This document shows, piece after piece, positions 1 through 64,000 of a DNA stretch of 64,000 nucleotides. The stretch covers positions 1-64,000 of the forward strand of contig NZ_SCQN01000014.1 of the NCBI RefSeq assembly GCF_004321985.1, read 5' to 3'. How positions within the stretch are numbered: position 1 is the stretch's first letter; the number at the start of each line of letters is the position of its first letter. The notes under the pieces were generated by a model. The model ran no database searches. It was not told the origin of the DNA and was given only the letters and a program-made list of their open reading frames with translations. The position numbers were made by a program, and so were the translations under genes. This stretch comes from Castellaniella sp. (lineage in GTDB: Bacteria > Pseudomonadota > Gammaproteobacteria > Burkholderiales > Burkholderiaceae_B).

Positions 1-187
1 TCCTGTGTCATCTTCGCCACCGTCAGTCGAGTCCGGCTGATGGCAGCATACGCCAAGTTAAAGTAAATAATTCAGAATCATCTGTACATCATTGATATTT
101 GTGGGTAATTGCAAGCCGGCCAGTACCGCCTTGCTGGCGGCACGCTAATCCGGACAATAGGTTCCAATCAAAAACAGGTTGGAACCA

Positions 188-607
188 ATGCCCGCCGCAC
201 AGATTGACAGTCGTTCATATCGGAACCAGCCTCGTCGCCGGTTTGCTCAGGCCTACAAGGAGCAGGTCGTCGAGCAGCTTCTGGCCGATCAGAGTTTGAC
301 GGTCGCGCAGGTGGCCCGCGAGCACGATGTCCATCCCAATCAGTTGTGCCGCTGGCGTCGGGAATACCATGCAGCGAACCCACTCGCGCTGACCAAGCCT
401 GTTCGCGCACGATCAGATGCGTGTTCCGGGGTCGAGCTGGTGCCGGTGAGCATCATCACCGAGGCGCAGGCACCAGAGCAGTCCGTTGTCCGGCCGGTGG
501 CGCCAGATGCCGTGGTGCTACGCATCACCGTGGCCAAGGGTACGATTGAGATCACCCACGCCTGCGACCCGGTGCGGCTGGAGGCCGTTTTGCAGGTGCT
601 GCGGTGA
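188..607 (+). CDS. tnpA: IS66-type accessory protein TnpA (Orf1, HTH)
   Basis: Small basic protein of 139 residues, the first of the three IS66 genes. An N-terminal helix-turn-helix of the Tnp/IS3-IS66 Orf1 type spans about residues 12-55, with the segment [20 protein letters not shown] as the recognition motif. The C-terminal half is less conserved and fits the usual TnpA tail. ATG 188 is chosen; an in-frame TTG at 179 would add three residues. The stop overlaps the tnpB start as GTGA at 604-607, which suggests translational coupling. The family function is DNA binding and assistance to the TnpC transposase. Confidence 0.85.
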
Positions 608-948
608 TTGGCTTGCCGGTCGGCACACGGGTCTGGCTGGCTGCCGGGGTGACCGACATGCGTCGGGGCTTTGATGGCCTGGCCGCCATCGTGCAAAGCA
701 AGTTGTCCGAGGACCCCTTCAGCGGCCATGTGTTTGTGTTCCGGGGCCGCAAGGGCGATCGCCTCAAGGTGCTGTGGTGGAGTGGCGATGGCATGTGCCT
801 GCTGGCCAAGCGCCTGGAACACGGCCACTTCGTGTGGCCCAACGCCGAGTCGGGCTCGGTGCACTTGAGCCCGGCGCAGCTCTCGATGCTGCTGGAAGGC
901 ATTGATTGGCGACGCCCGGCGCGCACCCACCAGCCGACTCAGATTTAA
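604..948 (+). CDS. tnpB: IS66-family accessory protein TnpB (Orf2)
   Basis: Protein of 114 residues starting at GTG 604, overlapping the tnpA stop by four bases. It matches the IS66 Orf2 family along its whole length: [20 protein letters not shown] near the N-terminus, then [16 protein letters not shown] and the GxxLxxKRLE-G-FVWP block near residues 60-80. Its biochemical role is not well defined, but TnpB is needed for IS66 transposition together with TnpC. The reading frame is intact and full length. Confidence 0.9.
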
Positions 949-954
949 CACGTG

Positions 955-980
955 AAATATGCGCTGGAAGGCGCATATTT
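955..980. repeat. Perfect 10-bp inverted repeat between tnpB and tnpC
   Basis: Arms AAATATGCGC (955-964) and GCGCATATTT (971-980) are exact complements separated by the 6-base loop TGGAAG. The hairpin sits just after the tnpB stop and 50 bases before tnpC. A short T run inside and after the right arm (ATTTATT) could make it a partial terminator, or it could limit tnpC translation from upstream transcripts. Confidence 0.7.
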
Positions 981-1029
981 ATTGGGTTTGCGCTCCAATT
1001 GATACTCCACGTTTGGTAAAATAGCGGCT

Positions 1030-2616
1030 ATGCTCAGCCGTGCGCAACTGCCCGACAATATCGACGCCCTGAAGGCGTTGTTGCTCGCGCATTTGAATCA
1101 GACGCAGGCCTTGCGCGAGGCGCACGACACGCTCAAGGACGCGCATCGCGCGCTTCGTGTTGAACGGGATTTGCTGCGTGAGGAAAAGCAGTTCGACAAG
1201 CAGGAAATCCAGCGCCTGATGCTGCTGTTATTCAAGCTCAAACGTCAGATGTTTGGTCAGCGCTCGGAGAAGCTGCAGTCCCAGATCGATCAGCTCGAGC
1301 TTGAACTCGAAGATCTGCATATCAATCAGGGTGAGCGCGCGCAAAAGGTGGAACCGGTCGAGCCGGCACCACGCAAAGCCCCGACGCGCCGGCCTCTGCC
1401 CGGGCACTTGCCGCGCGACATTCAAGAACACTGGCCCGAGGCGTCGGCCTGTCCTGACTGTGGTGGCGCCTGGCAGCGTCTTGGCGAGGATGTCAGCGAA
1501 GTGTTGGAATACATTCCATCCAGCCTGCGCGTCGTGCGCCACGTACGCCCCCGTTTGAGCTGCCGCTGCTGCGAGCGGATGGCACAGGCCCCGGCGCCCA
1601 GTCGCCCGATCGCCCGCAGCTTCGCGGGCCCTGGGCTGCTCAGCCATATCGTGGTCAGCAAGTATCTGGATCATCAGCCGCTATACCGGCAATGCCAGAT
1701 TCTCGGGCGCGAGGATGTGGACTTGAGTGAAAGCACGATGGGCGATTGGGTAGGCGGCGTGCATCACCTGCTGCGCCCCTTGCTCGATGCGCTGCAATGT
1801 TACGTGTTCCAGGCCGAGAAGCTGCATACGGACGACACGCCGATCAAGGTGCTGGCCCCGGGCACTGGCAAAACCCGCCAGGCGCGGCTGTGGGTCTACA
1901 CCCGTGACGATCGCGCGAGCGGCGATGTCGCCGCGCCGGCGGTGTGGTTCCGCTATTCGCCCGATCGGCGTGGCATTCATCCGCAAACGCATCTGAAAGA
2001 CTACGCCGGCATCCTGCAGGCTGACGCGTTTGCTGGCTACGATCAGGTCTATGCGAACGGCCAAGTCATCGAGGCTGGGTGCTGGGCACATGCCAGACGC
2101 AAGTTCCACGACATCCATGCGAGGCAGGCCACGCCCATCACGACCCATGTGCTCGAAAGCATCGCTGCGCTTTACAGGATCGAGTCTGAAATCCGGGGCA
2201 GCCCGCCCGAGGCCAGGCGCGCCGCACGTCAAGAGCGGGCCGTACCCATTGTGACCGCCTTGCACGCGTGGTTACGCGAGCAGTTGCCCAGCGTATCGCG
2301 CAAATCCGAGACGGCTGATGCCATCGGCTATGCCATGAACCAGTGGCGGGCGCTTGCGCGCTATCTGGATGATGGGCGCATCGAGATCGACAATAACGCG
2401 GCCGAGCGCGCCTTGCGCGGGATAAGCCTGGGTCGAAAGAATTATTTGTTCCTGGGTTCGGATACCGGTGGCGAGCGCGCCGCCACGATGTACAGTCTGC
2501 TGGGCTCGGCCAAGCTCAACGGCATCAATCCCGAGGCGTACCTTCGCCATGTATTGACCGTCATCGCCCCGACCATCCGGTCAATCGCGTCGATGAACTG
2601 TTGCCCTGGAACGTGA
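1030..2616 (+). CDS. tnpC: IS66-family transposase TnpC, C-terminus frameshifted
   Basis: Main DDE transposase of the element, 528 residues as read. An N-terminal coiled coil (about 10-100) is followed by an IS66 zinc-finger region (C141, C144, C178, C180, C181). The catalytic core has DDT at 268-270, D332 in QADAFAGYD and E459 in NNAAERALR. After A513 the frame no longer encodes the usual IS66 ending. Skipping two bases (CC at 2569-2570) restores DHPVNRVDELLPWNV and a stop at 2622-2624. The present ending, PTIRSIASMNCCPGT, is therefore a frameshift product. The catalytic residues are all retained, so activity cannot be ruled out. The start is ATG 1030. Confidence 0.88.
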   Translation: MLSRAQLPDNIDALKALLLAHLNQTQALREAHDTLKDAHRALRVERDLLREEKQFDKQEIQRLMLLLFKLKRQMFGQRSEKLQSQIDQLELELEDLHINQGERAQKVEPVEPAPRKAPTRRPLPGHLPRDIQEHWPEASACPDCGGAWQRLGEDVSEVLEYIPSSLRVVRHVRPRLSCRCCERMAQAPAPSRPIARSFAGPGLLSHIVVSKYLDHQPLYRQCQILGREDVDLSESTMGDWVGGVHHLLRPLLDALQCYVFQAEKLHTDDTPIKVLAPGTGKTRQARLWVYTRDDRASGDVAAPAVWFRYSPDRRGIHPQTHLKDYAGILQADAFAGYDQVYANGQVIEAGCWAHARRKFHDIHARQATPITTHVLESIAALYRIESEIRGSPPEARRAARQERAVPIVTALHAWLREQLPSVSRKSETADAIGYAMNQWRALARYLDDGRIEIDNNAAERALRGISLGRKNYLFLGSDTGGERAATMYSLLGSAKLNGINPEAYLRHVLTVIAPTIRSIASMNCCPGT

Positions 2617-2774
2617 CGCTTTAATCGTCGGCTTCACCCACTACCTTGGCAGGCTCGTCAATACGGCCCACACCGGATGCTTACGACTCGCGGGGGCTGT
2701 GTGGTGGAGGTGGGGCAGGGCGCTGGACATGAGAAAGCCCTCCGAAGAGGGCTTGGTGGGCTACCTGCCAAGGA

Positions 2775-3107
2775 CTATATAGAGCTAGCGTCCACTGTGT
2801 TTTCAGATTCCATCATTGAGTCGTCCGGGTCCAGTCTAGCCAGCACTACGCCCTCAAGCACCACCAGGAGTGCTGGATAGGCCTTTTTTTCGTCCGGTTT
2901 ATTGGCTGCGATCGCGCCGGTGCCAATCCGCGCATCGACAATCCAGTGACCCTCTTTTATGCCGTAATGCTTGAGCAGAACAATCAATAGGTCTTTCAGC
3001 GGAACATCGATATTTGCGGGAGTCTCTGCCGTCTTTAGGGAGGGGCTCTTTCTCGCTGCTGCCCTCTTGGCTGCTGGGGATTTAGAAGCTGTAGACTTCG
3101 TCGCCAT
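2775..3107 (-). CDS. Hypothetical protein, third gene of the hicA-hicB operon
   Basis: Function not recognised. The 110-residue product has a Lys/Ala/Ser/Pro-rich N-terminus (residues 1-28, histone-H1-like composition). A compact domain follows (about 34-96) with alternating hydrophobic strands, DLLIVLLKHYGIKEGHWIV and YPALLVVLEGVVLARLDPDD. The start overlaps the hicB stop by 26 bases, so it is almost certainly co-transcribed and translationally coupled with the toxin-antitoxin pair. The basic tail suggests nucleic-acid contact, but that is only inference from composition. It ends 91 bases before the IS66 right end and does not look truncated by it. Confidence 0.7.
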   Translation of the reverse strand: MATKSTASKSPAAKRAAARKSPSLKTAETPANIDVPLKDLLIVLLKHYGIKEGHWIVDARIGTGAIAANKPDEKKAYPALLVVLEGVVLARLDPDDSMMESENTVDASSI

Positions 3108-3624
3108 GATGTTTCCTTACGATTCGATAGTCTGATTTTGGATGGTCCAGGCGAACTTTTGTCGCGCCGAGACTAACTTGGTACATATCGCGCACCAAGC
3201 CACCAATCCGCTCGCGCGTCGCCGTTGCTACGGTCGGTTTTGGCGCCGCCTGATAGGCCCCGAACACGCGCTCTGCTAGCGCCTCTGAAATTAACGTATT
3301 AAGGCTAACCTCTTCATGCTCTGCCATGAGGGAGGCGCGGTAGTGAAGAGATTTGCTCAGGCGCAATGTGACGCGACCGCTGTGCTCAGGACTGTGCTGC
3401 GGCAGCGCCGTAGGAAAACTCTGCCCCTGTTCTTTAGCCAGCGCATACAGCATTTGAATAGCCTCTCTGGCTTCTTCAAAGGCGTCTTGAGCGCAGTCCG
3501 CATACGAAGCAATTCCAGGAACCTCCTTGACTTTTGCTTCATACAGCATGCCATCTTCGGTCTCTACGCGTTTGATCTCAATGGTGTAAAGAGACGGATC
3601 AAACTCGTCTACGATCTTTTGCAT
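3082..3624 (-). CDS. hicB: HicB-type antitoxin
   Basis: Protein of 180 residues with the two-domain HicB plan. The N-terminal part (about 12-75) is a partial RNase H-like HicB fold containing MLYEAKVKEVPGIASYADCA and EEAREAIQMLYALA. A C-terminal ribbon-helix-helix segment follows (about 84-122, GRVTLRLSKSLHYRASLMAE then SLNTLISEALAERVFG), the usual DNA-binding and autorepression module. A further 55 residues lie beyond that domain. It overlaps hicA by 16 bases and the downstream gene by 26. The family role is to bind and block the HicA mRNA interferase and repress its own promoter. Confidence 0.82.
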   Translation of the reverse strand: MQKIVDEFDPSLYTIEIKRVETEDGMLYEAKVKEVPGIASYADCAQDAFEEAREAIQMLYALAKEQGQSFPTALPQHSPEHSGRVTLRLSKSLHYRASLMAEHEEVSLNTLISEALAERVFGAYQAAPKPTVATATRERIGGLVRDMYQVSLGATKVRLDHPKSDYRIVRKHHGDEVYSF

Positions 3625-3896
3625 AGAAATCCCTCCAAATCATCCTTGGCCCGCGAAAGTTCCGCTACTACGTTTCTGACATAAGCAGGGAGAACATGAG
3701 GATCCTTTCCGTGCCCACAATTGAAGTTTCCACCGCTATAGTTTTTGGTGCCGCTGTGACCGTAAACCTTATGATGAGGGGCCTTCTTCGGCGTCACCGT
3801 ATACCCTAAAGACTCAAGAGCCTGCACTATGTCTAAGCATCGTAGGCCGGCCGGCCTGGACTTGAGCCTAGCAATGACTTCATCAACTAGACTCAT
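3609..3896 (-). CDS. hicA: HicA-type mRNA interferase toxin
   Basis: Protein of 95 residues, first gene of the operon. The segment LESLGYTVTPKKAPHHKVYG (about 28-47) fits the HicA double-stranded-RNA-binding-like fold. Its His pair in APHHKVYGH corresponds to the catalytic His of the family, and NFNCGHGKDPHVLPAYVRNV resembles the C-terminal strand-helix unit. It is somewhat longer than typical HicA proteins. The toxin-first order and overlap with hicB are standard for hicAB. An operator-like dyad touches the start codon region. Confidence 0.75.
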   Translation of the reverse strand: MSLVDEVIARLKSRPAGLRCLDIVQALESLGYTVTPKKAPHHKVYGHSGTKNYSGGNFNCGHGKDPHVLPAYVRNVVAELSRAKDDLEGFLCKRS

Positions 3897-3897
3897 A

Positions 3898-3955
3898 TGA
3901 CACCATATGTAGTGTCAAACCATGAGAGGATAGCACGCACACCGCTTCCTGTCGA
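3898..3955 (-). promoter_or_regulatory. hicA promoter and operator dyad
   Basis: On the minus strand TCGACA (3955-3950) and TATCCT (3932-3927) are separated by 17 bp, a plausible sigma-70 promoter starting near 3920. Just downstream lies a perfect 6-bp inverted repeat, TGACAC (3898-3903) and GTGTCA (3912-3917), with an 8-bp spacer, ending one base before the hicA ATG. This is a natural place for autorepression by HicB. The assignment rests on sequence symmetry only. Confidence 0.5.
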
Positions 3956-4099
3956 CCGCGAGGCTTTGCTCACAACTTCTGTCTGCGACCTGACCATTTG
4001 CAGTTGTCCCTCCTCTTTATCGCCGTTCCCGGACCCCACACATGCCCCACACAAAAGGCGTGGGGGCTATCTCACACCCCAATCCCACACCAGAAGGTT

Positions 4100-4291
4100 C
4101 TATCGACGTATCGCTGGCCAGCGTGCGAATGCGAACACCCAAAGCGCAATGATGCCCAGTCCTGGGATCACAAACGGGATCGACCACCATCGACTGTAGC
4201 CTGCCTTGTGCGTGATCATCGCCCAAGGGATGACCATTAAAAGCACAAAGACAAGAACGATCAACCAGTGCCAAACACTAAGGTGTCCCAT
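4100..4291 (-). CDS. Small two-TM membrane protein
   Basis: Unrecognised 63-residue protein with two hydrophobic stretches: WHWLIVLVFVLLMVIPWAMI (about 7-26) and FVIPGLGIIALWVFAFARWP (about 40-59). They are joined by the polar turn THKAGYSRWWS. ATG 4291 is chosen over ATG 4309 because GGAGGG lies 5 bases before it. It follows the small exported-protein gene by 14 bases and probably shares its transcript. A degenerate second copy of this gene lies at about 6240-6365. Proteins with this layout are common orphan inner-membrane proteins of unknown role. Confidence 0.7.
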   Translation of the reverse strand: MGHLSVWHWLIVLVFVLLMVIPWAMITHKAGYSRWWSIPFVIPGLGIIALWVFAFARWPAIRR

Positions 4292-4305
4292 GGTGCCCTC
4301 CGTGA

Positions 4306-4614
4306 TCATCGACCGTATGAATTGCCGCGTTTCGTTCCTGGGGCGCCAGTCCTAGGATTGACATTTCCCTTGGTCGACCAGTTGTTATTGATCGATTTGT
4401 CAGCCCTTGAACGGGCATAGGGTGCGACGTATGTCCCGTTTCGCGTCGTGTAACCCCTGACGCTCGAGCTGCTTGACTTTGAGCCGGTGCCATAGCTGGG
4501 AGTCGAGGCTCTTGAGTGAGTACTGAAGCCGTGGCCGCGTGCCTGCACTGACGTTGTGTTGAACGTAAATGCCAAAGAAACCGTAAGTGCGAGCACCATT
4601 GCGAAGGTTTTCAT
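4306..4614 (-). CDS. Small exported protein with Asn/Gly/Ser-rich mature part
   Basis: Protein of 102 residues with a clear signal peptide: basic MK start, hydrophobic core AMVLALTVSLAFTF and a probable cut after VQA (about residue 25). The mature part is Ser/Gly/Thr-rich. It ends in a block resembling a recurrent motif of small secreted proteobacterial proteins, GYTTRNGTYVAPYARSRAD followed by NNWSTKGNVNPRTG. No enzyme domain is visible. ATG 4614 is preferred over the upstream ATG 4704 because AAAGGA precedes it and the signal peptide starts there. The next gene on the strand is the small membrane protein 14 bases downstream. Confidence 0.7.
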   Translation of the reverse strand: MKTFAMVLALTVSLAFTFNTTSVQARGHGFSTHSRASTPSYGTGSKSSSSSVRGYTTRNGTYVAPYARSRADKSINNNWSTKGNVNPRTGAPGTKRGNSYGR

Positions 4615-4704
4615 GCGTACTGTCCTTTGTTCACATATCCATACGGTTAATAATGTTTTGTTACTTTCGCTGTTAAAGTAATCCTCGGTGGGCAGGATGT
4701 TCAA

Positions 4705-5223
4705 TCAGGGTTTGCCACAATCCGAAGCCGCATCAGGAGCACGCCTCAATTCCCCTCAGCCTCAAGCCTTCTATCCTGCTGGGTCACGTTGAAGGTGTCG
4801 TCGGCTTGGGCTTGCCGCCTACGTGTTTGTTGGTGGTTGGTGCCAGGTTCGTCCACTAACGGTGGCTGGACGAAACCCCTTGATCGCTAGCGACGGAATC
4901 TTGCTCGCAGCTGATTTTCAGATGCGGGATTTTCCCGTATCTACGTTCCAGGCCGTCCCTGGCTGGTGGGCCTGGTGCCGACCAAGGCGGGGCTGTCGGC
5001 GCTGGTCGGTAGGTGACCAAAAAAAGGCAAGTGATGACGTTTGGGTACCATTTTGGGTACTTTAGAAAACGCAATCCTCTGAAAACCTCATAAAAGCTAC
5101 ACGTTCGGGTTTGACCTCGCACCATTTAAAATCAAGGCACTATAGGGCACCTCGATGCCGTGCGGCTTCAGGTAGGGGCGTCCATCTCATTGTTTGTGAT
5201 GTAGAGCCACCTTCTGTCTCGTG
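4705..5223. other. Gene-poor stretch with hairpins
   Basis: No convincing gene in about 520 bases; reading frames here lack ribosome sites and family features. It contains an inverted repeat GATGCGGGA (4921-4929) / TCCCGTATC (4933-4941) with a 3-base loop, nine pairs counting one G-T. A second inverted repeat is CCGACCA (4978-4984) / TGGTCGG (5003-5009). A near-tandem TTTGGGTAC pair lies at about 5039-5060. None has a T run that would make it a clear terminator. The stretch could be remnant DNA of a lost element. Confidence 0.5.
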
Positions 5224-5508
5224 TCAGGCAACAGCATGTTCCCTGAAGGACGTGACGGTGGGCCTAGGCTTTTGCTCGGCCTGCCATAGATCGTACTGGG
5301 CCTGCATGTTGACCCACATTTCGGCGCTGGTTCCAAGTGCGTCACGAAGACGCAAGGCCATGTCCGCTGAGATGCCAGCCGATCCGTTGAGGATGCGGGA
5401 TAGGGCAGTGCGGGTGACGCCTAGACGTTCCGCCGCTTCTGTGACGGTCAGGTCGCCGAGGAATTCGCGCAGTGCCAGGCCTGGATGTGCTGGATTATGC
5501 ATACGCAT
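5224..5508 (-). CDS. higA: HigA-family antitoxin (XRE), module 1
   Basis: Protein of 94 residues of the HigA/VapI addiction-module antidote family. It starts with HPGLALREFLGDL and carries a Cro/C1 helix-turn-helix at about 20-60 (VTEAAERLGVTRTALSRILN, then GISADMALRLRDALGT). The family marker NMQAQYDLWQAEQ follows at about 67-79. ATG 5508 is preceded by AGGAGAACACC. It lies 9 bases after higB, the usual toxin-first order. It should bind HigB and repress the shared promoter. Confidence 0.88.
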   Translation of the reverse strand: MRMHNPAHPGLALREFLGDLTVTEAAERLGVTRTALSRILNGSAGISADMALRLRDALGTSAEMWVNMQAQYDLWQAEQKPRPTVTSFREHAVA

Positions 5509-5517
5509 GGTGTTCTC

Positions 5518-5814
5518 CTAGTGATAGTCCTGGTAGTCCACCAGGATGGCATCCACACCCTCGAAGCAGAAGGTAAGGCGCCAGTTGCCGCTGACCGACA
5601 CGGACCAGTGATCTTGGACTGACTGACCCTTTGGGTTGCTCCCAGAGAGCCTGTGCAGCTTCCATCCAGGAGCGCTCATGTCCTGAGGGTTTGTCGCTGC
5701 GTTCAAGGTGGTCAATTGCACATTCAGCCGCACGGCGTGCTTGGGTTGAATACCCGCTTTCGATCCGGTCTCGAAGAAGGCTTGGAGGCCCCTGTGTCGG
5801 AAGCTCTTGATCAT
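5518..5814 (-). CDS. higB: HigB-family toxin (RelE/ParE fold), module 1
   Basis: Protein of 98 residues matching ribosome-dependent mRNA-cleaving HigB toxins. It has a start MIKSFRHRGLQAFFETGS, a middle block KLHRLSGSNPKGQSVQDHWS and a C-terminal NWRLTFCF followed by VDYQDYH. ATG 5814 is chosen: it is the family start, while the upstream ATG at 5832 lies in the predicted promoter. No ribosome site precedes it, and the predicted transcription start falls at or next to the ATG, so the mRNA may be leaderless. Confidence 0.87.
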   Translation of the reverse strand: MIKSFRHRGLQAFFETGSKAGIQPKHAVRLNVQLTTLNAATNPQDMSAPGWKLHRLSGSNPKGQSVQDHWSVSVSGNWRLTFCFEGVDAILVDYQDYH

Positions 5815-5849
5815 TTGTGTAGTGTATAGCATCGCTACACGATGGACAA
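5815..5849 (-). promoter_or_regulatory. higBA-1 promoter with operator dyad
   Basis: On the minus strand TTGTCC (5849-5844), a 17-bp spacer and TACACT (5826-5821) form a plausible promoter whose start would fall at about 5814, the higB ATG. Inverted half-sites GTGTAG (5817-5822) and CTACAC (5835-5840) flank and overlap the -10 region. They suit binding by a HigA dimer. Confidence 0.5.
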
Positions 5850-5931
5850 GGGGTGAACCGCCTACGGACGGCTGTTTTTGGGTGCTGGTATTGTTCCGTA
5901 TTCAGCTCAGACTCGCACCAGAGGACGCACC

Positions 5932-6201
5932 CTACGTTGCCAGGTCGATCCCGAACATCATCCTGAGGCGATCAGCGAAGGCCGCCCGGTACTCCTCCGG
6001 CAACTGATCGCGCATGGCCTTGCATGCCGGCCGAAGATCCACGCCGGCGTCCTTGGCATGCTCCATCAGCCCGTAGACCACAGCTCTGAGCACGAGCACA
6101 TCCATGGATACGTTGCGGATGTCCGTCCCCATGGAGTTGATGGAGCTACTGTGCCGTCCGAGAAGATCCAGGATCTGGCTGTCTTGGTCGTTTCCTTCCA
6201 T
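5932..6201 (-). CDS. Hypothetical protein, 89 residues
   Basis: Not recognised. It is a soluble, mostly helical, acidic protein with no signal peptide or membrane segment. It contains DVLVLRAVVYGLMEHAKDAG near residues 34-53 and ends RLRMMFGIDLAT. A very good ribosome site, GGAGGAATAG, directly precedes ATG 6201, supporting a real gene. It lies immediately downstream of the decayed small membrane gene on the same strand. No function can be proposed. Confidence 0.6.
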   Translation of the reverse strand: MEGNDQDSQILDLLGRHSSSINSMGTDIRNVSMDVLVLRAVVYGLMEHAKDAGVDLRPACKAMRDQLPEEYRAAFADRLRMMFGIDLAT

Positions 6202-6239
6202 CTATTCCTCCGGCGGGTTCGATAGGTTCCTTCAGGACC

Positions 6240-6365
6240 GGGGTCATAAAAGCGATGACCCGCGCTCGGCTGTGGCCCGCTTTGTATGTGACCATTGCTC
6301 AAGCGGACCATCGAAAGCACGAAAATAAGGACGGTCAGCCAGTGTCAGATACTGGAGCTTCCCAT
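6240..6365 (-). pseudogene. Degenerate copy of the 4100-4291 small membrane gene
   Basis: From ATG 6365 the minus strand reads MGSSSI, a TGA stop, then HWLTVLIFVLSMV. This lines up with MGHLSVWHWLIVLVFVLLMV of the intact gene; the stop replaces the first Trp of that segment. DNA similarity continues past the point where the reading frame breaks (shared GTGCTTT, ATGGTC, and later TTTATGACCC-like blocks), with small indels. The copy therefore has a nonsense change plus frameshifts and is not expressed as the full protein. Confidence 0.65.
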
Positions 6366-6375
6366 GATATCGCCT

Positions 6376-6828
6376 CTATGTTGCGTGTCTGTTGCTGTGT
6401 GGCTGACCGGGAGCCACGTTCACGATGGTGGCTTGCATGAGCGCAATCACCTTGTAGGCCGGGTCGCTCCCGGCAAACGCCCGGACTTCACCGGTACACA
6501 CGGTGAGCGACTTGCCTGCGTTCTGCACCTTTCCGATTGCCAGAAAGCGTTCGCCTATCGCGGGCCGTAGAAAGTTGATCTTGAACTCGGCCGTCACGAC
6601 TTCGTGGTCGAGCGGTGCTTTCGTCATGGCCGCATAGCCGCAGGCGCTGTCGACGACGCTGGTGATGGCGCCGGCATGCACAAAACCGTGTTGTTGCGAA
6701 AGATGCCTGGAAAACGGTAGCGCGATGTGCACTTCTCCGTCCGCGACCCACGCGAGCTCCGCGCCCAAGGTCTCCATCAACCCCTGTGCGGCAAAACTGC
6801 CGGCAATCCGTTCTCGGGTGTCACTCAT
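6376..6828 (-). CDS. PaaI-type hotdog thioesterase
   Basis: Protein of 150 residues with the hotdog thioesterase layout. HGFVHAGAITSVVDSACGYA (about 47-66) carries the HxG and Asp positions used by PaaI/YdiI-type acyl-CoA thioesterases. VVTAEFKINFLRPAIGERF (about 77-95) forms the central strand pair. ATG 6828 follows AAGGAGCCAACC; upstream in-frame codons would only add an unlikely extension. The substrate cannot be told from sequence. It is divergent from the SDR gene. Confidence 0.82.
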   Translation of the reverse strand: MSDTRERIAGSFAAQGLMETLGAELAWVADGEVHIALPFSRHLSQQHGFVHAGAITSVVDSACGYAAMTKAPLDHEVVTAEFKINFLRPAIGERFLAIGKVQNAGKSLTVCTGEVRAFAGSDPAYKVIALMQATIVNVAPGQPHSNRHAT

Positions 6829-6979
6829 GGTTGGCTCCTTTTGACGCTTGAGATGGCGCTCGCTGGAAACGCCGACCAGTGTACTGTGTGAGCCGAGTGA
6901 ACACGGGGGAAAAACTTCTCTCATGCTGCGGATTGCTCTAAGCTGTCAGAACAGGTATCGGAGGATCGTAGGTGGCGCT

Positions 6980-7657
6980 ATGGGATCAGGTATCTTGATT
7001 GTCGGGGCTAGTGGTTTGGTGGGACAGGGCGTGCTCAAAACGGTCCTGCAGGACGCATCGATCGACCGAATCGTTCTGCTGGTGCGGCGCCCGATCCGGA
7101 TTGCGGATGGGCGAGTCGCGCTCTTGCAGGCTGACGTATTTTCTGACGATCACCTGCGCCGATTGGACTTGGGAGGGCTGGACGCCTGCTTTTATTGCGC
7201 CGGTCCATTGCCTCTGGGTTTGAGCGAGGCGGCCTACCGCGAGGTGACCGTTCAGATGACCGTCCGGGTCGCTGCCGCTTATGCCGCCGCCAAACCTAAG
7301 GGCAGATTTCTGTATGTCTCCGGCATGGGTGCCGATGTCAATAGCCGTCTGATGCCGTTCAGGATCAAGGGGGAGGCCGAACAGGCCCTGCGCGAACTGG
7401 GGGTTCCGGTGTGTTGCCTGCGCCCAGGCGGCGCCCGGCCGGTGCAAGGGGAAATTTCCCCTTATCCACTCCGCCGATGGGTTTACAGGCTTGGCGACCC
7501 GATTCTGGCACTGTTCTGTCGGCTGGCCCCGAAACAGTTCACCACGACCCGGGCAATCGGGCGAGCCATGTTGCAAGCCGCCCGTATGACACCCATGCCC
7601 ACGGTGGTGGACAATATGACCATCAATGCGGCTGCAGTGGATCGTTTGAATCCCTGA
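6980..7657 (+). CDS. Atypical SDR-family NAD(P)-binding protein
   Basis: Protein of 225 residues with an N-terminal Rossmann motif GASGLVGQGVL (about 8-18) of the extended/atypical short-chain dehydrogenase type. YVSGMGAD follows at about 113. A clear Tyr-x-x-x-Lys catalytic pair is not seen, so it may bind a nucleotide without classical SDR chemistry. ATG 6980 is chosen for AGGTGG five bases upstream. Close relatives are usually annotated only as NAD-dependent epimerase-like or NAD(P)H-binding proteins. Confidence 0.78.
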   Translation: MGSGILIVGASGLVGQGVLKTVLQDASIDRIVLLVRRPIRIADGRVALLQADVFSDDHLRRLDLGGLDACFYCAGPLPLGLSEAAYREVTVQMTVRVAAAYAAAKPKGRFLYVSGMGADVNSRLMPFRIKGEAEQALRELGVPVCCLRPGGARPVQGEISPYPLRRWVYRLGDPILALFCRLAPKQFTTTRAIGRAMLQAARMTPMPTVVDNMTINAAAVDRLNP

Positions 7658-7674
7658 GCCTTGTCACTGGGTTC

Positions 7675-8406
7675 TCAGTAGCCGTAGAACCCTTCCTCGC
7701 GGATGTCGTGATCCGCGATGCCCATTCGTTCGAGCAATTCGTAGGTGGCTCCGACCATGTCGGGAGGGCCCGCCAGATAGAACACCGGATCCGCCATCCC
7801 CTTGCGTGCCACTTCGATCTTTTGGGAGTCGATGTGACCGACTGCGCCGTTCCAGGGCCGAGCGGAATCCTGCATGCGCGTCATGGTGGCGATGAGATGG
7901 AAGTTTGGGTTATGGGCCTCCAACGCCTGCAGCTCGGGCAGGTAGGCGGCGTCTTCCGGACGACGGTTGACATAAAGAAGAGTCAGCAGGCGTGGGGATC
8001 TTTCGTGGGCAGCCTGCGTGGCCATGCTCGTGAAGGGGGTGATGCCGATGCCGCCCGCAATGAGGATGGCGGGGCGCTGGTGCTTCGGCGACAGTGTCAG
8101 CATTCCCGCAGGGCCTTCGATCGTGACTGTCGCACCGGGCATCAAGCGTTGCAAGGCCCGTTTGTAGCCGGTGTCGCGTATGCGCGTGGCGACGATCAGC
8201 TCTTCCTGGCAGGGCGCACTCGCGAGCGTGAGCGAGTGCAGCTGCGTCTGGGGGCTGTCGCCGGTGTCCGCAACATCGAGGTTTACGTCCACGAACTGGC
8301 CCGGCCTGAAGCTGAAGCCCTCGGGTTTTTGGAAGTGGAGCGCCAGTGTCTGGTGGGCGATTTCGGTGCAGCGGCGCAAGGCCACAGTGTGGGTGTATGT
8401 GCTCAT
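7675..8406 (-). CDS. Ferredoxin-NADP reductase-like flavoprotein
   Basis: Protein of 243 residues. An N-terminal FAD-binding barrel (about 1-105) includes FRPGQFVDVNL and HSLTLASAP, which sits where the RxY[ST] flavin motif is expected with His for the Arg. A C-terminal NAD(P)-binding lobe (about 110-243) includes AGGIGITPF and YLAGPPDMV. There is no 2Fe-2S domain. It should pass electrons from NAD(P)H through FAD to an unknown partner. It lies upstream of, and is separated by 32 bases from, the DJ-1/PfpI gene on the same strand. Confidence 0.85.
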   Translation of the reverse strand: MSTYTHTVALRRCTEIAHQTLALHFQKPEGFSFRPGQFVDVNLDVADTGDSPQTQLHSLTLASAPCQEELIVATRIRDTGYKRALQRLMPGATVTIEGPAGMLTLSPKHQRPAILIAGGIGITPFTSMATQAAHERSPRLLTLLYVNRRPEDAAYLPELQALEAHNPNFHLIATMTRMQDSARPWNGAVGHIDSQKIEVARKGMADPVFYLAGPPDMVGATYELLERMGIADHDIREEGFYGY

Positions 8407-8438
8407 GGTTGGGGGCTGTTGAGCCGTGTGAACGGACC

Positions 8439-9080
8439 CTAATGGGCCGCTGATAGCACGGCTTGTCCTGACACAGTAGGCAACCGGGCCGCATTGGCAG
8501 CGCGCGCGGCGTCGTATTCCATGACTTCAGCGATGCGGCGAGCGGCTTCGGCCCCATAGCGCCGCTCAATCAGGTAGAGCGTCGTGTCGATGCATAGCGT
8601 GACGCCGCCGCCAGTGATGACCTTGCCGTTGTCCACCAGCAGAGCGCGTCTCGACGCAATGGCCGGATTCTGCTTGAGCGTTTCGAGTGGCGAAGTTTCG
8701 GAGGCCAACACTCGGCATTTTGTGGTGGCCATCTTACCGTTCAGCACGCCGGCGGCAGCCAGGATCAGCGCCCCTGTGCAAATGGAAACCACTGTTGCGG
8801 TAGGGGCCCATCGGCGAATGAAATCCAGCGTGAGTGGATCTTTTGCCGCATTCTCGCAGCCCGAGCCGCCCGGAACCAGTAGCACGTCTACCTCTTGAAC
8901 CTGGTCGAAGGTACAGTCAGGCAACACTCTGAGCCCATTGGACAACTTCACTGGCTCTAGAGTCGGGGCGACGAGCTGATAACCGAGCGACGGAATGACG
9001 CGCTTACCCATGGAACAGACCCCCAGTGGAGCCAGGTCTATGGGTTCTATTTCCGGGTACAGCAGATAAGTGATTTGCAT
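8439..9080 (-). CDS. DJ-1/PfpI-family protein (isonitrile hydratase-like)
   Basis: Protein of 213 residues with the class I glutamine amidotransferase-like fold. LLVPGGSG at about 67-74 and the nucleophile elbow SICTGALILAAAG at about 98-110 with its Cys identify the DJ-1/PfpI family. ITGGGVTLCIDTTLYLIERR follows near 155-174. Within the family this pattern is shared by isocyanide hydratases and AraC-type regulator sensor domains, but no AraC domain is present. The exact substrate is unknown. It is divergent from the cupin gene. Confidence 0.82.
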   Translation of the reverse strand: MQITYLLYPEIEPIDLAPLGVCSMGKRVIPSLGYQLVAPTLEPVKLSNGLRVLPDCTFDQVQEVDVLLVPGGSGCENAAKDPLTLDFIRRWAPTATVVSICTGALILAAAGVLNGKMATTKCRVLASETSPLETLKQNPAIASRRALLVDNGKVITGGGVTLCIDTTLYLIERRYGAEAARRIAEVMEYDAARAANAARLPTVSGQAVLSAAH

Positions 9081-9100
9081 TTCTCTTCATTCATCCAGAA

Positions 9101-9162
9101 CTGGTTGTTTATGTTTTCTACATATTTAGGGGGAAACCCCATGTTTACTAATAGACAACCAG
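9101..9162. repeat. Large interrupted palindrome between divergent genes
   Basis: CTGGTTGT (9101-9108) and its exact complement ACAACCAG (9155-9162) bracket a central GGGG-AAA-CCCC palindrome (9130-9140). The outer arms extend to 10 of 11 matching positions. The structure occupies most of the gap between the DJ-1-like gene and the cupin gene, which suggests operator half-sites for a regulator of the divergent pair, perhaps the XRE-cupin protein encoded at 11306-11947. Confidence 0.5.
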
Positions 9163-9274
9163 ATACTACATTTTACCCATATAACCGTCAAGGTTTTAGG
9201 GTCTTTGTTTGGGTTTAGGTCCAGAGCCATGACGTTGTCATTCCGTGAAATCGGAACCTAATTGGAGATCTCTC

Positions 9275-9685
9275 ATGCCCAGTACCGCATCACCCTTCGC
9301 CGAGCGTTTGCACGGCCACCTGGAACCGACGAAGAACGGATCCGTCTATGTCAAGCCGCAGGACATGGAGTGGAAGCCTTCGCAGTTCGAGGGCGTCCAG
9401 ATCAAGGTTCTTTACGAAAACAAAGAAGCGGGTGAGCTCACCTGCCTTCTGAAGTGGGCACCGGGCGCCACGCTGCCGTTTCACAAGCACCCCGAAATCG
9501 AACAGTCCTGGGTGCTCGAAGGATCCTTCTCGGATCACGACGGTATCGCGCGGGCGGGTGAATACGTGTATCGCATCCCCGGTTCTTTGCATGAGACTCA
9601 CAGCGCCGAGGGCTGCGTCATTCTTGCGATTTACCGCAAGCCCAATGTGTTCCGGGACAGCGCGGGGTACGACGCCAATTCGTGA
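9275..9685 (+). CDS. Cupin-domain protein
   Basis: Protein of 136 residues consisting of one cupin barrel. Motif 1 is PFHKHPEIEQSWVLEGSF (about 69-86) with two His and Glu as likely metal ligands, and motif 2 is IPGSLHETHSAEG (about 101-113). It resembles ChrR-type anti-sigma-like or acetylacetone dioxygenase-like cupins, but no function can be fixed. ATG 9275 is preceded by GGAG at a suitable distance. The MFS transporter gene follows 135 bases downstream and may share its transcript. Confidence 0.78.
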   Translation: MPSTASPFAERLHGHLEPTKNGSVYVKPQDMEWKPSQFEGVQIKVLYENKEAGELTCLLKWAPGATLPFHKHPEIEQSWVLEGSFSDHDGIARAGEYVYRIPGSLHETHSAEGCVILAIYRKPNVFRDSAGYDANS

Positions 9686-9820
9686 TCAGGAGGTGGTGAG
9701 TGGCGTGCGCATCGTCGTGCGTCACGGGTGCCGCCATTATCCGGGGCGACGCTCGTCAGGTGGTTGAAGCACAGAGCAGCATTCTCAAAATTATTAATCT
9801 CGGCTTCAAGGAGACAAAGT

Positions 9821-11167
9821 ATGGCGACAGTAACACAGGGATCTGGTACCAAAGAGCCCGTATCCATACGCACCGTTGCAATGGCAAGCGCCATCGGTAC
9901 GACGATCGAATGGTACGATTTTCTCATCTACGCGACGGCGGCGTCGCTGGTCTTGAATCATCTGTTCTTTCCCACGCACGACCCGCTAGTGGGCAAGCTC
10001 TTGTCCATCGGCACCATAGGCGTGGGTTTCTTTGCGCGGCCTCTCGGAGCCATCATCCTCAGTCACTTCGGCGACCGCACGGGCCGCAAGTCCATGCTCA
10101 TCTTCACCCTGGTGGCGATGGGTGTGTCCACTATCTTGATCGGGCTGCTGCCCACTTATGCGACGATAGGCGTATGGGCGCCGATACTGTTGGTACTGTG
10201 CCGTCTGGTGCAGGGGCTGGCCGTCGGTGGTGAGTGGGGCGGTGCGGTCTTGATGGCGATCGAGCACTCGCCACCGGAAAAGCGCGGTTTCTATGGCAGC
10301 ATTGTGCAGGTCGGTTTCCCCTTGGGGCTGGCACTCGGGACGCTCTCGTTCTTTGCGCTGGCGTTTCTGGATAATGCGCAGTTCGCGGCCTGGGGTTGGC
10401 GCATCCCCTTTCTGGCCAGTGCCATCCTGGTCGTCGTTGGGACATATATCCGGTTGCGTGTGGATGAAACCCCTGTGTTCGAAAACACCGTCAAGGCAGG
10501 CAAGATCGAGAAATTTCCGGTGTGGCAGACCATTGTTCAGCATCCCAAGGAAGTCATCATCGGCCTGGGAGCCCGCGTGACAGAGATCTCCTGGATCTAC
10601 GTGATTACCATCTTTGGCCTGAGCTATGCCGTGACCAATCTCGGGATGTCGCGCAATCTTGTGCTGGGGGCGATTGCCCTGGGGGCCATCGGTGAGCTGG
10701 TTACCATCCCCGTCTTCGGCGCTCTATCCGACAAGATTGGCCGCCGGCCTGTTTATATGCTGGGCTGCGTGGCCGCCATTCTCCTGTCTTTTCCGATATT
10801 CTGGGGTATCGAATCCAAGGACAGCACGCTGGTCATCCTGTCCTTCGTGGTGGGCATGTCAGTGGGCCACGGGATCATGTACGGTGTACAGGCGAGCTTC
10901 CTGAGCGAGATGTTCCCGGCGAACTTGCGCTACAGCGGTTCGTCTCTGGGTTATCAGCTCGCGGCTCCCCTGGGAGGCGGCATAGTGCCGGTGTTGGCTG
11001 CCGCTGTCGTCGGGGTGACGCATGGCGCAACCTGGCCGGTGTCGCTGCTGATGATAGGCATCGCCATTATCACCATCCTGGCCGTCTGGTGGAGCAAGGA
11101 GACCGCGCCGCGCATCGTTTTGCACGAGCCCGCCGGCCATCATGTGCGGATCGCTGGTGCCGACTGA
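9821..11167 (+). CDS. MFS transporter, metabolite:H+ symporter (MHS) type
   Basis: Protein of 448 residues with 12 predicted membrane segments. The N-terminal block IGTTIEWYDFLIYATAASLV is typical of MHS-family permeases (ShiA/ProP/KgtP relatives). The loop 2-3 motif GDRTGRKSML and the matching GALSDKIGRRPVYM in the second half are both intact. Substrates of this family are organic acids, betaines or aromatic acids; this one cannot be assigned. ATG 9821 follows AAGGAGACAAAGT. It is convergent with the XRE-cupin regulator. Confidence 0.88.
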   Translation: MATVTQGSGTKEPVSIRTVAMASAIGTTIEWYDFLIYATAASLVLNHLFFPTHDPLVGKLLSIGTIGVGFFARPLGAIILSHFGDRTGRKSMLIFTLVAMGVSTILIGLLPTYATIGVWAPILLVLCRLVQGLAVGGEWGGAVLMAIEHSPPEKRGFYGSIVQVGFPLGLALGTLSFFALAFLDNAQFAAWGWRIPFLASAILVVVGTYIRLRVDETPVFENTVKAGKIEKFPVWQTIVQHPKEVIIGLGARVTEISWIYVITIFGLSYAVTNLGMSRNLVLGAIALGAIGELVTIPVFGALSDKIGRRPVYMLGCVAAILLSFPIFWGIESKDSTLVILSFVVGMSVGHGIMYGVQASFLSEMFPANLRYSGSSLGYQLAAPLGGGIVPVLAAAVVGVTHGATWPVSLLMIGIAIITILAVWWSKETAPRIVLHEPAGHHVRIAGAD

Positions 11168-11279
11168 AGCACGGCCTCCGCGCATGGGTTTGCCATGCTG
11201 GGTTGCAAACGCTTGTGATGGCTGAAAGGCTAGCGCTGCAGTTTGTGGCCCGCTTGGCAAGCCTGTGCGTTCGGGTTCA

Positions 11280-11307
11280 AGTGTCCAGATTGATGAACTT
11301 GGACACT
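11280..11307. terminator. Possible hairpin at the convergent gene ends
   Basis: AGTGTCCA (11280-11287) and TGGACACT (11300-11307) form an exact 8-bp stem with a 12-base loop. It overlaps the stop of the XRE-cupin gene and lies 112 bases past the MFS stop. There is no T run on either strand, so it may work only weakly as a terminator. Confidence 0.3.
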
Positions 11308-11947
11308 ATGCCAGGCTGTCGTTCATGCCAGCTGGCGAGTACATCACCACCAGCGCTGTCGCCGGCCCCCCGAGGCTGCGGCCGCGGTGCGGAATGCGTG
11401 AATCAAAGTGCACCGTATCGCCTGATTCAAGCAGGAACTTCTGGGCACCGACTTGCCACTCCACCCGTCCGGTCAGTAGATGCAGCAGTTCTTCGCCTTC
11501 GTGCTGGAAGAACACGAATTTGTCGATCTGTTCCGGGAAGGTGAATAGAAAAGGCTGCAATGCCTGAGTGGGCGCGGAGTCGCTGAGGGCGAAATAATCG
11601 TAGCCGAAGGTTGTTCCGCCCAGCACCGCCGGGCGTTTTTCGTCGTGTCGCACGACGCTCACTCCGTGCCAGGGTTTCCTGGATCGCGGCGACATCAAAA
11701 GAGACGCAATTTCGAGGCCCAGGGCACCCGCCAGACGCGACAGGGTGGCAATGGGCGGTACCTTCTTGCCGTTTTCAATGCGTGAAAGATAACCCTTGCC
11801 GATGCCGGCCCGAGAAGCGAGCTGCTCCAGTGTGAAGCCCGCAGCAAGCCGATGGCGGCGCAGCCGCATCCCGAGCTCCGCCGGCAAGTTGGGCGTGGTC
11901 GACGCAACGGGTAGCCCTTCAGTCACCATAGTGGCGGTGTCGTTCAT
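11306..11947 (-). CDS. XRE-family regulator with C-terminal cupin
   Basis: Protein of 213 residues. An XRE helix-turn-helix lies at about 25-80 (LGMRLRRHRLAAGFTLEQLA, then GIGKGYLSRIENGKKVPPIA). A cupin sensor domain follows at about 140-205 (VFFQHEGEELLHLLTGRVEW and SGDTVHFDSRIPHRGRSLG). This is the PuuR/SutR-like plan, in which a small ligand bound in the cupin controls DNA binding. ATG 11947 follows AGGAA; ATG 12001 is possible but lies in the predicted -10. It probably controls the neighbouring transporter and cupin genes, which is inference from position. Confidence 0.85.
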   Translation of the reverse strand: MNDTATMVTEGLPVASTTPNLPAELGMRLRRHRLAAGFTLEQLASRAGIGKGYLSRIENGKKVPPIATLSRLAGALGLEIASLLMSPRSRKPWHGVSVVRHDEKRPAVLGGTTFGYDYFALSDSAPTQALQPFLFTFPEQIDKFVFFQHEGEELLHLLTGRVEWQVGAQKFLLESGDTVHFDSRIPHRGRSLGGPATALVVMYSPAGMNDSLA

Positions 11948-11999
11948 GCGTGGTTCCTGCGGGAAGCGGTAGAGGATGGGCCGGGGCTCCAGGGGCTCC

Positions 12000-12028
12000 A
12001 TTATATTTGGTGAGGCCAGGGTTGCACG
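12000..12028 (-). promoter_or_regulatory. Probable promoter of the XRE-cupin gene
   Basis: The minus strand carries a perfect TATAAT (12005-12000). At 17 bp upstream the hexamer CGTGCA (12028-12023) is a weak -35. The predicted start near 11993 gives a leader of about 46 bases. Confidence 0.42.
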
Positions 12029-12067
12029 CCATGCCGTCGGGCTGGATGCGCAGCGTGCGTGATGGCC

Positions 12068-12562
12068 TCAGTGCGCGACGTTGATGGCCTTCCAGTCAGG
12101 ATGGTCAAAGTATGTACCGTAGCTGTTCAATGCCTGGGCGATTTTGATCAGACCCGTTTCGGGTTGTTCGCCTGCAACCTTGCCGTCCATGGTTTCCGCC
12201 CCTTGGGCGATATTGCCCAGCAGGATGTGCAGTTGCGCATCAGCGTCCGGGGCCAGCTTGCAATTCTGGACAATGTAGGTGATTTGTCCCATGACCTTTC
12301 CGGACATCTGGCGATAATCGGCCGGTGTCGACTGATTTGCATGTGCGCCTGACAGCCCACTGGTGACGATTTCGTGCAGGGTACCCATGCCCTGGCGCAG
12401 CGGCGCGTCGGTTTGCCACTTTTGCCCATTGTTGAGTTCCATGGTCTGATGCGCGGCGCCGGCGTGGTCGTGTCCGGCCTCGACCGCGATGGCCTGACCG
12501 ACCATCGCGCTCAGGGGGAACGCCAGCAGCACGGTGGCGAGAAGACGAGTGGTTGATTTCAT
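12068..12562 (-). CDS. Exported DnrO-like protein
   Basis: Protein of 164 residues with a Sec signal peptide (MKSTTRLLATVLLAFPLSAM, cut probably after AIA near residue 26). The His-containing segment GHDHAGAAH is followed by a helical domain with LNNGQKWQTDAPLRQGM, YRQMSGKVMGQITYIVQNC and LHILLGNIAQGAETM. There is no CxxCH haem site, and one Cys in the mature part. I recall this sequence type being called DnrO in denitrifying proteobacteria, of unknown function; the name is uncertain. It is divergent from the HMA/ATPase operon and has its own CRP/FNR-like promoter. Confidence 0.68.
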   Translation of the reverse strand: MKSTTRLLATVLLAFPLSAMVGQAIAVEAGHDHAGAAHQTMELNNGQKWQTDAPLRQGMGTLHEIVTSGLSGAHANQSTPADYRQMSGKVMGQITYIVQNCKLAPDADAQLHILLGNIAQGAETMDGKVAGEQPETGLIKIAQALNSYGTYFDHPDWKAINVAH

Positions 12563-12650
12563 GACTGACTCCTGATCGGATGATGTGTTGAAAATGACCG
12601 ATCCGCATGTCGCCTTTCAGCATTGCGCATTGCCGCGGTCGGTACGGCAA

Positions 12651-12692
12651 ATGTTAAATGGGGCGATCAATAAAAAAATTGACTGCAGTCAG
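12651..12692 (-). promoter_or_regulatory. CRP/FNR-class promoter for the DnrO-like gene
   Basis: The dyad TTGACTGCAGTCAG (12679-12692, perfect inner palindrome TGACTGCAGTCA) is centred at 12685.5. On the minus strand TAACAT (12656-12651) is centred at 12653.5, exactly 32 bp away. In class II FNR/CRP promoters the activator is centred at -41.5 and the -10 box near -9.5, so the spacing is right. The site fits the TTG...CAA core of the superfamily with one outer mismatch. Confidence 0.62.
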
Positions 12693-12752
12693 GTTTGCAT
12701 TCGATCCCGTCATTCTTTCTGGTGACCGTTTTGAAGTCATATTTTTGGGAAC

Positions 12753-12795
12753 TTGTCCGCGGTCAATGTTGCCTGCGAATCCTTCTCCCTAACAT
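12753..12795 (+). promoter_or_regulatory. CRP/FNR-class promoter for the HMA-ATPase-regulator operon
   Basis: The dyad TTGTCCGCGGTCAA (12753-12766) has TTGnC and GnCAA half-sites around CGCG and is centred at 12759.5. TAACAT (12790-12795) is centred at 12792.5, which is 33 bp from the dyad centre and within one base of class II spacing. The same TAACAT hexamer is used by the divergent promoter. The predicted start is near 12801, giving a leader of about 70 bases before the HMA gene. Confidence 0.62.
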
Positions 12796-12873
12796 GGAAC
12801 CGTGATTCTCACGAATGAGATCGCAGCCTTCACAAAAGGGGGCACCCTCATAACCCTGTTATGGAGTTCAGTC

Positions 12874-13095
12874 ATGAAAAAAGTCACTTTCAATATGGAG
12901 CCCTTCACCTGCCCATCCTGCGTCAAGAAAATCGAAAATGCTGTGGGCGGCGTTGGCGGCGTGCAGGAAGCAAGGGTCATGTTCAGTTCGGGCCGGGTTC
13001 ATGTCGATTTTGACGAGTCCAGAGTGGATGTGAATGAACTGGAAAATACGATTGTCCGGTTAGGCTATCCGGTGCTGTCCAGCAAGGTCTCGTGA
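12874..13095 (+). CDS. HMA-domain metal chaperone
   Basis: Protein of 73 residues consisting of one heavy-metal-associated domain. The metal site FTCPSCVKKIE has C13 and C16 in a CPSC loop, followed by the usual beta-alpha-beta-beta-alpha-beta pattern and a GYPV end. ATG 12874 follows GGAG; the longer frame from 12802 begins in the predicted leader. Such domains carry Cu(I), Zn or Cd to P1B ATPases. The ATPase encoded downstream has no N-terminal HMA domain, so this protein probably provides it in trans. The metal is not known. Confidence 0.85.
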   Translation: MKKVTFNMEPFTCPSCVKKIENAVGGVGGVQEARVMFSSGRVHVDFDESRVDVNELENTIVRLGYPVLSSKVS

Positions 13096-13098
13096 AAC

Positions 13099-13157
13099 AG
13101 CCCGATGGGTGCGGCTGGTCTCGAAATCATGCCCTGCGGCTGCACCCGGATCGGGCT
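13099..13157 (+). repeat. Long intercistronic stem-loop
   Basis: AGCCCGATGGGTGC (13099-13112) pairs with GCACCC (13142-13147) and ATCGGGCT (13150-13157) with a 2-base GG bulge, a 14-bp stem around a 29-base loop. It sits in the gap between the chaperone and ATPase genes. No T run follows. It may stabilise the upstream chaperone mRNA or reduce read-through, so that the chaperone is made in excess over the ATPase. Confidence 0.55.
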
Positions 13158-13207
13158 GAATACAGATGCAAGCCTGAACGTCTTGATCTGAATGTCTGGA
13201 GCATAAG

Positions 13208-15112
13208 ATGAGCCCAATCAAAAACTCTCATATTGCGGGGGTGACCGGTCTGATGCTGGCGCTGGCATTTGCGCTGCATTGGATCGACCAGCCCCAATGG
13301 AAGGATTATGTCCTGATTGCTTCGACCCTCGTTGCAGGCTATGTCATTGCATTGAAGGCATTCAAGGCGTTGCGCATGAAGGCTTTCAGTATTGAACTGC
13401 TCGTGACCATCGCCGTGGTCGGCGCACTGATCATCGGTGAGTATGTCGAGTCTGCCGTGGTGACGTTCCTTTTTATCTTTGGCGCCTATCTCGAGGCACG
13501 CACACTGGAGAAGACCCGTTCGTCGCTGCGCAGCCTGATCGACATGGCCCCCACCGAGGCGACAGTCCTGCGCGCCGAAGGCCCGATCAAGGTACTTGCC
13601 GAGGAACTGGTGGCCGGGGATCGCGTGCTGGTGCGCTCTGGCGAGAAGATTGCGGTCGATGGCTCCATTGCGGCCGGGCAGGCGCTGATCGTCGAGGCGG
13701 CGATCACTGGCGAGTCGGTCCCGTCCAACAAGTCGGCGGGCGACCGGGTCTTTAGCGGCACTATTGTCGATGCCGGCTATATCGAAGTCGAGGCCACCCA
13801 GGTGGGCGATGACACGACCTTTTCCAAGATCATCGAGATGGTGGAAGAGGCGCAGGAATCCAAAACCACCACGCAGAAGTTCCTGGACCGCTTCGCCAAT
13901 ATCTACACGCCGGCGATCGTCATCCTCGCGGTGCTCGTGTACGCCGTTTCGCGCAATGTGGAGCTGGCACTGACCTTCCTGGTGATTGCCTGTCCGGGCG
14001 CCTTGGTCATTTCGGCCCCTGTTTCCATGGTGGCCGGGATCGGCAACGGCGCGCGTAATGGGATATTGGTGAAAGGCGGAGAGGCCATGGAGAAGCTCTC
14101 CCGGATCGATGCCGTCGTCTTTGACAAGACCGGCACGCTCACTCGGGGGCGCCCAGAGGTCACGGCGGTGCGGAGCTGGGGGCTGGATGAAGACACGCTG
14201 TTGCGTCTGGTCGCCGAGGCCGAGCTGGGGTCCGAGCATCACCTGGGGCGTGCCATGCTGGCCGAGGCCGCAAGGCGCGAATTGGCACCAGGTGATGGTC
14301 CGCAGGATGTCGATATCGTCAAGGGCGGCGGGCTGAGTGCAACGGTTGCCGGCCGGCGCCTGAACATTGGCAACCGCAAGATGATGGCCGATCTGGGTGT
14401 GGCGATCGACGATTCGGTCCTCGCTTATGCGGCGGATCGCGAGAAAGCGGGCAATACGGCTGTGCTGGTCGCGGTCGATGACCGTCTGGCGGGGGTTGTC
14501 TCGGTAGCCGACCAGGTCAAGCCCGAGGCCGCCATGGCTATCGAACAACTGCGCCGAGCCGGGGTAAAGCGGGCCATCATGCTGACTGGCGATAATCACC
14601 ACGCCGCGCGGCGGGTGGGCGATGCGCTTGGGCTGGACGAAGTGCATGCCGAACTGCTGCCGCAGGACAAAGTCGCTTGGGTCAGTGCGCTCAAGCAGCA
14701 GGGGTACCGGGTGGCCATGGTCGGTGATGGCGTGAATGATGCCCCCGCGCTTGCCACGGCGGATGTTGGCCTGGCCATGGGCATCAGCGGTACGGATATC
14801 TCGATGGAAACCGCTGATGTCGTGCTGATGTCGGATCGGCTGGATCAGTTTGCGCACGCTTACACGCTGGCCAAGGCGACGGTTCGCAATATGAAGCAAA
14901 ATACTACTGTCGCCATCGTGACGGTGGTGTTGCTGCTCGCCGGTGTGTTGCTGGGCAGGATATTCCTGGCTTCGGGGATGCTGGTGCACGAGTTGAGCGT
15001 ATTGCTGGTGACGCTCAATGCAATCAGGCTGATCCGCTACCGTCAGTCGCGGCCCGTTTCTCATGCTGATGGGAGCCCTGCAGATGAGTCCCGACCTTCG
15101 CTCACCGCCTGA
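13208..15112 (+). CDS. P1B-type heavy-metal ATPase with CPG motif
   Basis: Integral membrane P-type ATPase of 634 residues. Family motifs: TGES at 167-170, DKTGTLT with phosphorylated D306, TGDN at 460-463 and GDGVNDAPAL at 506-515. Two signature sites differ from the norm. The transmembrane metal site is CPG (262-264, ACPGALVIS) instead of CPC/CPH/SPC. The N-domain HP pair reads HH (344-345 in GSEHHLGRAM). There is no N-terminal HMA domain; a separate HMA protein is encoded upstream. The family exports or imports soft metals, but the altered site makes the metal uncertain. The gene overlaps the CRP/FNR gene by 29 bases. Confidence 0.88.
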   Translation: MSPIKNSHIAGVTGLMLALAFALHWIDQPQWKDYVLIASTLVAGYVIALKAFKALRMKAFSIELLVTIAVVGALIIGEYVESAVVTFLFIFGAYLEARTLEKTRSSLRSLIDMAPTEATVLRAEGPIKVLAEELVAGDRVLVRSGEKIAVDGSIAAGQALIVEAAITGESVPSNKSAGDRVFSGTIVDAGYIEVEATQVGDDTTFSKIIEMVEEAQESKTTTQKFLDRFANIYTPAIVILAVLVYAVSRNVELALTFLVIACPGALVISAPVSMVAGIGNGARNGILVKGGEAMEKLSRIDAVVFDKTGTLTRGRPEVTAVRSWGLDEDTLLRLVAEAELGSEHHLGRAMLAEAARRELAPGDGPQDVDIVKGGGLSATVAGRRLNIGNRKMMADLGVAIDDSVLAYAADREKAGNTAVLVAVDDRLAGVVSVADQVKPEAAMAIEQLRRAGVKRAIMLTGDNHHAARRVGDALGLDEVHAELLPQDKVAWVSALKQQGYRVAMVGDGVNDAPALATADVGLAMGISGTDISMETADVVLMSDRLDQFAHAYTLAKATVRNMKQNTTVAIVTVVLLLAGVLLGRIFLASGMLVHELSVLLVTLNAIRLIRYRQSRPVSHADGSPADESRPSLTA

Positions 15113-15791
15113 AAAGGTCCACGAACATGCCGTGGAGTCCTGTGTCGCGCGTGTACCGATCTTCAACCACTTGCCCGTAGACCAGCTCTCGGTCATCGCT
15201 GGCAAGGCGCTGATGCACACCTACGACCGAGGGCAGTTCATCCACCGCGCCGGCGATCCATCGGACAAGCTGTTCATCGTCCATCGCGGCCAGGTCAAGG
15301 TCTATCGCCTGGCCGACAATGGCAAGGAACAACTGGTGCGCATCCTGAGTGCGGGCGATTTTGCCGGCGAGCTGGCCCTCTTTGCGGCGACCAGTCAGGA
15401 TTCGTACGCACAGGCCATGCAGCCATCGCAAGTCTGCACAATCTACCAGACTGATGTGCGTCGGCTACTGCTTCAGTATCCCGACATCAGCCTGCACGTC
15501 CTGGCCGAACTCTCCCGGCGCCTGGATACCAGCGAAAAACAGACGGCGGCGATTGCCACAGCCTCAATCAACGCCCGGCTGGCGCAGTACCTGGTCGATC
15601 AAGCGCATCACGCGGGCAGCGATGACTTCAGCCTGTCCATGAGCCGTCGGCACATGGCCTCGTTCTTGGGGACGACTCCGGAGACGGTCAGCCGCCGCCT
15701 GGGTGAATTCGAAGAGGCCGGGTGGATTTCGCAAAGCGGTCAGCGCCAGATAACGATTCTGGATCGTGCGGCTCTGCTGAGGGTCGAGTGA
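15084..15791 (+). CDS. CRP/FNR-family transcriptional regulator
   Basis: Protein of 235 residues. A cyclic-nucleotide-binding-type sensor barrel spans about 25-130 (HRAGDPSDKLFIVHRGQVKV, LSAGDFAGELALF). A dimer helix and a winged helix-turn-helix follow, with recognition helix TTPETVSRRLGEF (about 198-210). Its E200, S203 and R204 match the E-SR pattern of FNR-type readers of TTG...CAA sites. Only two Cys (C20, C118) are present, so an FNR-type 4Fe-4S cluster is unlikely; a DNR-like haem or ligand sensor is possible. ATG 15084 follows GGGAG and lies inside the ATPase gene, implying coupling. It probably activates its own operon and the divergent gene. Confidence 0.88.
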   Translation: MSPDLRSPPEKVHEHAVESCVARVPIFNHLPVDQLSVIAGKALMHTYDRGQFIHRAGDPSDKLFIVHRGQVKVYRLADNGKEQLVRILSAGDFAGELALFAATSQDSYAQAMQPSQVCTIYQTDVRRLLLQYPDISLHVLAELSRRLDTSEKQTAAIATASINARLAQYLVDQAHHAGSDDFSLSMSRRHMASFLGTTPETVSRRLGEFEEAGWISQSGQRQITILDRAALLRVE

Positions 15792-15844
15792 GTGTTACCT
15801 GCTGTGGGATGGGAGCTGTCTATGAATGAACCGGAGGATCTGCC

Positions 15845-16306
15845 ATGAGTCGGTTGGAATTGCTCGTTCCGCCACCTGTCGTGATGCTGGTGGTCGCCTT
15901 GGCGATGTGGGCGGTATCGCGGACGTTTCCGATGCAGCTGCTGCCCGAGGCGAGTCGGCTCGTGCTGGGCATTATCCTGGGTCTGCTGGGAGTAGGGGCG
16001 GGTGTGGCCGGGATCCTGGCCTTCCGGCGCGCGCGTACGACGACTGACCCCAGGAAGCCGGCGCGTGCGACCGCATTGGTGACGTCGGGGATTTATCGCT
16101 ACAGCCGTAATCCCATGTATCTGGGCGTGCTGCTTGTACTGGCGGGTTGGGCGGTGGTGCTTGGCAATCCGGTATCGGCGTTGGGCGTATTGATCTACGC
16201 CTTGTACATCACCCGCTACCAGATTTATCCAGAGGAGCGTCAATTGCTCAAGACCTTCGGCCCCGGGTTCCTCAGCTACAAGGCCGCCGTGCACCGGTGG
16301 ATCTGA
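15845..16306 (+). CDS. ICMT/PEMT-family membrane methyltransferase-like protein
   Basis: Protein of 153 residues with about four membrane segments. It carries the isoprenylcysteine-methyltransferase signature GIYRYSRNPMYLGVLLV (about 82-98) and a C-terminal PEERQLLKTFGPGFLSYKAA (about 126-145), together forming the SAM pocket of the family. A strong GGAGGAT ribosome site precedes ATG 15845. It lies 53 bases after the CRP/FNR gene and may be the last gene of that operon. The methyl acceptor is unknown; relatives often sit beside metal-resistance genes. Confidence 0.82.
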   Translation: MSRLELLVPPPVVMLVVALAMWAVSRTFPMQLLPEASRLVLGIILGLLGVGAGVAGILAFRRARTTTDPRKPARATALVTSGIYRYSRNPMYLGVLLVLAGWAVVLGNPVSALGVLIYALYITRYQIYPEERQLLKTFGPGFLSYKAAVHRWI

Positions 16307-16384
16307 AGAAAGGGGGAAAGCGGAAAGGATGAAACCGCACATGAATGGCGCTCTCTACACCGGGTCACCCCGCCGTTGAGCGAT

Positions 16385-17905
16385 ATGACCGGAACCGCCA
16401 GCAGCTTTCGACCGGCCAGCCTGGCGCTGGCAACGGTGGGGCTGTCGCTGGGGACCTTCATGCAGGTCCTGGACATTACGATCGCCAATGTATCGTTGCC
16501 CACCATCGCGGGGAATCTGGGGGCCAGCCAGGATCAGTCCACCTGGGTGATCACCTCATTCACGGTCTGTCAGGCGATCACGCTGCCCATGACGGGCTTT
16601 CTGTCGCGCCGCTTCGGCCAGGTCCGGGTCTTCATTTCGGCCGTTCTGCTGTTCTCACTGTTTTCGCTGGCCTGTGGCCTGTCGGTCAGCCTGCCCATGC
16701 TGGTGATGTTCCGTGCCCTTCAGGGTGCAGTGTGCGGGCCCATGTACCCGATCACTCAGAGCCTGATGGTGTCGATATATCCGCACGAGAAGCGCGCCAT
16801 GGCGCTGGCCATCATCAGCATGATCACGGTGGTGGCGCCCATTGTGGGGCCCGTCGCGGGTGGCTGGATTACCGACTCCTATTCCTGGCGATGGATCTTC
16901 TTCATCAACGTGCCCATCGGCATGGTGGCTGCGCTGCTGGTGGTGGTTCAGATGGGCAAGCGCATCGATGAACTGCGTCGGGGACGCATCGACTGGGTGG
17001 GCGTGGCCACCTTGATCCTGGGCGTGGGGTCATTGCAGATATTGCTGGATCGTGGCAACGAACTGGATTGGTTCAATTCCACGACGATTCGGCTGTTGGC
17101 GGCCGTCGCCGTCGTGGCGTTGACGGTCTTCGTCATCTGGGAGCTGACCGACGATCAACCCGTCGTGGATTTGCGGCTGTTCCGCCACCGCAATTTTGCG
17201 GCGGGCACGTTTGCGCTGGTGCTGGCCTTCGGCCTGTTTTTCGCGGTGTCGCTGCTGCTGCCGTTGTGGATGCAGAACACCCTGGGTTATACGGCATTGT
17301 GGTCGGGCCTGGCCGTCGCACCGATTGGCATCATCCCGGTTCTGCTGACGTTTTGGGTGGGCAAGTATGCAGCGCGGATGGACTTGCGCTGGCTGACCGC
17401 GCTTTCTTTCGCCGTCATGGGCTATGTGTGCTTGCGCATTGGCGGCTTCACCACAGAGGTGGGTTTCTGGAGCATCGCCTGGACCGAGCTGGTGATGGGG
17501 TTGGGGGTGGCGCTGTTCTTCATGCCTATCCTGACGATCCTGTTGTCTGACCTGGAGGGATCGGAGATCGCCGAGGGGTCCGGGTCGGCGACCTTTCTGC
17601 GCACGGTCGGTGCGAGCTTCGCTGTTTCCATCATCACTTATCTGTGGACGCGTGGGGCGTCGGCCAGCCATGCACACCTGGTCGAGTTCATCACGGTCTC
17701 CAGTGCCCAGGTACGCCAGGGGATCGAGGCAGCTGGTTCCGTGGACCGGTATGCGGCCATGATGAACGGCATCATCACCCAGCAGTCCATGCAGATTTCC
17801 TTCAACCAGATGTTCAACGCCTTGGGCTTCTGTTTTTTTGCCCTGATTGCCGTGGTGTGGTTGTCCCGGCCGCCGTTCGTGCGCCAGCGGGCACGGCCGC
17901 CGTAG
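16385..17905 (+). CDS. DHA2-type MFS efflux pump (EmrB/QacA family)
   Basis: Protein of 506 residues with 14 predicted membrane segments. It has the DHA2 marker LDITIANVSLPTIAGNLGAS (about 31-50), motif A FLSRRFGQVRVF near 77 and motif C in the fifth segment (GPVAGGWITDSYSWRWIFF). It should export drugs or other amphipaths with proton exchange. No adjacent EmrA-type adaptor or TolC gene is present. ATG 16385 is used; TTG 16376 in frame is an alternative and neither has a clear ribosome site. It follows the ICMT gene on the same strand by 78 bases. Confidence 0.86.
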   Translation: MTGTASSFRPASLALATVGLSLGTFMQVLDITIANVSLPTIAGNLGASQDQSTWVITSFTVCQAITLPMTGFLSRRFGQVRVFISAVLLFSLFSLACGLSVSLPMLVMFRALQGAVCGPMYPITQSLMVSIYPHEKRAMALAIISMITVVAPIVGPVAGGWITDSYSWRWIFFINVPIGMVAALLVVVQMGKRIDELRRGRIDWVGVATLILGVGSLQILLDRGNELDWFNSTTIRLLAAVAVVALTVFVIWELTDDQPVVDLRLFRHRNFAAGTFALVLAFGLFFAVSLLLPLWMQNTLGYTALWSGLAVAPIGIIPVLLTFWVGKYAARMDLRWLTALSFAVMGYVCLRIGGFTTEVGFWSIAWTELVMGLGVALFFMPILTILLSDLEGSEIAEGSGSATFLRTVGASFAVSIITYLWTRGASASHAHLVEFITVSSAQVRQGIEAAGSVDRYAAMMNGIITQQSMQISFNQMFNALGFCFFALIAVVWLSRPPFVRQRARPP

Positions 17906-17951
17906 CCGGCACGATAAAATCACTCCGACGACAACCTTCGGAAGCACAAAC

Positions 17952-18794
17952 ATGGATCAACTGCAGACTTTATGGCCATCGCTGCCCGGCATGGGCGGGG
18001 TGGCGGTCAATTTCGTGATCGCATTAGCGATCCTGGTGATCGGCTGGCTGGTGTCCAATCTGCTGGGGCGCTGGGTCCGGCATCTGGCGGGTCGTTCGTC
18101 GCGCATCGATCCTACTGTTGTGCCGATTGCACGCAGCGTGACCGTCTGGACGGTCCGCATCGTGGTGTTGCTGGCGGTGTTGGCGCGCCTGGGGGTGCAG
18201 ACGGCAAGCCTGGTGGCCATGCTGGGTGCGTCGGCCTTGGCCATCGGTCTGGCTTTGCAGGGGACACTGCAGAATTTTGCCGCCGGCATCATGCTGCTGT
18301 TGCTGCGGCCGATCAGGGCGGGAGAAGCCGTCTCGATCGAGGGAAAGGGCGCGGGGACGGTGGACGAAATCGGCTTGTTCATGACGCGTTTCCTGCAGGC
18401 CGATGGGACCCATCTGCTGTTGCCCAACACCCTGGTGTGGGGCAGTCCGATCGTCAACTACAGTCGCAACAAGACGCGGCGTCTGGACATGATGCTTGGC
18501 GTGCGCTATGACGATGACTTGGAGGCCGCGTTGGCCGCCCTGCGAAATCTGGTGGCTCACCACGCCGGCGTGCTGGATGACCCGGCACCGCAGGTCATGG
18601 TGATGGAATATCGTGACAGCACCATCATGGTGAACCTGCGCCTGTGGGCACGGGTGGAGGACTACTGGGACGTGTCTTTCGATCTGTACCGCCAGGCGCC
18701 GCAGGCGCTGCGCGAGGCGGGCCTGCGATCGCCCATTCCCTTGCGTGAGGTGCGTGCCGTCAGCGTCCCGCCCACATCAGAGGACGCCGCATAG
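17952..18794 (+). CDS. MscS-family mechanosensitive channel
   Basis: Protein of 280 residues, the size of E. coli MscS. An N-terminal membrane segment (about 14-40) and a second near 65-90 precede the pore helix region with LGASALAIGLALQGTLQNFA (about 95-114). The beta domain follows (RPIRAGEAVSIEGKGAGTVDEIG), then LLPNTLVWGSPIVNYSRN and a C-terminal alpha/beta vestibule. It should open under membrane tension to release solutes. ATG 17952 is chosen because it begins the conserved N-terminus. A TAAAAT hexamer lies at 17915-17920, but no good -35 is seen. Confidence 0.9.
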   Translation: MDQLQTLWPSLPGMGGVAVNFVIALAILVIGWLVSNLLGRWVRHLAGRSSRIDPTVVPIARSVTVWTVRIVVLLAVLARLGVQTASLVAMLGASALAIGLALQGTLQNFAAGIMLLLLRPIRAGEAVSIEGKGAGTVDEIGLFMTRFLQADGTHLLLPNTLVWGSPIVNYSRNKTRRLDMMLGVRYDDDLEAALAALRNLVAHHAGVLDDPAPQVMVMEYRDSTIMVNLRLWARVEDYWDVSFDLYRQAPQALREAGLRSPIPLREVRAVSVPPTSEDAA

Positions 18795-18834
18795 GCCTGT
18801 CGCATCGACGGGGCGCCTGGGGCGGCCTTATGCC

Positions 18835-19815
18835 TTAGTCCACCATGCGGTTGAGCCGATCGGCGTCCAGCGGACGCTGGCCGTTCTCGACGCGTTGACC
18901 CAGCTCTTCCATCGCCTCGCACAGTCGGTGAATGTGGGCGTCCTGTTCGGCTGTGTGGTTGATGAGCTCGTGCAGGACTTTCACCAGCGGGTCGTCGTCC
19001 GTGCGGGCCACCCCGTAGGGCGCAAAGTCGTCCTGATTGTTCGGGGCCGGCTCGGCGGTGTTGCTGTTGCGCCCGCCCTGCAGCAGGTCCTGCAGCGGCT
19101 TGGCCGACCACGCCGAGGCCGTTGAGTCGGGACCGCACAGCGGACCGGGGCCGCCTGGCTGCCAGCGTGGGCTGGATGCCGGGGTGTCAGCAGTCTGGGA
19201 CTCGACCGCCAGATGGCCTGGGGGCTGGGTGGCGTCCGTCGTGTTCGGGGTGATCCCGGCCTGGTTGGAGGTATCGCCAATGGGGGCGGCATGGCGGTCC
19301 TCGCGCAGGATCACGCGGGCGGGGTTGCCCACTGCTGTGGCGCCGGCCGGCACCGGCTTGATGACGACGGCATTGGATCCGATGCGCGCATGCGCGCCGA
19401 CCGTGAAGCCGCCCAGGATCTGCGCGCCGGCTCCCACGACGACGCCTTCTCCTAGCGTCGGGTGGCGCTTCTCGCCCTTGTACAGGCGCGTTCCACCCAG
19501 CGTGACCCCCTGGTAGATCGTGCAGTCGTCGCCGACTTCAGCGGTTTCGCCGATCACCACACCGAAGCCGTGGTCGATGAAGACGCGGCGTCCAATGTGC
19601 GCGCCCGGGTGGATCTCGATGCCGGTGAACAGCCGGCCCAGGTGCGAGGTGAAGCGCCCCGGCCAGTGCCAGCCCTGGACCCACAGCCGATGGGCCAGTC
19701 GGTAGATGAGGATGGCGTGCAGGCCTGGGTAGCAGGTCAGGATCTCGATGCGGCTGCGGGCTGCCGGGTCTCGTTCCAGAATGCAGGCGATGTCTTCGCG
19801 GAGTTGTTTGAACAT
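18835..19815 (-). CDS. cysE: Serine O-acetyltransferase
   Basis: Makes O-acetylserine from serine and acetyl-CoA, the first step of cysteine synthesis. The 326-residue product begins [20 protein letters not shown] like the short-type CysE. Its left-handed beta-helix of hexapeptide repeats runs from about 62 to 170 ([20 protein letters not shown], then YQGVTLGGT and [20 protein letters not shown]). After about residue 182 comes a tail of roughly 140 residues: low-complexity Pro/Thr/Asn-rich, then a probable amphipathic helix. ATG 19815 begins the conserved part. trmJ lies 11 bases upstream on the same strand. Confidence 0.92.
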
Positions 19816-19826
19816 GGGTGAGCGGG

Positions 19827-20660
19827 TCAGTTTGCGGGGTCTGGAATGTCGGCAGCGTGCGCTGCCGAGTGGATCATGGCCGTGCATACCCCGCGCATCA
19901 TGTCGACTTCGTCCAGGCTCAGGCGGTTGCGGGTCCACATCTGCCGCATGCGCGGGACGAGCTTCTTGGGGTGTTTCGGGTCTAGAAAGCCTACTGCCAC
20001 CAGGGCCTGTTCGAAGTGGTCCAGCATCGCCTGCACGTGTTCGCCGTCGGCCGGGTCGGCGCCGGGGTCGTGATGGTGAGCGTGCGTGTCAGGAAGGCGG
20101 GCCTCGCCGGTGAGCGGCAGCAGAGCATAGCGCATCTCCCAGGCAGCCAGTTGGAGCGCCTGCGAGACGTTGAGCGAGCTGTACGCCGGGTTGGCTGGAA
20201 TATGGCAGACCTGCTGGCACAGCGTGATGTCTTCGTTGGACAGGCCTGAGCGTTCCGTGCCCAGCACCATCGCGACCTCGGTGCCGGGTTGCGTCAGTTG
20301 CTGCGCAGATTGTGCGGCCGCCTCGCGGATGTCACAGGGCGGTGGGCCAATCGCCCGTGCCCGCGCCGTCAGCGCGAAGGCGAGGGTCACCGGGCCCAGC
20401 GCATCGGCCAGGCTGTCGTGAATGCGTGCCTGCTCCAGGATGTCGCCCGCGCCACTGGCCAGGGCCTGCGCATCGGGATGGTGCAGGACGTCGGGGTCGT
20501 GAGGGGTGACCAGATGCAGTGCGCCGAACCCCATGGTTTTGATGGCGCGTGCCGCCGACCCGACGTTGCCGGGGTGGCTGGGGCTGACCATGATGAAGCG
20601 GACATGGGCAAAAGGATCCACCCCATCGAGCGCCGAATCGGAAGAATGCGTCAGAGTCAT
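19827..20660 (-). CDS. trmJ: tRNA (Cm32/Um32) 2'-O-methyltransferase TrmJ
   Basis: SPOUT methyltransferase of 277 residues that methylates the ribose at position 32 of several tRNAs. Conserved blocks are [20 protein letters not shown] (about 25-44), the SAM-knot segments [15 protein letters not shown] (about 135-149) and [19 protein letters not shown] (about 157-175). A C-terminal helical region contains [15 protein letters not shown]. It is upstream of and probably co-transcribed with cysE, and divergent from suhB with 39 bases between them. Confidence 0.92.
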
Positions 20661-20699
20661 TTAGAATAAGGCCTGATTACCCGTGATCTTTGGAAACCT

Positions 20700-21482
20700 A
20701 TGCATCCGATGCTCAACACCGCCATCAAGGCGGCGCGCCGTGCTGGCGCCATCATCAACCGTGCCAGTCTGGATCTGGAGCGCCTGAACGTGGCGCGCAA
20801 GGGTCCCAAGGACTATGTCACTGAAGTCGATCGGGCTGCCGAGGAATCCATCATCGACATTTTACGCACAGCCTATCCCGAGCACAGCTTCCTGGGCGAA
20901 GAAACGGGTGAGCATGCGGCAGGCGGCGACCATCCGACGCCTGAATTCCGCTGGGTGATCGATCCGCTGGACGGCACCACCAACTTCATCCATGGGTTTG
21001 CCCATTACGCGGTGTCCATTGCCCTGATGCACCGGGGCCAGGCTGCGCATGCCGTCGTCTACGATCCTACCCGCAACGAGATGTTCACGGCCAGCCGTGG
21101 CAGCGGCGCTTTTCTCAACGACCGCCGGGTCCGCGTGTCATCGTGCATGCGTTACCACGATGCGTTGTTGTCTTCCCACATTCCGCAATCCACGGCGTTG
21201 CCTGCGACTTCGCCCTTCGTCTCCCTGCTGGCTGACTGCGCGGCGGCACGCCGTACCGGCTCCACGGTTCTCGATCTGGCGTGGGTTTCGTGCGGACGCC
21301 TGGACGGGTTCTGCGGCGTTGGCCTCAAGCCCTGGGACATGGCTGCGGGTGGCCTGCTGGCGCAGGAAGCGGGCGGGCTGGTCGCTGATTTTCAGGGCGA
21401 GCAGGGCTGGATGGCGTCGGGCAACGTGCTGGCGGCGGGCCCCAAACTGTTTACCCAGATGCTGTCGCATCTGCAGAACTGA
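20700..21482 (+). CDS. suhB: Inositol-1-monophosphatase family protein SuhB
   Basis: Protein of 260 residues with the Mg-dependent IMPase motifs: GEETG near 66, WVIDPLDGTTNFIHGFAHYA (about 82-101) with the metal-binding Asp residues, and LKPWDMAAGGLLAQEAGG (about 208-225). In Proteobacteria SuhB both hydrolyses inositol phosphates and helps the rRNA antitermination complex. ATG 20700 is followed in frame by ATG 20709. The TerC/CorC-type gene starts 12 bases downstream on the same strand and likely shares its transcript. Confidence 0.9.
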   Translation: MHPMLNTAIKAARRAGAIINRASLDLERLNVARKGPKDYVTEVDRAAEESIIDILRTAYPEHSFLGEETGEHAAGGDHPTPEFRWVIDPLDGTTNFIHGFAHYAVSIALMHRGQAAHAVVYDPTRNEMFTASRGSGAFLNDRRVRVSSCMRYHDALLSSHIPQSTALPATSPFVSLLADCAAARRTGSTVLDLAWVSCGRLDGFCGVGLKPWDMAAGGLLAQEAGGLVADFQGEQGWMASGNVLAAGPKLFTQMLSHLQN

Positions 21483-21494
21483 CGAGACTGCTTT

Positions 21495-23072
21495 ATGGAA
21501 TGGTTGCTGGATCCGGCAGCCTGGGTAGGCCTGTTCACCCTGATCGTCCTGGAAATCGTTCTGGGGATCGACAATCTGGTGTTCATTGCCATCCTGGTGG
21601 ACAAGCTGCCGCCAAAGGAACGCGATCACGCGCGTGTGCTCGGCCTGAGCCTTGCGCTGCTCATGCGGCTGGTGATGCTCACCGTCATGTCGTGGCTGGT
21701 CTTGCTGACCGATCCGCTCCTGCATCTGGGCGCCTTTGCGTTGTCGGGCCGGGATCTGATCCTGATCGGCGGGGGTTTCTTCCTGCTGTTCAAGGGCACG
21801 TTCGAACTTCACGATCGCCTGGAAGGGCGCACGCAGCGCGCGACCGGATCGCGTCTGCATGCGAGCTTCTGGGTCATCGTCACGCAGATCGTGGTTCTGG
21901 ACGCAGTCTTCTCGATCGACTCGGTGATCACAGCGGTGGGTATGGTGGACCACCTGGCGATCATGATGGCGGCCGTGATCGTGGCCATGGGCATCATGCT
22001 GGTCGCCTCCAAGCCGCTCACCGTCTTCGTGAACGCGCACCAGACCGTGGTCATCCTGTGCCTGGGTTTCCTGCTCACAATTGGTTTTTCGCTGATTGCC
22101 GAAGGCTTCAGCTTCCCGGTTCCCAAGGGCTATCTGTATGTGGCGATCGCCTTTTCGGTCCTCATCGAGACGCTGAACCAGTGGGCCAGGCGCAACGTGC
22201 GCCGGGCCGAGATGCGCCGCCCGTTGCGCGAACGGACGGCCGAGGCGGTCCTGCTCATGCTGGGCCGCAAACCGCTGGCGGGGCTGGAGCCCGAGGGCGA
22301 AAAGGCCGCGCCGCCTGCCACTGCATTTGGCGATGAGGAACGCAACATGGTGAGCGGGGTGCTCACGCTCAGCGACCGCAACGTGCATTCGGTGATGACG
22401 CCGCGCACTGACGTGTCCTGGATCAATCTGGAGTCCCCGACCGATGAACTGCGGGCGCAGATCATTCGGGAGCCGCACAGCTTCTTTCCGGTATGCCGCG
22501 GAACGCTGGACGAGGTCGTGGGCATCGGCCGCGCCAAAGAGTTGTTGCTGGATCTGATCGAGTATGGCCATATCCGCGAGACACGGCTGCGCGAGCCCAT
22601 CATCGTGCACGAGACCATCCAGATCCTGCCGCTCATGGAGACGCTGAAGCGCTCCCACGGGCTGCTGGTCATGGTGGCCGACGAGTTCGGATCCATCGTC
22701 GGTGTCGTCACGCCCATCGACATCTTCGAGGCCATTGCCGGTGAATTCCCGGACGAGGACGAGGCCCCCGACATCATCGACCAGGGCAACGGCCGCTGGC
22801 GCGTGGACGGCGCCGCCGACCTGCACCATCTGGAGCAGGTACTGCACACCGACGGACTGGTCGATGACCACGAGGAATACTCCACCATCGCGGGCTACCT
22901 GCTCAGCCGTTTCGGGCGGTTGCCCGCAGTGGGCGATTCCTGCGAGCTGACGCATGATTACGGTGGTTTCCGCTTTACTGTCGCAGCGCTCAAAGGCCGC
23001 CGCATTGCCGCCGTGCAGATCGAGCAGATCAGTCCGGCGGATCCCGAGGCGGAACTTGAGCAATTAGCCTGA
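21495..23072 (+). CDS. TerC-family membrane protein fused to CBS and CorC domains
   Basis: Protein of 525 residues. An N-terminal TerC domain (about 1-230, seven membrane segments) carries ETIVLGIDN-like [12 protein letters not shown] and [21 protein letters not shown] pair follows (about 290-410, [20 protein letters not shown] and [20 protein letters not shown]). A C-terminal CorC/HlyC domain (about 435-515) ends the protein. This is the YegH/YoaE-like architecture, linked to metal ion transport or resistance, but the substrate is unsettled. Its last 44 bases overlap the lpxH gene on the other strand. Confidence 0.9.
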
Positions 23073-23817
23073 TGCCTCGTGCGTCCACCTCGATCCATCC
23101 GCCGCGCACGGGGTCGGCCTGATCGCACTCCCAGTCGGGCAGCACATAGCGGCGGGCGGCGCGTCCGTCCACCAGAATGTCGTGCACCGCGGGGCGATGC
23201 GTGTGGCCGTGGATCATCTGCGTGCAGCCGGCCTCGCGCAGCGCCCGCTCGATCGCCTGCGGCTGCACATCCATGATTCGTAGAGTCTTCCGGTAGCGTG
23301 CCTGCCGGCTGCGGGCGCGCGCCCCGCGTGCGATGGCGCGGCGCAGGCCCAGCGGCAGCGCCAGAAAGACGGACTGGACCCATGGCGTATGGACGACGCG
23401 GCGGAAGCGCTGGTAGTGCACGTCGTCCGTGCAGTATTCGTCACCGTGGGCGAGCAAAATGTTGCCGGCGTCCGTGTCCAGGTGAGTGGGGGCGGTCAGG
23501 AGCCGTGCGCCCAGAGCCTGGACCAGTGCCGGCCCCATGAGAAAATCGCGGTTGCCGTGTGCCAGCCACAGCGGGATCGCCTGTGCTGTGGCCCGCAGTT
23601 GCTCGATCGCCTGTGCCAGCCATGCCGGTGGCCGCCTGAGCGCATGGTCGTCGCCGATCCAGGCATCGAAAATGTCGCCGCACAGAATGAGTGCGTCGGC
23701 ATCGCGCCGCGCGCGAGCCAGGAACTCGTAGAAGGCCTGGGCTGTCCGGGGGACGTTCTCGCCCAGGTGGATGTCCGAGGCAATCCAGAGGGTGCCCCGG
23801 ATGCTGATCTTATTCAA
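23029..23817 (-). CDS. lpxH: UDP-2,3-diacylglucosamine pyrophosphatase LpxH
   Basis: Cleaves UDP-2,3-diacylglucosamine to lipid X in lipid A synthesis. The 262-residue metallophosphoesterase shows SDIHLGEN (about 14-21), [12 protein letters not shown] (about 46-57), HGNRDFL (about 87-93), AHGDEYC (about 124-130) and HGHTHRP (about 203-209), the full di-metal ligand set. Translation probably starts at TTG 23817; no ATG or GTG occurs before the first metal motif. The start overlaps the peptidyl-prolyl isomerase stop by 8 bases. The end overlaps the TerC/CorC gene antisense. Confidence 0.92.
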
Positions 23818-24448
23818 CCAGTGTGGCGCTTTCGAGAATCACGTCTTCAACGGGCACGTCTTGGTGGAAGCCCTTGTTGCCGGTCTTCACTTTCTTGATC
23901 TCGTCGACCACGTCCGTGCCTTCGATCACCCGGCCGAAGACGGCATAGCCCCAGCCGTTGGAGGTTGGTGCTGTGAAGTTCAGGAAATCGTTGTTCGCGA
24001 CATTGATGAAGAACTGGGCGGTTGCCGAATGCGGATCAGCCGTGCGGGCCATGGCCAGCGTGTAGCGGTCGTTCTTCAGCCCGTTATTGGCTTCGTTTTC
24101 GATCGGCGCATGCGTCTGCTTCTGCTTCATGCCCGGCTCGAACCCGCCGCCCTGGATCATGAAGTTGTTGATGACGCGGTGAAAGATCGTACCGTCGTAG
24201 AAGCCTTCCTTCACATAGGTGAGAAAGTTTTCGACGGTCTTGGGTGCCTTGTCGGCATCCAGTTCAATGAGCATGTCGCCCTTGTTGGTGTGCAGTTTGA
24301 CGTGCGGATGAGAGCTCATGGATGTGCCTTGAGTGGAATTGATAGGGGCGGACGCTGCGCTCGCCGGACCGGCGGCGAGGGCCAAGACGCAGCCCAGGCT
24401 GAAAAGACGCATCCAGCCAAGCAGAATGCGTGAAGAAGTCATGGCCAT
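23810..24448 (-). CDS. ppiB: Cyclophilin-type peptidyl-prolyl isomerase with signal-peptide extension
   Basis: The C-terminal 169 residues (from M44, [20 protein letters not shown]) form a complete PpiB-like cyclophilin with [15 protein letters not shown] and [19 protein letters not shown]. Residues 1-43 add a Sec signal peptide ([19 protein letters not shown]) that cytosolic PpiB lacks. The internal ATG at 24319 has AAGG about 8 bases upstream, so a cytosolic form may also be made. ATG 24448 is used for the long form. The gene follows the TPR gene by 18 bases and overlaps lpxH. Relatives often have a separate secreted PpiA gene at this place, which is missing here. Confidence 0.86.
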
Positions 24449-24466
24449 ATTCGCCTGCAAAAACTG

Positions 24467-25204
24467 TTATTGTGCCGCAGGTTGGGGTTTCGTGCCGCCT
24501 TTTGCAGGGGAGTGGGCAGAGGCCGGCTGTGCAGCCGCGGGTTGGCCGGGCCGTGCGGCGCGGGCACGGGCGAAGGATTCCTGTGCGAGCTGCGTCTGCA
24601 CGCGGCCCAGATTTTCCAGCGCCGGGGCGAAGTTCGGCACCGAGACCAGCGCCATATTCAACGCGTCACGCGCCTGTTCGAGTGACCCTCGGCGGGCGTA
24701 TTCGATGGCCAGCGCGTTCCAGGGTTCGGGGAGTTCCGGGAAGTCGGTCGTCATCTGGCGCCAGACGGCCATGGCTTGGTCATGTTCGCCTAGTGCATCC
24801 AGTGCGCGGCCTCGCTGGTATTCGAGCTGCACATCCGTGCCGATGGCACCGGATTCCGCACGTGCCTTGCTGCGTTGTTCGATCAGCTTGAGTGCTGCTT
24901 GGGGTTTCCCGGCATCGGTCAGCGCCGCGATGTGGCTGGTGACCTGGGACGGCGTGAGCGGAATGGAGGTGTTGACAGAGGGCGTGATTTTGTCCAGCAG
25001 GTTTGCGAATGCCTGCCAGCCGCCTTCCGGGGGTACGGGTTCGGTGAAGGTGCCTGTCTGGGCGTCGTAGATCAGACCTGTGTCGGTGCGGGCACCGGCA
25101 GCGGGTGTAGCCGGGCTAGCTGTGGTGTGCGGCCCGGCGCTCAGCGCCGGCGTGGTTGCAAGGCAGGCACACAGGGTCGCCAAGGTGAGTGAGAGACGGA
25201 TCAC
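24467..25204 (-). CDS. Exported TPR protein
   Basis: Protein of 245 residues starting at GTG 25204, with a signal peptide (IRLSLTLATLCACLATTPAL, cut near AGP) and two to three tetratricopeptide repeats at about 90-200 (LEYQRGRALDALGEHDQAMA and WNALAIEYARRGSLEQARDA). The C-terminus is Ala/Pro/Lys-rich and disordered. It heads the operon TPR-isomerase-lpxH. A role as a periplasmic scaffold is the usual guess for such proteins; nothing more specific is visible. Confidence 0.8.
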   Translation of the reverse strand: MIRLSLTLATLCACLATTPALSAGPHTTASPATPAAGARTDTGLIYDAQTGTFTEPVPPEGGWQAFANLLDKITPSVNTSIPLTPSQVTSHIAALTDAGKPQAALKLIEQRSKARAESGAIGTDVQLEYQRGRALDALGEHDQAMAVWRQMTTDFPELPEPWNALAIEYARRGSLEQARDALNMALVSVPNFAPALENLGRVQTQLAQESFARARAARPGQPAAAQPASAHSPAKGGTKPQPAAQ

Positions 25205-25241
25205 GGCACGCCTATGAGGTTCTGGGTTCGAGTCGGAGGGC

Positions 25242-25249
25242 AGTATACT
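25242..25249. promoter_or_regulatory. Palindromic -10 box shared by cysS and the TPR gene
   Basis: AGTATACT is its own complement and gives a TATACT -10 on both strands, placed for starts near 25256 (toward cysS) and 25235 (toward the TPR operon). Neither direction has a good -35, so confidence is limited. Confidence 0.38.
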
Positions 25250-25328
25250 TAGAGCCTCATTTTACATCCCCAGTCGTGGCCGAATTCGTATGGCGCACGG
25301 GGGCTTGTTCGCACCTTTCCGATCCGGC

Positions 25329-26780
25329 ATGCTTCACGTCCACGATACTCTCACTCGCCAGAAGACTCCGCTCAAGACTGCACAGCCCGGTGTGGTGCGC
25401 ATGTACGTCTGCGGCATGACGGTTTACGACTTCTGCCATCTGGGCCATGCGCGCATGTTGGTCAGCTTCGACGTGGTGCAGCGCTGGCTGCGCGTCTCCG
25501 GCTACCAGGTGCAGTACGTGCGCAACATCACCGATATCGACGACAAGATCATCCGCCGCGCGGTGGAGCGGTCCCAGCCGATCCGCGAGTTGACGGATTT
25601 CTTCATCGCCGCCATGCACGCCGACGAACGCGCCCTGGGGGTGCAGGCTCCTGATTTCGAGCCACGGGCCACGGAACATGTGGCCGGCATGCTGGACATC
25701 ATCGGCATCCTGGAGTCCAAGGGGCTGGCCTATCGTGGCGCCGATGGCGACGTGAACTTCTCGGTGCGCAAATTTCCGGGATACGGCAAGCTCTCGGGAA
25801 AGTCGCTGGACGACCTGCGCGCCGGAGAGCGGGTCGCCGTATCTGCCGGAAAACAGGATCCGCTGGATTTCGTGCTCTGGAAGTCCGCCAAGCCGGACGA
25901 GCCTGCCGACACACGCTGGGATTCCGCATACGGCCCCGGCCGGCCAGGCTGGCACATCGAATGTTCCGCCATGAGTCATGGCCTGCTGGGCATGCCGCTG
26001 GACATCCATGGGGGTGGTCCGGATCTGAAGTTCCCGCACCACGAAAACGAGATCGCCCAGAGCGAGGGCGCCTTTGGCGGTACGCTGGCCACGACCTGGA
26101 TGCATTGCGGCCCCATGATGGTGGACGCCGAAAAGATGTCCAAGTCCCTGGGCAATTTCCGCCGCATCCGCGATACGGTGGCCCAGGCAGGCCAGGACGA
26201 CGCGCAGGCGGATTACGCCGTCAATCCGCGCGAGGCCGAGATGCTGCGGTTCTTCCTGGTGCGTAGCCACTACCGCAGCATGCAGAATTACGCGCCCGAC
26301 AATCTGCGCGATGCTCAGCACGCGCTGGATCGCCTGTATCAGACGCTGGTGAACGTGCCGGCCGACCCCGTCTCGATCGACTGGGCGGCGCCGGCGGCGC
26401 AGGCATTTAAGGCTGCCATGGACGACGACTTCAATACCGCCGGGGCCGTTGCCGTGCTGTTCGACCTGGCCGTCCAGGCCAATCGCGAGTCCGATCACCA
26501 GGCCAGTGGCCTGATGCGGTCGCTGGCCGGTATCCTGGGCCTGCTTCAGCACGATCCCGTGGCCTACCTGCAGTCGCCCACACGCTTTCTGTCTGAAGGC
26601 ACCCAGGCCGATTCGGCCGCGCTGTCGTCGACAGCGATCGATGCGCTGGTGGCCGAGCGCACACAGGCCAAGGCCGCCCGTGATTTCGTGCGTGCCGATC
26701 AGATCCGGGACAAGCTCAAGCACCAAGGCATCGAACTGGCGGACGTCCAGGGCGGGGCCACTCAGTGGCGGCGGGTATAG
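25329..26780 (+). CDS. cysS: Cysteinyl-tRNA synthetase
   Basis: Charges tRNA-Cys with cysteine. The 483-residue class I synthetase has FCHLGHARM (about 33-41) as the HIGH motif, the zinc-site Cys and His residues (MYVCGMT, CSAMSHG, HHENE) and EKMSKSLGN (about 264-272) as KMSKS. A C-terminal DALR domain follows. ATG 25329 starts the typical [13 protein letters not shown]-terminus; ATG 25290 would add 13 unconserved residues. The AlkA-like gene follows directly. Confidence 0.95.
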
Positions 26781-26782
26781 CC

Positions 26783-27436
26783 GTGGACGCCCAAAGACCT
26801 GAACAGACACTGGCGCAGCCTGCGTATTGGTCCCAGGCTTGCGAGTCCCTGGTGCAGCGCGACCGCATCCTGCGCCGGCTCATCCCCGTCTACGGCCATG
26901 AAAGCATGCAGGCCAGCCACGGGCCGTTCCAGACGCTCATCCGCATCATCGTTGGCCAGCAGATTTCCCTGAAGCTGGGCCGCACCCTGTGGGCCCGTCT
27001 GGTACAGGCGTGCGGCAACGACATGCAGCCCGACTGCGTCGGCCGTTTCTCCCAGGCCGACCTGCGCGCGCTGGGCTTGTCATTACGCAAGGCCCAGTAC
27101 CTGCATGATGCGGTCGTCTTCTTCGGCGAATCTGAGCGGCTGGATGCGGCCTGGTGGCACAATCAGGAAGACGCAGCCGTCGTGTCGCAGTTGTGCGAGA
27201 TCCGCGGGGTGGGGCGGTGGACCGCGGAAATGTTCCTGATTTTCTTCCTGGGGCGGCCCGATGTGTTGCCGCTGGACGATACGGCTTTATTGAAGGCGAT
27301 CTCGCACCATTATTTCAGCGGTGAGCCTGTTTCGCGCTTCGAGGCGCGCGAGGTTTCGCAGGCCTGGGCGCCGTGGCGAACGGTGGCGAGCTGGTACTTG
27401 TGGCGCAGCATGGACGCTGCGGCCGTCGAATATTGA
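26783..27436 (+). CDS. alkA: DNA-3-methyladenine glycosylase, AlkA type
   Basis: Base-excision repair glycosylase of about 217 residues in the HhH-GPD superfamily. [12 protein letters not shown] (about 55-66) and the helix-hairpin-helix [17 protein letters not shown] (about 137-153) are typical. The catalytic Asp lies in [12 protein letters not shown]. There is no 4Fe-4S cluster loop, as in AlkA-type enzymes. GTG 26783 is proposed with GGCGGG upstream; GTG 26765 in frame would overlap cysS by 16 bases. The position between cysS and accA is conserved in related bacteria. Confidence 0.88.
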
Positions 27437-27461
27437 TTTTCCCACTGGAATTCCCGCACAC

Positions 27462-28424
27462 ATGCGAAATACCTTTCTAGAATTCGAACAGCCCCTGGCG
27501 GAACTCGACCAGAAGATCGAGGAACTGCGGTATGTCCAGACCGATTCGGCGGTGGACATTTCCGAAGAGGTTGGGCGTCTTCAGCAAAAGAGCCAGTCCC
27601 TGGCCAAGAGCATCTATTCCAAGCTCACTCCCTGGCAGACGGCCCAGGTGGCGCGCCATCCGCAGCGCCCCTATACCATGGACTACGTCGGGACGGTATT
27701 CACCGATTTTCACGAACTGCACGGCGACCGCATGTACGCCGACGACCAGTCCATCGTGGGGGGCCTGGCGCGCTTCAACGGCACCGCCTGCATGGTGATC
27801 GGGCATCAGAAAGGCCGCGACACCAAGGAACGCGCCATGCGCAACTTCGGCATGCCGCTGCCCGAGGGCTATCGCAAGGCGCGGCGCCTGATGAAGATTG
27901 CCGAGAAATTCGGCCTTCCGGTCTTCACCTTCGTGGATACGCCGGGCGCCTATCCGGGGGTGGGTGCCGAAGAGCGGGGCCAGTCCGAGGCCATCGGTCA
28001 CAATCTGTACACCATGGCGGGTCTGCGGGTGCCCATCATCACCACCATCATCGGCGAGGGTGGCTCGGGCGGCGCATTGGCCATTGCCGTGGCCGACACG
28101 GTCATGATGCTGCAGTATGCCACCTATTCCGTGATCTCTCCCGAAGGCTGCGCCTCGATCTTGTGGCGCAGTGCCGACAAGGCCTCCACGGCAGCCGAGG
28201 CGTTGGCCATCACGGCGCCGCGCCTCAAGGAACTCGATCTGATCGACCGTATCGTCAACGAGCCCGTGGGCGGCGCACATCGCGACCCCGCCACGATGGC
28301 GCGCCAGTTGCATCGTGCGCTCGCGGATGCGCTGCGCGAACTCTCCGGCCTGGATGTGGACGAGCTGCTGCGCCGGCGGCACGCCAGAATCGCGGCGTAC
28401 GGGCGCTATACCGAGGCCCGCTGA
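27462..28424 (+). CDS. accA: Acetyl-CoA carboxylase carboxyltransferase subunit alpha
   Basis: Subunit of the carboxyltransferase that, with AccD, transfers CO2 from biotin to acetyl-CoA for fatty acid synthesis. The 320-residue protein has normal AccA length. It shows [20 protein letters not shown] at the N-terminus, [17 protein letters not shown] near 85 and [20 protein letters not shown] near 154. The oxyanion-hole segment [16 protein letters not shown] lies near 197. ATG 27462 matches the family start. Confidence 0.96.
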
Positions 28425-28463
28425 TCGCGTCGGTTGCACTCGATTTGTCACCCGGATGCGGCC

Positions 28464-29483
28464 GTGAACTCCATAGATATTGCTTCAGCCTGTGATCCCC
28501 GACTGCTGCGGGACTTGCAGGGGGCGCTGCCGCGTTTGCCGGCCGGCACTGCCGTCGGCGTGGCGCTCAGTGCGGGCGCAGATTCGGCCATGCTGGCCCT
28601 GCATGCGGCACAGGCGGCGCGCGCCCGGGGTTGGATGATTCACTGTTTTCACGTTCATCATGGGCTTCAGACAGAGGCGGATGCCTGGCTCTGCCAGGCC
28701 CATCGGCTTGCCGCCTTGTTGCGGGTCTCCTGCCACAGCCGTCGCGTGCGGGTCGATGCCCAGGGACTGGGGATGGAAGCGGCCGCGCGCGAGGCACGCT
28801 ACGAGGCGCTGGCCGAACTGGCTTCGCTGGCGGGCGTTGGGCATGTGCTGCTGGCCCACCATCTGGACGATCAGGCCGAGACTGTCCTGCTGCGCTTGCT
28901 GCGCGGGGCCGGGCCCGAGGGACTGGCCGCCATGGCGCCCGTCACGCTGCGCGATGGACTGGTCTATCACCGGCCCTGGCTGGATGAACCCAGGGCCCGG
29001 ATTCTGGCTTGTGCCGCACGCTTCGCGGCGGAGACGGGCTGGCGACCCGTGCAGGACCCCAGCAATGGTGACACCCGCTTTGCGCGGGCGATGGTGCGCG
29101 CGCAGCTTGCTCCCTTGCTGGATACCCGTTGGCCGGCCTGGCGCCGAACCCTGGGCCGCCATGCGCGCCAGGCGCGCGAACTTGCGTCGTGGCAGGCCGA
29201 TGTGTCTGCGCAGGATTTCGCCGGGCTGGATCCCGCTCCCGATGGCCGCAGCTTCTCCTTGTTGGCCTGGCGGGCGCTGCCGGCCGTTCGCCAGGCGCCC
29301 GTTCTGCGCTACTGGTTGCGGCGACTGGGCCTGCGCATGCCCGCCGATGCGCGCCTGCAGGCCTGGCTACGCCAGTTCCGGGAGGTCCACGCGCTGGGCC
29401 ATGACCGCGCCGTGCAGCTTCGGCACGTGGATGTCTGGATCGTGGTGCGGCGCGGGCGTGTCACGGTCGTGAATGCGTCCTGA
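28464..29483 (+). CDS. tilS: tRNA(Ile)-lysidine synthetase
   Basis: Converts C34 of tRNA-Ile(CAU) to lysidine using ATP and lysine. The 339-residue protein has the N-terminal PP-loop ATPase. The signature here is SAGADS (residues 36-41) rather than the usual SGGxDS. LAHHLDDQAETVLLRLLRGA (about 130-149) is intact. The C-terminal domains are shorter and weaker. GTG 28464 is proposed; TTG 28434 is another in-frame choice. It lies between accA and lysC, as in related genomes. Confidence 0.9.
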   Translation: MNSIDIASACDPRLLRDLQGALPRLPAGTAVGVALSAGADSAMLALHAAQAARARGWMIHCFHVHHGLQTEADAWLCQAHRLAALLRVSCHSRRVRVDAQGLGMEAAAREARYEALAELASLAGVGHVLLAHHLDDQAETVLLRLLRGAGPEGLAAMAPVTLRDGLVYHRPWLDEPRARILACAARFAAETGWRPVQDPSNGDTRFARAMVRAQLAPLLDTRWPAWRRTLGRHARQARELASWQADVSAQDFAGLDPAPDGRSFSLLAWRALPAVRQAPVLRYWLRRLGLRMPADARLQAWLRQFREVHALGHDRAVQLRHVDVWIVVRRGRVTVVNAS

Positions 29484-29595
29484 AGCCGCTGGTGGCGTGG
29501 GCCTGAGTTCCGTAGCGGAAATCGCAGGTAGAATAAACGGTTTTTATCCTGGTACAACCGTCTTGGCGGCCATTTCTCCCCAACCCTGATTCATC

Positions 29596-30861
29596 ATGCT
29601 GATCGTCCAGAAATACGGTGGCACCTCCATGGGGTCCATCGAACGCATCCAGAACGTCGCCCGGCGCGTCGCCAAATGGCATGCCGCCGGCCACCAGGTC
29701 GTGGTCGTGCCTTCGGCCATGTCAGGGGAAACCAACCGCCTGCTGGGCCTGGCCCGGGAACTGTCTCCGCAGCCTGACCCGCGCGAGCTGGACATGCTGG
29801 CCGCGACCGGCGAACAGGCGAGCAGCGCGCTGCTGGCGATTGCCCTGATGCGCCAGAGCGTATCCGCGCGCAGCTACACTGGTTGGCAGGTACCGGTCCT
29901 GACCGACAGCGCCTACACCAAGGCGCGGATCCAGTCGATCGACGACAGCCGCATCCGTGCGGATCTGGATGCCGGGCGCGTGGTCATCGTCACGGGGTTT
30001 CAGGGCGTGGACGCCGACGGCCACATCACGACCTTGGGCCGGGGCGGCTCGGATACTTCCGCCGTTGCCGTTGCGGCTGCCATGAAGGCCGACGAGTGTC
30101 TGATCTTCACCGACGTGGACGGCGTCTACACCACGGATCCGCGCGTGGTCCCCGAGGCGCGCCGCATGAATGTGATCTCCTTTGAGGAAATGCTGGAAAT
30201 GGCCTCGCTGGGGTCAAAGGTCCTGCAGATCCGCTCGGTGGAGTTCGCGGGCAAATACCAGGTGCCGTTGCGGGTGCTGTCGTCGCTCACCGATCCCATG
30301 GTCCCGGTGGACGTAGAAATGCACTCGGGCACCCTGATTACTTTCGAGGAAGACCAGAAAATGGAAACCGCCGTTGTCTCCGGCATCGCTTTCAGCCGCG
30401 ACGAAGCTAAAGTCACCCTGCGCAACGTGCCCGATACCCCGGGTGTGGCCTATTCGATTCTGGGGCCGGTGGCAGCCGCCAACATTGATGTGGACATGAT
30501 CCTGCAGAACATCTCCCAGCAGGGCATGACCGACTTCTCGTTCACGGTCAACCGCAACGATTTCACCCGCACGCTGGAGCTGCTCAAGCACCAGATCGGT
30601 CCCACGGTGGGCGCGGGCGAAGTCGTCTCCGACGACAAGGTCGCAAAGGTCTCCATCGTCGGCATCGGCATGCGCAGCCACGTCGGGGTGGCCAGCCTGA
30701 TGTTCCGCACGCTGGCCGAGGAAGGCATCAACATCCTGATGATCAGCACGTCCGAGATCAAGACCTCGGTCCTGATTCACGACAAGTACATGGAACTGGC
30801 TGTGCGCGCTTTGCACAAGGCCTTCGAACTGGATCAGGCCGCTGTTCACCCTGAGGCCTGA
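29596..30861 (+). CDS. lysC: Aspartate kinase
   Basis: Phosphorylates aspartate at the head of lysine, threonine and methionine synthesis. The 421-residue monofunctional enzyme starts [20 protein letters not shown]. It carries the kinase motifs [20 protein letters not shown] (about 134-153) and [13 protein letters not shown] (about 174-186), then two ACT domains (about 265-415) expected to mediate feedback inhibition. ATG 29596 is the family start. A TAGAAT hexamer at 29529-29534 may be its own -10 box. Confidence 0.95.
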
Positions 30862-30893
30862 CCTTCCGTTGTGCCGTGACCGAAGCGGCCAAC

Positions 30894-30922
30894 ACCCGCG
30901 TTGAGCAAGGCGCAATGCGGGT
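30894..30922 (+). terminator. Hairpin downstream of lysC
   Basis: ACCCGCGTTG (30894-30903) pairs with CAATGCGGGT (30913-30922), ten pairs with one G-T, around a 9-base loop and 33 bases after the lysC stop. No T run follows, so it is at best a weak terminator or an mRNA-end stabiliser. Confidence 0.4.
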
Positions 30923-30962
30923 CTTCAAGCTGGTCGGCTCGGGCTTACCGGTAAATTTTCTA

Positions 30963-30971
30963 TGCTAGAAT
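30963..30971 (+). promoter_or_regulatory. Extended -10 promoter of tRNA-Ser
   Basis: TGCTAGAAT gives a TGn-extended -10 box (TAGAAT 30966-30971) ending 12 bases before the tRNA. The -35 region is weak (CTTACC). The predicted start is near 30978. Confidence 0.5.
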
Positions 30972-30983
30972 GCCCGTCTTGCT

Positions 30984-31076
30984 GGAGACATGGCCGAGTG
31001 GTTGAAGGTACTCCCCTGCTAAGGGAGCATGCGGCTTATACCCGCATCGAGGGTTCGAATCCCTCTGTCTCCGCCA
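30984..31076 (+). tRNA. tRNA-Ser (anticodon GCU)
   Basis: A 93-base gene with acceptor GGAGACA (30984-30990) pairing to TGTCTCC (31066-31072), discriminator G and encoded CCA. The D arm starts TGGCCGAGTGG. The anticodon arm is CTCCC-CTGCTAA-GGGAG with anticodon GCT. A long variable arm (GCGG...CCGC) is typical of serine tRNAs, and the T arm GGGTTCGAATCCC is intact. It reads AGC and AGU codons. Confidence 0.97.
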
Positions 31077-31079
31077 GCT

Positions 31080-31110
31080 AACCCCTTATTAAGTAAGGGG
31101 TTTTATTTTT
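31080..31110 (+). terminator. Rho-independent terminator of tRNA-Ser
   Basis: ACCCCTTA (31081-31088) and TAAGGGGT (31094-31101) form a perfect 8-bp stem with loop TTAAG, followed by TTTATTTTT. It lies 4 bases after the tRNA CCA end, so the tRNA is probably a single-gene transcript and the downstream higBA module has its own promoter. Confidence 0.9.
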
Positions 31111-31236
31111 ATGCTTCTTCCAATTGGCATTCATTTGGCATCTGGCCAAGTATGGCTAGCGACAATTGGGCGCGGTAGCCCCTAAGCTGGCGGGCGAAAA
31201 ACACCGCATCATGCAACGATTCCGTCCTGGTAACGC

Positions 31237-31265
31237 TTGACGATACTAACGATATACGTTAGTAT
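31237..31265 (+). promoter_or_regulatory. higBA-2 promoter with embedded operator
   Basis: TTGACG (31237-31242) and TAGTAT (31260-31265) are exactly 17 bp apart. Inside lies a perfect 8-bp inverted repeat, ATACTAAC (31243-31250) and GTTAGTAT (31258-31265), with a 7-bp spacer that covers the -10 box. The predicted transcription start, about 7 bases past the -10, is the A of the higB ATG at 31272, so the transcript looks leaderless. Confidence 0.72.
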
Positions 31266-31271
31266 TAGTTC

Positions 31272-31550
31272 ATGCTCGATTCGTTCAAGTGCCAAGACAC
31301 CCAAGCTCTGTACGAGGGACGTCGCGTAGCGCGATTCGTCAACATCGAGCGGGTGGTGCTGCGCAAGCTGCGTCAGCTGGATATCGCGTCGAGACTGGAT
31401 GATCTACGCGTTCCGCCGCAAAACCGCCTTGAATCACTCAAGGGCGACAGGAAAGGGCAGTACAGCATCAGGATCAACGATCAATGGCGGCTGTGCTTCG
31501 TGTGGCGTGATGGACGTGCGCTGAACGTCGAAATTGTGGACTATCACTAG
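31272..31550 (+). CDS. higB: HigB-family toxin (RelE/ParE fold), module 2
   Basis: Protein of 92 residues, a canonical HigB mRNA interferase. It starts MLDSFKCQDTQALYEGRRVA, has LDDLRVPPQNRLESLKGDR near 44-62 and ends with the family block GQYSIRINDQWRLCFVW followed by VEIVDYH. No ribosome site exists upstream because the predicted mRNA begins at the ATG. higA follows 9 bases downstream. The module sits between tRNA-Ser and hslR. Confidence 0.92.
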   Translation: MLDSFKCQDTQALYEGRRVARFVNIERVVLRKLRQLDIASRLDDLRVPPQNRLESLKGDRKGQYSIRINDQWRLCFVWRDGRALNVEIVDYH

Positions 31551-31559
31551 GAGATAACT

Positions 31560-31871
31560 ATGGTCCGAGAAATCATCCCGGTTACGCCCGGCGAATTGCT
31601 CGCAGAAGAATTTTTGCTGCCGATGGGAATCACTCAGTACCGGCTAGCCAAGGAGATTGGCGTATCGCAGCGTCGTATCGGCGAAGTCGTCAACGGCGTG
31701 CGTGGGATCACCGCTGATACCGATCTGCGTCTGTGCCGGTTTTTCGGCCTGTCCGATGGATACTGGCTGCGGGCGCAGGCTGCCTATGACACGGAAGTCG
31801 CACGCGAAAAGATGCACGATGTGCTGGCCGGGATCAAGCAGTGGCAGCCGCAGTGTCACGCACCAGCCTGA
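31560..31871 (+). CDS. higA: HigA-family antitoxin (XRE), module 2
   Basis: Protein of 103 residues with the HigA start IIPVTPGELLAEEFLLPMGI and an XRE helix-turn-helix at about 20-62 (ITQYRLAKEIGVSQRRIGEV, then GITADTDLRLCRFFGLSDGY). It ends with the LRAQAAYDTEVAREK antidote block. A good ribosome site, AGGAG, precedes ATG 31560. It should neutralise HigB and repress at the embedded operator. Module 1 at 5224-5814 is a distant paralogue. Confidence 0.93.
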   Translation: MVREIIPVTPGELLAEEFLLPMGITQYRLAKEIGVSQRRIGEVVNGVRGITADTDLRLCRFFGLSDGYWLRAQAAYDTEVAREKMHDVLAGIKQWQPQCHAPA

Positions 31872-31878
31872 ATGCTTC

Positions 31879-32262
31879 ATGGATAAACTCAGGCTCGACA
31901 AATGGTTATGGGCCGCGCGCTTTTACAAGACGCGCAGCCTGGCCGTGCAGGCCATCACGGCTGGCCGGGTGAAACTGAACGATCAGATCGTGGCGAAGCC
32001 TGCGCGCGAGGTGGCCGTCGGGGATCTCGTCCGGATCCGCAAGCCGAATTTCGATGCCGAAGTCCAGGTTCTGGCGTTGAGCGCCATCCGCGGACCGGCC
32101 CCTCAGGCGGCGCTGCTGTTTCAGGAAACGCTGGCCAGCATCACTGCGCGTGAACGATTGGCCGAGCAGCGGCGCCTGGCGCCGGAACCCGCGTTGGACT
32201 ACGCCGCCGGCCGGCCCACCAAACGCGACCGGCGCCTCGTCGACGAATTGCGCGGGCGCTGA
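31879..32262 (+). CDS. hslR: S4-domain heat-shock protein Hsp15
   Basis: Protein of 127 residues with an N-terminal S4 RNA-binding domain: RLDKWLWAARFYKTRSLAVQ, then AITAGRVKLN and KPAREVAVGDLVRI. A basic C-terminal tail ends GRPTKRDRRLVDELRGR. In E. coli Hsp15 binds free 50S subunits carrying nascent chains and helps recycle them after heat stress. ATG 31879 lies 7 bases after the higA stop without a clear ribosome site, so translation may be coupled to higA. Confidence 0.9.
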   Translation: MDKLRLDKWLWAARFYKTRSLAVQAITAGRVKLNDQIVAKPAREVAVGDLVRIRKPNFDAEVQVLALSAIRGPAPQAALLFQETLASITARERLAEQRRLAPEPALDYAAGRPTKRDRRLVDELRGR

Positions 32263-32342
32263 GTGGGCGCGGGCGGTTCACGCCGTCCTACAGATAGCAA
32301 CTCGTGCCCCGGATCGGACTCGTTCCGCGTCCGCAATCCCCC

Positions 32343-33320
32343 TCAACGCAGCAATCTGACTTGGTCGCGGGCTTGCTTGGCCAAATAGAGCGCTCGGTCG
32401 GCGCGAGAAGACAGCATCTCGAAATTCGGGTCGTCGTGCCGCAAGGTGGCCACGCCCAGGCTGGCCGTGACGCGAAGTTCAGGGTGCTGGGCACTGACCG
32501 TCCGTTCGGCCACCAGTGACCGGATACGCTCGGCGACGGCTGCTCCCGTGTCGATGCTGGTCCCGGGTAGCAGCACGGCGAACTCCTCGCCGCCGGTTCG
32601 GGCAAACAGGTCTTCGTCGCGAAGCGCGCTGCGGCCGCAGGCCACCAGATCCTTCAGGACGGTGTCCCCGATCGGGTGTCCATAGCGATCATTGACGGCC
32701 TTGAAGTGATCCACGTCGAGCGCAATGATCGTCAGGGGGATGTCGTGGCGATGACAGTGGGTGAACTCATATTCCGCGTGCTCCACGAACGAGCGCAGGT
32801 TCGGGGCGCCGGTCAGGCTGTCGGTGCGCGCTTCCTCGCGCAGTTGCTCGCGCAGGTTGCTCAGTTCCGTGATGTCGGTGTTCACGCCGATCAGCGCCGG
32901 GGTGCCATCCGCGCATTGCCAGGGAACCTTCACCGCCCAGTAGTGGTGCATCTGGCCGTCCGATCCCACGAATGATTCTTCGCCGACCTGCCGTTCCTTC
33001 GACTCGAAGACCCTGCGATCCAGCACCCGATGTGTTTCCACGGCCTCAAGCGGCATGACCTCGGTGTCCAGCTTCCCGATGATGGACTCCGCCGTCCGGC
33101 CGAAGGTCTCGGCAACGCGCCGATTCACGTAGAGCATGCAGCCGTTGGCATCCTTGATGTAGACGTGCGCGTCCATGCTGTCGAGGATTGTGTCCAGCAG
33201 AGACTTTTGCTCACGAGCCTGGTCGCGTAGCGGGCGCAGGTCGTCGGCCGTCGCCTGGCCCCGGTCGAGGAAGCGGTCCATGTTGTCGCTTGGCGAGGAC
33301 ATCGGTTGAGTCTCGGGCAT
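32343..33320 (-). CDS. PAS-GGDEF diguanylate cyclase
   Basis: Protein of 325 residues. A short N-terminal helix (about 20-45) leads into a PAS domain (about 42-155, MDAHVYIKDANGCMLYVNRR) and a GGDEF domain (about 165-325). The active motif is GGEEF at 243-247, and the inhibitory I-site RDED at 234-237 has the correct 5-residue spacing. The protein should therefore make cyclic-di-GMP with product inhibition. No membrane segment or receiver domain is present, so it probably senses a cytosolic signal through PAS. Confidence 0.92.
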   Translation of the reverse strand: MPETQPMSSPSDNMDRFLDRGQATADDLRPLRDQAREQKSLLDTILDSMDAHVYIKDANGCMLYVNRRVAETFGRTAESIIGKLDTEVMPLEAVETHRVLDRRVFESKERQVGEESFVGSDGQMHHYWAVKVPWQCADGTPALIGVNTDITELSNLREQLREEARTDSLTGAPNLRSFVEHAEYEFTHCHRHDIPLTIIALDVDHFKAVNDRYGHPIGDTVLKDLVACGRSALRDEDLFARTGGEEFAVLLPGTSIDTGAAVAERIRSLVAERTVSAQHPELRVTASLGVATLRHDDPNFEMLSSRADRALYLAKQARDQVRLLR

Positions 33321-33374
33321 GGGCTGCTCGCTTTTGATTCGACGGGGTGGTGGGGGGGACTGATTGGTTGTGAA

Positions 33375-33878
33375 TCAGAAGTCGCCGAATTTCCGGTCGT
33401 GCTCGTACATGGGGTCTGGCCCTGGGTTGAATTGCGTCACGTGGCGGCCGTCATGGCCAAAGTACACGAACATCAGGGAATTCCAGACGTGGTCTTGTTT
33501 GTAGCGGTAGTTCCAGACCGTCTGGCGCACGCTGGGCAGCCCGATCTGATCGATGAAAGCAGGCGGCCCGAATTCGCAGCGAACCTGCTCGGGCGTCCAG
33601 GTTCCCTGGCGCAGGACTTCAAAGTGTTCGTCGGTGAGAATCGGCGTGACGGCCTGTACACGCCCCTGAGCGTCCAGGTTGCCGCCCCAGGCGTATTGCC
33701 CCAGCGGCTGCTGGGACCAGATGACCCGCTGCTGGCCGTTCCGGTTGGTGCACTGTAGTGTGGGCGCACCGAATTGCGCAGTGATCGTTGCGAGCGGTGT
33801 GTCGGGCGGGGTGTGCCCGATGTCTGCACAGCCAGTCAACGCTGCGCAGAACAGGATCGGTATCAGCGTACGCATCAT
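33375..33878 (-). CDS. Probable lipoprotein
   Basis: Protein of 167 residues with a lipoprotein signal (MRTLIPILFCAALTGC, lipobox LTGC). The mature part has two repeated blocks of the form ITAQFGAPTL and RCEFGPPAFI and ends WNYRYKQDHVWNSLMFVYF. This resembles the SmpA/OmlA-type fold in which outer-membrane lipoproteins measure assembly, but identity is not established. Two adjacent ATGs (33878 and 33875) are both possible starts. Confidence 0.78.
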   Translation of the reverse strand: MMRTLIPILFCAALTGCADIGHTPPDTPLATITAQFGAPTLQCTNRNGQQRVIWSQQPLGQYAWGGNLDAQGRVQAVTPILTDEHFEVLRQGTWTPEQVRCEFGPPAFIDQIGLPSVRQTVWNYRYKQDHVWNSLMFVYFGHDGRHVTQFNPGPDPMYEHDRKFGDF

Positions 33879-33930
33879 GACATCCAAGGGGTACGGACGA
33901 ATGTATGCTTATGTTACTACGTCCTCATGA

Positions 33931-35160
33931 TCATCCAAAGAACCAATAACACACCCCGATGGAGGCCAGTACTCCGGCCAGATCGGCGAGCAAGGCGCAG
34001 CCCACAGTGTGGCGTACGCGCTGCACGCCCACTGCGCCGTAGTACACGGCCAGCACATAGAACGTGGTTTCCGTGCTGCCCTGGACGGTGGCCGCGAGCA
34101 GCGCCGGGAAGCTGTCGGGGCCGTAGTGTTGCATGGTTTCTATCATCAGGGCGCGTGCCGCGCTGCCGGAAAAGGGCTTCACCAGCGCCGTGGGCAGCGC
34201 GTCGACGAAGCGCGCGTCCAGTCCGATCGTGTGCACGCCCCAGCGGATGCCCTCCAGCAGCACATCCAGCGCGCCCGAGGCGCGCAACACGCCTACGGCG
34301 CACAGCATGGCGACCAGATAGGGCAGCAGGTTCTTGCAGACCTCGAAGCCGTCCTTGGCGCCTTCGATGAAGCTTTCGTAGACGGGGATGCGGCGCATGG
34401 CCCCCGCGATCAGAAAGGCCACGATGACGGCAAACAGCACCAGGTTGCCCAGCAGCGACGACAACGATGCCACCGCTGCGGTGCTCATCGACGCCAGCAG
34501 CGCCATGAAGCCGCCCAGCAGCAGCGCCCCGCTACCCAGCCAGGCGAGCACCACCGGATCCTGCAGTCGCAGCCGCTGCATGAAGGCTACCGACAGCAGC
34601 CCGACCAGCGTGGATGCCGATGTTGCCAGCAGAATCGGCAGGAACACCAGCGTAGGGTCGGAGGCTCCCTGCTGTGCCCGGTACATGAAGATCGTGACGG
34701 GCAGCAGGGTCAGCGACGAGGAATTCAGCACCAGAAACAGGATCTGCGCGTTGGTTGCGGTGCCTGGGTCCTGGTTGAGCGTCTGCAGTTCCCGCATGGC
34801 GCGCAGTCCGATGGGTGTGGCCGCATTGTCCAGCCCGAGTGCATTGGCGGCGAAATTCAGCGTGATCAGGCCCAGCGCGGGGTGGCCGGCCGGCACGCCC
34901 GGCATCAGCCGCCGGAAGAGCGGCCCCAGCAGCCGCGCCAGCCCGCCCACCAGGCCCGCCGATTCTGCGATGCGCAGGAAGCCCATCCACAGCGTCAGCG
35001 TGCCGAACAGCAGCAACATGATCTTGACCGACAGGTCGGCCATGTCGAACAGGCTGGTGATCAGCCGCTCGAATACGCCTGGGTCGCCCAGAATCCACCA
35101 CTGGAACAGCGCCGCGACAGCGGCGATCAGGAAAAACGCGAGCCAGAGGGCGTTCAGCAT
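33931..35160 (-). CDS. SpmA-SpmB-like nucleoside-recognition membrane protein
   Basis: Protein of 409 residues, a fusion of the two halves named spore maturation proteins A and B in Bacillus. Each half carries a gate/nucleoside-recognition domain: GVPAGHPALGLITLNFAANA with LGLDNAATPIGLRAM in the first, and a matching VKPFSGSAARALMIETM with QGSTETTFYVLAVYYGAVG in the second. About ten membrane segments are predicted. Non-spore-formers carry this fusion widely; its transport role is unknown. Confidence 0.87.
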   Translation of the reverse strand: MLNALWLAFFLIAAVAALFQWWILGDPGVFERLITSLFDMADLSVKIMLLLFGTLTLWMGFLRIAESAGLVGGLARLLGPLFRRLMPGVPAGHPALGLITLNFAANALGLDNAATPIGLRAMRELQTLNQDPGTATNAQILFLVLNSSSLTLLPVTIFMYRAQQGASDPTLVFLPILLATSASTLVGLLSVAFMQRLRLQDPVVLAWLGSGALLLGGFMALLASMSTAAVASLSSLLGNLVLFAVIVAFLIAGAMRRIPVYESFIEGAKDGFEVCKNLLPYLVAMLCAVGVLRASGALDVLLEGIRWGVHTIGLDARFVDALPTALVKPFSGSAARALMIETMQHYGPDSFPALLAATVQGSTETTFYVLAVYYGAVGVQRVRHTVGCALLADLAGVLASIGVCYWFFG

Positions 35161-35208
35161 GAGCGTGGGGCTGCAGCGGCGGCGCTTCGCGCGTCGTGGC
35201 CGCGCTGA

Positions 35209-36369
35209 TTACGCATCGACCAGCACGCTTTCATCCACGTCGCGGATGTCGGTACGTCCGCAGAACGCCATGGTGATGTCCAGTTCTTTGGCGATGATTT
35301 CCAGGCATCGGGTGACACCCGCTTCGCCATAGGCGCCCAGCCCGTACAGGAACGGGCGGCCGATCAGTGTGCCGCGTGCTCTCAGCGCGATGGCGCGCAG
35401 CACGTCCTGGCCGCTGCGGATGCCGCCGTCCATCCAGACCTCGATCTGGTCGCCCACCGCTTCGGCGATGGCCGGCAACGCAGTGATGGATGAAGGTGCG
35501 CCATCCAGTTGCCGCCCGCCGTGGTTGGAGACGATGAGCGCATCCGCTCCCGCGTCCACCGCCAGCCGGGCGTCCTGGGCATCCAGAATGCCCTTCACGA
35601 TGATCTTGCCGCCCCAGCGTTCCTTGATCCACGCCAGGTCGCTCCAGTTCAGCGTCGGGTCGAACTGCTCCGCCGTCCAGGAGGCGAGCGAGCTCATGTC
35701 CGACACCCCGCGCGCGTGCCCGACGATATTGCCGAAGCTGCGCCGTTGCGTGCGCAGCATCTGCAGGCACCATTGCGGCTTGATGGCCAGGTCCAGCAGG
35801 TTCAGGAGCGTGGGCCGCGGCGGCGTGGACAGGCCGTTCTTGATGTCCTTGTGGCGCTGCCCCATGACCTGCAGGTCCAGCGTCACCATCAGCGCCGAGC
35901 AGTGCGCCGCCCGGGCGCGGTCGATCAGCCGCCCGATGAAGTCGCGGTCGCGCATCACATAGAGCTGGAACCAGAAGGGTTGCGTGGTATGCGCCGCCAC
36001 GTCCTCGATGGAGCAGATGCTCATGGTGGACAAGGTGAACGGCACCCCGAAGCGTTCGGCGGCCCGCGCAGCCAGAATTTCGCCATCGGCGTGCTGCATG
36101 CCGGTCAGGCCGGTTGGCGCCAATGCCGCCGGCATGGACACGTCGCGCCCCAGCATCTGGGTGCGGATGCTGCGGTGAGAAATGTCCACCGCCACCCGCT
36201 GGCGGAACTTCAGCCGCTGCAGGTCGGCTTCGTTGGCCCGGTAGGTGGATTCCGTCCATGAGCCCGAGTCCGCGTAGTCATAGAACATGTGCGGCACACG
36301 CCAGCGCGCCACCCGGCGCAGGTCTTCGATGCAGGTGATCTTGCTCAACGGTGTAAAGAGGGGACACAT
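35209..36369 (-). CDS. lldD: FMN-dependent L-lactate dehydrogenase / alpha-hydroxy-acid oxidase
   Basis: Protein of 386 residues in the FMN-dependent TIM-barrel family, oxidising L-lactate or a close 2-hydroxy acid and passing electrons to the respiratory chain. Markers are RVPHMFYDYADSGSWTESTY near the N-terminus, APTGLTGMQHADGEILAARA (FMN site), KGILDAQDARLAVDAGADAL and SNHGGRQLDGAPSS with the catalytic His. IGRPFLYGLGAYGEAG follows near the C-terminus. ATG 36369 begins the conserved part; the long in-frame upstream extension is not conserved. Confidence 0.88.
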   Translation of the reverse strand: MCPLFTPLSKITCIEDLRRVARWRVPHMFYDYADSGSWTESTYRANEADLQRLKFRQRVAVDISHRSIRTQMLGRDVSMPAALAPTGLTGMQHADGEILAARAAERFGVPFTLSTMSICSIEDVAAHTTQPFWFQLYVMRDRDFIGRLIDRARAAHCSALMVTLDLQVMGQRHKDIKNGLSTPPRPTLLNLLDLAIKPQWCLQMLRTQRRSFGNIVGHARGVSDMSSLASWTAEQFDPTLNWSDLAWIKERWGGKIIVKGILDAQDARLAVDAGADALIVSNHGGRQLDGAPSSITALPAIAEAVGDQIEVWMDGGIRSGQDVLRAIALRARGTLIGRPFLYGLGAYGEAGVTRCLEIIAKELDITMAFCGRTDIRDVDESVLVDA

Positions 36370-36729
36370 GGTGGTAGGGTTCGGGGATGAGGGTGGTGTG
36401 GCGCCTTCCGGTCCGTGTTCTTCAGTGTGCGGACGAAGGGCTTCTGAAATTCTTCGCGTAGTATAGGCACAAAGCCGCGTAAAATCGTCTCGCCGAGAGG
36501 CCTCACCCGCATCTGGGGTAAGTCCTGAAGCCGGCGCTGCGGGTGTTGCGGCTTGTTGTGGGATTGCAACGCTTCCCTCACAAACTGGGCGGTTTACCCG
36601 GTACGACATGGCGCCAGCCTCGATTTTTTGATGCAATACCTACAACTTCCCTTCGCGGAGTTGGAAGAGCAGCAGCAAAGGATGTTGTTGGCCTGCTCTG
36701 ATTCACATAAATCTACGGAGATTTCTTAC
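36370..36729. other. Intergenic region upstream of the porin gene
   Basis: About 360 bases between the divergent lactate dehydrogenase and porin genes without a convincing gene. It holds -10-like hexamers TAGTAT (36459-36464) and TAAAAT (36479-36484) on the plus strand, but no matching -35. A long porin mRNA leader is likely, since the ribosome site (GGAG before 36730) lies at the far end. Confidence 0.4.
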
Positions 36730-37881
36730 ATGAAAAAGACTCTGCTCGCTGCTGCTCTGCTGGCCGGTTTCGCCACCGCCGGCGTTGCTCAAGCAGAAAC
36801 GTCCGTGACGCTGTACGGTATCCTGGATACCGGCTACGGCTACCAAAATTTCAAGAACAACCATGAAGGCGCTGATTACCGCGCTCGTTCCTCCGGTCTG
36901 CGCAGCGGCTTTGTCGACGGCAACCGCTGGGGCCTGAAGGGCGCCGAAGATCTGGGCGGCGGTCTGAGCGCCATCTTCACATTGGAAAACGGCTTCAACA
37001 TCGGAACCGGTTCCCTGGACGGCGGCAACATGTTCAACCGCCAAGCCTTCGTGGGTCTGTCCAGTGATCAGTGGGGTGCTCTGACCCTGGGCCGCCAATA
37101 CAGCGCCGGCGTGGATACGTCGATGGGCGAAGAAATGAACGGCCTGGGCAACTTTGATAAGGTCGCCGGCGGCATGGGCCTGGGCTCTGGCACTCGCGTC
37201 AACAACTCGTTCAAGTACACCACGCCGTCCTTCAGCGGCTTCAAGGGCGTGCTGATGTACGGCACGGGCAGCACGGCCAACTCCAACAGCACCTGGGTCA
37301 TCCGTGACGGCAATTTGCCCAATACGGACGTGAAGGATCGTGGCGCGCGCCTGTCGGTGGGTGCTTCGTACTCCAACGGCCCCCTGGGCATTGGTGCCGC
37401 CTATGATCGTCAAAGCGTTTATGGTCAGGACGTGAATGGCCGGAACGTCAACGCCATGACGGCGTGGGACATCAACGGTTCCTACGACTTCGAAGTCGTG
37501 AAGCTGTCCCTGATGTTCGGTCAGGACCGCAACGGCAAGATCAACTGGAACGGCGATGCGACTGATCTTTCCGGCTATGCAGTTCCCAACCTGGCCAATG
37601 GCTACCAGGATTTCAAGTCGAACAACTGGGGCGTGACCCTGAGCGCGCCGGTAGGCCCGGGCCGCTTGTTCGCCGTCTACAACGGTTCGCACTCGAACCT
37701 GAAGGACGACGACAAGTGGGGCTCCAAGGCTGGCAACATCAACGCCTACCAGCTGCAATACCAATACCCGCTGTCCAAGCGCACCAAGATCTACACGTAC
37801 GCTTCGTACATGCAGAATGTTGGCTACGTGAAGGATCTGAAGGGTACGGAAGCCGGTATCGGTATCAACCACCGCTTCTGA
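36730..37881 (+). CDS. General porin (Gram-negative betaproteobacterial type)
   Basis: Outer-membrane trimeric porin of 383 residues. A signal peptide KKTLLAAALLAGFATAGVAQ is cut after AQA near residue 22. The mature start ETSVTLYGILDTGYGYQ is the family hallmark, with NRWGLKGAEDLGGGLSAIFT near 60. PEFSTR-like loops follow, and the final strand GTEAGIGINHRF ends in Phe as needed for BAM recognition. It should allow passive entry of small, probably anionic solutes. A strong terminator follows. Confidence 0.94.
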   Translation: MKKTLLAAALLAGFATAGVAQAETSVTLYGILDTGYGYQNFKNNHEGADYRARSSGLRSGFVDGNRWGLKGAEDLGGGLSAIFTLENGFNIGTGSLDGGNMFNRQAFVGLSSDQWGALTLGRQYSAGVDTSMGEEMNGLGNFDKVAGGMGLGSGTRVNNSFKYTTPSFSGFKGVLMYGTGSTANSNSTWVIRDGNLPNTDVKDRGARLSVGASYSNGPLGIGAAYDRQSVYGQDVNGRNVNAMTAWDINGSYDFEVVKLSLMFGQDRNGKINWNGDATDLSGYAVPNLANGYQDFKSNNWGVTLSAPVGPGRLFAVYNGSHSNLKDDDKWGSKAGNINAYQLQYQYPLSKRTKIYTYASYMQNVGYVKDLKGTEAGIGINHRF

Positions 37882-37969
37882 TCGCGGCGCGTGGCTTGTC
37901 CACGCTTGCGATGCGGCCTGATTCGTCAGGCCGTCACGAATACCGGAGGCGCAAGTCTCCGAATACAAG

Positions 37970-37994
37970 AACCACCCTTCGGGGTGGTTTTTGT
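37970..37994 (+). terminator. Rho-independent terminator of the porin gene
   Basis: AACCACCC (37970-37977) and GGGTGGTT (37982-37989) form a perfect 8-bp stem with a TTCG tetraloop, followed by TTTGT. It lies about 90 bases after the porin stop. Confidence 0.9.
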
Positions 37995-38162
37995 GTTTCT
38001 GTTCGGGGCTGATAGACTGAGAACGCCTGGCACAGCCTGTTGAATCATGTGCGCGTCTTCAGGCCTTTGAAAGCCATTTTGTGCTGTGCTCGGCGACGTC
38101 GGCGGCACGGTCCCCAACATGTTTCAGACCCGCACCAGTGGCCGCGAAGGGGTCTGTCGAAA

Positions 38163-38171
38163 TGCTACAAT
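38163..38171 (+). promoter_or_regulatory. Candidate nuo operon promoter
   Basis: TGCTACAAT is a TGn-extended -10 box (TACAAT 38166-38171) placed 34 bases before nuoA. No good -35 is seen. The predicted start is near 38178, giving a leader of about 28 bases. Confidence 0.45.
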
Positions 38172-38205
38172 CCCGTAGTTTTGTCATTCGCAACTGGGGC
38201 ATTTC

Positions 38206-38565
38206 ATGAACCTGCAACAGTACTTTCCCGTGCTGCTTTTCATCGTGGTCGCGGTCCTGATCGGCGGAGCCCTGATTGCGGCCGGCCGGTTCCTAAGCCC
38301 TAATGACCCGGATTCTGAAAAGCTGTCCGCGTACGAATGCGGGTTCGAATCGTTCGACGATTCGCGCATGAAATTCGACGTGCGCTATTACCTGGTTGCC
38401 ATCCTGTTCATCATGTTCGATCTGGAAATCGCATTCCTGTTTCCCTGGGCTATTGCCAACGGGGCGCTGGGCATGGTGGGCTTCTGGGCGGTGGCCATCT
38501 TCCTGACGGTGCTCACGGTGGGCTTCATCTACGAATGGCGCCGGGGCGCGCTGGACTGGGAATAA
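38206..38565 (+). CDS. nuoA: NADH-quinone oxidoreductase subunit A
   Basis: First gene of the respiratory complex I operon. The 119-residue protein has three membrane helices and the conserved loop [20 protein letters not shown] (about 43-62), which takes part near the quinone site. [11 protein letters not shown] lies in helix 2. Length is typical. It starts the uninterrupted series nuoA-N in the standard order. Confidence 0.96.
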
Positions 38566-38580
38566 TCTGGGGGTTTGATC

Positions 38581-39057
38581 ATGGCAGAAGGTGTGATGGA
38601 AAAAGGCTTTATGACCACCAGTGCGGACAAGTTCCTGAACTGGGCGCGGACGGGGTCGATGTGGCCCATGACGTTTGGTCTGGCCTGTTGCGCGGTCGAA
38701 ATGATGCATGCCGGCGCCGCGCGCTATGACCTGGATCAGTTCGGCATCATCTTCCGTCCCAGCCCGCGTCAGTCCGACCTGATGATCGTGGCCGGCACGC
38801 TATGCAACAAGATGGCCCCGGCGCTGCGGAAGGTCTATGACCAGATGCCGGAACCGCGCTGGGTGGTGTCCATGGGGTCCTGTGCCAACGGCGGCGGCTA
38901 TTACCACTATTCCTATTCGGTGGTGCGCGGTTGCGACCGCATCGTGCCGGTGGATGTCTACGTGCCGGGCTGCCCGCCCACGGCGGAAGCCCTGGTGTAC
39001 GGGCTGCTGCAGATGCAGAACAAGATCCGCCTGAACAACACCATCCATCGCGGCTAG
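38581..39057 (+). CDS. nuoB: NADH-quinone oxidoreductase subunit B
   Basis: Carries cluster N2, the last Fe-S centre before quinone. The 158-residue product has the ligand set C36-C37 ([11 protein letters not shown]), C101 ([11 protein letters not shown]) and C131 ([11 protein letters not shown]). ATG 38581 follows GGGGG; TTG 38575 is an unlikely alternative. Confidence 0.97.
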
Positions 39058-39085
39058 GCCGGCGGGTTCCTCGACAGATATCGCT

Positions 39086-39700
39086 ATGACACGGCTACAG
39101 ACATTACACGACAACCTGCGCTCGGTGCTGGGCGATTCGGTCGATCTGACCGAATCGCTGGGTGAGCTGACCCTCCAGGTCCCGGCCAGCGCCTGGCTGG
39201 AAACCTGCCGCACCCTGCGCGACCATGCCGATCTGCGCTTCGAGCAGAACATGGACCTGTGCGCGGTGGACTATTCCGCCTGGAAGGCCCCTACCTACAC
39301 GCCCGATCACGTTGCGCACCCCAAGCGCTTTGCGGTGGTGATCCAGCTGCTGTCGGTGACGCACAACTGGCGCCTGCGCGTGCGCGCCTACGCGGATAAC
39401 GACGAGTTTCCGATGATGGCGTCTCTGGTGGACGTCTGGCCGTCGGTGAACTGGTACGAACGGGAAGCCTTCGACCTGTTCGGCGTGGTCTTCGAGGGCC
39501 ACCCCGACCTGCGCCGCATCCTCACGGACTATGGCTTCATCGGTCATCCGTTCCGCAAGGACTTCCCGATCTCCGGCCATGTGGAGATGCGCTACGACGC
39601 CGAGCAGAAGCGCGTCATTTACCAACCGGTCACCATCGAGCCGCGCGAGGTCGTCCCGCGCATCGTGCGCGAGGATCACTACGGAATAGAGCGGTACTGA
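39086..39700 (+). CDS. nuoC: NADH-quinone oxidoreductase subunit C
   Basis: Peripheral-arm subunit of 204 residues that packs against NuoD. The signature [20 protein letters not shown] (about 127-146) is followed by [18 protein letters not shown]. NuoC and NuoD are separate genes here, as in most Proteobacteria other than enterics. The nuoD start is one base after its stop. Confidence 0.97.
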
Positions 39701-39701
39701 C

Positions 39702-40955
39702 ATGGCAGAAATCCAGAACTACAACCTGAACTTCGGCCCGCAGCACCCGGCCGCGCACGGGGTGCTGCGCCTGGTGCTGGAACTGGACGGTGAAGTCGTC
39801 CAGCGTGCGGATCCGCACATCGGACTGCTGCACCGCGCGACCGAAAAACTGGCCGAGACCCGCACCTTCCTGCAGACGCTGCCGTACATGGACCGCCTGG
39901 ACTACGTGTCCATGATGTGCAACGAGCATGCCTACTGCATGGCGGTGGAACGCCTGCTGGGCGTCGAGGTGCCGCTGCGCGGGCAGTACATCCGCGTGAT
40001 GTTCGACGAGATCACGCGCGTCCTGAACCACTTGATGTCGCTGGGTTCGCACGCGCTGGATGTGGGTGCGATGGCGGTGTTCCTGTACGCCTTCCGCGAG
40101 CGGGAAGACCTGATGGACTGCTACGAGGCGGTGTCGGGCGCGCGCATGCATGCGGCCTACTACCGGCCGGGTGGTGTGTACCGCGATCTGCCGGATTCCA
40201 TGCCGCAGTACAAGCCGTCCAAATACCGCTCGGACAAGGAAATGCGCGTCATGAACGAGGCGCGCCAGGGCTCCTTGCTGGATTTCATCGAGGACTTCAC
40301 GAACCGTTTCCCGAACTGCGTGGACGAATACGAGACGCTGCTGACCGACAACCGGATCTGGAAGCAGCGTCTGGTGGATGTCGGTGTGGTGTCTCCAGAG
40401 CGTGCGCTGGCGCTGGGTTTCACCGGCCCCATGCTGCGCGGCTCGGGCATCGAATGGGATCTGCGCAAGAAGCAGCCCTACGAAGTCTACGACCGCATGG
40501 ATTTCGACATCCCGGTGGGGGTGAATGGCGACTGCTACGACCGCTATCTGTGCCGCATCGCCGAGATGCGCGAGTCCAACCGCATCATCCGCCAGTGCGT
40601 GGAGTGGCTGCGCAACAATCCCGGCCCGGTGATCACGGACAACCACAAGGTTGCTCCGCCGAAGCGGGCCAAGATGAAAGAGGGGATGGAAGACATGATC
40701 CATCACTTCAAGCTGTTCTCCGAAGGCATGCACGTGCCCGAAGGCGAGGCCTACGCCGCCATCGAGCACCCCAAGGGCGAATTCGGCATCTATCTGATCT
40801 CCGACGGGGCCAACAAGCCTTATCGCCTGAAGATCCGGGCGCCGGGCTTTGCGCACTTGCACTCTCTCGAAGAAATGTCCAGGGGCCACATGATTTCCGA
40901 TGTGGTGACCATCATCGGCACCCAGGACATCGTGTTTGGCGAGATCGATCGCTAG
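39702..40955 (+). CDS. nuoD: NADH-quinone oxidoreductase subunit D
   Basis: 49-kDa-type subunit of 417 residues that lines the quinone cavity with Nuo[21 protein letters not shown] near the N-terminus, [12 protein letters not shown] and [12 protein letters not shown] are conserved. The C-terminus [19 protein letters not shown] is the usual ending. Confidence 0.97.
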
Positions 40956-40980
40956 TCGGTCGGTTCACAGGAATAGGCAT

Positions 40981-41472
40981 ATGTTGCTTTCTGAAGAAGC
41001 GTACCGGGAAATCGACCGGGCAATCTCGAAGTACCCGCCGGAACAGAAGCGCTCCGCCGTGATGGCGGCGCTCACGGTGGCCCAGGACGAAAAGGGCTGG
41101 ATCTCGCCCGAGGTCATTCGCGACGTGGCGGCGTATCTGGGTATGCCGCCCATCGCCGTGCAGGAATGCGCGACTTTCTACAACATGTACAACACCCAGA
41201 AGGTGGGCAAATACACGCTCACCATCTGCACCAACCTGCCCTGTGCGCTGCAGGGCAGCGTGAAAGCCGCCGAATACCTCAAGGAAAAGCTGGGCGTGGA
41301 TTTCCACGAAACCACGGCGGATGGCCTGTTCACGCTCATCGAGGGCGAATGCATGGGGGCCTGTGGCGATGCGCCGGTGGTGATCGCCAATGGCAAGCAC
41401 ATGTGCTGCCGCATGCAGCCCGAAAGGATCGACGCGTTGATCGCTGAACTGAAACAGCAGGAGTCGGCATGA
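40981..41472 (+). CDS. nuoE: NADH-quinone oxidoreductase subunit E
   Basis: 24-kDa subunit of 163 residues with a thioredoxin-like fold that holds the 2Fe-2S cluster N1a. Ligands are C83, C88 (CTNLPC), C124 and C128 (CMGAC). ATG 40981 is 25 bases after nuoD. The stop overlaps the nuoF start as ATGA. Confidence 0.97.
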
Positions 41473-42839
41473 GCGGGCTGGACGTATTGCAGAAATTCTC
41501 CACCGACGCGCTGTCGCCGGATCTGGGCAACGACCCGTCGCTCAGCATGATCTTTCATGGCCGTCACATCAGCCCCCAGATCCTGGCCGGGCTGGATGGC
41601 CATAACTGGGGCATCCAGGATTACATGGCACGCGGCGGCTACGAGTCGCTGAAGAAGATCCTGACCACCGGCATGACGCCGGATGACGTGATCGCCGAAC
41701 TGAAGGCGTCCAGCCTGCGCGGCCGCGGCGGGGCGGGTTTTCCGACGGGCCTGAAGTGGTCCTTCATGCCGCGCAATTTCCCGGGCCAGAAGTACGTGGT
41801 CTGCAATTCCGACGAGGGTGAACCGGGCACGTTCAAGGACCGCGACATCCTGCGCTTCAACCCGCATTCGGTGATCGAAGGCATGATCATCGGCGGCTAC
41901 GCCATGGGCGCGTCGGTGGGCTACAACTACATCCACGGCGAAATCTTCCAGATCTACGAGCGTTTCGAGGAAGCCCTGGAACAAGCGCGCGCGGCCGGGT
42001 TCCTGGGCGAGAACATTCTGGGCTCGGGCTTTAGCTACGAGCTCCACGCCCACCACGGCTATGGGGCCTACATCTGCGGCGAGGAAACGGCACTGCTCGA
42101 ATCGCTGGAGGGCAAAAAGGGCCAGCCTCGATTCAAGCCGCCGTTCCCGGCAAGCTACGGGCTGTACGGCAAGCCTACGACGATCAACAACACGGAAACC
42201 TTCGCGGCCGTGCCGTTCGTCTTCAAGCTGGGCGCACAGGCCTATCTGGAGCTGGGCATCGAAAAGGCCGGGGGGACGAAGATCTTCTCCATCTCCGGTG
42301 ACGTGGAACGTCCCGGCAACTACGAAATTCCGCTGGGCACGCCATTCCCCAAGCTGCTGGAACTTGCAGGCGGCGTGAAGGGCGGGCGCAAGCTGAAGGC
42401 CGTGGTTCCGGGCGGATCGTCTTCGCCCGTGCTGCCGGCCGACATCATGATGCAGACCAACATGGACTACGACTCGATCGCCAAGGCCGGATCCATGCTG
42501 GGGTCGGGCGCGGTGATCGTGCTCGACGACACGCGTTGCATGGTGAAGTCGCTCATGCGGCTGTCGTATTTCTACTTCGAGGAATCCTGTGGCCAGTGCA
42601 CGCCCTGTCGCGAGGGCACAGGCTGGCTGTACCGCATGATGAACCGCATGGAACACGGCCGGGGCACGATGGAAGACATCGCGACCCTGGATTCGGCCGC
42701 CAGCAACATGATGGGCCGCACCATTTGCGCCCTGGCCGATGCTGCCGCAATGCCCGTGCGCAGCTTCATCAAGCATTTCCGCGACGAATTCGTCTACCAC
42801 GTTGACCACAAGGATTGTGTGGTCTCCAAATATCTGTAG
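41469..42839 (+). CDS. nuoF: NADH-quinone oxidoreductase subunit F
   Basis: 51-kDa subunit of 456 residues that binds NADH and FMN and holds cluster N3. [15 protein letters not shown] and [16 protein letters not shown] form the FMN/NADH site. [15 protein letters not shown] near 370 and the later Cys in [13 protein letters not shown] bind 4Fe-4S. It starts within the nuoE stop codon, so the two are translationally coupled. Confidence 0.97.
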
Positions 42840-42851
42840 GTCGCACACGCC

Positions 42852-45182
42852 ATGGTAGAACTCACCATCGACGGTCTGAAGGTCGAAGCCGAAGAAGGCA
42901 GCATGATCATCCAGGCTGCACACCGCGCCGGTATCTACATCCCGCACTTCTGTTATCACAAGAAGCTCAGCATTGCGGCCAACTGCCGCATGTGTCTGGT
43001 GGAAATCGAGAAGCAGCGCAAGGAAATGCCCGCCTGCGCCACGCCGGTCACCAACGGCATGGTGGTGTACACCAAGTCCGAAAAGGCCGTCGCCGCACAG
43101 CGCGCCGTGATGGAATTCCTGCTCATCAACCACCCGCTGGATTGCCCGGTGTGCGATCAGGGCGGCGAATGTCAGCTCCAGGATCTGGCCGTGGGCTACG
43201 GGGAATCGGCCTCGCGCTATCACGAGCCCAAGCGGGTCGTGTTCCACAAGCCCATGGGGCCGTTGATTTCGGCCGAACAAATGCAGCGCTGCATTCATTG
43301 CACGCGCTGCATCCGGGTGGGCCAGGAAATCGGCGGCATCATGGAAATTGGCATGCTCAACCGTGGCGAATATTCCGAGATCACCACCTTCGTGGGCGAG
43401 GCAGTGGAATCCGAGCTCTCCGGCAACATGATCGATGTCTGTCCGGTGGGGGCGCTGTTGTCAAAGCCCTTCACCATGAAGGCGCGGACCTGGGAACTGG
43501 CGCGCCGCCGTTCCATCAGCCCGCACGACAGCGTGGGCGCCAACTTGGTCGTGCAGAGCAAGATGGACCGGGTGCTGCGCGTGGTGCCGTTCGAGAACGA
43601 ACCCGTCAACGAATGCTGGATCAGCGACCGCGACCGCTTTGCCTATTGCGGTCTGTACACCGACGACCGGCTGCAGCACCCCATGGTGCGCGCCTGCGAC
43701 GGCGAATGGCACGAGGCTACCTGGGCGGAAGCCCTGCAATCCGTGGTCACCGGGCTGACCCAGGTGCGCGAAGACGGCGCAGGCGCCCAGATGGGGTTCC
43801 TCGCGGCCGAGACGGCGACGCTCGAAGAAATGGCGTTGCTCTCGAGGCTGGCGCGGGCCCTGGGATCGGACAACATCGATTTTCGCCTGCGGGGAGATGG
43901 CGCGGCACTGGATGCGGTGCGCACGGGCGCGCCGTGGCTGGGCATGCCGATCGCCGACCTGAACAAGCTCGATCGCACGCTGGTGGTGGGATCGTTCCTG
44001 CGCAAGGACCATCCGCTCATGGCGCAGCGCCTGCGCCAGGCGGCCAAGCGCGGCATGCAGCTTTCGCTGGTGGACAGCGTGGCGGTGGATCCGCTGGTAC
44101 CGGTGGCGGCCCACATGACGGTCAAGCCATCGGCAGTGGTCGATGCGTTGGCGCAGATCGTGGTGGCGCTGGCTGGTCTCAAGTCGCAGCCGGTACCGGA
44201 AGGTCTGGCGGGTGTGCAGGCGGGTGACTCCGCACGCGCCGTCGCGGCCAGCCTGGCTTCGGGCGAGCGCGTCGCGGTCTTCATGGGTAATCTGGCGGTC
44301 AGCGATGACCAGGTCGCGCAGCTCGCCGCCAATGCCCAGGCCATTGCCAGGCTGGCGGGCGGCCGGTTCGGGTTCCTGACCTCGGGTGGCAACACGGTGG
44401 GTGGTTACCTGGCCGGTGTCGTCCCCGGTAAGGGCGGGCGCGATGCACGCCAAATGCTCTCTGGTGATCCTCTGAAGGCTTATGTGGTGCTGCATGCCGA
44501 GCCGCTGCTCGACAGCGAGCTGGGCGAGCAGGCCGTCGATACCCTGAAGGGTTCGGCCATGGCGGTGGCGCTGACCCCGTTCAAATCAGCTGCGCAGGAC
44601 TGGGCCGATGTGATGCTGCCGATCGCACCGTTCACTGAGACTTCCGGCACGTTTGTGAATGCCGAAGGCCGCGCCCAGAGCTTCAAGGGCGTAGCGGCCA
44701 CGGTGGGCGACACACGCCCGGCCTGGAAGGTGCTGCGGGTGCTGGGCAATCTGATGGGGTTGCAGGGGTTCGATGACGAGACCTCCGAATCAGTGCGCGA
44801 TACGGTGATGGTGGGCAGCCTGGAAGACCGGCTGTCCAACGACATCAACCTGACCCCGGCCACGGTAGCGGTGGGTGCCGGCCTGGAACGTGTGGCCGAG
44901 CTTCCCATCTACCGCACGGACGCGCTGGTACGTCGTTCGCAACCACTGCAAGAGCACATCAACTCGGCGCCGCCGCGCGCTGCCATGAACGCGGCCACGT
45001 TGCAGACGCTGGGGCTGTCGGCGGGCGACACTGTGCGGGTGACCGCCACCCATGGTTCGGTGGATCTGGAGGCCGCGCTGGACGAGGCCGTGGCCGACGG
45101 CGCCGTGCGCATCGCGGGTGCGTTTGAACAGACAGCTGCTTTGGGCATGGGCTCGGGCGAAATCAAGGTGGAGCGTCTCTGA
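42852..45182 (+). CDS. nuoG: NADH-quinone oxidoreductase subunit G
   Basis: Largest peripheral subunit, 776 residues, carrying several Fe-S clusters. The N-terminal 2Fe-2S ferredoxin domain ([15 protein letters not shown]) is followed by [14 protein letters not shown], and [16 protein letters not shown] precedes the molybdopterin-oxidoreductase-like domain. The C-terminal half (about 220-776) is more divergent, as usual. The stop shares one base with the nuoH start. Confidence 0.96.
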
Positions 45183-46255
45183 TGGACTGGTTGAACACCC
45201 TGAACGCCTACGGCGTGGATCTGATCGGCCAGGCCCCGTGGCTGGTGGTCTGGACGCTGGTGAAGATCCTGGTCATCGCCGTTCCCATCATTCTGTGCGT
45301 GGCCTACCTGACGTACTGGGAACGCAAGATGATCGGCTTCATGCACGTACGCCTGGGGCCCAATCGCGTGGGTTATCGCGGGCTGCTGCAGCCGTTCGCC
45401 GACGTCTTCAAACTGTTGTTCAAGGAACTGATTGTTCCGGCCAAGGCCAACAATGTGCTGTATATCGTTGCGCCCATCGTCACGTTGACGCCTGCGCTGG
45501 CCGCCTGGGCCGTGATTCCGTTCCAGCCCGAGGTGGTGCTGGCCAACGTGAACGCCGGCCTGCTGTATGTGATGGCGATCACGTCCGTCGGCGTGTATGG
45601 TGTCATCGTCGCGGGCTGGGCGTCCAACTCCAAATACGCGCTGCTGGGCGCGCTGCGGGCCTCGGCCCAGATGGTGTCTTACGAGCTGGCCATCGGCTTC
45701 GTGATGGTGACGATCCTGCTGGTATCCGGTTCGCTGAACCTGTCCACCATCGTCTCGGGCCAGGGTCATGGGTTTTTTGCGGGCCATGGGCTGACCTTCC
45801 TGTCCTGGAACTGGCTGCCGCTGCTGCCGCTGTTCATCATTTATGTGGTGTCGGCCGTGGCCGAGACCAACCGGCTGCCGTTCGACGTGGTGGAAGGTGA
45901 ATCCGAAATCGTGGCCGGGCACATGGTGGAATATTCCGGCATGGGTTTTGCGCTGTTTTTCCTGGCTGAGTACGCGAACATGATTCTGCTCTCGGCCATG
46001 GCGTCGGTCATGTTCCTGGGCGGCTGGATGGCGCCTCTGGACATCGCACCGTTCACCTGGATTCCGGGCTGGATCTGGCTGGGCATCAAGACATTCATCG
46101 TGGTCTCGATGTTCATCTGGTTCCGTGCCACCTTCCCGCGTTATCGCTATGACCAGATCATGCGCCTGGGCTGGAAGGTTTTCATCCCGCTGACGGGGAT
46201 CTGGCTGGTCGTGGTGGCCATCTGGATGCAGACGCCCTGGAATATCTGGCAGTAA
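45182..46255 (+). CDS. nuoH: NADH-quinone oxidoreductase subunit H
   Basis: Membrane subunit of 357 residues with eight to nine helices joining the quinone site to the proton-pumping arm. [39 protein letters not shown] and [19 protein letters not shown] are conserved. It overlaps nuoG by one base (TGATG). Confidence 0.97.
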
Positions 46256-46265
46256 GGAGAGCGAC

Positions 46266-46754
46266 ATGGAAGCGATCAAGGATTTCTTCGGCAGCCTGAT
46301 GCTGAAGGAAATGTTCGAGGGCATGCGCCTGACGGGCAAATATTTCTTCAAGCGCAAGATCACCATTCGGTATCCGATGGAGAAGACGCCCACGTCGCCC
46401 CGGTTCCGCGGGCTGCACGCGCTGCGCCGCTACGAAAACGGCGAGGAACGCTGCATTGCCTGCAAGCTGTGCGAAGCCGTCTGCCCGGCGCTGGCCATCA
46501 CCATCGAATCCGAGCAGCGCGAGGACGGCACGCGCCGCACCACGCGCTACGACATCGATCTGGCCAAGTGCATTTTCTGCGGGTTCTGCGAAGAGGCCTG
46601 TCCCACGGATTCCATCGTGGAAACCCATCTGCACGAATATCACGGCGAAAAGCGCGGCGATCTCTACTACACCAAAGACATGCTGCTGGCGGTGGGCGAC
46701 CGGTACGAGCCGGAAATCGCCGCACGCCGCGCTGCCGACGCGCCTTATCGTTGA
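46266..46754 (+). CDS. nuoI: NADH-quinone oxidoreductase subunit I
   Basis: Subunit of 162 residues with two 4Fe-4S ferredoxin motifs, [12 protein letters not shown] (about 63-74) and [12 protein letters not shown] (about 102-113), forming clusters N6a and N6b. A ribosome site AAGGAGAG precedes ATG 46266. Confidence 0.97.
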
Positions 46755-46770
46755 AGCCGGGACACCGACC

Positions 46771-47403
46771 ATGAGTTTCGATATCTTTCTGTTCTACCTG
46801 CTGTCCATCGTGCTGGTGGTGGCGGCGTTCCGCGTCATCACGGCGACCAGCCCCGTGACCGGCGTGCTGCATCTGATCCTGACGTTCTTCACGGCATCGA
46901 TGATGTGGATGCTGATCCAGGCGGAGTTTCTCGCGCTGGTGCTGGTCATCGTCTACGTCGGAGCAGTGCTGGTGCTGTTCCTGTTCGTGGTGATGATGCT
47001 GGACATGCGTCTGGAAGGTCTGAAGCAGGGCATGAAGGTCTACCTGCCGCTGGGGCTGACCATTGGCGGCATCATGGTGGCCGAGATGGTCTTCGTGGTG
47101 GTGCGCGCCTGGGGGCATGTCGGGGATGCGCCTGTTCCGGCGGCGGATTTCGACAATACCCGGGCGCTGGGCGTGGCCATGTACACGCACTTTCCGTATG
47201 CGGTGGAAATCGGCGGCGTCATTCTGCTGCTGGGCATGATTTCCGCGATCGCGCTCACCATGCGCAAGCGTACTGACTACAAACGTACCAATCCGGACCG
47301 CCAGACTCGCGTGAAGTCCTACGACCGCGTCCGCCTGGTGAGCATGCCATCAGAGGCCGAGACCGCCGAATCCAAGCCGTCTGCCGAAGGAGCCAAGCAA
47401 TGA
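46771..47403 (+). CDS. nuoJ: NADH-quinone oxidoreductase subunit J
   Basis: Membrane subunit of 210 residues with five helices. [20 protein letters not shown] contains the conserved pi-bulge helix region. The last 45 residues are polar and end SAEGAKQ, longer than the minimal family. The stop overlaps the nuoK start. Confidence 0.95.
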
Positions 47404-47711
47404 TGACCCTGAGCCTCAGCCATTACCTGATCATCGGGGCCATCCTGTTCGCCATCGGCGTCTTTGGCTTCTTCCTGAACCGCCGCAACCTGATCGTGCT
47501 GCTGATGTCCATCGAGCTGATCCTGTTGTCGGCCAACATGAATTTCGTCGCCTTTTCCATCTGGTCGGGCAATCCCGCCGGACAGGTCTTCGTGTTCTTC
47601 GTGCTGACGGTGGCGGCCTCCGAGGCCGCGATCGGCCTGGCCATCCTGGTGCTGCTGTTCCGCAACCTGAGCACGATCGCCGTCGACAAACTCGACCATC
47701 TGAAGGGGTGA
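47400..47711 (+). CDS. nuoK: NADH-quinone oxidoreductase subunit K
   Basis: Small antiporter-like subunit of 103 residues with three helices. [20 protein letters not shown] carries the conserved membrane Glu, and the second Glu lies in [13 protein letters not shown]. Two adjacent ATGs (47400 and 47403) are possible; the first overlaps the nuoJ stop as ATGA. Confidence 0.96.
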
Positions 47712-47718
47712 TGGGGTC

Positions 47719-49770
47719 ATGAGTCCACAGAGTCTTTATCTACTGATCGCGCTGGCGCCGCTGGCAACCGCCGTCGTGGCGGGCTTTTTCGCGACTGGCT
47801 TCATGGGGTCCTGGATCAGCCGCCGGGGCGCCCATCTGCTCACCATTCTGGGTGTGGCGGTGTCCTTCATCGGGTCGCTGGTGGTCCTGCAGCAGGTCAT
47901 GGGCGGCCACACGTTCGACGGCACCATCTATGTCTGGTCCATGATCGGCACAGTCAAGTTCGAGGTCGGCTTCCTGATCGATCCGCTGACGGCGCTGATG
48001 ATGGTGGTGGTCACCTTCGTCTCGCTCATGGTGCACGTCTACACCATCGGCTACATGGCGGACGACCGGGGCTACAACCGCTTCTTTTCGTACATTTCGC
48101 TGTTCACGTTCTCCATGCTGATGCTGGTCATGTCCAACAACATGATGCAGATCTTCTTCGGCTGGGAGGCCGTGGGCCTGGTGTCGTACCTGCTGATCGG
48201 CTTTTATTACGGGCGGCCCTCGTCGGTGTTTGCAAGCCTGAAGGCATTCCTGGTGAATCGGGTGGGCGACGTGGGGTTCGTGCTGGGGATCGGGCTGCTG
48301 TATGCCTATTCCGGGACGCTGCACTACGCCGACATCTTTGCTCAGGCCGACAAGCTTGCCGCGATCACTTTTCCAGGCACGGACTGGCACATGCTGACGG
48401 TCGCGTGCCTGTGCCTGTTCGTCGGTGCGATGGGTAAATCGGCGCTGGCGCCGCTGCATGTGTGGCTGCCGGATTCCATGGAAGGCCCCACACCGATCTC
48501 GGCGCTGATCCACGCCGCTACCATGGTGACGGCCGGCATCTTCATGGTGGCGCGCTTCTCGCCCGTGTTCGAGCATGCACAGAACGTGCTGTCCTTCATC
48601 CTCATCATCGGTGCTTTCGGCGCGCTGTTCCTGGGGCTGATCGCGCTGGTCCAGACCGACATCAAGAAAGTGGTGGCCTATTCGACGCTGTCTCAGCTTG
48701 GCTACATGGCGGTGGCGCTGGGCGCATCGGCGTATCAAGTCGCGATCTTCCATCTGATGACACATGCTTTCTTCAAGGCGTTGCTGTTCCTGACGGCAGG
48801 GTCCGTCATCCTGGGCATGCACCACGACCAGGACATGCGCCACATGGGCGGCTTGCGCAAATACATGCCCATCACCTGGATCACCACGCTGATCGGGTCC
48901 CTCGCGCTGGCTGGCATGCCGTTCTTCTCGGGGTTCTATTCCAAGGAACACATCGTGGAGGCCGCTGGTGCCGCCGGCATCTGGGGCGCGAACTTCGCCT
49001 ATTTCTGCACGTTCGCGGGGCTGTTCGTCACCTCGCTCTATTCGTTCCGCCTGTATTTCCTGGTGTTCCACGGCAAAGAGCGCTTCGATCTGGAACACGG
49101 CCCCAAGGCGCTGGTGCACGAAGAAGACTTCGAACCGCTGGAGGGTGAAGCCCGCGAGCATGCCATCGCCGAGCAGGCCCACCATCACGGTCTGCCCAAG
49201 GAATCCCCGTGGGTGGTGACCGTCCCGCTGATCGCGCTCGCCTTCATGTCGGTGGTCGCGGGCGTATGGTTCATCCAGCCGCTGCTTTTTGGCGACTTCT
49301 TCGGCCATTCCATCACGGTGCTGCCGCAGCACCCGGCCATGGCCGATATGGCTGGCGAATGGCACGGCTGGGTCGCGTTTGGCCTGCATGGGCTCACCAG
49401 TGTGCCGTTCCTGCTGCTGGTGGCGGGTTTCGTGGTCGCCTGGTATTGCTGGCTCATCAATCCGCGCGTCCCAGAGGCTTTTGCGCGCAGTCTGGCCTGG
49501 GTCTATCGGGCGCTGGTTGAAAAGCTCTATTTCGACTGGTTCAACGAGCAGGTCGTGGCGCGTGCCATCCGTGGGCTGGGCCACGGGCTGTGGCAGCGCG
49601 GTGACCGCCACCTCATCGACGGCATCATGGTCAACGGCACCGCGCGCATGGTCGGGTTGGCGGCCGCCACTGGGCGCCTGCTGCAGTCGGGCTACATCTA
49701 CCATTACGCCTTCGCCATGATCATCGGCATCATGGTGTTTCTCACATTCTTCGTCTTGATGGTTCACTGA
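47719..49770 (+). CDS. nuoL: NADH-quinone oxidoreductase subunit L
   Basis: Distal proton-pumping subunit of 683 residues, related to Mrp antiporters, with the long lateral helix near the C-terminus. FFGWEAVGLVSYLLIGFYYG, LPDSMEGPTPISALIHAATM and KVVAYSTLSQLGYMAVALG are conserved. The stop shares one base with the nuoM start. Confidence 0.97.
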   Translation: MSPQSLYLLIALAPLATAVVAGFFATGFMGSWISRRGAHLLTILGVAVSFIGSLVVLQQVMGGHTFDGTIYVWSMIGTVKFEVGFLIDPLTALMMVVVTFVSLMVHVYTIGYMADDRGYNRFFSYISLFTFSMLMLVMSNNMMQIFFGWEAVGLVSYLLIGFYYGRPSSVFASLKAFLVNRVGDVGFVLGIGLLYAYSGTLHYADIFAQADKLAAITFPGTDWHMLTVACLCLFVGAMGKSALAPLHVWLPDSMEGPTPISALIHAATMVTAGIFMVARFSPVFEHAQNVLSFILIIGAFGALFLGLIALVQTDIKKVVAYSTLSQLGYMAVALGASAYQVAIFHLMTHAFFKALLFLTAGSVILGMHHDQDMRHMGGLRKYMPITWITTLIGSLALAGMPFFSGFYSKEHIVEAAGAAGIWGANFAYFCTFAGLFVTSLYSFRLYFLVFHGKERFDLEHGPKALVHEEDFEPLEGEAREHAIAEQAHHHGLPKESPWVVTVPLIALAFMSVVAGVWFIQPLLFGDFFGHSITVLPQHPAMADMAGEWHGWVAFGLHGLTSVPFLLLVAGFVVAWYCWLINPRVPEAFARSLAWVYRALVEKLYFDWFNEQVVARAIRGLGHGLWQRGDRHLIDGIMVNGTARMVGLAAATGRLLQSGYIYHYAFAMIIGIMVFLTFFVLMVH

Positions 49771-51269
49771 TGACTAGCGAAATGGCGACTTCGTCACTGC
49801 CCTGGCTGACTCTATCGATCTTCGTTCCGATCGTCTTCGGATTGCTGGTGCTGCTGATCGGCCGGGATGACAATCCCGGACCCGCGCGGGTCCTGTCGCT
49901 GATCGGCTCCATCGCCGGCTTTCTGGTGACGTTGCCGCTGTACACGGGTTTCAACCCGCACACGGCCGACATGCAGTTCGTCGAGAACAGGCCCTGGATC
50001 GAGACCTTCAACCTGAACTATCACCTGGGGATCGACGGGATATCGGTCTGGTTCATCCTGCTCACCTCCTTCATCACCATCATCGTGGTGCTGGCGGGCT
50101 GGGAGGTCATCAAATCCCGCGTGGCGCAGTACATGGCGGCATTCCTGATTCTGTCGGGACTCATGATCGGCGTGTTCTGCGCGCTGGACGGGATGCTGTT
50201 CTACGTTTTCTTCGAGGCCACGCTGATCCCGATGTACATCATCATCGGCGCCTGGGGGGGACCGAATCGCGTCTATGCGGCGCTGAAGTTCTTCCTCTAC
50301 ACGCTGATGGGGTCGCTGCTCACGCTGATTGCCTACATCTACCTGTGGCACGAATCGAATGGCTCGTTCGATGTGGCCACCTGGCAGCACCTGAAGCTGA
50401 ATTATTCGCAGCAGATCTTCATCTTCATTGCGCTGCTGGCCGCCTTTGCGGTGAAGGTCCCCATGTGGCCCATTCACACCTGGCTGCCGGATGCGCACGT
50501 CGAGGCGCCTACGGGCGGTTCCATCGTCCTGGCGGCGGTCATGCTGAAACTGGGCTGCTACGCGTTCCTGCGCTTCCTGCTGCCCATCGCGCCGGACGCC
50601 TCGCACAGCCTGGCCGGACTCATGATCGTGCTCTCGCTGATTGCGATTGTCTACATCGGGCTGGTGGCCATCGTCCAGGACGACATGAAGAAGCTGGTGG
50701 CGTATTCATCGGTCGCCCACATGGGGTATGTGACCCTGGGCTTCTTCCTGTTCAACGTCACCGGCATGGAAGGCGCCATCATCCAGATGCTGTCGCACGG
50801 TTTCGTGTCGGGCGCCATGTTCATGTGCATCGGCGTGATGTACGACCGGCTGCACACGCGGCGCATCGATGCCTATGGCGGGATCATCAACCGCATGCCC
50901 AAGTTCGTGACCTTCTTCGTGCTGTTTTCGATGGCCAATGCCGGCCTGCCGGGCACCAGCGGGTTCGTGGGCGAATTCACCGTGATCCTGGGCGCCGTCC
51001 AGTTCAACTTCTGGGTCGGGCTACTGGCCGCGACGGCGCTGATGTGGGGGGCGGGCTATTCGCTGTGGATGCTCAAGCGCGTGGCCTACGGGCCGGTCGC
51101 CAACGAGAATGTCTCGGGCATGAAGGACATCAACGGGCGCGAATATCTGGTGCTGGGGCTGCTGGCCATCATGGTGTTGTTCCTGGGGATCTTCCCGAGC
51201 TTCTTCACTGATTTGATGCACCCCTCGGTCAATGCGCTGATGCAGCACGTGGCCATCTCGAAACTGTAG
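49770..51269 (+). CDS. nuoM: NADH-quinone oxidoreductase subunit M
   Basis: Antiporter-like proton-pumping subunit of 499 residues. FFEATLIPMYIIIGAWGG, WLPDAHVEAPTGGSIVLAAV and KKLVAYSSVAHMGYVTLGFF carry the conserved Glu, Lys and His positions. Confidence 0.97.
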   Translation: MTSEMATSSLPWLTLSIFVPIVFGLLVLLIGRDDNPGPARVLSLIGSIAGFLVTLPLYTGFNPHTADMQFVENRPWIETFNLNYHLGIDGISVWFILLTSFITIIVVLAGWEVIKSRVAQYMAAFLILSGLMIGVFCALDGMLFYVFFEATLIPMYIIIGAWGGPNRVYAALKFFLYTLMGSLLTLIAYIYLWHESNGSFDVATWQHLKLNYSQQIFIFIALLAAFAVKVPMWPIHTWLPDAHVEAPTGGSIVLAAVMLKLGCYAFLRFLLPIAPDASHSLAGLMIVLSLIAIVYIGLVAIVQDDMKKLVAYSSVAHMGYVTLGFFLFNVTGMEGAIIQMLSHGFVSGAMFMCIGVMYDRLHTRRIDAYGGIINRMPKFVTFFVLFSMANAGLPGTSGFVGEFTVILGAVQFNFWVGLLAATALMWGAGYSLWMLKRVAYGPVANENVSGMKDINGREYLVLGLLAIMVLFLGIFPSFFTDLMHPSVNALMQHVAISKL

Positions 51270-51281
51270 GCCTGACTAACC

Positions 51282-52766
51282 ATGCATACTCTATTTGACT
51301 TCGCACTGGCGGCCCCCGAGATCGTGCTGCTGGCGCTGACCTGCCTGGTCCTGCTGCTGGATGCCTTCGATCGCGATTCGGGGCGTCGCATGACCTTCAC
51401 GCTGACCATGGCGACGCTGGTGATCGTGATCCTGGTGTCCTGGGGGCAATGGCGCAGCGGCCTGCACGGGCGCACCTTCAGCAGCCTGTATGTGGCGGAT
51501 TCGCTGGGGCATTTCCTGAAGATCCTGTCGGCCGTCGCCGTGGGCGTGACCCTGATCTACGGTCGTTCATATTCCGAGAAGCGTGACATGACGTCGCGTG
51601 GCGGGGAGCTTTACTCACTCACGCTCATCATGCTGCTGGGTGAATTCGTGATGATCTCGGCCGGCAGCATGCTGACCGTGTACTTGGGTGTGGAGTTGAT
51701 GTCGTTTGCGCTTTACGCGCTGGTGGCGCTGCGCCGCGACCATCTGGCGTCCACCGAAGCCGCGATGAAGTACTACGTACTGGGCTGCCTGGCTTCTGGC
51801 ATCCTGCTCTACGGTATGTCCATGATCTATGGCGCGACCGGCGAAGTCGGGCTGGCCGAGATCGCCCAGGTGATTCGCGGGGGTCACGCCCAGAGTCTGC
51901 CGCTGGCCTTTGGCGTTGTCTTCATCGTTGCCGGCCTGGGGTTCAAGCTGACGGCCGCACCATTTCACATGTGGACGCCGGATGTCTACCAGGGTGCTCC
52001 GACCACGGTCACGCTGCTGGTGGGGGCGGCCCCGAAGTTCGCGGCCTTCTGCATCACGCTGCGGCTGCTCATCGAGGCGCTGCACGGTATTGCCGTGGAC
52101 TGGCAGCCCATGCTGCTCATCATGGCTGTGCTGTCGCTGGCGCTGGGCAACATCGTGGCCATCGCGCAGACCAACTTCAAGCGCATGCTGGCGTATTCGG
52201 CTATCGGGCAGATGGGCTATGTATTTCTGGGACTGCTGTCGGGGGTATCCAGCGGCCATGCCGGGACCAACGCGGCCGCTTATGGCGCGTCACTGTTCTA
52301 CGTCGTGATCTATGTGCTGACCACGCTGTCCACGTTCGGCCTGATCCTGCTGCTCTCGCGCCAGGGTTTCGAAGCCGAAGAGATCGCCGATCTGAAAGGC
52401 TTGAATCGGCGCAATCCGTTGCTGGCGGGTGTGCTGCTGCTGTCCATGTTCTCGCTGGCCGGCATCCCGCCGCTGTCGGGTTTCTATGCCAAGCTCATCG
52501 TGCTGCAGGCGGTGGTGAGCGCCGGTTATGTGTGGCTGGCGGTGTTTGCCGTGATGTGCTCGCTGATTGGCGCCTTCTACTACCTGCGCGTGGTGAAGAT
52601 GGCGTATTTTGACGAACCCGAGGATGGCGTGGTGCTCAGCACGGGCACTTTTGCCACGCGCAGCGTCATGTCGCTCAACGGCCTGCTGGTGATCGGCCTG
52701 GGCATTCTGCCGGGCGGCCTGATTGCGCTGTGCGAACGCGTCATCACGCAGTCGCTGGTGTTCTGA
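51282..52766 (+). CDS. nuoN: NADH-quinone oxidoreductase subunit N
   Basis: Third antiporter-like subunit, 494 residues. [20 protein letters not shown] and [20 protein letters not shown] are conserved. It ends the nuoA-N set; the DUF2818 gene follows 28 bases later on the same strand. Confidence 0.96.
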
Positions 52767-52794
52767 GTTTCCAAACGGCTGAGCGGGACGCGTC

Positions 52795-53397
52795 ATGACC
52801 TTGTCGGTAGCAGTTTGGCTGGTTATTTTCAGTGCATTGGTGATGGCGAACCTGCCGTTCGTTCTGGACCGGCCACTGGCAGCTTGGGGGTGGGCAGCCA
52901 CCCAGGGCAGCGGCAGTGGTTTGCGCTGGGTGCGTTGTCTGGTCTTTTTGGCTGGGGTGGCGCTGTGGTCCTATGGGACGCTGACCCTGGTTGGCGGCGC
53001 GTTCGCCGGCGGCGGCAGCACGGCGGCGCTGTTTTTCGTCAAGCTGTTGATCAGCGTGTTGATCATGGCGGCCTGGCTGTACTGGCCGGGAGTGTCGGGG
53101 CGTTCAGCGGATGCTGCCAGCGGCGCCGGTGCGCCATCAGCAGCTACCCCGCCGACCCCGGTCCGGGCTGCCGTGCGCCGGTCCGTGGAGCCGGTCAAAC
53201 CGTTCATCGACCGCCTCCTGGAAGTCCTGGTCAGCTATGTACTGGTCGGGACGCTGGGCAATTCGCTGGAACTCAATCTGGGCAATGGCTTCACCCAGGG
53301 CTGGGAATTCTATGCCGTGACGCTGGCGCTGTTTGTGGTGCTGGCCTACCCGGGCTTCGTCTGGCGCTATATGCTCAAGGCCCGGCGCCACCATTAG
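52795..53397 (+). CDS. DUF2818-family membrane protein with internal insertion
   Basis: Product of 200 residues. The first part (VWLVIFSALVMANLPFVLDR) and the last part (WEFYAVTLALFVVLAYPGFV, WRYMLKARR) match the DUF2818 family, which commonly sits just after nuoN in betaproteobacteria and is usually near 100 residues. Between them about 90 extra residues form two more membrane segments (CLVFLAGVALWSYGTLTLVG, FFVKLLISVLIMAAWLYWPG) and a Pro/Ala-rich linker. Function is unknown; the position suggests a link with complex I. Confidence 0.8.
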   Translation: MTLSVAVWLVIFSALVMANLPFVLDRPLAAWGWAATQGSGSGLRWVRCLVFLAGVALWSYGTLTLVGGAFAGGGSTAALFFVKLLISVLIMAAWLYWPGVSGRSADAASGAGAPSAATPPTPVRAAVRRSVEPVKPFIDRLLEVLVSYVLVGTLGNSLELNLGNGFTQGWEFYAVTLALFVVLAYPGFVWRYMLKARRHH

Positions 53398-53413
53398 CTC
53401 TGGAGATTCCCGC

Positions 53414-54265
53414 GTGGCTCACGTGATTCTGCAGGCCCCGCGCCTGATGCGCGACGACATCGAGCGGCTGGCCGCCGTTGCCTGTGCCAGCGGCGTGCAG
53501 GAGCTGACCCCAACCGCCGTACGTCTGCTGGGCGTGGCGTCCGATACGCAGGCCGAGGTGATGGCGCTTGCGCAGGCGGCCCACATGGATGCGGCCTGGC
53601 TGGAGTCCATCAGACGACTGGCCGACTGCAAGCTGCTGGCGATGGACATGGATTCCACGCTGGTCAATATCGAATGCATCGACGAGATTGCGGCGGCCGT
53701 CGGCCGCAAGGCTGAGGTGGCGGCGATCACCGAGGCTGCGATGCGCGGCGAACTGAAAGACTTCTCGGAGAGCCTGCGCCGGCGCGTGGCGTTGCTGAAG
53801 GGTGTCCCGCAGTCTGCCCTGGAACAGGTTTTCACCCAGCGGCTGCGGCTCAATCCGGGCGCCGAAGCGTTGATACAGGCCGTGCAGAAACATGGCATCC
53901 GTGTGGTGCTGGTGTCGGGGGGCTTCACGTTCTTCACGGAACGCCTGCGGCGAGGCCTGATGCTGGACGAAGCGCATGCCAATACGTTGGAAATCGTCGA
54001 TGGCGTGCTGACCGGGCGTGTACTGGGCGAGATCGTGGACGGCGCGGTAAAAGCACGTCATGTTCAGGCGGCAGCTCAGACGCTGGGGGCTGTGCCTGAG
54101 CAGATCATCGTGCTGGGCGACGGCTCCAACGATCTCCCCATGATGGCTCTTGCGCACTATTCGGTCGCCTACCGGGCCAAGCCCGTCGTGCGGGCGCAGG
54201 CGCGCTTCGCGCTGGATGTCAGTCCGCTGGATGCTGTCCTGAACTGGTTTCGGCGGCAGCATTAG
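53414..54265 (+). CDS. serB: Phosphoserine phosphatase
   Basis: Last step of serine synthesis. The 283-residue HAD hydrolase has the nucleophile motif AMDMDSTLVNIECIDEIAAA (about 78-97), motif II VVLVSGGFTFFTERL (about 166-180) and GDGSNDLPMMALAHYSVAYR near 235. The N-terminal part is a regulatory ACT-like region. GTG 53414 is the likely start, with GGAG upstream; the protein begins AHVILQAPRL as in relatives. Confidence 0.93.
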   Translation: MAHVILQAPRLMRDDIERLAAVACASGVQELTPTAVRLLGVASDTQAEVMALAQAAHMDAAWLESIRRLADCKLLAMDMDSTLVNIECIDEIAAAVGRKAEVAAITEAAMRGELKDFSESLRRRVALLKGVPQSALEQVFTQRLRLNPGAEALIQAVQKHGIRVVLVSGGFTFFTERLRRGLMLDEAHANTLEIVDGVLTGRVLGEIVDGAVKARHVQAAAQTLGAVPEQIIVLGDGSNDLPMMALAHYSVAYRAKPVVRAQARFALDVSPLDAVLNWFRRQH

Positions 54266-54341
54266 CCGGTACCTGGGCCGGCTGTTACGTCCCACGGCCC
54301 GTGGGTGCCACTACCCCCGTCGATCAGGTATGGCCCGGGAA

Positions 54342-57300
54342 TCAGGCGGCCAGCTTCTGCAGCAGTCCGCGCAGTTGCTGCACGCGGCCGGGCACGTCGA
54401 CCGTGCCTCCGTAGGACACCTTGAGGCGGTCGGGGCCGTTCAGGCGGATCTGGCGGTCCTGTTGCACCAGTTCGATGATGCGTAGCGGCTCCACGCTGGG
54501 CTGGGCGGAAAACTGGATCGATGCCTGGGTTTCGCCGGCATCGATCTTGATGACGCCCAGCGGTTCGGCCAAGAGCCGCAGCCGGTGCAATGACAGCAGC
54601 GTCTGGCCCGCCTCGGGCAGCTTTCCATAGCGGTCGATCAGTTCTTCCTGGATCTCGGTCAGGCCGTCCGCGTCCTTGGCGTGCGCCAGACGCTTGTACA
54701 GGCCCAGGCGAGCCTGCACGTCGCCGCAGTAGTCAGAGGGCAGCAGGGCCGGCGCATGTAGATTGACTTCACATTGCGCGTCCAATGACCCGTCCAGGTC
54801 CGGTTCCTCACCCGATTTGAGCGCCCGCACGGCGGCGGCCAGCATATCGTTGTAGAGCGAGTATCCAACCTCCTGGATGTTGCCCGACTGGGATTCGCCC
54901 AGGATCTCGCCGCTGCCGCGGATCTCCAGATCGTGCATCGCCAGAAAGAACCCGGCGCCCAGCTCTTCCATTGACTGGATGGCCTCCAGCCGCTTCTTGG
55001 CGTTGGCAGTGATCGCGTCCTCGCCTGGCGTGAGCAGGTAGGCGTAGGCCTGGTGGTGCGAGCGCCCGACGCGCCCGCGCAACTGGTGGAGCTGGGCCAG
55101 CCCCAGCTTGTCGGCTCGGTGGATCAGGATGGTGTTGGCCGTGGGGACGTCGATGCCGGTCTCGATGATGGTGGTGCACAGCAGCACGTTGCTGCGTTGC
55201 TGATAGAAGCCCTTCATGACTTCTTCCAGTTCCCGCTCGCCCATCTGGCCGTGGGCCACGGCAATGCGTGCCTCGGGCACCAGCTCTTCCAGCCGTGCGC
55301 GGCGGTTGTGGATGGTCTCCACTTCGTTGTGCAGGAAGTAGACCTGGCCGCCGCGCTTGAGTTCGCGCAGGATGGCCTCCCGAATGGTGCTGCCGTCTTC
55401 CCGGCGCACGAAGGTCTTGATGGCCAGACGCTTCTGCGGCGCTGTGGCGATGACGGAGAAGTCGCGGATGCCTTCCAGGGACATGCCCAGTGTCCGGGGG
55501 ATCGGCGTGGCCGTGAGAGTGAGCACGTCGACTTCGGCCCGCAGCGCCTTCAGGGCTTCCTTCTGGCGCACGCCGAAGCGGTGTTCCTCGTCGATCACGA
55601 CCAGCCCGAGCTGCTTGTAACGGATCTCTTTGGACAGCAGCTTGTGCGTGCCGATGACAATGTCCACCGATCCGTCGGACAGCCCGGCGATGGCTTTCGC
55701 CGCCTCCTTGCTCGTCCGGAAGCGTGACAGTTCGGCGATGCGCACCGGCCAGTCCGCAAAGCGGGTGATGAAGTTCTGGGCGTGTTGCTCGGCCAGCAGC
55801 GTCGTGGGGCAAAGCAGCGCCACCTGCCGACCGTTCATGACTGCCAGGAAGGCGGCCCGCAATGCGACCTCGGTCTTGCCGAAGCCCACGTCGCCACAGA
55901 CCAGGCGGTCCATGGGGCGGCCAGAGGTCATGTCCTGGATGACGGCTTCGATGGCGGCAGCCTGGTCCGGCGTCTCCTCGAAGCCGAAGCCTTCGGTGAA
56001 GGCCTGGTAGTCCCTGGCCGGAAGCTGGAAGTGCAGGCCTTCGCGCGCGGCGCGCTGGGCATAGAGCGCGAGCAGCTCGGCGGCCGTGTCGCGCGCCTGG
56101 CGGGCTGCTTTGCGGCGCAGCTTTTCCCACTGGCCCGAACCCAGAGGATGCAGAGGGGCGTGTTCCGGGTCGGCACCGCTGTATCGGGCGATCAGGTGAA
56201 GCTGCGAGACGGGTACATAGAGGGTGGCCTCGTGGGCGTACTCCAGGTGCAGCAGTTCGATGGGGCCTTCGCCCAGATCCATGCTGACCAGGCCTCGGTA
56301 GCGCCCGATGCCGTGCTGCGCATGCACCACAGGATCACCGACGTGCAGCTCGGCCAGGTCCCGCACCATGGAGTCGATGTTGCTGCTGTGTTCGGCGCGG
56401 CGTCGGCGTGTGGTGGCCAGGCGCCCCGACTGGCTGGGGTAGAGGTCGTTCTCCGTCAGGATGGCCAGCCCGGCTGGCGGCAGCAGGAATCCACCAGCGA
56501 GCGGTGCGATGACCAGCGCGAAACGAGACTCTCCAGCCAGGTAATCCTGCCAGGTGTCGAACGCGGCGTCGGGAGGCAGGCGGTAGTCCTCCAGCATTTC
56601 CGTGATGGTTTCACGGCGGCCGGCGGAATCTACGCAGATGACCGTGCGCAGCGGGCTCTGTGCCAGGTGGCGGCGCAGGCTGGCCAACGGATCTTCGGCC
56701 CGCCGGTTGACGGCGACGTCGGGGCTGGCGGCGAAATCGGGGTGTGGCTGATCATTGATCAGTGCCAGGCGCGCAGTATCCTTCAGGTGCGTGTGGAACT
56801 CATCGTCGCCCAGGAACAGCACGTCGGGAGCCAGCACCGGGCGTTCCGGGTCAGACTTCAGGAATTGCCAGCGGTTGTGCGCATCCTGGTGGAAGCGCGT
56901 GATGGCGGTGGATACGTCGCCCAGCGTGAGCGTGATCGCATCGTCGGGAAGATAGTCGAACAGCGATGCCGTGTGTTCGAAAAACAGTGGCAGATAGTAT
57001 TCGATGCCTGCGAACGCGATGCCGTTGCCGATGTCCTTGTAGGGCAGCGCGCGTGACGGGTCGCCCTCGAAGACTTCGCGGAAGCGGGCGCGAAAGCGGT
57101 TGCGCGCGGCCTCGTCCATTGGGAACTCGCGCCCGGGCAGCAGTTCGATTTCGCGCACCGGGTACAGGCTGCGTTGTGTGTCGATGTCGAAGCTACGGAT
57201 GGATTCGATCTCGCGGTCGAACAGGTCGATGCGGTAGGGTAGTGCCGACCCCATGGGAAACAGGTCGATCAATCCGCCGCGGATGCAGAATTCCCCCGGC

Positions 57301-57803
57301 GCGCTCACCTGGGTGACGTGGCTGTAATTGGCCAGCGTCAGTTGGGCGCGCAGGCGGTCCTCAACCAGTGTGTCGCCTTGACGGAAGGCAAAAGTGTAGG
57401 CTGCCAGAAACGAAGTGGGTGCGAGGCGCACCAGGGCGGTCGTGACGGGCACCACCAGCACGTCCACAGCGTTCTGAGTCAGCGAATGGAGGGTGCGCAG
57501 CCGCTCCGAAATCAGGTCCTGGTGCGGCGAGAAGCTGTCATAGGGCAGCGTCTCCCAGTCCGGCAGGAAACGCACACGCAAATCGGGGTCGAATAGCGCG
57601 ATTTCTTCCGCCAGGCGCTGTGCGGCCAGCGGGTCGGCGCAGAACGTCGCCAGCGTGTGGCCGGCCTCGCGGGCCAGTGCCGCCAGCAGGCAGGCATCCC
57701 CTGAACCGGGCGGTCGCGGCTGGGCGTAGCGTTGGCCGGGCTTCAGCGCCGCCAGCGTGGTCGCGACCGACGGAATGAGAAGTGAGGAAGCAGCAGAATC
57801 CAT
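54342..57803 (-). CDS. mfd: Transcription-repair coupling factor Mfd
   Basis: Protein of 1153 residues that displaces stalled RNA polymerase and recruits UvrA. The N-terminal UvrB-like module (about 1-340), the RNA-polymerase interaction domain (DLAELHVGDPVVHAQHGIGR), the translocase with GDVGFGKTEVALRAAFLAV and DEEHRFGVRQK, and the C-terminal TRCF domain are all present. Length is normal. On the minus strand TATACT lies 10 bases before ATG 57803, so the leader may be very short. Confidence 0.96.
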   Translation of the reverse strand: MDSAASSLLIPSVATTLAALKPGQRYAQPRPPGSGDACLLAALAREAGHTLATFCADPLAAQRLAEEIALFDPDLRVRFLPDWETLPYDSFSPHQDLISERLRTLHSLTQNAVDVLVVPVTTALVRLAPTSFLAAYTFAFRQGDTLVEDRLRAQLTLANYSHVTQVSAPGEFCIRGGLIDLFPMGSALPYRIDLFDREIESIRSFDIDTQRSLYPVREIELLPGREFPMDEAARNRFRARFREVFEGDPSRALPYKDIGNGIAFAGIEYYLPLFFEHTASLFDYLPDDAITLTLGDVSTAITRFHQDAHNRWQFLKSDPERPVLAPDVLFLGDDEFHTHLKDTARLALINDQPHPDFAASPDVAVNRRAEDPLASLRRHLAQSPLRTVICVDSAGRRETITEMLEDYRLPPDAAFDTWQDYLAGESRFALVIAPLAGGFLLPPAGLAILTENDLYPSQSGRLATTRRRRAEHSSNIDSMVRDLAELHVGDPVVHAQHGIGRYRGLVSMDLGEGPIELLHLEYAHEATLYVPVSQLHLIARYSGADPEHAPLHPLGSGQWEKLRRKAARQARDTAAELLALYAQRAAREGLHFQLPARDYQAFTEGFGFEETPDQAAAIEAVIQDMTSGRPMDRLVCGDVGFGKTEVALRAAFLAVMNGRQVALLCPTTLLAEQHAQNFITRFADWPVRIAELSRFRTSKEAAKAIAGLSDGSVDIVIGTHKLLSKEIRYKQLGLVVIDEEHRFGVRQKEALKALRAEVDVLTLTATPIPRTLGMSLEGIRDFSVIATAPQKRLAIKTFVRREDGSTIREAILRELKRGGQVYFLHNEVETIHNRRARLEELVPEARIAVAHGQMGERELEEVMKGFYQQRSNVLLCTTIIETGIDVPTANTILIHRADKLGLAQLHQLRGRVGRSHHQAYAYLLTPGEDAITANAKKRLEAIQSMEELGAGFFLAMHDLEIRGSGEILGESQSGNIQEVGYSLYNDMLAAAVRALKSGEEPDLDGSLDAQCEVNLHAPALLPSDYCGDVQARLGLYKRLAHAKDADGLTEIQEELIDRYGKLPEAGQTLLSLHRLRLLAEPLGVIKIDAGETQASIQFSAQPSVEPLRIIELVQQDRQIRLNGPDRLKVSYGGTVDVPGRVQQLRGLLQKLAA

Positions 57804-57950
57804 GAAGGCGATAGTATAGGAGAGCTGGCCTTCAGCCGCATGCCGCGTGCGCCGTCATGCGGAGACATCGTACCTTTGCAGTACACTCTTGAACCAGTTT
57901 CATGCCGGTTTTACCGGGCGCCATGCCCAATCATATCAAGGAGACACCGT

Positions 57951-58760
57951 ATGTTTACTCGTCGTACCCTGCGCGGCATCGTCGGTGCTGCCGTACTGAC
58001 CGCCACAGCGTCGCTGGGCCTGGGGCTGGCTCCTGTGGCCCAAGCCGAAACCATTGACCAGGTCAAGCAAAAAGGCGAACTCACGATCGGGATGCTGGTG
58101 GACTTTCCACCCTACGGCATCATGAACACGGAGAACAAGCCCGACGGCTATGATGCCGACGTCGCTCGCGTCCTGGCCAAGGATCTGGGCGTCAAGCTCA
58201 AGATCGTGCCGGTGACTGGGCCGAACAGGATCCCCTATCTGTTGACGGGCAAGGTCGATCTGCTGGTGGCGTCGCTTGCCATCACGGCAGAGCGTGCCAA
58301 ACAGGTGCAGTTTTCGCACCCGTATTCGGCTGCGCAGATCGTCGTCTTCGGCGGCAAGAACCTGAAGGTTTCGGGCCCCAAGGGCCTGTCGGGCCTGAGG
58401 ATTGGCGTGGCCCGGGCCAGCACCCAGGATATCGCGGTCACCAAGATCACTCCCAAGGACGCGAAGATCCAGCGCTTTGACGATGATGCATCGGCCATGC
58501 AGGCTCTGCTCTCGGGACAGGTGGATGCCATCGGCTGCTCCACCACCGTTGCTGCCGGGATCGCCAAGCGCGCGCCGAACCGCTTCAATCAGAAGTTCGT
58601 GCTGCTGCAGCAGGAAATGGCTGTTGCGATGCGCCAGGGTGAGCCCAATACGCTCAAGACGGTCAATGATTTGATCGACCGCAACATTCAGAACGGCGAA
58701 TTCAGCAAGCTTTATGAAAAGTGGCTGGGCACGCCACTGCCGGCGCTGAAGCATTCCTGA
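57951..58760 (+). CDS. Amino-acid-type ABC transporter substrate-binding protein
   Basis: Periplasmic binding protein of 269 residues (SBP family 3). A signal peptide (LRGIVGAAVLTATASLGLGL) is cut near AQA. The mature part begins ETIDQVKQKGELTIGMLVDF with PPYGIMNTENKPDGYDADVA, typical of polar amino acid receptors. ATG 57951 follows AAGGAGACACCGT. No permease or ATPase gene lies nearby, so its partners are encoded elsewhere. Confidence 0.9.
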   Translation: MFTRRTLRGIVGAAVLTATASLGLGLAPVAQAETIDQVKQKGELTIGMLVDFPPYGIMNTENKPDGYDADVARVLAKDLGVKLKIVPVTGPNRIPYLLTGKVDLLVASLAITAERAKQVQFSHPYSAAQIVVFGGKNLKVSGPKGLSGLRIGVARASTQDIAVTKITPKDAKIQRFDDDASAMQALLSGQVDAIGCSTTVAAGIAKRAPNRFNQKFVLLQQEMAVAMRQGEPNTLKTVNDLIDRNIQNGEFSKLYEKWLGTPLPALKHS

Positions 58761-58802
58761 CGGTTCCTGCTTTCCCTTCCTGGCTGAACTCATTTCGGGT
58801 CG

Positions 58803-59570
58803 ATGATGACTGAATCCTGCGTTGCGATGATTTCGCTGACGGCGTTTGGTGCGTCTGAAGTCCGGCGCCATGGACAGGCTTGGTTTGCCCGCCTGTCCCA
58901 TGAGGCCGGGGCCGATGGCGTGGAGGTGCGCGGCGAGCTGTTGCGCGGTGATCCGGACGAACTCGGCGAACTGTCGAGGATCGTGGCGGACACCGGCATG
59001 AGGTGCGTCTATTCGAGCCCGCGTGCCATGTGGGACGAGTCCGGCCGGTTTTCACACGAAGCAGTGGCCGAAGGCCTGGATCGTGCGCGGGTGTTGGGGG
59101 CTGCAACCCTGAAGATGTCCATCGGCGGTTTCCCGCCGGGGGATGCGGTGGGCTGGCGGGCGCTGAAGTCGTTGCTGGCGGGAAGCCCGGCTGCGCTGCT
59201 GGTGGAAAACGACCAGCGGGCCTGCTCGGGCACCCAGCCTGCGCTGGAAGCCTTTTTCCGCGAGTCCCAGGCCTGGGACGTGCCGCTGGGCATGACCTTC
59301 GATGTGGGAAACTGGCACTGGGTGGGTGAATCCCCCCTGGAGATGGCCCGGGTCTTCGCCGGCCATGTGCAGTACATCCACTGCAAGGGCGTCTTTCGCC
59401 GGCCCGACAAATGGGTGGCGGTTCCGCTGGAACAATCCTCGGCTCCGTGGCGCGCGATTCTGCGGGCGCTGCCGGCGGATGCCGCGCGCGCGATCGAATA
59501 CCCGCTCGTGGGCGAGGATCTCTGCGCGGTGACGCGCCAGGCCCTGGATGAGTTGCGCCATGCCCGGTGA
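58803..59570 (+). CDS. Sugar phosphate isomerase/epimerase-family TIM-barrel protein
   Basis: Protein of 255 residues of the xylose isomerase-like TIM-barrel family. GADGVEVRGELLRGD, LLVENDQ and MTFDVGNWHWVGESP with HVQYIHCKGVF provide the expected metal-binding Glu, Asp and His. The exact sugar or keto-acid is unknown. It overlaps the start of the kinase gene by 11 bases, so it probably serves the same 2-keto-3-deoxy acid pathway. Confidence 0.8.
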   Translation: MMTESCVAMISLTAFGASEVRRHGQAWFARLSHEAGADGVEVRGELLRGDPDELGELSRIVADTGMRCVYSSPRAMWDESGRFSHEAVAEGLDRARVLGAATLKMSIGGFPPGDAVGWRALKSLLAGSPAALLVENDQRACSGTQPALEAFFRESQAWDVPLGMTFDVGNWHWVGESPLEMARVFAGHVQYIHCKGVFRRPDKWVAVPLEQSSAPWRAILRALPADAARAIEYPLVGEDLCAVTRQALDELRHAR

Positions 59571-60522
59571 CACCGCCGTGTCCCGGTCGCTGGATGTGGT
59601 GGCCTTTGGTGAGGCCATGATGATGCTGGTCGCCGCCCGGCCAGGGCCTCTGGAGTCGGTCGATCTGTTTCACAAGAGGACAGCGGGCGCTGAAACCAAC
59701 GTGGCAATCGGTCTGGCGCGCCTGGGGCTGCGCGTGGGCTGGGCGAGCCGCCTGGGTCAGGACACCGTGGGCCGCTATCTGCTGGAGAGCATCGGTGCGG
59801 AAGGCGTGGACTGCTCGCGGGTGGTCTGCGTGGCCGGTGAATCCACCGGCATGCTGTTCAAGGGCAAGGTCACGGACGGTAGCGATCCGTTCGTCGAATA
59901 TCATCGCCAGGGATCCGCAGCGAGCCGCATGACGGTGGCCGATGTGGACGAGTCCTGGCTGCTGTCGGCGCGCCATCTGCACGCCACCGGGGTGTTCGCG
60001 GCGGTGTCCGCCACGACCCATGAGCTCACGAAGCACACCATGAGTCTGATGCGAGCAGCCGGCCGGACGGTGTCCTTTGACCCGAACCTTCGGCCTTCGT
60101 TATGGGCATCACCCGAATCCATGCGCGCCGGCATCAACGGGCTTGCTGCCTTGGCCGACTGGGTGCTGCCGGGACTGGCCGAGGGCCGGCTGTTGACGGG
60201 CCTGGAGTCACCGCAGGACATCGCGCGCTTCTACTTGGACCAGGGTGCGAAGCTGGTGGCCGTGAAACTGGGTGATGCAGGGGCCTATTTTGACGATGGG
60301 CGCCAGCACGGGACGGTGCCTGCCGTCCCGGTGGCTCAGGTGGTGGACACGGTGGGCGCCGGTGATGGCTTCGCGGTTGGCGTGGTCAGCGGGCTGCTCG
60401 AGGGTTGTTCGCTGGAGCGGGCCGTGGCCCGTGGCACATGGATCGGCGCCCGGGCGGTGCAGGTCATGGGTGATACCGAAGGTCTGCCCACGCGCGATAT
60501 TCTGGACGCCGCCGGGTTCTGA
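59560..60522 (+). CDS. kdgK: PfkB-family sugar kinase, probable 2-keto-3-deoxygluconate kinase
   Basis: Protein of 320 residues of the ribokinase/PfkB family. FGEAMMMLVA starts the domain, GAETNVAIGLARLGLRVGWA is PfkB signature 1 and DTVGAGDGFAVGVVSGLLEG (about 262-281) is signature 2 with the catalytic Asp. The nearby 2-ketoaldonate reductase and KDPG aldolase point to 2-keto-3-deoxygluconate as substrate. ATG 59560 lies inside the previous gene. Confidence 0.85.
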   Translation: MPGDTAVSRSLDVVAFGEAMMMLVAARPGPLESVDLFHKRTAGAETNVAIGLARLGLRVGWASRLGQDTVGRYLLESIGAEGVDCSRVVCVAGESTGMLFKGKVTDGSDPFVEYHRQGSAASRMTVADVDESWLLSARHLHATGVFAAVSATTHELTKHTMSLMRAAGRTVSFDPNLRPSLWASPESMRAGINGLAALADWVLPGLAEGRLLTGLESPQDIARFYLDQGAKLVAVKLGDAGAYFDDGRQHGTVPAVPVAQVVDTVGAGDGFAVGVVSGLLEGCSLERAVARGTWIGARAVQVMGDTEGLPTRDILDAAGF

Positions 60523-60612
60523 GCGGCGCGCGGACAGTCCCGCCTGGCCGTGCACGCAGATCCCGGTCGGCTTATCATGGCCTCACATTGTCAAGTCATT
60601 GGAGTTCGGTCC

Positions 60613-61581
60613 ATGAGCCGTCAGTCTGTCTTGTTGTACCGCAAGATTCCAGCCGAGCAGCTGGAACGCCTGCGCCAGGAACATGAGGTGGTCGAGGTCT
60701 ACGATCACGGCGAGGCGGGGCGTCAGGCCTTCCTGGCCACTCTGCCACAGGCTCGTGGGCTGATCGGGTCCGGCGTGGAGATCGACGAGTCCATGCTGGA
60801 CCGTGCCCCCCATCTGCGGGTGATTTCCAGCATCTCGGTTGGTGTGGATCATTATCCGCTGGCAGCCCTGAACCGGCGGTCCATCGTGCTGTGCCATACT
60901 CCCGACGTGCTGACCGAATCGGTGGCTGATCTGTTGTTCGGCATGGTGATTGCAACCAGCCGCCGGATGTTCGAGATGGCGCGCATGGTGCGCGAGGGAC
61001 GTTGGCGCCAAAGCCTGGAGTCCGCCGACTATGGCTGGGACGTTCACGGCAAGACGCTGGGCATCATCGGGTATGGCCGCATTGGCCGTGCCGTCGCGCA
61101 GCGCGCGGCACTGGGGTTCGGCATGCCGGTGCTCTATCACACCCGGCGTCCGGTGGACAGCGGCCTGCCCGCCAACGCGGCGCGGGCCGTCGAACTGGAT
61201 GAGTTGTTGGCACAATCCGATTTCGTCGTCGTGATGGTGCCGTTGACGGAGCAGACGCGGGGCATGATAGGCCCACAGGCGCTGGCGAAAATGAAGCGGG
61301 GGTCCATTCTCATCAATGCGGCGCGCGGACCCATCGTGCAGGAACCGGCTTTGCTGGATGCGCTCGATAGCGGGCATCTGCGGGCTGCCGGGCTGGACGT
61401 CTTCGCGGTCGAACCATTGCCCCTGGATTCACGCCTTCGGGATCACCCCAGGGTTCTGGCGCTGCCGCACATGGGGTCCGCCACGCATGAAACCCGTACG
61501 GCGATGGCCGACATGGCCGTGAGCAATCTGCTCAGTGTGCTGCGTGGCGACCCGCCGTTGGCGGCCTTCCCGACGGCGTAA
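60613..61581 (+). CDS. D-2-hydroxyacid dehydrogenase (glyoxylate/2-ketogluconate reductase type)
   Basis: NAD(P)H-dependent reductase of 322 residues. GKTLGIIGYGRIGRAVAQRA (about 150-169) is the nucleotide site. RGPIVQEPALLDAL, GLDVFAVEPLP and LPHMGSATHETR give the catalytic Arg, Glu and His. It fits GhrB-like 2-ketoaldonate/glyoxylate reductases. ATG 60613 follows GGAGTTCGGTCC. It lies 90 bases after the kinase and is convergent with eda. Confidence 0.86.
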   Translation: MSRQSVLLYRKIPAEQLERLRQEHEVVEVYDHGEAGRQAFLATLPQARGLIGSGVEIDESMLDRAPHLRVISSISVGVDHYPLAALNRRSIVLCHTPDVLTESVADLLFGMVIATSRRMFEMARMVREGRWRQSLESADYGWDVHGKTLGIIGYGRIGRAVAQRAALGFGMPVLYHTRRPVDSGLPANAARAVELDELLAQSDFVVVMVPLTEQTRGMIGPQALAKMKRGSILINAARGPIVQEPALLDALDSGHLRAAGLDVFAVEPLPLDSRLRDHPRVLALPHMGSATHETRTAMADMAVSNLLSVLRGDPPLAAFPTA

Positions 61582-61585
61582 GACT

Positions 61586-62233
61586 TCAGGCGAGAGGCTT
61601 GCCCGCTGCTGTTCGGGCGAGTTCCACAGCCTGCGCGGCGAGCGCCGTCACTGCGCCCCAGTCGTGGTCCCGGACGGCGGCGTGCGGCGTCAGCCAGGAT
61701 CCGCCCACGCACCGGACATTGGGCAGCGCCAGATACGCCGCCATGTTGCCGGCGTGGATGCCGCCGGTGGGGCAGAACATCAGGTCAGGCAGGGGGCCAA
61801 ACCAGGATTTCAGCAATGCTGCGCCGCCGACGGCCTCGGCCGGGAACAGCTTGAGTGCGCCGAACCCGAGCTCAGCCGCGCGCATGGCTTCCGAAGCGGT
61901 GGCTACACCCGGCAGAAACGGTACGCCCGAAGTGGCGGCCGCTCGCGCCACCTCTTCCGTCAGGCCGGGGCTGACGCCGAAGCGGGCGCCCGCGCGCAGG
62001 GCCGCGTCCAGTTGGGCAGGGGTGCGCACGGTACCGACGCCCACCACCGCGTCGGGTACCTGATCGTGGATGGCGCGAATGGCATCTAGCGCGGCCGGCG
62101 AGCGCAAGGTGACCTCGAGCGCCCGGACCTGACCGGCCACCAACGCACGCGCCAGGTCCACTGCCGTAGCAATGTCGTCAATGACGATGACGGGGATGAC
62201 AGGGCTGATTTCCAGCAGTTCCAGGGTGTTCAT
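61586..62233 (-). CDS. eda: KHG/KDPG aldolase
   Basis: Class I aldolase of 215 residues that splits 2-keto-3-deoxy-6-phosphogluconate into pyruvate and glyceraldehyde 3-phosphate. SPVIPVIVIDD, ALEVTLRSPAALDAI and GVGTVRTPAQLDAA lead to the Schiff-base Lys in FGALKLFPAEAVGG. CPTGGIHAGNMAAYLALPNV follows. ATG 62233 begins the family N-terminus. It completes a KDG kinase-aldolase route with the genes at 58803-61581. Confidence 0.94.
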   Translation of the reverse strand: MNTLELLEISPVIPVIVIDDIATAVDLARALVAGQVRALEVTLRSPAALDAIRAIHDQVPDAVVGVGTVRTPAQLDAALRAGARFGVSPGLTEEVARAAATSGVPFLPGVATASEAMRAAELGFGALKLFPAEAVGGAALLKSWFGPLPDLMFCPTGGIHAGNMAAYLALPNVRCVGGSWLTPHAAVRDHDWGAVTALAAQAVELARTAAGKPLA

Positions 62234-62384
62234 GGCGTTGCGCTGCTCCGTGACCGGATTCGGACGAGTCCACATGGCTCTGGGGAATTATGGCATTGAA
62301 CGGCGGTACGCGTCGTCGATGGGGGTGGGTTCCAGACCGGACGGGTGAGCGGCTGCGGGCGGCGCTGGTCTACAATCGGCGTCC

Positions 62385-63152
62385 ATGACTCCTCCAACTC
62401 TGGTGGCCATCGTGCCTGCGGCGGGCGTGGGCGCGCGCGCGGCGGCAAACGGGCAACCCAAGCAGTACCGGCTGCTCGCGGGCCAGCCCATGTTGCGCCT
62501 GGCCGTGCGTGCTTTGCTGGCCGACTCCCGCATCGCCCAGATCCGCGTGGCCGTCTCGGCTGCCGACGTGTGGGCGGAGGCAGCCCTGAGAGGCTTGCCG
62601 CGTACTGTGATACGGCGCTGCGGCGGGCCGGCACGGGCTGATACGGTGCGCGCTGCGTTGCTGGATGCTGATCTGCCCGAGGCGGCCTGGGTGCTGGTGC
62701 ATGATGCGGCGCGCCCCGGGCTGCCTGCCGATGCGCTGGGACGATTGATCGATACCTGTCTTCGGACGGGGCGCGGCGGCATTCTGGCCTTGCCGGTGGA
62801 CGATACCGTCAAACAGGGCCGCCCGGCGCCTGCCGCTGTTCCGGCGGAGCCGGCCAGGGGTTCCCGGGAGCTTGCCGCGCCGGACAGCTTGTGCGAGATC
62901 GCGGCGACGCGTTCGCGCGAATCTTTGTGGCTGGCGCAGACGCCGCAGATGTTTCGGGTAGGCGAGCTGCTGCCGGCGCTGCGGGCCTGCGCCGGCGATG
63001 TCCAGGTCACGGACGAGGCCTCGGCCGTTGAACGGTTGGCCGGGCAGGGTCGCACTCCTCTTCTGGTGCGCGGCGCGCGCGAAAACTTCAAGCTTACCTG
63101 GCCGGAAGACTTCGCCTGGTTCGAGAAACATGCAACGGGAGACCGGACATGA
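62385..63152 (+). CDS. ispD: 2-C-methyl-D-erythritol 4-phosphate cytidylyltransferase
   Basis: MEP-pathway enzyme of 255 residues. [20 protein letters not shown] is the nucleotide-binding start. [20 protein letters not shown] and [11 protein letters not shown] are conserved, and [20 protein letters not shown] follows near 180. There is a modest Ala/Pro-rich insert near 147-168. The stop overlaps the ispF start as ATGA. Confidence 0.94.
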
Positions 63153-63640
63153 TTGACTTAGTGCCTTTCCGGGTGGGGCAAGGCCATGACCTGCATCGCC
63201 TGGTCGCCGGCCGGCCGCTGATCATCGGCGGCGTGACGATCCCTTTCGATCAGGGCCTTGCAGGGCATTCGGATGCGGACGTACTCCTGCACGCCGTGAC
63301 CGATGCCGTGCTGGGTGCGGCGGGCCTGGGGGATATCGGCCGCCATTTTCCGGATCGGGATCCTCGCTGGTCGGACGCCGACAGCCGCCTGTTTTTGCGC
63401 GAATCGGTGCGGATGGCTCGTGAGGCGGGCTGGGCGGTGGTGAACGTGGATGCCACGGTGCATGCCCAGACCCCCAGAATCGCTCCGCACGCCGCCGCGA
63501 TGGCGGCCTGTATCGCGGCGGAACTGGGGATCCAGCCGGCCGATGTGAACGTCAAGGGCAAGACGGCCGAAGGCCTGGGCCCCGTGGGCCGCAACGAGGG
63601 CATTGCCGCCGACGCTGTGGTGTTGCTGGCGCGCCGTTAG
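63149..63640 (+). CDS. ispF: 2-C-methyl-D-erythritol 2,4-cyclodiphosphate synthase
   Basis: MEP-pathway enzyme of 163 residues. [20 protein letters not shown] holds the metal ligands Asp and His. [20 protein letters not shown] gives the second His, and [20 protein letters not shown] is the usual C-terminal region. It is translationally coupled to ispD. Confidence 0.96.
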
Positions 63641-63653
63641 CGCCACGCGCAGA

Positions 63654-64000
63654 TCAGAGCGTGCTTCCGCCGATGGCCCGGTTGCAGGCGCACAGCCCGT
63701 CCGTGAGCAGGCCGTCCAGGATCCGCAGAGTTTCCTGGGGGTTGCGCCCGACCTTCAGGCTGTTGACCGATACATGCTGGATAACGTTGTCCGGGTCCAC
63801 GATGAAGGTGGCGCGCAGCGCCACCCCTGCCGTGCGGTCGCGGATGCCGAGCTGGTCGATGAGCGCTCCGGGTGTGTCGCTGAACTGGTAGTGGTTCAGC
63901 CGGCTCAGTTCCGGGCTGTCTCGCCGCCACGCGAGCTTGACGAATTCGTTGTCCGTCGATCCGCCCATGAGGACCGTGTCGCGTTCTTCAAAATCCCTCA
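63654..64000 (-). CDS. AhpC-type peroxiredoxin, partial (runs off the right edge)
   Basis: Only the C-terminal 115 or so residues are in the window; the frame continues upstream past base 64000 (FEERDTVLMGGSTDNEFVKL). TAGVALRATFIVDPDNVIQH is the typical AhpC/Prx1 strand. The last region contains DGLCACNRAIGG, where the resolving Cys is expected. The peroxidatic Cys lies outside the window. It is convergent with ispF. Confidence 0.88.
   Translation of the reverse strand, partial: RDFEERDTVLMGGSTDNEFVKLAWRRDSPELSRLNHYQFSDTPGALIDQLGIRDRTAGVALRATFIVDPDNVIQHVSVNSLKVGRNPQETLRILDGLLTDGLCACNRAIGGSTL

Follow-up and report, generated by a model that had tools for sequence, protein, structure and literature searches.

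Two back-to-back promoters of CRP/FNR class II form, located in one intergenic region of Castellaniella sp., are very probably both activated by the neighbouring FLP-kind regulator, one of them driving the operon that encodes the regulator itself. The region lies in a 64,000-nt stretch of DNA (the window, meaning the whole stretch that was analysed) of a 3.4 Mb genome (G000). Binding, activation and autoregulation by this protein are what we infer from sequence comparison, and the arrangement reads as a dedicated, self-activating local regulon with a predicted role in metal export.

Sites and promoter geometry

The 308-nt intergenic region, flanked by the leftward gene of a predicted exported protein and by a rightward HMA gene, holds two dyads and two TAACAT boxes. 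The features concerned are the following (coordinates in the window).

12068–12562, minus strand: open reading frame for a 164-aa predicted exported protein with a His-rich mature N-terminus; no family model match
12651–12656, minus strand: leftward (dnrO) −10 box TAACAT, read as ATGTTA on the forward strand; all 23 aligned promoters have TANNAT
12679–12692, no strand assigned: left FNR-type dyad TTGACTGCAGTCAG, centre at about −41.5 of the leftward promoter
12753–12766, no strand assigned: right FNR-type dyad TTGTCCGCGGTCAA, centre at about −42 of the rightward promoter
12790–12795, plus strand: rightward (operon) −10 box TAACAT, identified by sequence and conserved in relatives and in the 23-promoter alignment
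12871–13095, plus strand: HMA (CopZ-like) metallochaperone, MKKVTFNMEPFTCPSC (PF00403, E = 5.8e-12)
13208–15112, plus strand: P1B-type metal ATPase with intramembrane CPG and without an N-terminal HMA domain (TIGR01525, E = 2.3e-169)
15063–15791, plus strand: CRP/FNR-family regulator, FLP-type (PF00027, E = 2.3e-21; PF13545, E = 1.8e-21); start codon uncertain, possibly 15084
15845–16306, plus strand: phospholipid/isoprenylcysteine (PEMT/ICMT) methyltransferase-like gene (PF04191)

Centre to centre, dyad and −10 box are 32 nt apart on the left and 33 nt on the right; from start to start the distance is 36–37 nt on both sides, and the promoters point outwards; an earlier note on this DNA had described two dyads 32–33 bp from identical TAACAT boxes facing opposite ways, and this was exact to the base. 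The fifth base is C in all four half-sites of the window. Neither place held a sigma-70 promoter with a −35 box in a consensus scan, as is expected of activator-dependent promoters, and both candidates have the class II form of CRP/FNR targets, with a dyad near −41.5, a good −10 box and no −35 box. An RNA element was dropped as a reading because no Rfam match reached the gathering score in 11900–16500.

The pattern TG[AT]C-N4-GTCAA followed after 22–23 nt by TANNNT occurred exactly twice in the 64 kb (both strands), at these two sites, and on average 0.0 times in 30 first-order Markov versions of the window. A chance origin of the paired sites was rejected: when the 308-nt intergenic region was simulated 20,000 times by a Markov model, no version contained two of them together. 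Bare dyads (TTGAC-N4-GTCA) were near chance in the whole genome (19, versus 14 for the reversed control), so that the evidence rests on the dyad with its spaced −10 box and on conservation; TTGTC-N4-GTCAA occurred 4 times versus 0 for the control, too few to judge. A correctly spaced −10 box was present at 3 of 46 oriented dyads checked in this genome, two of them being the window sites; the third, with TANNNT at the right spacing, lies at G000:C55:138965 (L185).

Conservation of the rightward promoter

An orthologue of the regulator (58–74% identity) was found in 8 of 60 relatives, and in all seven relatives having upstream DNA an HMA-ATPase-Crp operon was present with a dyad ahead of HMA and TANNAT at 36–37 nt, counted from dyad start to −10 start; six of these dyads were found by pattern and that of L027 (half-site GTCAT) by eye. 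The comparison of dyads in orthologous regions, which had been proposed as a check, showed polarity and the 36–37 nt spacing kept while the flanking sequence had diverged. Conservation of both dyads amid diverged flanks favours one autoregulated CRP/FNR protein acting on both promoters.

A wider homologue scan covered 84,980 species genomes and yielded 198 confirmed loci, the best 80 of which were used for all counts out of 80; selection was made on two protein stretches other than the Cys pair and the PE--SR helix described below. Among these best 80 of 198, 44 loci had HMA-ATPase-Crp, three had HMA further upstream, one had no HMA, and 32 were without a full ATPase directly upstream in the available DNA. 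When a strict dyad-plus-spacing rule was applied to the 200 nt upstream, it was satisfied by 39 of the 48 ATPase operons versus 19 of 6,504 random segments from the same loci; of the nine that failed, eight showed a near-miss site on inspection, and in the remaining one (L059) the dyad stands before dnrO. In 19 of the 39 operons satisfying the rule, T occupied position five of the upstream half-site, and TTGAT-like half-sites were also common in operons of Bacillota.

Genes of the operon

The ATPase has the E1-E2 core, DKTGT and an intramembrane xPx and scores above the TIGR01525 cut-off, features by which it is assigned to the P1B type. All 48 operonic ATPases carry CPG (47 by script, L077 by eye), and 47 of the 48 also carry HE-x-S-(V/I)-(L/I) close to the C-terminus; the family carrying CPG and HE-x-S presumably falls outside the P1B motif classes. 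Profile matches were to solved structures of CopA, ZntA and a Cd-type pump, and the full P1B core is shared with known P1B-type ATPases (ZntA, CoaT, copper pumps), from which the present pump differs in its separate HMA gene, in HE-x-S-(V/I)-(L/I) and in having CPG as against what we take to be their CPC or SPC. The earlier note had the rightward operon ending with a CRP/FNR gene: such a gene is indeed contained in it, on the plus strand, while its place as the operon end is uncertain, the methyltransferase-like gene beginning 53 nt past the crp stop on the same strand. That gene is possibly the last of the operon; in 9 of the 23 best-scoring loci a methyltransferase gene of this kind is located no more than 300 nt downstream of crp.

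Leftward promoter and the exported protein

The 164-aa protein is predicted to be exported from its hydrophobic N-terminus and was called DnrO-like in the earlier note, a name used here only as a label. It had no match in Pfam or NCBIfam; a literature search for DnrO returned nothing relevant, the sole paper with DnrO and 'periplasmic' being unrelated by its title. AlphaFold2 predicts it as a four-helix bundle (pLDDT 82) whose His-rich beginning is unstructured; a PDB fold search with this model gave a best match at E = 0.5 and none at or below 0.001, and a PDB sequence search with the protein gave nothing useful. A role in periplasmic metal or redox handling would be consistent with these features.

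The left promoter was kept in seven of the eight loci in which dnrO is divergent from this system. Orthologues of dnrO, 60–63% identical and divergent from HMA, were found in Pollutimonas subterranea (L040), Pusillimonas sp. MFBS29 (L041) and L043, the last of these genomes having a second such divergent copy, and in L049 and L061 dnrO is divergent from crp itself; these six arrangements and the window all have a TGAC-N4-GTCAA dyad towards dnrO with TANNAT at 36 nt. The exception is L051, in which dnrO is shortened and the left dyad absent. Three other Alcaligenaceae genomes have the mirrored promoter pair too, one of them in two copies. In the L043 genome the two mirrored dnrO/HMA copies (L171, L175; G429 C5:65920-66115 and 80667-80879) are about 15 kb apart.

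Taken by itself, the left dyad could be non-functional or an upstream auxiliary site of the rightward operon, with only the right site truly autoregulated. In L044 the left dyad is still there though dnrO and the left −10 box are gone, and among genus relatives, six of nine of which have a dnrO homologue, those found lie elsewhere, as an auxiliary site would allow. Yet the TANNAT box is exactly 36 nt from the dyad start in seven of seven left-dyad loci, the distance between the dyads varies (74 nt in the window, 123 nt in L040) while that from dyad to −10 box is fixed, and in two loci (L059, L062) dnrO is placed inside the operon as its first gene, behind a single promoter of this form. On this evidence an auxiliary or idle left site is very improbable, and activation of both promoters by the neighbouring regulator is preferred. 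No left dyad of this form was present in seven close relatives having the operon. Ten dnrO homologues located elsewhere in related genomes (25–46% identity) lacked such a site in their upstream 330 nt, with only three loose matches of another form.

Several further observations concern dnrO homologues at large. An order-wide survey (L135-L162) found them in 45 of 399 genomes, some near other CRP/FNR-like, hemerythrin-like or ferredoxin-like genes (by eye). The dnrO paralogues of L030-L034, in genus relatives, stand behind a gene with a CpxP-like look and share a GGAACTTTT-type element (by eye), which may be an ECF sigma promoter. A DUF6448 gene (L089, 4830-5468) with a class II dyad promoter adjoins a regulator homologue, and its product may be a Bacillota counterpart of DnrO.

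One kind of promoter, confined to the regulator gene

For a shared promoter model, 23 promoters were aligned (15 right, 6 left, 2 from loci with dnrO in the operon). Left out were L044 (left −10 box missing; right promoter not added), L058 (a near copy of L057), L027, and L022-L025 and L028 (mostly the same contigs as L046, L047, L050 and L056). TG-N7-TCAA and TANNAT were invariant in the alignment and the spacing varied by one base; the half-site nearest the −10 box was GTCAA in 21 of 23 and ATCAA in 2 of 23, across the left and right sides of the comparison. In the genome of the window the model matched twice, at the two window sites (E = 1.7e-6 and 2.0e-5), in a search that scored 150 of 437 first-look candidates, so that weak sites may be missed; a genome-wide set of sites was rejected on this result. 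Each of five genus relatives with crp gave one strong site (E at most 3.5e-7), and four genus relatives without crp gave a best match of only E = 0.032. As the training set includes several of these sites, the result is one of confinement, not of independent discovery. In nine further genomes 13 matches were obtained in eight, located at this system by coordinates, with mirrored pairs in three genomes and two pairs in one of them; the L060 genome had no match at E 0.1.

The strict pattern gave the same distribution. Across the best 80 of the 198 loci, 80 strict sites fell in the interval from −3.5 kb to +1 kb around crp and 4 elsewhere, a density near crp 26-fold above that of the rest of the loci, and the reversed pattern was found 0 times; the 26 of 80 loci without a strict site near crp comprise 8 operons with a near-miss and 18 loci without a full ATPase directly upstream. 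By alignment, model and pattern, the left and right promoters were shown to be of one kind, conserved and restricted to the neighbourhood of the regulator gene, which such sites adjoin in Alcaligenaceae and in Bacillota alike.

This confinement bears on whether the dyads might be bound by some other FNR/DNR-type protein responding to oxygen or NO, the neighbouring regulator being a passenger or co-target. Further CRP/FNR proteins that could bind are encoded in the genome (six matches in all), and FNR and DNR boxes, given as TTGAT-N4-ATCAA in PMC1274295, are close to the present sites, the more so as T stands at the fifth base in the 19 operons mentioned above. Against such a protein, the sites stay beside this one regulator gene in Alcaligenaceae and Bacillota, and the model found no others in the own genome. 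In addition, the C at base five of the four window half-sites is HcpR-like, not FNR-like: for HcpR of Geobacter/Desulfuromonas and of cyanobacteria PMC1274295 gives wyTTGACnnnnGTCAArw, with which the window dyads agree. It also describes hcpR in two cyanobacteria as divergent from its target, with no further sites in the genome. The window differs from these HcpR systems in that no hcp or nor gene was noticed adjoining crp. E. coli FNR and FNR/ANR-type proteins share the class II geometry near −41.5 and the E--SR helix, and are set apart by base five of the window dyads, which is C and not T, and by a site set that is local here, not global.

Two alphaproteobacterial plasmids with HMA and a CPG-type ATPase are also relevant to this alternative. 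One island stands beside a LysR gene and the other has no annotated regulator (the plasmid annotation being incomplete); the first (L199) had no site and the second (L204) a single weak match. Taken together, binding by another FNR-type protein is improbable, and the neighbouring regulator is kept as the activator of both promoters. On L199 (Rhizobium sp. Khangiran2 plasmid) a DnrO homologue, the LysR regulator, a copper chaperone and the CPG-type ATPase occur together, a comparable group of genes next to a regulator of a different kind.

Regulator homologues (E 1e-40 or better, below 60% identity) were found on 343 plasmid records, 227 of which are Enterococcus. One plasmid island, from Carnobacterium (L200) and outside the training set, was read through: it carries dps, crp, a small gene with lgt, HMA and the ATPase, and sites at 4148, 4894, 5831, 6911 and 7376 place a dyad with TANNNT 36 nt on ahead of all five units, crp included. 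The strict rule was satisfied at four units and a looser rule only at the small gene; one more strict match (L200:283), presumably due to chance, is located within a transposase gene.

The regulator and its signal

The regulator has a cNMP-binding-like domain and a Crp-type HTH, which place it in the CRP/FNR superfamily, and the E-SR recognition helix named in the earlier note is present as E207, S210 and R211. Its relevant cysteines are only Cys27 and Cys125, which we take to stand in the places of FNR Cys29 and Cys122 (FNR numbering). The equivalents of both cysteines and the PE--SR helix were found in 80 of 80 homologues (best 80 of 198). The approximately 20 residues before Cys27 contained 13.1% His and 5.4% Cys versus 1.9% and 0.8% over the remaining sequence (80 homologues, with start codons chosen by script); in the window protein this arm holds just two His (His20 and His22), and it is short in some homologues (L096).

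The cluster of FNR is held by four cysteines, three N-terminal ones and Cys122, and FNR proper (a 4Fe-4S oxygen sensor) was rejected as a settled identity because the window protein is without two of these four. cAMP-CRP was rejected because the arginine of the Arg-Ser pair that, in our reading of CRP, comes behind GE-L-LF in the cyclic nucleotide site is absent, the window having SQDSYAQA versus a presumed QERSAWVRA in CRP, with the pairing likewise assumed. With its N-terminal and central Cys and its E--SR helix the protein is assigned to the FLP type, the definition of which is partly our own assumption.

FLP proteins (Lactobacillus casei FLP, Lactococcus lactis FlpA/FlpB, Streptococcus suis FlpS) share the CRP/FNR fold, the E--SR helix and the scarcity of cysteines, a likeness judged by features without alignment to any FLP reference sequence; they are Gram-positive proteins, and homologues of the window regulator are common in Bacillota. 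The window system is unlike them in occurring in Alcaligenaceae, in its divergent exported-protein gene and in its TTGAC/TTGTC half-sites. L. casei FLP has a two-cysteine switch, and the flp genes of L. lactis close operons with an ATPase-like gene. Since flpB of Lactococcus is also said, in PMC9964109, to be involved in zinc homeostasis, a link between such a regulator and a pump is not wholly new. A different upstream motif, not this dyad, was reported for the L. lactis genes flpA and flpB; upstream of flpB, a motif that had been proposed for FlpA is absent (both from PMC3547956). FlpS of S. suis, as described in PMC5039431, has two N-terminal cysteines, adjoins arcABC and follows oxygen; its C129S exchange left arcABC expression unaffected, which counts against a needed central cysteine if the residue corresponds. 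The same paper states that L. casei FLP might need no cluster to work and, for L. lactis FlpA, cites N-terminal ligands other than cysteine. Literature searches gave no paper that ties an FNR-like gene to a metal pump, a weak negative in that subscription journals were mostly uncovered; in passages of two papers, FNR-like and P-type ATPase both occur without being linked (PMC545781) or the terms stand in unrelated table rows (PMC10434189).

The low-oxygen or nitric oxide signal hinted at in the earlier note was not established: two of the FNR ligands given above are missing, and redox or metal would fit equally. That Cys27, Cys125 and the His/Cys arm sense a redox or low-oxygen cue is a guess with roughly even chances of being right. 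Alternatively, the regulator might not be a redox sensor and might bind the exported metal directly through the arm and the two cysteines, as the enrichment of His and Cys in the arm, a regulon dedicated to chaperone and pump, and the zinc role of flpB would suggest. This is somewhat unlikely, given the redox or iron genes neighbouring the regulator in some relatives (Dps, ferritin, globin, rubredoxin-like, ferric reductase, rhodanese), the oxygen response of FlpS, the shortness of the arm in some members and the mere two His in the window protein. Regulator homologues without a pump were also seen in L065, where rhodanese and Sulf_transp (YeeE-type) genes follow, and in L070, which is alike by eye.

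Proposed circuit and its meaning

In the proposed circuit the FLP-kind regulator, product of the third rightward gene, would bind both dyads centred near −41.5 and recruit RNA polymerase to a TANNAT box without a −35 box. Its rightward targets would be the chaperone, the CPG-type P1B ATPase and its own gene, and its leftward target the secreted four-helix protein. The cue is guessed to be redox or low oxygen, possibly metal, and the function to be metal export once cells are reduced or metal-loaded. A single autoregulated regulator for both promoters, as first suggested in the earlier note, is favoured by the conserved dyads, their polarity and spacing and the confinement to two sites.

A broader and rather unlikely extension is that the system represents phylum-spanning metal-defence islands, in which a CRP/FNR protein binding a metal or a metal-sensitive cluster through its His/Cys arm acts on near-identical class II promoters; if true, these promoters would fire only within a few kb of the regulator gene and drive a CPG-type pump and a secreted partner. 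What began as a guess by eye becomes a testable local circuit with one regulator, few near-identical promoters and one pump. Homologues of the regulator are also borne on plasmids, the same promoters recur in the one island read (Carnobacterium), and simple reporter tests could reveal both the signal and which metal is handled by this widespread ATPase of the CPG type.
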